IMG/VR virus record: IMGVR_UViG_3300025759_000935
Location: 1 to 20,042 of that record
Strand: one strand, 5' to 3'
Origin: a virus
DNA length: 20,042 nt
In this document: in pieces, positions 1-20,042 of the stretch
Layout of the letters: each line of letters starts with the position of its first letter
Position numbering within the stretch: the stretch's first letter is position 1
Position numbers and translations under genes: made by a program
The notes under the pieces: generated by a model
Told to the model about the DNA's origin: nothing
The model's database searches: none
The model's input: only the letters and a program-made list of their open reading frames with translations

Positions 1-1210
1 AAGTAGATTGATCTACGAAAGTCATTCTGTAAGACTCCAGTGGCAGTCCAGTTTCTGGGTGCTTCTGAGAAGCTTGAGCAACAGGACCGTGATCGAATAG
101 AGGAACTTTAACTACGTTCACGGTATGACCATCAATGTGATCGTACGAAGTGAAGTAGCCAGTAATACCCAAGCTACGACCTGAGCCAGTGATGAACTTA
201 GACTCGGTAGTTTGTAGGTAAGAGTTACCGCTGTAGTAGTTACGAAGAGCTTTGTCAAACTCTCTTGCACCACCAATACCGGTGAACAGGGTTACCTGCT
301 TGTCAGTAGCGTCAGTCATACCGTAGAAGAGGTCACCGATGGTGTCTTCAATCTTAGACTGAGTAAGGGTAGAGTAGGTGTCTTTGTTGATGATCTGCTC
401 AAACAAACCAGGACCAGAGATAACTGGTTGGCCGTTTTCGTCAAGCATTTCATTCACACCATTGCTGTCGTAGGTTTTGGTACCATACCAGTAGTACATC
501 TCACACTCTTCCTTGAACTTGAGCATGTGACGGTACTCTTCGTAGTCCATCCAAAGCTTGGTAGAACGACCTTCCTTCATCGGGAGTTCGAACTCAGCTA
601 CGTAATCTTTAGCGTTACCAGCAAAGTGGTAAGACTTACGTACAGTACCAATCTTAGAGCGAACCAAACCTGGAGCACTCCAGTTAGATGCGTTACCTCT
701 AGAGAAGTCAACACCTACGTTAGCAAATAGCATCCCAAACAAAGCGCCTGCTGCAACATCAGCTGCTGGCATGTTAGTTTGGTCAGGAGAAACAAGCTTC
801 AGCTTGTACTCGTATCCACCTGCTACTGGTTGTGGTTCTGCCATAATACGAGCAAGTACCCCAGACTGAGATACGAGAGTATACGGAAAGATGAAAAATT
901 TGTCAGGGAAGGTTACAGAGAAAATTGCACCTCCTGCGCCTGCTGCGGCCCCCGGTCCAGATACAACTGGTCGTACGTTTACTTCGTGAGTTTTCACTCG
1001 GTACTCGTACTCGAAGCGGTCAATAGATTTAGTATTACCTACACCTTCGGTGAGGAAAGAGAGTGGAAACTTCTTCTCCTCGCGTCCGGCTAGGTGGGTG
1101 ATGATGGGTGAGAGCTCTTCGGGCTTCTCCATCAAAGCATTAACCAACGAGTTAGTGTCGGTCATCTGCTGGTCATTATAGTACGTTTTCAGTACTTGCA
1201 TCAAAGCCAT
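1..1210 (-). CDS. Major capsid protein, partial (5' 403 codons)
   Basis: Open reading frame from an ATG at 1210 running off the left edge, so the C-terminus is missing. The product starts MALMQVLKTYYNDQQMTD and near the window edge contains HPETGLPLESYRMTFVD, which I recognise as resembling a conserved stretch of crAss-like phage major capsid proteins. It would form the icosahedral head shell (HK97 fold expected from the family, not provable here). It follows the scaffold-like gene with a 29-nt gap whose minus strand is A/T-rich (AAAATTAGAATATC before ATG), a typical Bacteroidota leader without a Shine-Dalgarno. Position after TerL, portal and scaffold fits a capsid gene. Alternative: another abundant head protein; the order makes that less likely. 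Confidence 0.8.
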   Translation of the reverse strand, partial: MALMQVLKTYYNDQQMTDTNSLVNALMEKPEELSPIITHLAGREEKKFPLSFLTEGVGNTKSIDRFEYEYRVKTHEVNVRPVVSGPGAAAGAGGAIFSVTFPDKFFIFPYTLVSQSGVLARIMAEPQPVAGGYEYKLKLVSPDQTNMPAADVAAGALFGMLFANVGVDFSRGNASNWSAPGLVRSKIGTVRKSYHFAGNAKDYVAEFELPMKEGRSTKLWMDYEEYRHMLKFKEECEMYYWYGTKTYDSNGVNEMLDENGQPVISGPGLFEQIINKDTYSTLTQSKIEDTIGDLFYGMTDATDKQVTLFTGIGGAREFDKALRNYYSGNSYLQTTESKFITGSGRSLGITGYFTSYDHIDGHTVNVVKVPLFDHGPVAQASQKHPETGLPLESYRMTFVDQST

Positions 1211-1239
1211 GATATTCTAATTTTAAAAATTTGTTGCTG

Positions 1240-2340
1240 TTAAAAAAGCGCGGTCATGTCCAGATCATCTGGATCAAATTCCTTTGCACGTCGGCTAGCC
1301 TTTCTAGCACTCTTGGTTCTTTCTTGATTAGATTGAATCCGATCTCGTAGACCTTGTGCGCTCTTAGTTCTAGCTTTCGTATTAATTATGTCGTCTAGTT
1401 TAAACCCACTATACATCAAGTAGTCAATAGCAAGTTTAACTTCTAGTTCTGCTTCTGCGTAGTCCATGTCTCTCTGAGTCTCTCCGTTAGGCCCAATAGG
1501 CTCAGAGATGTAATCAAAGAACTGTCCTTTTTGTCTATCTGGGATGCTTACCCCTGCGAACTCATTGCCTGTCTCGATAATGTCTGCAACACCTTCCCAG
1601 AACTCTGAGTTTTCCGCAGCAACACGCTCTTGCTCTTGCTGCTGCTCTGCTAGCATGTTCTCACGGTACTCTGCTTGAGCTTGTGCTAGTGCGCCTTTAG
1701 CTGCGGTAGCTTTCCCAAACAATTTACCCGAGTCTTCGTAGTCATCCAGCATTTCTTGGATGAACTCATTGTCGTGCCCTTTGAGTTGAAAGTATTGTCC
1801 TAGAATAGCACGTTGCGTTCCTAGATCTTTTTCACTAATCTCAAAGTTGTTATAGTCAGTGGTTGGATTGTAAGCCTCAAAGAACTTAGAAGAATCTCCA
1901 CCAGCCATTACATAGTCGAGATGTTTTTGCACCTCTGGGAACTGTTGGAACAGTGACTCTAGTTGATCCTCTGCAACTTCTTGTGCAAGGTCTCTAGTAA
2001 ACTCTGTAAGTCCTTCTACAGTATCTGCGTACTCGTTCTCAAGTTCAAATCCAAGAGTCTTAGCAATTTCAAAGGCTACAGTTCCGTCCCCCTCACCTTC
2101 GATTGGGTCTTCGTCTTCGTCTCTTTCTTCTTGATTATACTCGTCAGCATAACCTTCGTCTTCTTGCTCAAACTCTTCTTCGGTTTCTTCAACTGTGTCC
2201 TCAAACTCTTCGTCTTGAGGCTCTTCTTCTTGTACTTCTTCTTCAACATCTTCAATGTCTGGGATAGAAGCCAACCCATCTCCAATCATATCATCGAAGG
2301 AGATTGAGTCTAGATCTAATTTGTCGTCTGGTGTTGCCAT
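1240..2340 (-). CDS. Acidic scaffold-like head protein
   Basis: 366 residues from ATG at 2340. Residues about 15-85 are extremely acidic, with runs of Glu and Asp, followed by a mostly helical Q/E/K-rich middle (about residues 200-260, AEQQQEQERVAAE) and a basic C-terminal tail (RTKSARKASRRAKEFD, then acidic DPDDLDMTALF). A very acidic N-terminus, coiled-coil centre and basic helical tail are the usual design of phage capsid scaffolding proteins, which chaperone capsid assembly and then leave the procapsid. It sits directly upstream of the capsid gene, the classic scaffold position. No protease motif was seen. Function is inferred from composition and order; a minor head or cargo protein is the alternative. 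Confidence 0.6.
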   Translation of the reverse strand: MATPDDKLDLDSISFDDMIGDGLASIPDIEDVEEEVQEEEPQDEEFEDTVEETEEEFEQEDEGYADEYNQEERDEDEDPIEGEGDGTVAFEIAKTLGFELENEYADTVEGLTEFTRDLAQEVAEDQLESLFQQFPEVQKHLDYVMAGGDSSKFFEAYNPTTDYNNFEISEKDLGTQRAILGQYFQLKGHDNEFIQEMLDDYEDSGKLFGKATAAKGALAQAQAEYRENMLAEQQQEQERVAAENSEFWEGVADIIETGNEFAGVSIPDRQKGQFFDYISEPIGPNGETQRDMDYAEAELEVKLAIDYLMYSGFKLDDIINTKARTKSAQGLRDRIQSNQERTKSARKASRRAKEFDPDDLDMTALF

Positions 2341-2415
2341 GTTGCAAAAGTATTTAAAGTGTTTGGGTTTGCTTTTGTAAAAACTTTTTTTATAGTACTA
2401 ATTAAAATATAGCAC

Positions 2416-2880
2416 TTAGTATTTTGGGAGGTTCCTATAACCCCCATATCTTTTCTGTGCAGGTGTCTCTATAACTGTCCCTTTCTTAGGCCCTGTCCCA
2501 ATGTTTACTAATCCAGGGGGTACGTTCTGATGCGACTCTACTAAGTGCCCCATCTCATCCCTCTTCTCTATGTTAACAGGGAACTTCATCCCAACTGTAT
2601 TGAATGGGGTGTTAGGAGGGACATTTGGGAATACCATAGCTCCTGGGGCATCTTGTTGGGATCTCCCTCTAAGTCCTTGCTCTTGTTGTTCTGGGGTAGC
2701 AGCTACTTCAACATTTCTAGGCTGAGCCTGCATTTGCTGCTGCTGTTGCATTTGCTGCTCCATAGCAAAGTCTTGAAGAGCTATGGGGTTTTGAAACACA
2801 TCAAGCACAGATCCCTGGAATCCTTGAGCCTGTGCTTGTTTAGTTCGATTTAGTAATTCCCGTCTCTCAGCGTTGGTCAT
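2416..2880 (-). CDS. Q-rich small protein between portal and scaffold
   Basis: 154 residues from ATG at 2880, overlapping the portal stop by four bases (ATGA), so the two are translationally coupled. Residues about 40-55 are a Met/Gln run (MEQQMQQQQQMQAQ), preceded by a helical TNAERRELLNRTKQAQAQGF segment and followed by a Gly/Pro-rich C-terminus ending RYGGYRNLPKY. I do not recognise the family. Its place between portal and scaffold suggests a head-assembly or minor virion protein. The Q-run resembles the C-terminal Q-rich tail of the adjacent portal, so it may act with it. A 75-nt gap without a gene separates it from the scaffold start. Confidence 0.7.
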   Translation of the reverse strand: MTNAERRELLNRTKQAQAQGFQGSVLDVFQNPIALQDFAMEQQMQQQQQMQAQPRNVEVAATPEQQEQGLRGRSQQDAPGAMVFPNVPPNTPFNTVGMKFPVNIEKRDEMGHLVESHQNVPPGLVNIGTGPKKGTVIETPAQKRYGGYRNLPKY

Positions 2881-5099
2881 TGCTCAGGAGATTGATTCAT
2901 TTTCTGAGCGAGCTCCTGCTCTTTGATGTCTAGTTCTCGATCTTTTTGCTCATGCTTCTTGATCATGTCCTGCATCTTCATGCTGTCCTGAGACTCACTA
3001 TTTCTAGACTCTGCTGCAATCAAGGCTAGTTCTATTTCTAGCTGACGATCTTTCTCCTTGTCAATACCCTGCTGTTGGATACCCATCTGCTGTATTTGAG
3101 CTTGTTGCTGCTGAGCCTGTTGTTGTGCTTGCTGTTGCGCTTGCTCAAGTTCTTGTCTAGCTTTCTCCGCCTTCTTAATCTTGCTCTTAATACCTGCGAA
3201 GTTGTCCGTATCGAACATATCTAGAACCTCAGATGCGGGGGTACCGTTCTGAATCATAGCCTGGGCCAAACCTTTAGCTTGTTTGAGCTTCTCTATGTCA
3301 ACTCCTGCGTCAGATACAAATACCCCGTACTCACTCTCCATGTGTTTCATGGAGTCAATATCTACATACTGCATGGTAGAGTCAGGCATTACATACATTC
3401 CTTTCTTACCAGTCAGCCAAGCCTCTTTAGAATAGTCCAGTAGGCCTTGCAGCTCTCGTTGTTCGAAGTTTGCAAACTTGCGGAAGATGTCTTCAGTAAT
3501 GTGAGATGACTGTACAATTGCTTGTTGCGAAGAGCCTTTGCCCTCATACTGCCCGATAGATCCTTGACGTTGTCTATTTACCCCAGAGATTTTCTCCCAC
3601 TCTACTTGTATAGATTCCAATAAGCTGATGTACTGCCCAATAGTCTTAATGGACATGTCTAGAACGGACTGGTGTTGCGGAGATAGTTGCATCCCCTCTT
3701 TGTTATAATCAACCCAGGCAATCCCAGTACCCTCAACGTAGTACATGAACTTATCCATGTCCCACTTCTTGGGGATCATGTTGATATCGAATTGGGCGAT
3801 GATATCTTTAGATCGAGCGATCGCAAGCTCCATGCGGTACTTGAAGATATTATAGTTGAGCTGGTACGGGATGCCTAGGCTGACTATTGAGACGTTATTC
3901 GAGTTGATATCCGAATACTTTCTCCCGTTGACTGGCAGCTTACATCTTGAAGGATTGTCTAGTGACAATCTTTGGTTAGAGACTGGGTTGATATCTACAA
4001 AGAATCTACCATCAATCTTAGTTCCTTTCCATACCTCATTTACCCACTCGTAAGTAACCTTGCCCCCGAGCTCTTTCATTTCGCTAGGCATTCGGTACCC
4101 CTCAGGGGTTTCAAACTCTTCTACTGCTCCGGTAGTTGGGTCCATGTATGATACGAACCCAATTCGCTTTCTACTTTTCCAGTAGACTGTAACGCACTCA
4201 ACTAACCTGTTACGGTAGATGTTATCGTCTGCGCCAGAAGCCTCAGCTCTGTATAGCAGGTATGAGTCTACAGAGGTTTGTTGTGGGTTCTCTAGCTCAA
4301 GGATCTGCGCATCACTTAAGTACTCCCCAAACTGATCAATGATTGTAGATGCGTGAGCAAACTTTCTGACAATGGCCCAATCCCCATCCTCTACAAAATC
4401 AATATCTGGATCTTTGTCGAAGTCGATATCCAGAGGGTTCAGTACGTCGTAGAACGGCTCTCCACGTCGTACACCTTTCTCTGTATAGCATTCTCCAGAT
4501 ACTAGGAAGTGAAAGAATAGTTTCTGCAGCTTGTCGTACACCTCCTCATTTTGGATGATGTAGTTTATAGCATGCTGACCCTTAATCGCTCTATCGTCTA
4601 CGTATGAAGTTTCGAACTGCTCTAGTATCTGCTTAGGGAGTTGATTAGGGTCTAACTGAGACTCTGCCCCAGCATCAGGATCAGATTGCGCTACCATCTG
4701 CTGCGCAAACATCTTCTGGATTGCAGCTATTAGGGTTTGCTTCTTAGCCTCTTCTTTCAAAGAGATTGCATCCCCGTTCTTAACTGCTACTGTAAAGTTT
4801 AGCGGGCGCTTAGCCTTTTCCCCCAGCAACAAGTCTATGATTGGCTTGAGGATGTTGTAGTTGCGGAGCTTTGATGGGAAGTTCTCTCTAGTACGTCCGT
4901 ACGGCTTAAGAACGTACTTGTAGTCCTGCTCATCAATCTCTCCGTTGTAATAGTCGTAGAGGGTCTTGAGATAGTTACGTCGCTCAGATAGCCCGAACTT
5001 CGATAGATTGATGAAAGCATCTACGCATTCTTCTCTCCACTTCTTGGTTTTCTTAGAAAGGGGAAGACGTTGTTGGGGAATCTTATGTGAGCCGTACAT
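2877..5099 (-). CDS. Portal protein
   Basis: 740 residues from ATG at 5099. It is the large protein directly downstream of TerL, the usual place of the portal, the dodecameric ring through which DNA is pumped. Residues about 1-120 carry basic helical sequence and YYNGEIDEQDYKYVLKPYG, a typical portal N-terminal pattern; the middle (about 190-480) is mixed alpha/beta with Gly/Asn-rich turns, and residues about 500-580 contain EWEKISGVNRQRQGSIGQYE, like the stem/clip helix region of phage portals. The last 130 residues are a long Q-rich coiled coil (QQAQQQAQQQQAQIQQM). The length of about 740 matches portals of crAss-like phages. No frameshift was seen. Confidence 0.85.
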   Translation of the reverse strand: MYGSHKIPQQRLPLSKKTKKWREECVDAFINLSKFGLSERRNYLKTLYDYYNGEIDEQDYKYVLKPYGRTRENFPSKLRNYNILKPIIDLLLGEKAKRPLNFTVAVKNGDAISLKEEAKKQTLIAAIQKMFAQQMVAQSDPDAGAESQLDPNQLPKQILEQFETSYVDDRAIKGQHAINYIIQNEEVYDKLQKLFFHFLVSGECYTEKGVRRGEPFYDVLNPLDIDFDKDPDIDFVEDGDWAIVRKFAHASTIIDQFGEYLSDAQILELENPQQTSVDSYLLYRAEASGADDNIYRNRLVECVTVYWKSRKRIGFVSYMDPTTGAVEEFETPEGYRMPSEMKELGGKVTYEWVNEVWKGTKIDGRFFVDINPVSNQRLSLDNPSRCKLPVNGRKYSDINSNNVSIVSLGIPYQLNYNIFKYRMELAIARSKDIIAQFDINMIPKKWDMDKFMYYVEGTGIAWVDYNKEGMQLSPQHQSVLDMSIKTIGQYISLLESIQVEWEKISGVNRQRQGSIGQYEGKGSSQQAIVQSSHITEDIFRKFANFEQRELQGLLDYSKEAWLTGKKGMYVMPDSTMQYVDIDSMKHMESEYGVFVSDAGVDIEKLKQAKGLAQAMIQNGTPASEVLDMFDTDNFAGIKSKIKKAEKARQELEQAQQQAQQQAQQQQAQIQQMGIQQQGIDKEKDRQLEIELALIAAESRNSESQDSMKMQDMIKKHEQKDRELDIKEQELAQKMNQSPEQ

Positions 5100-5111
5100 A
5101 TCCTTGCAAAA

Positions 5112-7079
5112 TTATCTATAATTCTTATCAAACCAGTCGTCTTGGGATCTGTCAGAGGTAATCTCGACCACCTCTCTATTATATAACTCTCGCGTGTGGT
5201 ACATTCCTACCATTAAGGCCATAACACGGTCAAAGTTCCCTTTATGATTGAACTTGATTAACTCTTGTAGAAGCGCTGGGTCGTAGATCTTATGCATGTT
5301 TAGCGTTACATTCCCATCTTCGTCTGTTCCTCTTGGACTCATCAACCAGTCACGTATATACAGCTCTCCTTGTCGCTTACGTTGCTGGGTCATGTGCATC
5401 CCGTATTGTCGTCTAGTAGTTTTAGATCTTAGCTCTCGTTTGTCTAGCATCTCAAACTCTTCTTGCAGCTTGTGTAGTTTGCGGTATCTCTTAGCAAATG
5501 CAATGAGCTCACCTCGATCATTCTCAAACCCAATCTTGGCGTTGTAGTAATCTGCTAGCATAAATAGGTTTTTGTTGTACTCGTCTTGAGTCTGGGGCCT
5601 ACCTATGTAAGATGCTACAATGATATCGTCTGGCTTTGATAGGTTGTTTGGGCGTTTGAGTACATATGCAGCTCCTAATGATTCTGCTACTCCTTGCCCT
5701 GATTGTGCATAGGGGTCATGGCAGATTATATACAAGTTGTGCGGGACATCCCCGTCTGAGTTTCTGTATGGGGCTTCGTATACAACTGGGGCTCCTTCTA
5801 TCTTGTCCCCTTTCCTGTGTGGGAACTTGTATACTGGGTGCTTGTCTGCATTAGGGCGGAAGGCTACAACGTTCTCTTTGTCGTAGTACATCACCCCTGC
5901 AGTTCCTTCATTTTCTAGGTTGTGGGCTTTGACCTTGTTGTACTGCTCCTTTAGAGAGTTGACGTCGAACAAGTTAGCGGTTACTTGCAGTGTAGCTTCT
6001 TGAGGTGAGAATGGGTGCTCTGCTACATACTGGTCAAGTGCCTTGGGGTCGTTGGCGTTTCTTTTCTTAGAACGTTGCTCCTCTTCAAAAGCAATAGCCC
6101 CATCAATATCTGAGTTCCCATCTTCATCTATAAACCCATCCAGGTTTTGGTAGATAGGGACAAAGTATCCACACCTAGTACCCATAGCTCCTGCATCCCA
6201 CTCGTTGTCAAACCCCAAACAGTCGTACGCATCAGGATGATAGAATAGTTCTTCTAGCGATTCAAACCCGTGACCCTCCTCACCCCCAGTACCAAACGCA
6301 ATCATGGTACCGAGTGTCTTAGATCCTTGACGCATTGTAGGCATAGCTATCTCCCAAGCCCTGAGTAGTCCGTTAAATGAACCTGCCTCCTCGAAGAAGA
6401 TTAGCTCACCCGCTTTACCACGTACTTTATCTGGGTTGTCCTTGAGTGATACCCCAATAATCTGTGACTTCATACCAAGACTTACATCTGCCCCGTTCAC
6501 ACGCTTCTTATACCCAGACTGTTTGTGCATCTCCTTGTCAATCAAGCGTGGTTGGGTCCATGCTGTGTTATCATCTATGAATGAGATGAAATCCCACGCC
6601 TTTGACAGTATCCCATCCCCGATGAGGTACTCTTTCTGCTCAGCAAATACAAAGTTCTTGGAGTTGCGTACGTGAAAGTAGTTCCTGGCCATCATTGACC
6701 CTGATTTGTACGAATACCCTTTACGTCTACCCTTCAGCACCGTCAAATGGCGGTTTTCTTTACGACACTTGTCTACTTGGTGGAAGTAGTCGTAGTCTCC
6801 ATCATAGAATGCTGGGAATGTGCGCTCACGTTGCGCAATCTTAGTCCCATCTGGGAGATATGCGTCTACTGCACGGTCGATTGGGCAGTAGTTTAGGTAG
6901 AAGTAGTGATACCCTGTAATTTTTACCCCATCTAGCTCATACCCAAGTAGGCACCTCTTGCGTTCCTCGTCCCAGAACTCGTAATACTCCTTAGTATCCG
7001 GGATAGCATCGGTGTAGAACCCATACTCCTTGAAATGAGTAGCAGCAGGGGAGAATAGATGTGTACTCTTAAACTTCAA
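5112..7079 (-). CDS. terL: Terminase large subunit (TerL)
   Basis: 655 residues from ATG at 7079, overlapping the upstream stop by ATGA. It is the DNA-packaging motor: an N-terminal ATPase and C-terminal RNase H-like nuclease. Visible motifs are a Walker A-like loop VLKGRRKGYSYKSG (residues 114-127), Walker B ELIFFEEAG (225-233) with catalytic Glu, and a coupling-type segment TMIAFGTGGEEG (258-269). The nuclease has LYIICHDPYAQ (Asp455), IGFENDRGELIAF (Glu519) and a late DRVMALMVGMY segment. The degenerate Walker A (GRRKGYSYKS) is what I would expect of crAss-like terminases. Both active centres look intact and length is normal, so the enzyme should be functional. It would dock on the portal encoded next. 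Confidence 0.93.
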   Translation of the reverse strand: MKFKSTHLFSPAATHFKEYGFYTDAIPDTKEYYEFWDEERKRCLLGYELDGVKITGYHYFYLNYCPIDRAVDAYLPDGTKIAQRERTFPAFYDGDYDYFHQVDKCRKENRHLTVLKGRRKGYSYKSGSMMARNYFHVRNSKNFVFAEQKEYLIGDGILSKAWDFISFIDDNTAWTQPRLIDKEMHKQSGYKKRVNGADVSLGMKSQIIGVSLKDNPDKVRGKAGELIFFEEAGSFNGLLRAWEIAMPTMRQGSKTLGTMIAFGTGGEEGHGFESLEELFYHPDAYDCLGFDNEWDAGAMGTRCGYFVPIYQNLDGFIDEDGNSDIDGAIAFEEEQRSKKRNANDPKALDQYVAEHPFSPQEATLQVTANLFDVNSLKEQYNKVKAHNLENEGTAGVMYYDKENVVAFRPNADKHPVYKFPHRKGDKIEGAPVVYEAPYRNSDGDVPHNLYIICHDPYAQSGQGVAESLGAAYVLKRPNNLSKPDDIIVASYIGRPQTQDEYNKNLFMLADYYNAKIGFENDRGELIAFAKRYRKLHKLQEEFEMLDKRELRSKTTRRQYGMHMTQQRKRQGELYIRDWLMSPRGTDEDGNVTLNMHKIYDPALLQELIKFNHKGNFDRVMALMVGMYHTRELYNREVVEITSDRSQDDWFDKNYR

Positions 7080-7573
7080 CTCGAGTATTTGTTAGTTGTT
7101 ACCCCACCACGGTTAGGGTTTTCTCGTTGCTTCTGCTTTTTGACTAGCTCCTCCAACTCATCTAGGCTGGATACCACCTTACCCATGTTGGACAGGTTGC
7201 TGACCAGATCTTTTGCGTGGTATATAGGTTTTCCGTTGTCATCTAGCATCGTGAGATCTACTGTTTTAAAGTACTTCTCTAGTTTAGTTACAGATGCTCG
7301 TGCGGCTTTTAGCAGTTTTACTGCAGAAGTTTCTGACAGCTCTTTATATTTGTCGATAGCACCCCTAACCTTGGCACTGGCTTTTACCTTTAGGTCCTCT
7401 TCGAGCTTTTCTTCCCGCTCATCTTCATCGTACGGAGCGTACGGGGACTCGTGGTCCGTGAAAAAGTAAACAAATGCCAACTCGTTCGCTTTGAGGACTT
7501 TAAATTCTGGGATCGCCAGTGCATATGCTGATGGGATTACTTTATTCTCCGTTATTGTTAGCAGATCTTTCAT
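7076..7573 (-). CDS. Unknown protein upstream of TerL, candidate small terminase
   Basis: 165 residues from ATG at 7573, ending in a four-base overlap with the TerL start. The N-terminal half has an EFKVLKANELAFVYFFTDHE strand-helix pattern followed by SPYAPYDEDEREEKLEED, a motif style I associate with conserved but uncharacterised phage proteins near TerL. Residues 65-105 form an amphipathic Lys/Ala-rich helix, and the C-terminus is helical and basic (ELVKKQKQRENPNRGG). No enzyme motif or helix-turn-helix is obvious. Position suggests a DNA-recognising small terminase subunit, but this is inference from order only. Confidence 0.7.
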   Translation of the reverse strand: MKDLLTITENKVIPSAYALAIPEFKVLKANELAFVYFFTDHESPYAPYDEDEREEKLEEDLKVKASAKVRGAIDKYKELSETSAVKLLKAARASVTKLEKYFKTVDLTMLDDNGKPIYHAKDLVSNLSNMGKVVSSLDELEELVKKQKQRENPNRGGVTTNKYSS

Positions 7574-7760
7574 TGAGGTGCTTTACTCTTCTTGGGTTCA
7601 CATGAAACTTGCCTAGATATGGGAGTCGGATGTGCTCAAACTTCCCAGCTTTCATTACTTCAGCTACGTATTTAAACTGATAGTACACTATCTCCTCAAT
7701 CTTTTGAATCGGGAGATTGTACTTGATCGACAGCCTCTGAATTATCGTCTTCTCGTCCAC
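7542..7760 (-). CDS. HU/IHF-like DNA-binding protein
   Basis: 72 residues with a GTG start at 7760. The pattern EKTIIQRLSIKYNLPIQKIEEIVYYQFKYVAEVM followed by IRLPYLGKFHV (residues about 43-53) matches the N-terminal helices and first strand of the HU/IHF fold, where the (I/L)xxxGxF segment is characteristic. It is shorter than standard HU (about 90 residues), ending in a basic RRVKHLNERSANNNGE tail, so the DNA-bending arms may be reduced. It overlaps the upstream gene by 65 nt and the downstream gene by 32 nt in other frames. Small HU/IHF-like genes near the terminase are a known feature of crAss-like phages. Likely role: DNA bending in packaging or transcription. Confidence 0.7.
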   Translation of the reverse strand: MDEKTIIQRLSIKYNLPIQKIEEIVYYQFKYVAEVMKAGKFEHIRLPYLGKFHVNPRRVKHLNERSANNNGE

Positions 7761-8031
7761 GTATATTTACTTTAGTTCCTTTCTCTCCTACGACTATCTT
7801 CTTCCACCGGCTGTCTGGGCAGTTAGCAGTTTGCCATTTCGCTTTGTGCTCTACATAACACCCGCACAGCCCGCATCTCATGTGGTCTCTCTCTAGGTGT
7901 GGGCATGCATCGCACTCTTGTACCCGTTCTGCATACTCTGCTTCAGTGACATTTGGGGCACCCTGCTTTACATACTCAGATACCTCTGAAGCAAAGTTCT
8001 TTACCATTTGTAGGAATGATGGCTTACTCAT
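7696..8031 (-). CDS. Cys-rich zinc-binding-type small protein
   Basis: 111 residues from ATG at 8031. After a helical N-terminus (MVKNFASEVSEYVKQGAPNV, about residues 10-29) it has EYAERVQECDACPHLERDH, then RCGLCGCYVEHKAKW and ANCPDSRW. The CxxC, CxxCxC and following Cys form a zinc-ribbon-like cluster; this layout recurs in small phage proteins of unknown role. The last 20 residues (DDNSEAVDQVQSPDSKD) are acidic and encoded across the start of the HU-like gene, so they may be dispensable. It overlaps the winged-helix gene by four bases. Likely a structural or DNA-associated accessory protein; function is not assigned. Confidence 0.75.
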   Translation of the reverse strand: MSKPSFLQMVKNFASEVSEYVKQGAPNVTEAEYAERVQECDACPHLERDHMRCGLCGCYVEHKAKWQTANCPDSRWKKIVVGEKGTKVNIRGREDDNSEAVDQVQSPDSKD

Positions 8032-8342
8032 GGTGTGTTGATTTCAATAACTACTCTGTTCTCTTTGGCCAGCAGCGGGTTTAGTGCGTACCCGTCCTTG
8101 GTCTTTTTGATGGCGCCTTTGTCCTTCAAGCGCTTCACGTAGTTGTTTAGGGTGTTGTAGTCTTTAATCCCCATGTCGTCTGCCACTAGTTTCTTGTTAG
8201 TGGAGGAGCATAGGTCTACAGTCTCCCCTAAATCAATGAGTTTAGAGAGTACCTGCAGCTCACGGTATGTAAGCTCAAGTATCCCGTTAAACACTTGAAG
8301 ATACTTAAGCGTAGTGTCTGCGTTAATCTTAAGCTTCTTCAT
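8028..8342 (-). CDS. Small winged-helix DNA-binding protein
   Basis: 104 residues from ATG at 8342. The central region LTYRELQVLSKLIDLG (about residues 23-38), then NKKLVADDMGIKDYNTLNNYVKRLKDKGAI and KKTKDGYALNPLL, reads as a winged helix: a helix-turn-helix with recognition helix around YNTLNNYVKRLKDKG, then a beta wing and an NPLL end. Similar small proteins are common in Bacteroidota phages. It lies in the late operon between the co-chaperonin and terminase genes, so it could be a late regulator or recognise DNA for packaging. The last codons overlap the Cys-rich gene by ATGA. Confidence 0.7.
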   Translation of the reverse strand: MKKLKINADTTLKYLQVFNGILELTYRELQVLSKLIDLGETVDLCSSTNKKLVADDMGIKDYNTLNNYVKRLKDKGAIKKTKDGYALNPLLAKENRVVIEINTP

Positions 8343-8571
8343 TGATCTTTATTTTGGCTCGCCCGTCGTTCAGTATGATCTGAGCTCGTTTGGCTTGCTT
8401 GTTAAATTCGTCTATGTATGGCTTGATATCTTCTCGGGTACATAAAAAAGAAAGGAACACCTCAAGCTCTTTTGCAGCCTGAAGTGTTCCTGTTCTCATT
8501 TTAGTGGCGAGATCTTGAGCGTTCTCAAGTTGTTTAAAGTCTTCAAGCGATATTGTTACCGTCCCGTTCAT
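8329..8571 (-). CDS. Small helical protein, unknown
   Basis: 80 residues from ATG at 8571, overlapping the GroES-like stop by four bases and its downstream neighbour by 14. The product begins MNGTVTISLEDFKQLENAQD, a short beta strand followed by helices; the rest is helical with Lys/Glu (QAAKELEVFLSFLCTR, FNKQAKRAQIIL). No motif is recognised. Tight overlaps on both sides and good length continuity with the operon support a real gene. An accessory role for the winged-helix protein is possible but unsupported. Confidence 0.65.
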   Translation of the reverse strand: MNGTVTISLEDFKQLENAQDLATKMRTGTLQAAKELEVFLSFLCTREDIKPYIDEFNKQAKRAQIILNDGRAKIKINEEA

Positions 8572-8852
8572 TTCTCAGGAAATACTCCGCAGATCATGAA
8601 CTCATTTACCATAACAAATTCCCCCTCGTCCAGCTCAATAACTAGACCTTCACTTGTAGGGTGTACCATAACAGTGTCCCCTTTCTTGATGTGTGTGCAT
8701 TGGGGACCAACAGCGATTACTGGGAGTACGTTACTTCGCAGGGTGTTCTCTGCCCCGCCGTGAAGTACAATACCAGAATCAGTCTGGTTTTTCTTTTGCA
8801 TCGGTAGCACAACCCAGTCTCGTGTGGGTTGGAACTTAATATCCATGTCCAT
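8568..8852 (-). CDS. GroES-like co-chaperonin
   Basis: 94 residues from ATG at 8852 (a second Met lies at residue 3). It follows the GroES/Cpn10 plan: FQPTRDWVVLPM near the N-terminus, an exposed mobile-loop region with SGIVLHGGAEN (about residues 23-35), then VLPVIAVGPQCTHIKKGDTVMVHP and a C-terminal strand EGEFVMVNEFMICGVF. The length matches bacterial GroES (about 97). Phage GroES homologues (T4 Gp31 type) replace the host cofactor so that GroEL can fold capsid protein; its place in a head operon fits this. A candidate host-type promoter lies just upstream. The roof loop appears shortened or altered; I did not align it. Confidence 0.85.
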   Translation of the reverse strand: MDMDIKFQPTRDWVVLPMQKKNQTDSGIVLHGGAENTLRSNVLPVIAVGPQCTHIKKGDTVMVHPTSEGLVIELDEGEFVMVNEFMICGVFPEK

Positions 8853-8868
8853 TGTAATTGGTTTTGGA

Positions 8869-8897
8869 CAAAGATATACAAAAATGTTTTATGTAAA
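8869..8897 (-). promoter_or_regulatory. Candidate Bacteroidota-type promoter upstream of the co-chaperonin
   Basis: On the minus strand the sequence TATCTTTG (8876 down to 8869) fits the Bacteroidota -7 box TAnnTTTG exactly, with a weak TTTA in place of the -33 TTTG about 17 nt upstream. It lies in the 46-nt gap before the GroES-like gene, 16 nt from the ATG, the largest gap between genes from 8899 to 12604. It could boost expression of the co-chaperonin and head genes. The -33 box is imperfect, so confidence is modest. Confidence 0.35.
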
Positions 8898-8898
8898 G

Positions 8899-9429
8899 TT
8901 ACACCGATACAAAGTAGTAGTACACAGTACCACTTGATCGTACTACATCAAAGGTCCATGTATAGATACCTTCGTACCCTACGTAGTTAGGGTCGTTGGT
9001 TTCGTCATACGGTGTACGGTGCATCCAACCGAATACAATGTCAGGATCAGAGCCTGTATAGGTCAGCCAAGTGTTTCCTTCTCCGAAGTTGTCGAACGGA
9101 GTGAAGTCTGTCAGTGGAGGATAGTCTGGTTGTAGAGATCCATACCCACCGATCCCATCAAGCATGTCTGGGGTGTCTACGATCTGGTCATCATTCAAGT
9201 CGAACGCAGACGGGGTAGTCTGCCAGTCGCCGATTAGCTCAAGCATCACGGATGCGTTGAAGTGATAAGTATTAGTCCCGTCAGGATATTCTGCTCTGTA
9301 ACAGTGATAATCTCCTTGCAGTATGTTGCCCAGTGATTGATAGGATACTCTGGTATCTTGAGCTTCAGGTATAATCTCTTTTGTACATCCCAGAAGCAGT
9401 AAGGGTAGTATAAGTAGTGCTGCTCTCAT
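8899..9429 (-). CDS. Lipoprotein with a dockerin/EF-hand-like calcium loop
   Basis: 176 residues from ATG at 9429. The N-terminus MRAALLILPLLLLGCTKEI is a lipoprotein signal with lipobox LLGC, predicting acylation at Cys15. Residues 77-97 contain DLNDDQIVDTPDMLDGIGG, matching the dockerin type-I/EF-hand calcium-loop pattern (Asp-Asn-Asp spacing, then D-L-L-like helix) often seen in Bacteroidota secreted proteins; only one copy is present, whereas dockerins have two. The C-terminal half is Tyr/Trp/Asp-rich beta sequence (YVGYEGIYTWTFDVVRSSG) like a beta-sandwich. Possible roles are superinfection exclusion at the cell surface or a virion/lysis accessory. It overlaps the next upstream stop by ATGA. 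Confidence 0.75.
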   Translation of the reverse strand: MRAALLILPLLLLGCTKEIIPEAQDTRVSYQSLGNILQGDYHCYRAEYPDGTNTYHFNASVMLELIGDWQTTPSAFDLNDDQIVDTPDMLDGIGGYGSLQPDYPPLTDFTPFDNFGEGNTWLTYTGSDPDIVFGWMHRTPYDETNDPNYVGYEGIYTWTFDVVRSSGTVYYYFVSV

Positions 9430-9872
9430 TTGATTATGTATTTCTGTATATACTCTCTAGAAACCTTTCTAGACTGAATGGTGTCTCTGTGTATGTAGGT
9501 TTCATTTCCGTAAGTCTCAGCGTGTTCAAACACGTTGTAGATCATTACGCTGTCCGGCTCAACTTTAACTTCTACAGTATCGTACACAATTTGTTTCAAC
9601 CCCTGTTCGTACTCAATTACCTCAGCCTTTAGTGTCACCATTTCTTCTACCATAACCTCAACCTTTGTTTCTGCCTTGGTTACAGCTTTTTCAATTCTTT
9701 TTTCGATAGCTATGAACTGCGTGTCTATAACAGTATACACAGTAGTATCTATGTAGGTCTTTACCTCCACCTCTTCAGTAGAGTAAGTTACCTTTTCTTT
9801 TCGTGGGCAAGCTCTTAACAATAGAAGAGCAATCGCTACCGCTAGTAGAGTTACCCAAGTTCTTCTATTCAT
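9426..9872 (-). CDS. Membrane-anchored coiled-coil protein (spanin-like)
   Basis: 148 residues from ATG at 9872. MNRRTWVTLLAVAIALLLLRAC is a positively charged N-terminus followed by one transmembrane helix (about residues 7-21), so the rest should be periplasmic. Residues 30-120 are Val/Thr/Glu/Lys-rich and repetitive (TEVKT, IDTTVYTVIDT, AVTKAETKVEVMVEEMV), giving strand/coiled-coil character. It overlaps its neighbours on both sides. With the adjoining TM protein and lipoprotein it suggests an i-spanin/o-spanin type envelope complex in the lysis cassette. No enzymatic motif is seen. Role inferred from topology and place only. Confidence 0.7.
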   Translation of the reverse strand: MNRRTWVTLLAVAIALLLLRACPRKEKVTYSTEEVEVKTYIDTTVYTVIDTQFIAIEKRIEKAVTKAETKVEVMVEEMVTLKAEVIEYEQGLKQIVYDTVEVKVEPDSVMIYNVFEHAETYGNETYIHRDTIQSRKVSREYIQKYIIK

Positions 9873-10122
9873 TGGATAGCTCGTTTAGCACCTCCAGCCT
9901 GGCAGCGGTTCTAGCTAGTACGCTATCGCTGCGATGAAGTCTGATTGATAACTCGTCTAGCTTACCCTCTAAGTAAAGCACCCTCTCCCCGCAGTTTTCT
10001 ATCTGGTTTGTGTAGTTGACCCTGTTGTCTATATAGAGATACCCCACCGCCAGTGTTACTAAAAAGAACACCGCCATAGTGGGGTTTTTTACGAACTGCT
10101 CAAAGGTTAGTGGAGCTTTCAT
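9865..10122 (-). CDS. Small TM plus coiled-coil protein (Rz/i-spanin or holin candidate)
   Basis: 85 residues from ATG at 10122, which overlaps the upstream stop as TAATG. A single hydrophobic segment MAVFFLVTLAVGYLYI (residues 16-31) follows a short cytoplasmic N-terminus; residues 40-85 form a heptad-like coiled coil (GERVLYLEGKLDELSIRLH, RTAARLEVLNEL). One N-terminal membrane anchor and a periplasmic coiled coil is the plan of Rz-type inner-membrane spanins. A holin is the alternative, since no other holin is obvious in this cassette. Confidence 0.7.
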   Translation of the reverse strand: MKAPLTFEQFVKNPTMAVFFLVTLAVGYLYIDNRVNYTNQIENCGERVLYLEGKLDELSIRLHRSDSVLARTAARLEVLNELSNE

Positions 10123-10367
10123 TAGTCAGACCTGTCTGATCTTAAAACTAACAGAACGTCCCCATTTTCTCCTTTTTCTACTGTAATGTATATAGTCTCA
10201 CAGTATAAAGCCATCTGACCAGTTTCCCCAAAGTCTATGTCCCACTCAACTTCTGTAACAAAAGGTGTGGCATGATACTCTATCGGCTCTCTAGTTCTTG
10301 GAGAATATACCTCGGTAGGAGCACAGGATGCTAAGAATACAAGTAGGAGTAGAGCAATGTTTTTCAT
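10122..10367 (-). CDS. Small lipoprotein (candidate outer-membrane spanin)
   Basis: 81 residues using ATG at 10367, which is two bases after the upstream stop; an ATG 18 nt earlier would overlap the upstream gene and place six residues before the signal peptide, so I prefer the internal one. MKNIALLLLVFLASCAPTEV is a lipoprotein signal with lipobox LASC (Cys15). The remainder is Pro/Thr-rich then beta-rich (TEVEWDIDFGETGQ, TIYITVEKGENGDVLLV). Small outer-membrane lipoproteins next to TM coiled-coil proteins are typical o-spanins, though those are usually Pro-rich without such beta content, so a different surface role is possible. Confidence 0.7.
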   Translation of the reverse strand: MKNIALLLLVFLASCAPTEVYSPRTREPIEYHATPFVTEVEWDIDFGETGQMALYCETIYITVEKGENGDVLLVLRSDRSD

Positions 10368-10368
10368 A

Positions 10369-10818
10369 TCAGGATACGCACTCAATAATTATTGACGTTT
10401 CTTCCCCACTAGCAATAGCATCAGCTATTCTTGGGTATACGTCAAAGTACGCTTTAGTACTTTTACCCACAAAGTTTGGGCCTTGCGTCTCACCTAGTAG
10501 AATGCATCCTGACGTGTCTTCGTCAGTGTTACCGCAATGGATAAGTATCCATTTGAAGTTGGGAACGTCTCGCAGCCATAGCATTCCTTTATGTATGTCT
10601 GCAAATCTTTTTGAATACTTGGCGTGGTGGCCTCCTGTGGTTCTTAAAGTAATCTTGTACTCACCTTCTGGTATTCGTGTCTCATGCATGACCTTGACGT
10701 CTCTATGCTCGTCTTCTAAAGTGTAGCACAAAAACTCCAGACCGTCTTCTGTTTCTAAGAATAACAGCCCGCAAGTGTAGTCTTCTTGAGAGTTGATTCT
10801 GTATAGTTTTAATTTCAT
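10369..10818 (-). CDS. DUF5675-family protein (candidate peptidoglycan enzyme)
   Basis: 149 residues from ATG at 10818. Motifs read FLCYTLEDEHRDVKVMHETRIPEGEYKITLRTTGG (in two parts, residues about 30-64) and WILIHCGNTDEDTSGCILLGE (about 91-111). This is the DUF5675 pattern: a CYTLED core, IPxGxY strand, and IHxGN...xGC motif with His and Cys spaced as in L,D-transpeptidase (YkuD) active sites. These proteins occur in phage lysis regions, and together with the adjacent lipoprotein and TM proteins this is the best endolysin candidate in the window. Whether it cuts peptidoglycan is inferred; the family's reaction is not firmly established to my knowledge. Confidence 0.8.
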   Translation of the reverse strand: MKLKLYRINSQEDYTCGLLFLETEDGLEFLCYTLEDEHRDVKVMHETRIPEGEYKITLRTTGGHHAKYSKRFADIHKGMLWLRDVPNFKWILIHCGNTDEDTSGCILLGETQGPNFVGKSTKAYFDVYPRIADAIASGEETSIIIECVS

Positions 10819-10934
10819 GGGTTCTCTAATGCTTCTAGTCTAGAAATGATTTCATCAAATACGTTAATGATCTCTTCTGGAAAGAGGTTATTCTTTTCTT
10901 CATGAGTCATTGACTGGTAGTCTGCTATTGTCAT
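10815..10934 (-). CDS. Micro-gene of 39 residues between fibre and DUF5675 genes
   Basis: ATG at 10934, stop TGA at 10815-10817. The product begins MTIADYQSMTHEEKNNLFPE and ends IISRLEALENP. It fills an otherwise 112-nt gap exactly: its ATG overlaps the fibre stop as ATGA and its stop overlaps the DUF5675 start as ATGA, like the rest of this operon. That perfect coupling on both sides is strong evidence of a translated gene despite its size. The sequence is acidic and helical (heptad-like EEIINVFDEIISRLEAL), with no signal or membrane segment. Function unknown; a small chaperone of the fibre or a regulator of the lysis gene are guesses. Confidence 0.75.
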   Translation of the reverse strand: MTIADYQSMTHEEKNNLFPEEIINVFDEIISRLEALENP

Positions 10935-12604
10935 GTGTGCGATGTTAGTACAGCGAGTGAAACACTGCCGGGGTTAGCTAGTACGCCAGTAGGCACGAGC
11001 TGAAACGCCAAGTATGCATTTGCTGAGAATGATGGGTCTGATGCATCTGAGTCGTCAGAGACATTCTTCCAAGATGTCCATCTTACAGTGTATCGGCCCC
11101 CTGCTAAATCACCTCCAGTAGCCTCTGAGTAATAAGTAGAAGTATTGTCTATCCATACATACAGCCTGTATGCATTACCATTGACAGCAGAACCACCCAT
11201 CATAGTACAATCACCAATAGATCCTGCTACAGGAACTGCAAACGCTGAACGATAGTCTCTCGCTGCATTACTTCCAGAAACTTCTGTGGTAGCATTCTGC
11301 ACGAAAAACTTATCGGTAGTTCCCGTGTCAGAGTAGGAGTACGTCTGGAGCATCTTATACCCGCCTCCAGAAGCATCTTGCCATGATGCATTGGTCCCGT
11401 CAGTAGTTAAGACCTGACCAGTAGTACCGCTAGATGCGCTTGTTACGGCATCAAGTGCAGCCTGCTGAGTTGTCTGACCTGTACCCCCATCCCCAATATC
11501 AAGTGTACCAGTAATACTACTAGCCCCGAGATCTACAGCAAGTTCTGTTGACTCAACGACAATACCACCGTTTGCTTTTAGATCTGCACTAAACTCAGTC
11601 CCTGCTAAGTCCAGTCCGTCTCCAGCGGTGTAGGTTGTGTCAGCCTCGTTAGCAAAGGATACAGCACCTGCCCCGTTAGTCTTTAGTATTTGATTAGCAC
11701 TTCCATCTGCAGTCGGGAGGGTGTAGGCGCTTTCTACACTATTAGATGCTGACCCAATAAAGAACTTACCTGTGGTTAGGTTTGGGACATCATTGCTTCT
11801 ACCGATTGCCATTACGACAATCTCCCCGTTGTTGACGTTACTCCTCCCAACTTTACCTACGTTCTGGATAAGATTACTCCCAGTAGGTTTTGTAGCTGTT
11901 AGTCCTCCTGAAGCAGCAACGTACAAAACATCTCCTTCAGAAAAACTAGAGGTATCAACATCTACAAGGCTGCCCATAGTGAGCGCCTTCCCGTTATCAT
12001 TAAGAGAGTAAGCAGCATCTGCTAACCCAATAGATGGCATCTTTGCAGAGTCAGAGGCATCTGCTTTTGCTACAGTAATTCTAGCTTGCCCTACGTTGTA
12101 CCCAGTAATATATAGAGGATCTCCCTTTGCAGCCGCTTCATCGAATCTAACTTCAAGTTCTATTCTCTCAGCGCTTTCAGATGTTCCTGTTCCTGTAGAT
12201 GGGTCTGTGGTAAGGGTAGTGAGATCATTAAATCTCTTGATGGAGTTAATCCCGGTGACTCCTAGGATACTATAAGTCTCCTGGGGGACGTCTATAGTGA
12301 TTGTAGTACGCTCTCCTTTTTGTATTTGGCTCAAGAGTTTTCCTAACTCTCGTACTACGAACTGCTCATCCCCAACATTTACAGATAACTCGACCTGTGC
12401 GTACTCGTACCCCCTAACATTAGTGGTACCTCCGGTAAATGCTGTAAAAGAATTACCGTCCTTAAAGTACAAAGTCACTAACCCTTCTGTGCTAGTGACA
12501 TTCGCTAAGTTTTGTACAGGGGCTGCAAACAGATCTATGTCTGATGCCCCATCTTTTGCAGATCTACTGCTAATTAGCGCCCTATTGAATATGAATAATC
12601 CCAT
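10931..12604 (-). CDS. Virion fibre-like protein
   Basis: 557 residues from ATG at 12604; first gene of the leftward late operon in this window. Residues 1-140 form a mixed domain (starting MGLFIFNRALISSRSAKDG), likely virion attachment. The middle is Gly/Ser/Thr/Ala-rich with short repeats such as ITGTLDIGDGGTGQTTQQ, LKTNGAGAVSFAN and TSGQVL-like turns, typical of trimeric tail or head fibres of aquatic phages (GKFFIGSASNSVESAYTLP style). The C-terminal about 130 residues (from YKMLQTYSYSDTGTTDKFFV) is an aromatic-rich beta domain that could contact the host surface. Whether it is on the tail or head is undecided. No reverse transcriptase or variable-repeat pair is seen nearby. Confidence 0.75.
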   Translation of the reverse strand: MGLFIFNRALISSRSAKDGASDIDLFAAPVQNLANVTSTEGLVTLYFKDGNSFTAFTGGTTNVRGYEYAQVELSVNVGDEQFVVRELGKLLSQIQKGERTTITIDVPQETYSILGVTGINSIKRFNDLTTLTTDPSTGTGTSESAERIELEVRFDEAAAKGDPLYITGYNVGQARITVAKADASDSAKMPSIGLADAAYSLNDNGKALTMGSLVDVDTSSFSEGDVLYVAASGGLTATKPTGSNLIQNVGKVGRSNVNNGEIVVMAIGRSNDVPNLTTGKFFIGSASNSVESAYTLPTADGSANQILKTNGAGAVSFANEADTTYTAGDGLDLAGTEFSADLKANGGIVVESTELAVDLGASSITGTLDIGDGGTGQTTQQAALDAVTSASSGTTGQVLTTDGTNASWQDASGGGYKMLQTYSYSDTGTTDKFFVQNATTEVSGSNAARDYRSAFAVPVAGSIGDCTMMGGSAVNGNAYRLYVWIDNTSTYYSEATGGDLAGGRYTVRWTSWKNVSDDSDASDPSFSANAYLAFQLVPTGVLANPGSVSLAVLTSHT

Positions 12605-12656
12605 CGTTTACTGCTAGACACACCTACCCCCTTGTGTTCTGATTAACATTGAATTT

Positions 12657-12761
12657 CTACTCTACCGTCTTTAGCCTTTGCGGGGACATTTCTATCAGCC
12701 TATAGTCTAACTCCCGCCTAGAGTTTTATATCAATGCACTTTGCGTAGCTATCGGGGACAT
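12657..12761 (-). repeat. Duplicated motif starting two mini-ORFs (MSP...)
   Basis: On the minus strand the string ATGTCCCCG occurs twice, 72 nt apart, each with a purine context (GAG or GAA before ATG). Each opens a tiny frame: 12761 to 12726 (11 residues, MSPIATQSALI) and 12689 to 12657 (10 residues, MSPQRLKTVE). A perfect AACTC/GAGTT stem lies between them at 12709-12725. They sit upstream of the fibre gene and could be leader peptides or part of a structured 5' leader. Translation is unproven. Confidence 0.3.
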
Positions 12762-13026
12762 CTCAACCGCTATGTTCGTCTATTATTACAAGACTGCAGT
12801 CTACAACCCGACTTCTGACCCTCTACTGTCCGTCTGGTCCTCAAGGGTGATAACACATGGGGGTGTTGCCACTTAAGCTGCAAGTATACAAAAAATTATT
12901 GGGGGAAAAATTTTTAGTTGGGGGTATTTTCGAATGCGTGGACCTATATATTCAAAGACCCCACCATACTTGTGGCATTGAACGTATCCCCCTGCAAAAT
13001 TATACGCAGCATGGGATGCGCAACAA

Positions 13027-13113
13027 TACCAGTACACGGCTATACGGTAGCAGTAGATGCGTACCAGCTGTGCAGCACCAGTACCTAGGTGATAGCAGGT
13101 ACCAGTAGCACAG
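13027..13113. repeat. TACCAG direct repeats with an imperfect hairpin
   Basis: TACCAG occurs at 13027, 13062 and 13100 (spacing 35 and 38 nt) within a zone dense in CAG and GTAC. The right part forms an imperfect stem: CTGTGC (13068-13073) with GCACAG (13108-13113) and GTACCT (13081-13086) with AGGTAC (13097-13102). The arrangement of short direct repeats plus a dyad in a non-coding divergent junction could be an origin or a protein-binding array. No known initiator site is recognised. Confidence 0.4.
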
Positions 13114-13153
13114 CGCACAGCCTGTACTATACAGCGCGGCTATGCCTGAGTTT

Positions 13154-13196
13154 AAAATAAATTCAGAGAGCTGCCCTATCCTTCGGCACTATTGCC
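13154..13196 (+). promoter_or_regulatory. Repeated early promoter candidate, copy 1
   Basis: AAAATAAATTCAGAGAG at 13154-13170, then 14 nt, then the dyad GGCA-CTAT-TGCC at 13185-13196, then a leader with CACACAATG and AATCCAAGCAAC directly before the ATG at 13222. The same box, spacing and leader words recur in copy 2. The transcription start probably lies between box and dyad, which would put a small hairpin at the mRNA 5' end. Assignment as a promoter is inferred from recurrence and position. Confidence 0.6.
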
Positions 13197-13221
13197 ACAC
13201 AATGAACATAATCCAAGCAAC

Positions 13222-13575
13222 ATGTTCGATCACTTCGGGGTACGGTTAGTACCCACACTTCGCGGAGCAACTATTGCTCAAATTCGTCTTAAGTATAACC
13301 ACCACATGGCTACGGAAGTAAAGGCTATGGCTAAGGACCTAAACCTTGGTGCATGCAGTTGCTACAATATCCATAGCAAGAAGGGTACTGAGAAGACTGA
13401 GGTTATGTTAGAGTTCGATTCTTCCCCAGATAACTGGTTGAAGTTCTCTGCATTGAAGACCGAGATATCTATCCTCCAGAAGGAGTTGGATATCAAGAGG
13501 CTTCGTAACGTCAGAGCCTCTATTGTAAAGGGCATAGTAGTAGACGACTTTAGCCCTTTCGTTATCAACGATTAA
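13222..13575 (+). CDS. Unknown early protein, 117 residues
   Basis: First rightward gene. I chose ATG at 13222 (MFDHFGVRLVPTLRGATIAQ) rather than the TTG 30 nt upstream because the leader AATCCAAGCAAC-ATG matches that of the gene at 14015, and the upstream extension would overlap the promoter dyad. The sequence has an N-terminal beta/basic segment, a central Cys-containing LNLGACSCYNIHSKK, an acidic EVMLEFDSSPDNWLKFSALK, and a C-terminal helix ISILQKELDIKRLRNVRASI ending in VVDDFSPFVIND. I do not recognise the family. A strong hairpin follows it. Confidence 0.75.
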   Translation: MFDHFGVRLVPTLRGATIAQIRLKYNHHMATEVKAMAKDLNLGACSCYNIHSKKGTEKTEVMLEFDSSPDNWLKFSALKTEISILQKELDIKRLRNVRASIVKGIVVDDFSPFVIND

Positions 13576-13585
13576 TTAGTAACAT

Positions 13586-13619
13586 GAGCCTGCACTATCA
13601 TACATAGTGTGGGCTCTTA
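13586..13619 (+). terminator. Hairpin terminator after the first early gene
   Basis: GAGCCTGCACTAT (13586-13598) pairs with ATAGTGTGGGCTC (13604-13616) around a five-base CATAC loop: 13 pairs, two of them G-T. The tract that follows (TTAATACTCTT) is only weakly T-rich, so termination may be partial and the next small genes may be read through. Confidence 0.55.
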
Positions 13620-13631
13620 ATACTCTTCCCT

Positions 13632-13799
13632 GTGCCTAATAAAGTAACAGGTGAGTTCGTCACTACAAGTGACCTCATCAAAATGGAGGACAAAGAGTTC
13701 CTCTTCAATTCAGCTCCTGATACTAAGGGGTATTACAAATCCTACTGGACTGTTAACCGTGGAGACATAGTGTTCACAGTTCAGAATATCAACCTGTAA
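13632..13799 (+). CDS. Small unknown protein, 55 residues (GTG start)
   Basis: GTG at 13632 (reading MPNKVTGEFVTTSDLIKMED) to TAA at 13797-13799; an internal ATG at 13683 would give 38 residues. The frame is open back to a stop near 13605. The composition looks protein-like, with an aromatic stretch GYYKSYWTVNRGDIVFTV forming beta strands. The stop overlaps the next gene's ATG as TAATG, indicating a coupled pair. The start codon choice is uncertain. No family is recognised and there is no signal or TM segment. Confidence 0.55.
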   Translation: MPNKVTGEFVTTSDLIKMEDKEFLFNSAPDTKGYYKSYWTVNRGDIVFTVQNINL

Positions 13800-13951
13800 T
13801 GAAAGTTCAACGATTCTTCGAACGATTCTTTGCCCTCGCAGCAGTAGCTATGGGGGTAATTGGTATGATCTCTATTGTAAAGGGTGCATACCTACCCGGC
13901 TTGTTCGGGTGTGCAATATCTGGAGTTTTCCTTATTGCAGCGAAAAAATAA
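13799..13951 (+). CDS. Small two-TM membrane protein, 50 residues
   Basis: ATG at 13799 overlapping the previous stop; stop TAA at 13949-13951. MKVQRFFERF is a basic amphipathic start, followed by two hydrophobic segments (about residues 11-27 ALAAVAMGVIGMISIV and 33-47 LFGCAISGVFLIA) and a terminal AAKK. The hairpin topology with a short turn is holin- or excluder-like. Another small membrane protein with the same style of ending (VLSAKK) lies at 14323. Its last codons run into promoter copy 2. Function unknown; membrane association is predicted with good confidence. Confidence 0.65.
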   Translation: MKVQRFFERFFALAAVAMGVIGMISIVKGAYLPGLFGCAISGVFLIAAKK

Positions 13952-13988
13952 TTTCAGAGAGAGATCTCAACCTTTGGGAATATTCCCA
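13945..13988 (+). promoter_or_regulatory. Repeated early promoter candidate, copy 2
   Basis: AAAATAATTTCAGAGA at 13945-13960 (one base different from copy 1 in the core), then 14 nt, then the perfect palindrome TGGGAATATTCCCA at 13975-13988. The leader CACATAATG...AATCCAAGCAAA ends at the ATG at 14015. The box overlaps the end of the preceding small gene. A minimal upstream frame ATGCGTTAA lies at 13993-14001. Confidence 0.6.
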
Positions 13989-14014
13989 CATAATGCGTTA
14001 AAAATCCAAGCAAA

Positions 14015-14278
14015 ATGAACGCATCTATCACCACCAAGATCATCGGCTTTTCACAGTCAGAGACTTACGCCATGATCAAACTTTCTATTAACCCTTTCGA
14101 CGCTGTTGGGCGTACAGTCTATGTTCGTTACAAGGACAACCCTGTAATTGCCGGCAAGAAAGTCGGCGACGAGATCACCATCCCTGGGGGTTGGAAGACT
14201 GTTACTCGTACCGACAAGAAGACCGGTGAGACCTTCAAGTTTTCTGACAGCGTCGAGCAACTGTACCTCACGTACTAA
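14015..14278 (+). CDS. Unknown early protein, 87 residues
   Basis: ATG at 14015 immediately after the conserved AATCCAAGCAAA leader. The product (MNASITTKIIGFSQSETYAM...) is largely beta-stranded, with KLSINPFDAVGRTVYVRYKD, then a Gly/Lys segment IAGKKVGDEITIPGGWKTV and a C-terminal ETFKFSDSVEQLYLTY. The pattern resembles a small OB- or beta-barrel-type domain, but no family is recognised. It has its own promoter candidate and is followed by a strong terminator, so it is a single-gene unit that is probably well expressed. Could be a small nucleic-acid- or host-protein-binding early factor (guess). Confidence 0.75.
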   Translation: MNASITTKIIGFSQSETYAMIKLSINPFDAVGRTVYVRYKDNPVIAGKKVGDEITIPGGWKTVTRTDKKTGETFKFSDSVEQLYLTY

Positions 14279-14288
14279 GTGTTTAACA

Positions 14289-14320
14289 GGGGGACTCTGT
14301 CCCCCTTTAATTCTTTTCTA
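14289..14320 (+). terminator. Rho-independent-type terminator
   Basis: GGGGGAC (14289-14295), TCT loop, GTCCCCC (14299-14305), then TTTAATTCTTTT. A 7-bp G/C stem followed by T-rich sequence ends the 14015 gene; the next ATG is at 14323. Confidence 0.8.
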
Positions 14321-14322
14321 AG

Positions 14323-14529
14323 ATGAAAGATCTTGTCTTCAACATCTACATGACCGCATTGATTAGCCTTGCGGCATTCTTTACATTCTCTGCATTCGTT
14401 GGACTTCCTATCTTAGGATGGGCAAATGAGTTCCATCCTGATACACAAGAGAGATTGTTTATAGTATCTGTCACTGGCGCACTCGTACTTTGTGCAGCTG
14501 GTGCTTTTGTATTATCAGCAAAAAAGTAA
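14323..14529 (+). CDS. Small two-TM membrane protein, 68 residues
   Basis: ATG at 14323. Two hydrophobic segments are visible: about residues 10-31 (MTALISLAAFFTFSAFVGLP) and 45-64 (LFIVSVTGALVLCAAGAFVL), joined by a polar loop WANEFHPDTQER, ending SAKK. It is followed 2 nt later by a small lipoprotein gene, so both may act in the envelope. The ending and hairpin topology recall the 50-residue protein at 13799. Small early phage membrane proteins often change the host envelope or block superinfection, but no specific function is supported. Confidence 0.7.
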   Translation: MKDLVFNIYMTALISLAAFFTFSAFVGLPILGWANEFHPDTQERLFIVSVTGALVLCAAGAFVLSAKK

Positions 14530-14531
14530 CA

Positions 14532-14675
14532 ATGAAGAAACTACTGATCATTTGCATGGCTGGTCTGTTTATGGCTAGCTGTGCAACTCAACATCGTGGG
14601 TATGATTACAAAGCTCACGCTAAACGTAACGCTAAACTTGCTAAGCGTGGTTATAAACCTTGTAACAGGCATTGA
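14532..14675 (+). CDS. Small basic lipoprotein, 47 residues
   Basis: ATG at 14532; a longer frame starting at 14490 would overlap the preceding gene and put residues before the signal, so I use the internal start. MKKLLIICMAGLFMASCATQ is a clear lipoprotein signal (lipobox MASC, Cys17). The mature part is only about 30 residues and very basic (KAHAKRNAKLAKRGYKPCN). It follows the two-TM gene by 2 nt and ends at a strong terminator, so the pair is one transcript. An early exported lipoprotein suggests a surface role such as superinfection immunity; function not known. Confidence 0.7.
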   Translation: MKKLLIICMAGLFMASCATQHRGYDYKAHAKRNAKLAKRGYKPCNRH

Positions 14676-14679
14676 TAGA

Positions 14680-14705
14680 GGGGGACCTTCGGGTTCCCCT
14701 TTTTT
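14680..14705 (+). terminator. Rho-independent terminator with UUCG tetraloop
   Basis: GGGGGACC (14680-14687), TTCG loop closed by C-G, GGTTCCCC (14692-14699), then six T (14700-14705). An 8-bp stem with one G-T pair and an extra-stable loop. Ends the membrane protein/lipoprotein unit. Confidence 0.9.
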
Positions 14706-14710
14706 AGTAG

Positions 14711-14755
14711 AAAATAAATTCAAAGACAGTTCCTTACACTGGCACACTATCATGC
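14711..14755 (+). promoter_or_regulatory. Repeated early promoter candidate, copy 3
   Basis: AAAATAAATTCAAAGA at 14711-14726, directly after a terminator. After 14 nt comes GGCACACTATCATGC (14741-14755), a weaker dyad (GCA...TGC) at the same distance as in copies 1 and 2. Downstream is a 27-nt direct repeat and the leader of the gene at 15007. Confidence 0.55.
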
Positions 14756-14810
14756 ACACACAAGCTCACTACGAAGTCTTGTTACACTATCATGGACACA
14801 CAAGCTGACT
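14744..14810 (+). repeat. Tandem 27-nt repeat carrying two start codons
   Basis: ACACTATCATG-C/G-ACACACAAGCT-C/G-ACT occurs at 14744-14770 and 14784-14810 (40-nt period, two differences). Each copy contains an ATG: 14752 opens an 18-residue frame (MHTQAHYEVLLHYHGHTS) ending at 14808, and 14792 opens a 21-residue frame (MDTQADFYIEIVSESAPYVC, then K) ending at 14857. The CACTATCAT and CAAGCT words also occur downstream of promoter copy 4. This may be a duplicated leader, two micro-genes or a regulatory RNA. Confidence 0.5.
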
Positions 14811-14856
14811 TCTACATAGAAATAGTATCAGAGTCAGCTCCTTACGTGTGCAAATA

Positions 14857-15006
14857 GCGTGAGCATGTTAGCCTGTTTCTCCTCACGCATTTCTACCTCA
14901 TTTTGCTCATCACCCTAAACACACACATACTAGGGTATAGCACTTTCTTGTAGATTGCTCATTTTTCAAAACTCAAATTTTCGCATTTTCAAAATCATTC
15001 ACACGC
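14857..15006 (+). other. Leader region with two dyads before the 15007 gene
   Basis: GCGTGAG (14857-14863) pairs with CTCACGC (14882-14888) across an 18-nt loop; ACCCTA (14912-14917) pairs with TAGGGT (14931-14936) across 13 nt. The rest is AT-rich and C-poor on the right (CATTTTTCAAAACTCAAATT). No convincing ORF. The second dyad could be an operator; neither has a T-tract. Confidence 0.4.
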
Positions 15007-15312
15007 ATGAAAACGTTTAAAGACTTGACATTCATTCCTCACCCAAACGCTGAAGGAGGTAAAGCAGCTTTTATTGACTTTGATAACGGGCGAACCATTT
15101 CAGTTGTCACAGGAAGCAGTTGGTTCTTTACCTCAGATGACAAACCTTACGAGGTTGGCTTTATGAATAAAGACGGGGAGTTGGGTTGCGTATACCTTGA
15201 CAGAGACGATATGTCTGTTGCTCTTGTAGAAGACGCAGATCACAACGATGTAGTAGGATACTGCAACGAAGAAGATGTAACTCTTATCATGGAAGCCATT
15301 CAAAAGCTTTGA
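15007..15312 (+). CDS. Unknown acidic protein, 101 residues
   Basis: ATG at 15007. The product (MKTFKDLTFIPHPNAEGGKA...) is acidic and mainly beta in the first two thirds, with strands around AAFIDFDNGRTISVVTG, SSWFFTSDDKPYEVGFM and GCVYLDRDDMSVALVED, and a final helix EEDVTLIMEAIQKL. The pattern looks like a small beta-barrel/SH3-like domain but no family is recognised. It follows a long non-coding leader and is 3 nt from the next small gene, so the two form one unit. Similar small acidic early proteins often bind host factors; no evidence here. Confidence 0.75.
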   Translation: MKTFKDLTFIPHPNAEGGKAAFIDFDNGRTISVVTGSSWFFTSDDKPYEVGFMNKDGELGCVYLDRDDMSVALVEDADHNDVVGYCNEEDVTLIMEAIQKL

Positions 15313-15315
15313 GTC

Positions 15316-15456
15316 ATGGAAGAGTTACTGTTTCTGAACCTCAAATACATCTTCAAACTGGAGTATGCTCAGACAACAATCTGGGCCATACAACAGGACT
15401 TCGGGAAAGAAGCCGCTGAAGACTTTAAGATTCAATACCAATCGACATTCAATTAA
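15316..15456 (+). CDS. Small protein, 46 residues
   Basis: ATG at 15316, three bases after the stop of the 15007 gene, ending TAA at 15454-15456. The product MEELLFLNLKYIFKLEYAQT continues as an amphipathic helix (IWAIQQDFGKEAAEDFKIQY) and ends STFN. Tight spacing after a real gene and a following hairpin support it. No signal, TM segment or known domain is evident. Likely a soluble helical accessory protein. Confidence 0.65.
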   Translation: MEELLFLNLKYIFKLEYAQTTIWAIQQDFGKEAAEDFKIQYQSTFN

Positions 15457-15463
15457 TGGAGAG

Positions 15464-15492
15464 GCACCCTGCCAACGAGTGGGTGCACTTTT
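15464..15492 (+). terminator. Candidate terminator hairpin
   Basis: GCACCC (15464-15469), an 11-nt loop, GGGTGC (15481-15486), then ACTTTT. A 6-bp G/C stem with a short T-tract; possibly a partial terminator before the 15505 gene. A 12-codon frame spans it but is not convincing. Confidence 0.5.
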
Positions 15493-15504
15493 AACAGAAG
15501 GATC

Positions 15505-16107
15505 ATGAAAAACATGATTAACAGCGGTTCACTCAGCACCCTCAAAGCTGGGAACTCACTCCTCGTTCACGCACGTCGTGTACAAGGTGGTAAATTGCAA
15601 TTGGAGTTGGCAGAGGTCATTACCTCAGCGAATGCTACCCCCAATTTGATTTCCATGTTCAACAAATCCGACTCCCGTTTCTCACAACAGGGTGCACGTC
15701 GGGCTTGGCAATCAGTAGAACCTACTGACGCAAGCGAATTGTTGGGCATTGACTTGTCAGATTCTAACCCCGGTTGGATGACTGATGATCGAGGTCGTGA
15801 GGTTCTTCCTCTGAACATTCTCAACCCATCTGTTGGGGAAGGTTCAGTACTTCGTGTACGTGTGTCAGAGACCACTGTACCTACTCCTTACCAAGCTTCT
15901 AACCTTGAGACAGAGGCTAAGCGTAAGGGTCGTGACGGTGACTTCATCCTGCACAAAGGTCAGTACATCTTCAGTAACACCGAGTTTGCACTCAGCACTC
16001 CAGGTGGTACCGTAGACCATGTACTTTTGGAGGCTGATGCTGCACCTGCAGCTGGTGTCACTCAGACACAAGCCGCCTCAAGTCCTTTTACGGACATTAA
16101 CTCGTAA
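15505..16107 (+). CDS. Unknown 200-residue protein (possible ssDNA-binding role)
   Basis: ATG at 15505, but a Shine-Dalgarno-like AGAAGGA (15496-15502) is only two bases away; the second ATG at 15514 gives 11-nt spacing and may be used. The product has a beta-rich N-terminus (GSLSTLKAGNSLLVHARRV, GKLQLELAEVI), a polar middle with RRAWQSVEPTDASELLGIDL, a charged EAKRKGRDGDFILHKGQYIF region and an Ala/Thr-rich C-terminal tail ending AASSPFTDINS. The layout (beta core, flexible tail) and place before DNA polymerase could fit a single-stranded DNA-binding protein, but the tail lacks the usual acidic DDIPF end, so this is speculative. Confidence 0.7.
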   Translation: MKNMINSGSLSTLKAGNSLLVHARRVQGGKLQLELAEVITSANATPNLISMFNKSDSRFSQQGARRAWQSVEPTDASELLGIDLSDSNPGWMTDDRGREVLPLNILNPSVGEGSVLRVRVSETTVPTPYQASNLETEAKRKGRDGDFILHKGQYIFSNTEFALSTPGGTVDHVLLEADAAPAAGVTQTQAASSPFTDINS

Positions 16108-16118
16108 GAGTTACAAGG

Positions 16119-16142
16119 TGTAGGGGGTTGAACTCCCCTACA
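16119..16142 (+). terminator. Hairpin downstream of the 15505 gene
   Basis: TGTAGGGG (16119-16126), loop GTTGAACT, CCCCTACA (16135-16142), a perfect 8-bp stem followed by TCTTC. Most likely the terminator of the 15505 gene; it may alternatively be the first helix of the structured RNA that follows. Confidence 0.65.
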
Positions 16143-16690
16143 TCTTCACATGCGGCTATTAACCGCTAGTGTGCCACACATGAGAGAAGCAGAGTGATAA
16201 CTGCAGTGGAAAGCATGCCCGTAAGGCGTACGTGCTATCAGATTTTCAGGATACCTGTTAGACTATGAAACATTAGCGCCAGCTAAAGGTGGAGTCATCC
16301 TTGAGATAGCAGGAGTCTGGCGTACGTCGGGGCATTAACTTATTAAAGACAGACAGCGAGCTATACAACCAAGAAGTTGGGCAGCCTAAGCCTCAACTGA
16401 GGATGCTTGTTGTTAAAAACCTCTGAGAGTAAATCAGGGGTTGCTACAGTTGGTTACTGTAGTATCTGCAGCTAGAGTCGCGACTAGTAAACGCGGAGAA
16501 AGATGGACTAACCGCCCGAGATATGTGTAAGTACAGCATATCTGCTAAAATTGTGCTTAACAGTGCCAAACATACTGTAATCCTGAACTAGTTGTCTACT
16601 AGTATCAGGTGGCTATTATACGTTGCTTGGATATAACGTAGAGCTTCACCTTGAGCATTTGCACTTGTTGCATTTGCTCATAGGTGTTGC
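16143..16690 (+). ncRNA. Candidate large structured non-coding RNA
   Basis: About 550 nt without a plausible ORF but full of helices on the plus strand: GCGG/CCGC (16152-16166); a three-way junction closed by TGCTATC (16233-16239)/GATAGCA (16305-16311) that encloses CAGG/CCTG (16247-16257) and GACT/AGTC (16261-16296) capped by TTAGC/GCTAA (16273-16286); CCTC/GAGG (16391-16402); AACCTCTGA/TCAGGGGTT (16418-16442); CTACAGT/ACTGTAG (16444-16462); AGATATG/CATATCT (16519-16543); CCTGAACTAGT/ACTAGT-A-TCAGG (16582-16609); TACGTT/AACGTA (16619-16640); and a layered hairpin CACCT, GAGCA, GCA with their partners (16647-16686). Size, ornate folding and location near tRNAs in a phage recall the GOLLD/ROOL class of large ornate RNAs, but I cannot assign a family. 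Ends are approximate. Confidence 0.7.
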
Positions 16691-16692
16691 TT

Positions 16693-16738
16693 AAAATAAA
16701 TTCAAAAACAATCCCTAACCTCGAGCTCATCACGGAGC
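16693..16738 (+). promoter_or_regulatory. Repeated early promoter candidate, copy 4
   Basis: AAAATAAATTCAAAAA at 16693-16708, immediately after the last hairpin of the structured RNA, then the dyad GCTC-ATCACG-GAGC at 16725-16738. CACTATCATCAAGCT follows at 16752, echoing the repeat at 14744. It would drive the small gene at 16789 and the DNA polymerase. Confidence 0.55.
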
Positions 16739-16788
16739 ATCATTATTTGTTCACTATCATCAAGCTAATCTCTTGCCCTATGGGACAC

Positions 16789-17010
16789 ATGAAAAATATC
16801 TACATGCTAATGAAGCAAGATCGTATCGAAGGTCTTTCAACAGCGTATAACAAAGCTATTGATGCTGGAGAGGATTCCTTTATATTTGGGGGGCAATCCT
16901 ACACAATCCAGTATGCTAGCACAATTTTGAACTATGCACACAAAAATCCACTTCATTTCCCAGACTCAAGACCTAACTCACAAGGAGAACCTGAACCTGT
17001 CGACGATTGA
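16789..17010 (+). CDS. Small unknown protein overlapping the polymerase gene
   Basis: 73 residues from ATG at 16789 (MKNIYMLMKQDRIEGLSTAY). An ATG at 16780 adds three residues; a TTG at 16684 would run through the promoter box and is rejected. The core GLSTAYNKAIDAGEDSFIFGGQ followed by YTIQYASTILNYAHKN reads as a compact helix-hairpin-helix-like unit I have the impression is common in small phage proteins, but I cannot name it. The last 77 nt overlap the start of DNA polymerase in another frame, so the two are translationally linked. The Pro/Glu-rich tail (NSQGEPEPVDD) lies in the overlap. Confidence 0.65.
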   Translation: MKNIYMLMKQDRIEGLSTAYNKAIDAGEDSFIFGGQSYTIQYASTILNYAHKNPLHFPDSRPNSQGEPEPVDD

Positions 17011-18844
17011 ACAGTGCGTAGAGTACTGTAAGACTAAGCAGGTTCTTGGGGTAGATACTGAGACTGAAGGTTTCGACTTCACCTGTAAGAAGATGATCAT
17101 GTTTCAGATCGGGGATCTTGAACAGCAGTTCGTTATTGATACACGCTTTGTATCTATCGAGCCGCTACGAGAGGTCCTTGAGTCAGAGACAATAGTCAAG
17201 ATCTTTCACAACGCTAAGTTTGACTACAAGTTCATCAAGATGTGGGCTGGGATCAAAACCAGATGCATCTACGACACGTTCTTAGTGGAGAAAGTCCTGA
17301 ACTGTGGTAAAGCAGACTACGGGTATTCTCTGGCTAAGCTGTGTGACAGGTACCTGAACGTAGAGTTGGACAAGTCGACACGTAATCAGTTTGTTGGGTT
17401 AGTTGGGCAACCATATTCAGTTCAACAGATTGTGTACGGTGCTAAGGACGTTGAGTATTTGATTCAACTACGACAGCATCAGCTCCCTAAGATTACAGAG
17501 TTGGAGTTGGGTATGATTGTAGATCTGGAGAATGAAGCTGTGGTTGCGTTCTCAGAGATTGAGTACGAAGGTCTGATGGTAGACAAGGATGCATGGACTG
17601 AGCTTGCTAAAGACAATGTCAAGGCAGCTAAGGATGCTGAACTACTACTAGATGACTACGTGCTTGCTGATCAACGACTACAGCATTACAAACTCCCAAT
17701 ACAAGCTGATCTCTTTACACCGCAAGAGGAGCTCAGAAAGACTCACATCAATTGGAACTCACCTAGTCAGATACTAGAGCTGTTCCAGAATCTAGAACCC
17801 AAACTAGAGGATGTGAATGGGAAGAAGCTGTACAAGTTTAGACGTAAGCACACGCTTATTGACCAGTACGTTAAGTACAAGGAGAAGTCTAAGCTTGCTA
17901 ATGCGTACGGTACAAGCTTCTTCAAGTTTGTAAGCTGTGATGGGAGGGTACACACGAACTTTCAACAGATCCTAGATACAGGTAGGGTTAGTTCTAGTTC
18001 CCCAAACATGCAGCAGATACCTTCGGATAACAAGTACCGTAATTGTTTCATAGCACCTGAAGGGTGGGTGTTTGTTAGTTCAGACTACTCATCTCAGGAG
18101 CTAAACGTTATTGCTTATGGTAGTCAAGATCCTGTGTTTCTATCTGCTCTACAGAATAATCAAGATCTGCACTCTGTATGTGCTGATTTGGTTTTCGGAC
18201 AGGAATGGGTAGATGCAGCTGAACCTGACTGTGCTTACATGAAGTCGAAAGCTAAGTGCAATTGTAAAAAGCACAAGCAGCTTCGTACTTCTGTAAAGAC
18301 AATCAACTTTGGATTGGCTTATGGTATGGGTCCGCACAAGCTGGCTGATACCTTGGACATATCTAAGAAGGAGGCAGAAGAACTAATCGAAAAATACTTT
18401 CAAGCCTTCCCATCTATCAAGAGCTTCTTGGATTCTCTTGGGGACTTTGGGAAACGTAGAGGGTATATCCGTACGTTCAGACCATACAAACGTAGACGCT
18501 GGTTTAGTAACTGGTACCCACGTATGTATGACAATCGTTCAGCAATGATTGAGCTCGGCTCTATTGAGAGAGCATCTAAGAATACCCCTATACAGGGTAG
18601 CTCAGCTGATATGACAAAGCTCGCACTAGTGAAGATCTTCAACGAGGTCAATACTTCACAGTGGGCGGGGGATGTCAAGATTGTTATGACTGTGCACGAT
18701 CAGATAGATACTATCTGTAGAGAGGGTGTAGCTGAGCAGTGGAAAGAGAGAATGACAGAGCTGATGGAGGAAGCTGCTAAGGTTATAATCAAGAACGGGC
18801 TGCTCAAGGCAGACACTAACATCTCTAAGACTTGGGAGAAGTAA
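16934..18844 (+). CDS. polA: Family A DNA polymerase with 3'-5' exonuclease
   Basis: 636 residues from ATG at 16934, the only ATG before the exonuclease domain. Exo motifs: VLGVDTETEGF (Asp41, Glu43), FHNAKFD (Asp97) and YGAKDVEY (Tyr168, Asp172), so proofreading should be active. Polymerase motifs: DTGRVSSSSPNMQQIP (348-363), motif A SSDYSSQEL (Asp384), motif B KTINFGLAYGMG (Lys455-Gly466), SPIQGSSADM-like TPIQGSSADM (551-560), and motif C VHDQ (587-590), where the usual Glu of HDE is Gln. A Cys/Lys-rich insertion (CAYMKSKAKCNCKKHK, 433-448) precedes motif B. There is no 5'-3' exonuclease domain, as in many phage PolAs. It is the replicative polymerase of this phage. Confidence 0.92.
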   Translation: MHTKIHFISQTQDLTHKENLNLSTIEQCVEYCKTKQVLGVDTETEGFDFTCKKMIMFQIGDLEQQFVIDTRFVSIEPLREVLESETIVKIFHNAKFDYKFIKMWAGIKTRCIYDTFLVEKVLNCGKADYGYSLAKLCDRYLNVELDKSTRNQFVGLVGQPYSVQQIVYGAKDVEYLIQLRQHQLPKITELELGMIVDLENEAVVAFSEIEYEGLMVDKDAWTELAKDNVKAAKDAELLLDDYVLADQRLQHYKLPIQADLFTPQEELRKTHINWNSPSQILELFQNLEPKLEDVNGKKLYKFRRKHTLIDQYVKYKEKSKLANAYGTSFFKFVSCDGRVHTNFQQILDTGRVSSSSPNMQQIPSDNKYRNCFIAPEGWVFVSSDYSSQELNVIAYGSQDPVFLSALQNNQDLHSVCADLVFGQEWVDAAEPDCAYMKSKAKCNCKKHKQLRTSVKTINFGLAYGMGPHKLADTLDISKKEAEELIEKYFQAFPSIKSFLDSLGDFGKRRGYIRTFRPYKRRRWFSNWYPRMYDNRSAMIELGSIERASKNTPIQGSSADMTKLALVKIFNEVNTSQWAGDVKIVMTVHDQIDTICREGVAEQWKERMTELMEEAAKVIIKNGLLKADTNISKTWEK

Positions 18845-18846
18845 AA

Positions 18847-19158
18847 CTAGGACCCAGAACGAGTTCCTCTTCGTGGAGCTCGTTGGGACCTACCCTTTTT
18901 CTGCCCGTTGTTGGCACGGTTACGTCTTCTGTTACGTCTGTTCTTCAACCCGTCTTTGGTGTGTGCAACGTCTTGCCCATCCCCATTACCGTAAGTACCG
19001 TCTTCTCGATTCTTTTTGTTGAGCTCAGTTCGGTATTTGATAAGCGCAGATTGAGCCCCGTAGGCTTTGTCGTATGCACGCTTGTTCTTGATTGCTGCAG
19101 GTGACATGTTTCTGCTATCGTAAGACGTATGCTTACCGGCCATTCTATTGCGTCCCAT
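18847..19158 (-). CDS. Basic small protein, isolated on the minus strand
   Basis: 103 residues from ATG at 19158 to TAG at 18847-18849, two bases from the convergent polymerase stop. The N-terminus MGRNRMAGKHTSYDSRNMSP leads into a helical AIKNKRAYDKAYGAQSALIKYR, then REDGTYGNGDGQDVAHTKDG, and a strongly basic tail (NRRNRRRNRANNGQKKG). The GDGxDVxHxxDG motif recalls a family of small basic phage proteins with KGDGKDVDHKDG-type sequences, probably nucleic-acid-binding or virion-associated. It is the only minus-strand gene in the early block and is divergent from the gene at 19185 across 26 nt. It may be a late gene placed outside the main operon. Confidence 0.7.
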   Translation of the reverse strand: MGRNRMAGKHTSYDSRNMSPAAIKNKRAYDKAYGAQSALIKYRTELNKKNREDGTYGNGDGQDVAHTKDGLKNRRNRRRNRANNGQKKGRSQRAPRRGTRSGS

Positions 19159-19184
19159 AACGGGCTAATATACTAAATAAAACA

Positions 19185-19400
19185 ATGAGTTTAGAGGTTA
19201 AAATCTTTGTAACAGCATCGCTGCTACAAGAACTGTTAGACAAGACTGAAGGGAACTCTAGGTTCAAACATAATGTTAGGTTTCACATCAATAAGCTGCA
19301 GAAGGAGTTGGACAAGATTCTAGATCAGACTATTGAATCCGATGAGCTTAGCTTATATTTGTCTCAAGCCCTTAATGTTCTTGACGATGCTCTCCCGTAG
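19185..19400 (+). CDS. Small helical protein, 71 residues
   Basis: ATG at 19185 after an A-rich leader (ATATACTAAATAAAACA). The product (MSLEVKIFVTASLLQELLDK...) has one beta strand (VKIFVTA) and then long amphipathic helices (RFHINKLQKELDKILDQTI, ELSLYLSQALNVLDDAL). It looks like a small coiled-coil protein. The stop is nine bases before tRNA-Leu, so they may share a transcript. No family is recognised. Confidence 0.65.
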   Translation: MSLEVKIFVTASLLQELLDKTEGNSRFKHNVRFHINKLQKELDKILDQTIESDELSLYLSQALNVLDDALP

Positions 19401-19409
19401 AGCATCAAT

Positions 19410-19491
19410 GCCGGTATGGTGAAATTGGTAGACACGCTAGACTTAGGATCTAGTGCCCAAAAGCGTGTGGGTTCGAGTCCCTCTACCGGCA
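19410..19491 (+). tRNA. tRNA-Leu (UAG)
   Basis: 82 nt cloverleaf. Acceptor GCCGGTA/TACCGGC is 7 bp perfect; D-arm GTGAAATTGGTAGACAC; anticodon arm CTAGA-CTTAGGA-TCTAG gives anticodon UAG; a class II variable arm; T-arm GGG-TTCGAGT-CCC; discriminator A. CCA is not encoded. It reads CUA/CUN leucine codons. Confidence 0.95.
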
Positions 19492-19504
19492 CGAAGTTTT
19501 ATAA

Positions 19505-19580
19505 TTAACCGACTCTGGTTAACGTAGACTACTTCAGATTTTGGTGAAGGCAGGGATGCAACGGTGTCCCTGCTTTATTT
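19505..19580 (+). terminator. Two hairpins and a terminator between tRNAs
   Basis: Three perfect stems in the gap after tRNA-Leu: TTAACC/GGTTAA (19505-19522), CTTCA/TGAAG (19532-19549) and GCAGGGA/TCCCTGC (19550-19573), the last followed by TTTATTT right before tRNA-Arg. The last is a plausible terminator, though the tRNA begins at once, so it could be a processing signal or small RNA end. The first two could be parts of a small RNA. Confidence 0.55.
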
Positions 19581-19654
19581 GCTCCCTTAGCTCAGTTGGA
19601 TAGAGCAACGCACTTCTAATGCGTAGGTCATAGGTTCGAATCCTATAGGGAGTA
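19581..19654 (+). tRNA. tRNA-Arg (UCU)
   Basis: 74 nt. Acceptor GCTCCCT with AGGGAGT (a G-T at 1:72), D-arm AGCTCAGTTGGATAGAGC, anticodon arm ACGCA-CTTCTAA-TGCGT with anticodon UCU, T-arm ATAGG-TTCGAAT-CCTAT, discriminator A and no encoded CCA. It reads AGA/AGG, often rare in hosts and common in phages. Confidence 0.93.
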
Positions 19655-19659
19655 CAAAT

Positions 19660-19761
19660 AATCGTGAGTCCATTGGTTGGAGGCACCCCCCCAAGGTTGA
19701 GTAACAGCAAGGCTGACTCTGTATGGAAAAGCTGGAATAGGTTCGAATCCTATCACGATTA
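19660..19761 (+). tRNA. Oversized tRNA-like gene with non-canonical middle
   Basis: 102 nt. The acceptor AATCGTG/CACGATT (7 bp) and T-arm ATAGG-TTCGAAT-CCTAT are perfect and a short D-arm-like TCCA/TGGA is present. No 5-7-5 anticodon arm is found: the D-arm is followed by seven C, then by a nested hairpin GAGT-AA-CAGC-AAG-GCTG-ACTC (19698-19720), then TGTATGGAAAAGCTGG. The nested hairpin may be an intron-like insertion or a replaced anticodon arm. It lies between tRNA-Arg and another oversized tRNA-like gene. Amino acid identity cannot be given; it may be a decayed tRNA or a tRNA-like RNA. Confidence 0.6.
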
Positions 19762-19766
19762 CAAAT

Positions 19767-19900
19767 GTCAAGGTGGCGGAATTGGTAACGCCTGTGGGTT
19801 AGCTACCACAGAAAAAAGGAAAGGTTATAAATGTTTTTGACAAGTGTACATAGTCTTAAACTACCGACCCCGATTGCAGGTTCGAGTCCTGCCCTTGACA
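19767..19900 (+). tRNA. Oversized tRNA-like gene (Leu-like, about 50 nt insert)
   Basis: 134 nt, five bases after the previous one. Acceptor GTCAAGG/CCTTGAC, D-arm GGCGGAATTGGTAACGCC (leucine-like) and T-arm GCAGG-TTCGAGT-CCTGC are all perfect, discriminator A. After the D-arm comes CTGTGG-GTTAGCTA-CCACAG (19792-19811), a 6-bp stem with an 8-nt loop instead of 7, then about 60 nt of A/T-rich sequence including AGTCTTAAACT, which contains a UAA (Leu) anticodon-like triplet in a CTTAAAC context. An intron or insertion in the anticodon region of a Leu tRNA is the simplest reading. Exact splice points cannot be set by eye. Confidence 0.6.
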
Positions 19901-19926
19901 CAATAAACCAATAAAAATGTAATACT

Positions 19927-20042
19927 ATGAATTTTGGAGAAGCAATTAAAGCATTGAAAGCTGGTCAAAAAGTAGCCCGTGAAGGCTGGAACGGAAAAGG
20001 GATGTTCTTGATCCTGAACGGGGATACTCTGTACCCGCAAAG
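19927..20042 (+). CDS. DUF2829/Tad2-like anti-Thoeris protein, partial (5' 38 codons)
   Basis: ATG at 19927; the frame runs off the right edge. The visible product starts [20 protein letters not shown] and continues [18 protein letters not shown]. The opening MxFGEAIxALKxGxKVAR and GWNGKGMFL are the hallmark of the DUF2829 family, which includes Tad2 proteins. Tad2 homologues bind and sequester the cyclic ADP-ribose-type signalling molecules made by Thoeris defence systems, blocking the host response. The start follows the tRNA cluster by 26 nt (AATAAACCAATAAAAATGT leader), placing it among early accessory genes, as expected for counter-defence. The family assignment is strong; anti-Thoeris activity of this protein is inferred, and only about half the domain is in view. 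Confidence 0.85.

Follow-up and report, generated by a model that had tools for sequence, protein, structure and literature searches.

The crAss-like phages, which rank among the most abundant human gut viruses, deliver an RNA polymerase of their own to the host. In phi14:2, the virion RNA polymerase (vRNAP) drives rifampicin-resistant transcription of the early modules (PMC10136315), and late genes are probably transcribed by the host RNAP (PMC10136315, PMC8375218); for phi14:2 and crAss001, this is described at the level of modules. Two other phages offer useful points of reference. In P23-45, the virion RNAP gp96 is a single-chain enzyme of the two-barrel type and a relative of the cellular RNAPs, and the pre-early genes have a short AT-rich motif upstream that is conserved in RNAP-carrying relatives and for which starts have been mapped (PMC10770324). 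N4 (Schitoviridae) has a T7-like vRNAP that uses a handful of early promoters located at one end of the early genes; the element recognised is a hairpin, a GC-rich heptamer centred at −11 with inverted-repeat flanks, upstream of +1 (PMC4496689). In the literature we searched, which did not extend to the 2021 phi14:2 paper (Drobysheva et al.), we found no description of a start motif for a crAss-like virion RNAP.

Here we analyse a 20-kb IMG/VR fragment (20,042 nt, hereafter the window) that spans a turning point, with late genes running leftwards (−) and early genes rightwards (+); the GC skew changes sign near this late/early junction. The window encodes a crAss-like capsid and portal (PHROGs) and a terminase. 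Among GenBank terminase matches, which are crAss-like and allied Bacteroidota phages (Bacteroides, Flavobacterium, Cellulophaga), the closest is Buchavirus cr60_1, at 42% identity. By terminase, portal and capsid, the phage can be assigned to Crassvirales, as the first-pass annotation had supposed. Nucleotide comparison with GenBank phages returned no related record for the window; L085 is nearly the same phage (99.9% identical), and more distant relatives are L086, L092 and L088/L006 (contig G002).

Copies of the element in the window

The first-pass annotation described AT-rich boxes at 13154, 13945, 14711 and 16693 as an early promoter family, and we find all four at these positions on the + strand. 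Allowing up to 3 mismatches, the box pattern has 4 matches in the window, all on the + strand and 0 on the late strand, in keeping with the earlier observation that the late minus-strand genes have no such copy before them. The box is AT-rich, and for this reason four matches are reached in 2 of 100 shuffles as well (mean 0.45), which makes the box alone modest evidence. A 34-nt matrix trained on relatives only (L086, L092 and G002, with the window excluded) finds exactly six window sites, all + and between 12943 and 16852: 13154, 14711, 12943, 14819, 16693 and 13945, with scores of 17.7–28.5 and a next best site at 10.5. The reversed window reaches 12.2, and Markov shuffles give maxima with a mean of 13.0, the largest being 20.5.

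Two of these copies were absent from the earlier list. One, which we call P0 (12927..12992, +; matrix match at 12943), carries TTCAAAGA at 12951–12958, then CCCC; going from the late/early junction into the early side, it is the first copy. The other is a degenerate copy, 3b (14819..14852, +), whose score of 18.9 makes it the fourth best window site even though the matrix was trained without it. Copy 1 (13154..13196, +) consists of the box (13154–13169), CTAT (13176–13179) and the hairpin GGCACTATTGCC (13185–13196); the first early ORF after it (13222..13575, +; ATG at 13222) encodes 117 aa without a family match. Copy 2 (13945..13988, +), which overlaps the stop codon of the ORF at 13799–13951, has its box at 13945–13960 and the palindrome TGGGAATATTCCCA at 13975–13988, ahead of an 87-aa ORF (ATG at 14015). 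The box of copy 3 (14711..14757, +; box 14711–14726) lies directly 3′ of a terminator-like hairpin and is followed by a weak dyad from 14741, with the next gene starting at ATG 15007. Copy 4 (16693..16738, +) has its box at 16693–16708, CTAA at 16715–16718 and the hairpin GCTC-ATCACG-GAGC at 16725–16738; downstream are a small ORF (ATG at 16780) and a family A DNA polymerase (16934–18844).

In L086, copies 1, 2 and 3 occur at the same places (2585, 1867 and 1096, all −) together with one more, and the position of copy 3b is orthologous to 993 (−); the letters of the AT box vary. The leader AATCCAAGCAA that copies 1 and 2 were said to share before the ATG is present in both, and AAACCAAACATC and AAACCAAACAAA precede the ATG at their L086 orthologues.

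The core motif and P0 across relatives

The box as written (AAAATAAATTCARAGA) does not hold as the core of the family. Its AAAATA part is absent outside the window lineage, being lineage-specific and not ancestral, and TCAAAGA-N6-CTA is conserved instead. When the extended box was searched in IMG/VR, there was one outside match (L165), in a different context and without a second extended match, which we took as chance. The core common to L092 and G002 is TCARAGA-N6-CTAW-N2-YCGG-like, followed by a dyad; the G002 site reads TTTTTTTTTTCAAAGACTCCTCCTATAGTTCGG, then the perfect dyad TGATTAC-G-GTAATCA.

The core scan uncovered P0, which in most relatives occurs once per genome, directly at the late/early junction. 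About 40 related, non-redundant contigs have a conserved P0, which sits between the late (−) and early (+) genes. The consensus of 40 such P0s, with the window lineage excluded, is TTTGTGAGCGTGTGAACCAACACAATCAAAGACCCC-NN-CTATGTT-N-CG, within which CAAAGACCCC is nearly invariant, and nhmmer with these 40 P0s matches the window at 12927–12992 (E=6e-9). Conservation extends over about 60 nt, longer than many promoters need, which counts against a promoter reading. An ORF starts within 300 nt downstream of P0 in 38/40 cases, at a median of 56 nt. We also considered P0 as coding sequence and rejected this, since its reading frames are interrupted by stops in different relatives. P0 turns out to be the ancestral, family-wide copy, of which copies 1–4 would be duplicates.

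With a matrix built from the 40 P0s, P0 is the best site, and intergenic, in each P0-bearing full contig of relatives tested. It usually scores far above the rest, with nothing else close in 35–87 kb; as most scanned contigs fed the matrix, the informative part is this absence of other close sites. When the window was left out of training, P0 and copy 1 ranked first and second there. The core regex, applied to segments of up to 4.5 kb beginning at a loose P0-like match, gives 44 early-strand matches (a total that takes in the P0s themselves and repeats from overlapping segments) versus 4 on the reverse strand and 7 in two-strand reversed controls. Distinct second core copies are found in L168, L170, L200, L023, G011 and G002. 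Rather than being equally frequent in coding and late regions, the outcome that the originally proposed motif search had set against a promoter family, the motif occurs only on the early strand and in early intergenic regions.

Confinement to the early strand, duplication before early units and conservation in relatives are what would be expected of an early promoter family, and we regard this assignment of the boxes and P0 as strongly supported by the comparative data. One might instead see in P0 a replication origin, packaging site or phage operator, placed where gene direction and GC skew turn: most relatives have one copy per genome, at a divergent junction, and the skew changes sign nearby. 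However, the duplicates before individual early genes, always co-oriented, and the fixed short distance to an ORF start fit transcription better, and we consider such a role very unlikely.

Putative host-type promoters and the virion RNA polymerase

The main-sigma promoter of Bacteroidetes has the −7 element TAnnTTTG. On the late strand of the window, a putative late promoter has the −7 element TATACTTG (12881..12888, −), one mismatch from this host type, and 12600..12860 (−) is taken up by the late operon's 5′ leader, which is structured and conserved. The element is exact in relatives (TAGCTTTG in L086, TACCTTTG in L092). Within 100 nt of P0, TAnnTTTG is present on the late strand in 34/40 contigs and on the early strand in 1/40, against 3.5 expected. 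Two promoters of different types thus seem to stand back to back at the junction.

These counts bear on whether P0 and the boxes could themselves be promoters for the host RNAP and its main sigma factor, possibly helped by an activator, of the phage or of the host, bound to the conserved upstream block. The host RNAP is always present, P0 is AT-rich and upstream of genes, and its CTATNTTWCG loosely resembles the −7 element, with up to 7/8 letters shared (e.g., TAGCTTTC). Yet an exact −7 box is missing from all but one early strand, and it is present on the adjoining late strand, so consensus host promoters are retained wherever these phages rely on them. Early transcription in phi14:2 is, moreover, resistant to rifampicin (PMC10136315). 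We therefore think a host promoter unlikely.

A polymerase that could serve instead is encoded by the relatives: an RNAP homologous to the virion enzyme of phi14:2 is encoded in every near-complete contig that carries P0. In G002, a 2544-aa protein matches the phi14:2 virion RNAP (6VR4; E=1e-15) and has the catalytic motif SDFDIDKM (conserved DFDID), and six other long P0 contigs (G010, G011, G013, G018, G019 and G021) encode vRNAP relatives with E values of 1e-92 to 1e-127. In G009 no P0 was found and the vRNAP match is weak only. The virion RNAP that the first-pass annotation ascribed to crAss-like phages is encoded by the near-complete P0-bearing relatives, while the window is a fragment from which the region with this gene is absent. 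Among seven long relative contigs there was no match to sigma region 2 (PF04542) and one, below the cut-off, to sigma region 4 (PF08281); the sequences do not point to the promoter of a phage-encoded sigma factor. For the T7-like RNAP family (PF00940), there were 0 matches in seven contigs, which have the two-barrel RNAP, and the control genomes were also without a match. A search with PF05183 was uninformative because its controls had no match.

Late genes with a host-type element, and a P0 unlike one, fit the published scheme of vRNAP-driven early and host RNAP-driven late transcription. Our best reading is that P0 and copies 1–4 are probably early promoters read by the polymerase that accompanies the DNA into the cell. 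The earlier proposal of an early promoter family for the virion RNAP is supported to this extent: the element occurs on the early strand only, lies before early units and is conserved upstream of the first early gene. We infer the promoter role, the virion RNAP as reader and the start position alike from comparative data. The polymerase, possibly with partner subunits, would recognise the two-block element TCAAAGA-(N6)-CTAT; in P0, another conserved block, TTTGTGAGCGTGTGAACCA, lies ahead of it. Transcription would start a few nt after CTAT, which would put the RNA 5′ end at the hairpin or just ahead of it, and the hairpin could protect that end or help promoter escape.

Hairpin register and comparison with known systems

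In copies 1–3, the dyad had been placed exactly 15 nt after the box. This is correct for copy 1, but the spacing overall is 14–16 nt (14 nt in copy 2, or 15 to its GGG, and 16 nt in copy 4), and the dyad reported for copy 3 at 14741 is present but weak, with GCA/TGC only. Individual window dyads are not stronger than shuffles, with unremarkable z-scores, whereas their register is fixed, and it is from this register across the family that significance comes. A hairpin opens 5–7 nt after CTA in 29/49 sites versus 15±2.8 when the downstream sequence is shuffled (the largest of 200 shuffles gives 23), and the pairing probability of the 5′ arm rises from 0.20 to 0.60 at nt 6. Stem sequences differ between sites (GATAA/TTATC, GGGCT/AGCCC, GGGG/CCCC) at this fixed place, so structure is kept and not sequence. 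The register would suit an RNA whose 5′ end lies at a hairpin or just ahead of one, compatible with the first-pass suggestion of a 5′ mRNA hairpin, and also a DNA hairpin belonging to the promoter itself; our data do not tell these two apart.

A strand-specific hairpin in fixed register, conserved outside coding sequence in copies 40–280 nt before genes, could also belong to an RNA element, that is, the structured 5′ leader of an RNA initiated further upstream, of which copies came to stand before several early genes. The most conserved blocks, however, are unpaired linear sequence upstream of the hairpin, and there is no host-type −7 box upstream on the early strand. Since the copies follow terminators or stand in different surroundings, each would need another promoter. 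An RNA element seems to us quite unlikely.

Similar elements occur in named Crassvirales. We spotted those of phi14:2 and crAss001 by eye at their junctions and then wrote the pattern CCCC-N9..19-GGGG-N3..6-CCCC, which matches 6 times across the named Crassvirales and allied phages examined (428 kb), against 0.05 expected and 0 for the mirrored pattern in the same sequence. The carriers are phi14:2, crAss001, cr112_1, cr126_1, cr108_1 and cr50_1; as the pattern was written after seeing the first two, the other four records are the independent part. All six matches are on the early strand and lie at the late/early junction or close to it. crAss001 and cr112_1 belong to one genus. The cr108_1 element falls within a small annotated ORF beside the junction, and that of cr50_1 (GCGAGGACCAGTACAATATCAAGTCCCC) is much like the marine P0. 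The pattern has no match in cr124_1, ProJPt-Bp1 or crAssphage O-152, and the P0 matrix has none in phi14:2 or crAss001. Among 14 records, a marine P0 profile with the targets excluded has its best hit in cr50_1 and its second best in phi14:2, at non-significant E values of 2.4 and 5.7, and order-wide homology of P0 to the phi14:2/crAss001-type elements is therefore suggestive only. A profile that included the target sequences was circular and was discarded as evidence.

A candidate with a defined core, upstream block and hairpin makes promoter recognition by a crAss-like vRNAP directly testable, helped by the fact that two cultured phages, phi14:2 and crAss001, carry a similar element at the corresponding position. 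With the P0 motif, it would become possible to annotate the early genes of uncultured crAss-like phages as well.

Set beside the phi14:2 gp66 virion RNAP system (6VR4), the P0 relatives have a homologous polymerase and the same divergent late/early layout, with CCCCC-N16-GGGG-AGTAT-CCCC at the phi14:2 junction upstream of g111; the difference is that the phi14:2 element has diverged, as its profile E value indicates. With the P23-45 pre-early promoters, the family shares a two-barrel virion RNAP and a short AT-rich motif before early genes. The P23-45 motif has another sequence and no described fixed hairpin. N4 likewise has a virion RNAP and a small number of early promoters at one end of the early genes, and its combination of conserved linear sequence with an inverted repeat in fixed register is found here too, in the 29/49 sites given above. 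The P0 hairpin, however, lies at the downstream end and varies in sequence. Because the polymerase is a different one and any hairpin dependence is conjectural, membership in the N4 class cannot be claimed. It is tempting to speculate about an order-wide class of crAss-like vRNAP promoters in which a DNA hairpin, extruded at a fixed distance, is part of what is recognised, convergent with N4 through an unrelated two-barrel polymerase, but we regard this as improbable. By analogy, the P0 family would work like the P23-45 pre-early promoters, with a registered inverted repeat like that of N4.

Late-operon leader

The 5' leader of the late operon (window 12600-12860, minus strand) is kept across 45 retrieved loci, and its predicted RNA fold contains 38 pairs, with compensatory changes at 17 of them. 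Rfam returned no match for this leader. The leader is thus a candidate for a structured RNA at the start of late-operon transcripts in crAss-like phages.

Noncoding, repeated and tRNA-like sequences

Between P0, the family-wide copy of the putative early promoter, and its duplicate copy 1, the plus strand is noncoding and rich in hairpins (12990-13150); the more distant relative L086 has a counterpart with similar repeats and altered sequence. Another stretch of ~580 nt (16110-16690, plus strand), between the ORF at 15505-16107 and duplicate copy 4, lacks a clear gene, seems to abound in inverted repeats and is possibly a noncoding RNA.

A second repeated element, approximately CACTATCAT-N6-CAAGCTNACTNC (14744-14812 and 16751-16770), forms two tandem units 3' of duplicate copy 3 and is partial 3' of copy 4. 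Elements of this type also occur in L086 and L092, another distant relative.

At 19767-19900 (plus strand), an Rfam tRNA match extends over 134 nt, where ARAGORN reported no tRNA. It is probably a tRNA with a ~60-nt insertion or intron.

Relatives and phi14:2

The virion RNA polymerase homologue of the long relative contig G002 (locus L204, 7967-15601) carries a NADAR domain (PF08719) immediately C-terminal to its catalytic motif. In Cellulophaga phage phi14:2, an unannotated tmRNA-like sequence (GGGGTCGACTGGTTTTGA ... CCCCCCGACTCCACT) lies within the early region (L242, about 4000-4500).

Follow-up and report, generated by a model that had tools for sequence, protein, structure and literature searches.

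An isolated copy of the 23S rRNA L1-stalk head recurs in unrelated phages and may capture the host ribosomal protein uL1

A 74-nt segment of a phage genome (16241-16314, + strand) is the head of the L1 stalk of 23S rRNA, comprising T-loop 1, H77, H78 and T-loop 2 and corresponding to E. coli positions 2107-2179. The window, i.e., the whole stretch of DNA analysed (positions 1-20,042), is an entire IMG/VR virus record with no ends detected, and its genes include those for the large subunit of terminase, a portal protein, and a family-A DNA polymerase. The stalk head recurs in unrelated phages and is a selected RNA, not a stray scrap of rRNA. Around the host ribosome, phages are known to deploy proteins and tRNAs as well as ornate RNAs whose purpose is unassigned. 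In our estimate, the chances lean somewhat (roughly 0.55) toward a phage noncoding RNA that displays this head to bind the host ribosomal protein uL1. The wider proposal, to which we give an even chance, is that an undescribed and widespread class of phage RNA shows the L1-stalk head in trans and captures uL1 and/or tRNA elbows, reprogramming or sequestering host translation. No earlier description of such a phage RNA was found in the open-access literature searched; if the proposal is true, this would be, to our knowledge, the first time that a functional rRNA-domain copy has been found to serve a virus as a decoy.

The L1-stalk head in the window

A covariance model (R3) derived from the stalk heads of ten bacterial rRNAs matched 16241-16314 with 52.9 bits and E=4e-12, the next best match in the window reaching 9.8 bits; E-values of the models built in this analysis are rough, and the separation in bits is large. 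From a domain V profile HMM of eleven diverse 23S sequences, this stretch was the only match in the window (E=5.6e-7). When plasmid records were searched with sensitive blastn, the matches were to 23S rRNA genes from Phyllobacterium, Thioclava, and Bosea, and the best match was an alphaproteobacterial 23S with 80% identity over 64 nt (16248-16311; E=3e-4 in 7.3 Gb). The full LSU model and the profile searches found no other LSU segments elsewhere in the record, which is indicative that the module is not part of a functional 23S rRNA. Some phage records in INPHARED (e.g., OR844775.1, OR850018.1, PQ800148.1) carry ordinary host 23S sequences 80-90% identical to the query, which are probably contamination.

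The elements of the stalk head lie in the correct order and with the correct spacing in the window. T-loop 1 is represented by the conserved segment CAGGAUA (16247-16253), with its core AGGAUA at 16248-16253 (E. coli 2114-2119), and T-loop 2 by CUUGAGAUA (16300-16308; E. coli 2165-2173), in which 16304 is the equivalent of A2169. H77 is paired at 5/5 positions between CCUGU (16254-16258) and GCAGG (16309-16313). The base of H78 is paired at 4/4 between GACU (16261-16264) and AGUC (16293-16296; p=0.61), and the distal hairpin of H78, CAUUAGC-GCCA-GCUAAAGG (16271-16289; core UUAGC/GCUAA p=0.93), is paired at 6/7, the exception being an A-G mismatch, and contains an additional A. The tertiary pair 2111-2147 is present as U-A; the purine at 2112, a contact of the tRNA elbow, is not kept (U16246). 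All these elements are on the + strand, as is the 121-nt supporting arm (16215-16335) that carries the module at its tip on three stems (16215-16220/16330-16335, p=0.85; 16225-16233/16320-16328, p=0.94; 16239-16244/16314-16319, p=0.61). The first-pass annotation had described a nested three-way junction at 16233-16311; a nested arm is indeed present there in the MFE fold, and it is this arm that we identify as the L1-stalk module.

Compared with the bacterial L1 stalk (H76-H78), the module is 73% identical to those of Phyllobacterium and Thioclava over its length and has in common with it the helix order, both T-loop segments, and the tertiary pair 2111-2147. It differs in that it stands alone, without the rest of 23S, on an unrelated stem in place of H76, in that H77 is built from another paired sequence, and in that 2112 is U. 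Model R3 gave no match in 80 loci from related phages or in 48 related records searched whole, two GOLLD loci included.

Recurrence in other phages and selection on the module

We then scanned 2.9 million IMG/VR viral contigs with a degenerate pattern of the stalk core, followed by a looser one, and scored the matches with model R3. Isolated stalk heads were found in nine further contigs of 22-413 kb, representing at least six further phage lineages: L144 (412 kb) and L145 (409 kb), L147 and L152 (∼105 kb each and related to L144), L149 (194 kb), L150 (295 kb), L151 (209 kb), L146 (80 kb), and L215 (22 kb). As L144, L145, L147, and L152 belong to one lineage, the independent sample is about seven. 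Left out of this count were L148, a false positive of the pattern; L154, which is a true 23S and not an isolated module; and two contig-end cases, L143:3785-3857 and L153:10-82, where canonical stalk heads may be either isolated modules or cut-off 23S genes.

The window and the nine contigs carry exactly one module per record, and the full LSU model run on these whole records found no 23S segment besides the module at E<=0.01. No gene for ribosomal protein L1 was found in the ten records, some of which may be incomplete since IMG/VR commonly contains partial sequences from uncultured viruses, and the control search was positive in 14/14 genomes. The L146 phage is distantly related to that of the window, with 33% identity in the terminase and 38% in the polymerase; the other carriers share no terminase with the window, and L150 shares only a distant polymerase match. 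About half of the other loci (L144, L145, L147, L149, L152) have the module inside tRNA arrays, with tRNA-Arg directly after it in L144, L145, L147, and L152; no tRNAs were found near the module in the stretches of L146 and L215 examined. The related phages L145 (4042-4076) and L152 (4216-4248) each have, on the minus strand a few kb before the module, another short stretch resembling LSU (profile 1908-1942, E about 2e-4), and a Group I intron (L151:227-439, 51.3 bits) lies ∼1 kb before the module of L151.

The first-pass annotation had proposed a covariation test on homologous loci, and compensatory changes are present, in the module only. The alignment is a small set of nine phage copies, three of them from one lineage. 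Across these copies, all five pairs of H77 have changed on both sides with 100% of cells paired, and two-sided changes occur at 6/7 pairs of the distal hairpin of H78. Overall, 90.2% of cells are paired, two-sided changes are found at 12/16 pairs, and the covariation score reaches 0.681, where shuffles average 0.199 and 0/500 attain the observed value; when the partners are shifted by one, two, or three columns, the score falls to 0.07-0.15. The T-loop segments are invariant except at one A/G position, with AGGAUA and CUUGARAUA each in 9/9 copies; across the ten rRNAs, the T-loop 1 core is nearly invariant, with one AGCAUA. Seven of the nine copies retain the tertiary pair 2111-2147, one of them with a swap from U-A to C-G. 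Two H77 positions, 2121-2177 and 2124-2174, never vary in rRNAs and vary in a paired fashion in the phages, as would be expected if the ribosomal context were gone and the shape kept. The stems carrying the module occupy the same place with different, lineage-specific sequences, and in blastn between the gaps the module alone aligns, except within the L144/L147/L152 group and for minor matches between L149 and L152.

The re-paired H77, the invariant T-loops, and the differing supporting stems therefore identify the module as a selected RNA. That it is a captured rRNA fragment devoid of function, a relic or an assembly artefact, is very improbable, even though its nearest named relative is bacterial 23S and IMG/VR also holds contigs with true 23S such as L154. 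A relic or chimera would lose pairing, whereas 5/5 H77 pairs have been re-paired with different bases; moreover, the flanking stems have been rebuilt in each lineage, and it is ever the same ∼73-nt piece, alone, that is found in at least seven lineages. The Rfam LSU model already flags some of these copies as 'rRNA fragments', which are normally dismissed.

Possible partners of the module

In the ribosome, uL1 grips H77 at about 2120-2127 and extends into the H76-78 pocket, and the tRNA elbow is contacted by stacking of A2169, whose partner G2112 lies alongside (PMC3602588). Position 2112 is a purine in 10/10 aligned rRNAs and is U in six of the nine phage copies, including that of the window, and for this reason the contact with tRNA seems to be under weaker constraint than the other parts of the module. 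Since the shape of the head is kept and the purine at 2112 is lost in most copies, we favour uL1 as the main target, followed by capture of the tRNA elbow and then by a uL1-responsive leader. In this favoured reading, the gap would yield a + strand noncoding RNA in which a complete stalk head (the H77-H78 fold and two T-loops) caps an arm, and the module would most likely act in trans on host uL1. Free uL1 could be titrated by the module, which would also relieve the repression of its own operon by uL1 and leave some ribosomes without uL1; alternatively, during infection the RNA could tether uL1 to a ribonucleoprotein of the phage. That the RNA is transcribed, that it binds uL1, and that it has any influence on translation is what we infer here. 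Several observations weigh against the uL1 reading: half of the other loci lie within tRNA arrays and would be equally suited to tRNA binding, A2169 is kept in 9/9 copies, and the larger RNA differs wholly between lineages, so that any shared overall mechanism is hypothetical.

Interlocked T-loops are a portable dock for the tRNA elbow, and RNase P J11/12-J12/11 and T-box stem I belong to the same motif class as the stalk head (PMC4810234, PMC5309774). The module could likewise bind phage or deacylated host tRNA, e.g., to hold, protect, or sort it, a possibility that we rate as rather unlikely, though ahead of the leader discussed below. Further examples of this portable motif have been predicted (PMC4810234), both T-loop segments including A2169 are invariant in the phage copies, five loci lie within tRNA arrays, and the window itself has tRNA genes close to its right end, ∼3 kb downstream of the module. 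Yet the partner of A2169 (PMC3602588) is U and not a purine in 6/9 copies, L146 and L215 have no tRNA nearby in the stretches examined, and, because the same T-loops help to form the pocket for uL1, their conservation fits either partner. Unlike in the RNase P and T-box docks, the structural context of the module is that of the L1 stalk, and tRNA binding is hypothetical.

Precedent for recognition of extra-ribosomal RNA by uL1 comes from its operators in rplK-rplA mRNAs, which imitate this very site (PMC10931766). A cis-acting leader of the same kind, tying expression of the small ORF and the polymerase to free uL1, is doubtful in our view. An ORF does follow the module at a distance of ∼50-75 nt in L150, L146, and L215, and in the window the module precedes the small ORF and the polymerase. 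However, the downstream genes are unrelated by Pfam and too varied across the loci for a leader function to unite them: the next gene is tRNA-Arg in L144, L147, and L152 and is 650-770 nt away in L149 and L151. Nor was an L1 gene found in any of the ten records, some of which may be fragments. In contrast to the operators, the phage RNAs carry the full head with H78 and both T-loops, have no linkage to an L1 gene, and often lie in tRNA arrays. If the mRNA operators are counted as the same kind, the present case would instead be a new form of molecular mimicry with the uL1 site as its model.

A recurring and maintained copy of a ribosomal arm offers a concrete candidate partner, uL1 or the tRNA elbow, and hence a function that can be tested by binding. 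It also shows that parts of rRNA can be reused by viruses outside the ribosome.

The surrounding RNA and its gene neighbourhood

The true noncoding gap spans 16108-16779 (672 nt) on the window, between a 200-aa gene of unassigned function (15505-16107, +), which is a conserved neighbour of the polymerase in relatives too, and a small ORF (+, likely start at 16780) that precedes the DNA polymerase A gene (16934-18844, +; PHROG 17, E=2.9e-108). The stretch had been annotated as gene-free, and rightly so: within 16143-16683 the longest ORF is <=42 aa on both strands, and all three forward frames are riddled with stops. In L002, the nearest relative by polymerase (80% identical), the corresponding gap is only 162 nt; the element is therefore either an insertion in the window's phage or a loss in L002. 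A 13-bp hairpin just 3' of the 200-aa gene (16115-16146, +; pair probability 0.93; no T-run here) probably marks the 3' end of that gene, because relatives carry terminator-like hairpins there; those of L060, L009, and L066, read from the sequence, have T-runs at the equivalent position. Searches of 15900-16950 for promoter or terminator signals gave none above chance. About 200 nt with two terminator-like hairpins follow the 200-aa gene immediately in L066 (3027-3225), L008 (3018-3216), and L009 (3543-3740), and these regions are 96-97% conserved although the neighbouring genes differ. The ∼810-nt gaps of L008 and L066 were considered as homologous RNAs and rejected, as they consist of a gene and the 200-nt terminator region.

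Outside the module, the fold of the other ∼480 nt (structure predicted over 16143-16694, +) is a prediction from one sequence, with neither homologue nor covariation. The first-pass annotation had counted about ten clean helices at a density far above that of an untranslated gap. Most of these helices were borne out as predictions, including hairpins at 16352-16414, 16418-16442, 16443-16463, and 16583-16608 (predicted pair probabilities mostly >0.9), and a layered terminal hairpin is predicted as described (16641-16692, +; pair probability 0.96-0.98). The exceptional density was not: the fold z of -2.6 to -2.8 at 16143-16690 (0/100 shuffles fold as well) is ordinary for this genome, where coding windows of 548 nt give -2.0 to -3.1 and the antisense strand of the same stretch gives -3.6. 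The value becomes -5.2 once the strong hairpin at 16115-16146, just outside that stretch, is included. The + strand stretch 13403-13950 folds more strongly, with z -5.7. An 8-nt direct repeat, GGCTATTA, noted near the two ends of the structure is present at 16154 and 16611 but is attributable to chance, since 11/100 shuffles equal or exceed its copy number.

No relatives of the rest of the RNA were found by blastn against phages or 50 related-phage records; the plasmid search gave only rRNA matches, at the module; single-sequence covariance models of the RNA (R1 and R2) had no match in relatives; and exact-pattern scans yielded chance matches only, e.g., within a coding gene of L097. The whole ∼550 nt was also considered as a decayed 23S domain V, which was rejected as nhmmer with filters off finds the L1 stalk only and the H89-type partner strand is missing.

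The region had been suggested to be GOLLD, ROOL, a divergent relative, or a new class. The proposed cmscan against Rfam returned no family at E<=10 on the region apart from four chance matches; the ROOL model gave no match at that threshold and the GOLLD model was silent across the whole record, while the same pipeline recovered a true GOLLD (RF02032) at 211.6 bits in the related phage L075. Membership in either family, or a divergent relationship to one, is hence exceedingly improbable. The likeness is that GOLLD and ROOL are large structured phage RNAs, frequently near tRNA genes and of unassigned purpose (PMC12286853), and that L075, a relative in the lineage, does carry GOLLD. The window RNA has neither sequence nor covariance-model similarity to them, though; the GOLLD of L075 sits 1 kb upstream of the 200-aa gene and not after it, and the L1-stalk model is silent on L074 and L075. 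The suggestion of a new class of structured phage RNA is supported for the module, by its homologues and covariation, and not for the other ∼480 nt.

The GOLLD of L075 occupies 1440-2285 (3' part 1881-2280), ∼1 kb upstream of the 200-aa gene, and an 81% identical copy is found in a second relative (L074:1389-2221). Another structured RNA class is possibly present in L060 (1760-2530), an unannotated noncoding gap of ∼770 nt with z -6.0 for 1673-2072 and no Rfam match; conserved blocks matching it occur in L008, L066, L009, and L014, and a tRNA T-arm-like GGGGTTCGATTCCC lies near 1920. In the window itself, 19767-19900 holds a 134-nt Rfam tRNA match (40 bits) that was not called by ARAGORN and may be a tRNA with an insertion.

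Follow-up and report, generated by a model that had tools for sequence, protein, structure and literature searches.

Two consecutive tRNA-like genes in a phage tRNA cluster retain the acceptor stem, the T-arm and the D-loop GG of a tRNA, and in both of them other RNA stands in place of the anticodon arm. We consider the chances about even that they represent a class of phage-encoded non-decoding tRNA-like RNAs, in which the acceptor/elbow half is selected and which would be matured by the host and punctuate phage transcripts. The observations behind this reading are the intact arms, compensatory changes, fixed intergenic sites on the gene strand and hypervariable inserts; from these features of the sequence we infer the processing, charging and function of the RNAs.

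The genes lie in a window of 20,042 bp, a linear IMG/VR record. Since its terminase and portal match phrog_6681 and phrog_6547, the window is, by gene content, a fragment of a crAss-like phage, and its host, judging from relatives, probably belongs to Bacteroidota: the terminase is ∼42% identical to those of gut crAss-like phages, and Flavobacterium and Cellulophaga phages are also among the matches. The tRNA cluster has a DNA polymerase gene (PF00476) upstream and comprises, in this order, the ordinary tRNA-Leu(TAG) (19410-19492, + strand; ARAGORN, Rfam 58.6 bits), the ordinary tRNA-Arg(TCT) (19581-19655, + strand; ARAGORN, Rfam 73.5 bits), gene 1 and gene 2; downstream of it lies a Tad2-like gene (PF11195, anti-Thoeris; Pfam 3.1e-13). 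A GC hairpin with a T tract (about 19551-19580) is located directly 5' of tRNA-Arg(TCT). The Tad2-like gene begins at 19927 on the + strand (19927-20040) after an A-rich leader of 26 nt and runs off the window end; its portion in the window (19927-20042) directly adjoins the tRNA-like genes.

Gene 1 (19660-19761, + strand), recognised from the sequence and by a strict scan for acceptor and T-arms, measures 102 nt including the discriminator A73 at 19761. Its acceptor AATCGTG/CACGATT (19660-19666 and 19754-19760) is paired at 7/7 positions and the stem of its T-arm ATAGG-TTCGAAT-CCTAT (19737-19753) at 5/5, while the D-like arm TCCA-TTGGT-TGGA (19669-19681) has 4 bp round a 5-nt loop. The anticodon arm is replaced by ∼55 nt, which include a nested hairpin GAGTAACAGCAAGGCTGACTC (GAGTAACAGC-AAG-GCTGACTC; 19699-19719, + strand) seen in the sequence and by RNAfold. 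Gene 2 (19767-19900, + strand) is 134 nt long and has a Leu-like body. Here too the acceptor GTCAAGG/CCTTGAC (19767-19773 and 19893-19899) is paired 7/7 and the stem of the T-arm GCAGG-TTCGAGT-CCTGC (19876-19892) 5/5, with A73 at 19900; the D-arm GCG-GAATTGGTAA-CGC (19776-19791) consists of 3 bp (GCG/CGC). In place of its anticodon arm there is a hairpin CTGTGG-GTTAGCTA-CCACAG with an 8-nt loop (19792-19811, + strand; sequence and RNAfold), followed by a hypervariable segment of 64 nt that extends to the T-arm (19812-19875, + strand) and has no sequence match in relatives. The inserts have MFE z values of +1.4 in gene 1 and -1.4 in gene 2. An earlier note on this DNA had described two consecutive oversized genes of these lengths, with perfect acceptor and T-arms, an interrupted or replaced anticodon region and a nested hairpin in the first, and all of this holds. 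The D-arms, also called perfect there, contain the GG of G18G19 in both genes, but the word is generous for stems of 4 and 3 bp; the 8-nt-loop hairpin of the second gene was correctly described, with about 50 extra nucleotides that we count as 64.

Run without introns, ARAGORN calls only tRNA-Leu(TAG) and tRNA-Arg(TCT), and gives no cloverleaf for either gene. With introns allowed, as the note had proposed, the program fits gene 2 poorly, as a tRNA-Lys(ctt) whose intron would be 54 nt long, and it recovers gene 1 only when the threshold is so relaxed that 20 kb give 120 intron calls, which amounts to noise; the anticodon stems fitted by ARAGORN are mismatched. The Rfam tRNA model (RF00005) scores gene 2 at 40 bits (cut-off 29), and gene 1 is missed both by this model and by default ARAGORN. 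Both genes have the 7-bp acceptor, the 5-bp T-arm with a TTCRA loop and the D-loop GG of RF00005-type tRNAs, and the canonical anticodon arm (5-bp stem, 7-nt loop) is absent from both according to the sequence, ARAGORN and RNAfold. Excision of candidate introns yields no canonical anticodon arm common to the orthologues. Rfam models of group I/II self-splicing introns have no match in the window or in the loci of seven relatives, and the tmRNA covariance models of Rfam have none above the cut-off in the window and the relatives' loci.

The polymerase and two ORFs, of 71 and 200 aa, served as queries to gather relatives of the phage. The strict scan required 7/7 acceptor pairs (at least 6 of them Watson-Crick), a 5/5 T-stem closed by G-C, a TTCRA loop and a length of 45-299 nt. 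Applied to 1.4 Mb, it recovered, besides ordinary tRNAs, a large number of non-canonical elements, every one of them on the + (gene) strand. Shuffled sequence is expected to give 0.2 hits per 1.4 Mb, so the two genes of the window are not due to chance. The relatives contain about ten kinds of non-canonical element, 56-181 nt in length: F1 (56 nt; L093, L095, L096, L177), F2, beginning TAGTGC (86-112 nt; seven phages), F3 (80/117 nt; L096, L097), F4 (94 nt; L090), F5, which has a D-arm and no anticodon arm (65 nt; L097:3064), F6 (69 nt; L056), F7, perhaps a remnant (76 nt; L099), F8 (77/95 nt; L093, L172), F9 (L085, L091) and F10 (71 nt; L055), in addition to the Leu-like family of gene 2. F9, F10 and the F2 element of L095 come from a looser scan allowing one acceptor mismatch. 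Under this looser rule, whose control gives 2.6 hits per Mb, only a subset of the contigs of 14 relatives carry non-canonical elements, and the remaining contigs have ordinary tRNAs, chance-level hits or none. All elements except L099:6309 have GG at the G18G19 position; in several families nucleotide 73 is C or T and the body is minimal. Exact patterns from both window genes and a looser gapped pattern for gene 2 found no match in IMG/VR. Gene 1 has no sequence orthologue in the relatives; only its D-arm, CCATTGGTTGG, resembles another element, recurring at the same place in L097:3064.

Other repeated sequences were observed among these elements. A similar TGTAG...GAGCTACA hairpin is present inside L093:2302-2405 (F2) and L097:3816-3932 (F3), as if mobile. 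A noncoding element with a divergent interior, closed by an 11-bp stem (12-bp in L097) GATAACACAGC...GCTGTGTTATC, was found at L005:4353-4527, L006:8402-8587, L067:2148-2344, L013:6573-6708, L093:2172-2295 and L097:2952-3055, in the last two phages between tRNA-like elements. A short conserved element TACCTCGTC...GACTGTT...CAGCAGGTCACCGACACCTGTGAGGTA without an Rfam match lies in the tRNA cluster at L003:4038-4095, and between tRNA-Met and tRNA-Arg in L009 and L067.

Several elements occupy the same site, marked by orthologues of a 200-aa ORF (15505-16107 in the window, + strand; tblastn) that has no Pfam match. The element begins 36-37 nt downstream of the ORF's stop codon in L172, L177, L093, L097, L096, L090 and L186, and ∼41-53 nt downstream of it in L091, L085 and L115, as read from the sequences. 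The layout of the site is a GC hairpin and T tract, then the element, and mostly then an A-rich leader and the next ORF. The acceptors at this site differ (ATCTCAC, ATCTCAG, CACCATG, AACCGTG, CACCGTC, AACCACG), and over six distinct rows, each from a different phage, 97% of the cells are paired and 9/12 acceptor and T-stem pairs are doubly changed; sliding the partner by 1-3 columns leaves 40-52% paired. No structure is common to the elements between their arms, nor do they share a mature anticodon arm. At the same site the window has a noncoding stretch of ∼570 nt instead of an element, and other relatives are also without elements there, so the elements are not essential. This stretch (16108-16690), which has no long ORF and separates the 200-aa ORF from the polymerase region, is probably a large structured RNA. 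L087 contains blocks 75-78% identical to it, set apart by an insertion of some 560 nt, and Rfam gives no match on the stretch. Another noncoding region of the window, 12605-13000, contains DNA blocks 72-81% identical in many relatives.

Gene 2 belongs to a Leu-like family with 17 other members. These include L004:5422 and elements in L189, L195, L196 and L216, and their body is close to AGTCAGGTGGCGGAATGGTAGACGC...ACAGGTTCGAATCCTGTCCTGACTA. The body is nearly invariant, being the same in contigs from several metagenomes, and A73 is present in all members. The inserts between the D-arm and T-arm range from 20 to ∼130 nt and are unrelated in sequence; the 17 inserts are modestly structured (mean MFE z about -1.2), a fold common to them was not found, and H-type pseudoknots were noticed in several by eye only. 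Over nine distinct arm sets, including gene 2, 99% of the cells are paired and 8/12 pairs are doubly changed; most members of the syntenic and Leu-like alignments were found by a scan that itself requires pairing, L115 and L223a having been found otherwise. Degenerate, unconserved copies in relatives, which the earlier note would have counted against its reading, are not what the arms show: they are conserved with compensatory changes, and it is the inserts that are not conserved. A search for the 5' half pattern in 84,980 species genomes returned only five metagenome-bin contigs with two or three copies each, two of them with phage-type genes (DUF932/phrog_12094 in L226 and a phage sigma factor, phrog_351, in L224). 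Because neither one Leu-like member (blastn against 50,697 phage records, E 0.01) nor the 200-aa ORF matches phage records, no isolate with a known host can be identified. An antisense-guide role was considered and rejected: when 13 inserts were compared with the genomes that carry them, the longest matches measured 9-12 nt, no different from shuffles.

Among the three readings offered earlier, tRNA-like RNAs with another role fit best. The tRNA elbow is recognised by RNase P, RNase Z, the CCA-adding enzyme and LeuRS (PMC4810234). Selection would keep the half recognised by the host maturation enzymes, that is, the 7-bp acceptor, the T-arm and the D-loop GG of the elbow, while the anticodon arm would have been lost or swapped for fast-changing hairpins. 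The elements sit immediately behind 3' hairpins and ahead of A-rich leaders, a position that fits the processing of long transcripts. Host RNase P and RNase Z would cut the elements precisely from long phage transcripts, and CCA would be added; the preceding mRNA or structured RNA would be trimmed close behind its 3' hairpin, and the next gene's A-rich leader would be freed. This would leave a stable small RNA, possibly a stable carrier, whose variable domain may have a second role.

Pure punctuation leaves the near-invariance of the Leu-like body across phages unexplained. This constancy, together with the exchangeability of the inserts, calls for a further role, for example as a stable scaffold or a decoy. 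We offer only tentatively the idea of a widespread class in which the fixed Leu-like body is a natural scaffold for exchangeable, fast-evolving RNA payloads in the position of the anticodon arm, several per genome, acting against host defences or steering host tRNA-binding enzymes. Decoys for anticodon nucleases, as suggested earlier, are a poor fit, since what these RNAs lack is precisely the anticodon loop; decoys for enzymes binding the acceptor or elbow are possible. That the elements are decoys or sponges for enzymes that target the acceptor, tail or elbow of tRNAs (LeuRS, EF-Tu or tRNA-targeting defences), and have shed the anticodon arm so as not to decode, seems rather unlikely to us. 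LeuRS may charge the Leu-like members; the bacterial enzyme ignores the anticodon. Their near-invariant body and A73, the adjoining Tad2-like anti-defence gene and inserts changing fast enough to suit an arms race are all consistent with decoys. tRNAs encoded by phages are known to protect against tRNA-targeting defences (PMC10264068, PMC11555353), and nucleases that cut tRNA tails include Cas12a3 of Bacteroidetes (PMC12851939). Against this, the families with C73 or T73 and a minimal body fit less well, the one tested phage tRNA rescue requires its anticodon and stems (PMC11555353), and positions resembling punctuation are not predicted.

The hypervariable inserts and the variable presence of elements among relatives would also be expected of decaying tRNA pseudogenes that had lost the anticodon arm and persist by chance; L099:6309, without the D-loop GG, may be a true remnant, and gene 1 has no orthologue to compare. 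We regard this as improbable for the elements in general, since both stems stay paired with 8-9/12 pairs doubly changed, and in divergent phages the elements lie at almost the same distance behind one ORF. It is very improbable that the genes are tRNAs with short introns removed by a phage or host splicing system, a reading the note had listed and which rests on introns that ARAGORN can fit, of 54 nt in gene 2 (Lys(ctt)) and of 22 nt in L004 (Leu(tag)). Apart from the mismatched stems and the lack of self-splicing intron matches, the syntenic members give no common anticodon, and members of 56, 65 and 69 nt fall below the length of a canonical tRNA and so leave no room for an intron; in L196:4031 the arms are separated by a 16-nt hairpin and 4 nt, and the whole 69 nt is shorter than a normal tRNA-Leu. 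Bacteroidota hosts, moreover, are not known to possess the archaeal-type splicing endonuclease, which counts against introns. Decoding by an odd anticodon loop, such as an 8-nt loop reading four bases, is hardly credible: the 8-nt loop GTTAGCTA on its 6-bp stem in gene 2 and TAATTGTA in L196:4031, given a 4-bp stem, could be read in this way, but a hairpin the size of an anticodon arm is absent from most relatives and 64 extra nt follow the one in gene 2.

The anticodon arm is also reduced in mascRNA and the MEN-beta element of mammalian lncRNAs. As in mascRNA, the phage acceptor and T-arm are under compensatory selection and the anticodon arm is dispensable. In both mammalian cases a small tRNA-like element recruits RNase P for the maturation of its neighbour's end (for the principle, PMC4810234); processing has been shown there, whereas in the phage elements it is predicted. 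The tRNA-like structures of plant RNA viruses (TYMV type) likewise mimic the acceptor and elbow with other folds elsewhere (PMC4810234), but they are part of genomic RNA 3' ends, whereas the phage elements are separate, intergenic, encoded by DNA phages, and have a genuine T-arm, the D-loop GG and an acceptor closed as in tRNA. With phage-encoded tRNAs, including anti-defence ones, the elements share the cluster, the body and a 3' end without encoded CCA; those tRNAs have an anticodon arm (PMC10264068, PMC11555353), and the elements, without a canonical arm, would not decode. tmRNA similarly combines tRNA-like ends with other RNA in place of the anticodon arm, but the Leu-like members have a 3-bp D-stem and no Rfam tmRNA match over the family cut-off.

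We found no earlier description of such an RNA class in the open-access PMC literature. If real and recurrent in crAss-like phage genomes, the class would account for some of the 'unusual' tRNAs called in phage tRNA arrays, as tRNA finders drop such elements or misread them as introns. The role of phage tRNA clusters would then become testable beyond decoding, in transcript punctuation, RNA stabilisation and anti-defence.
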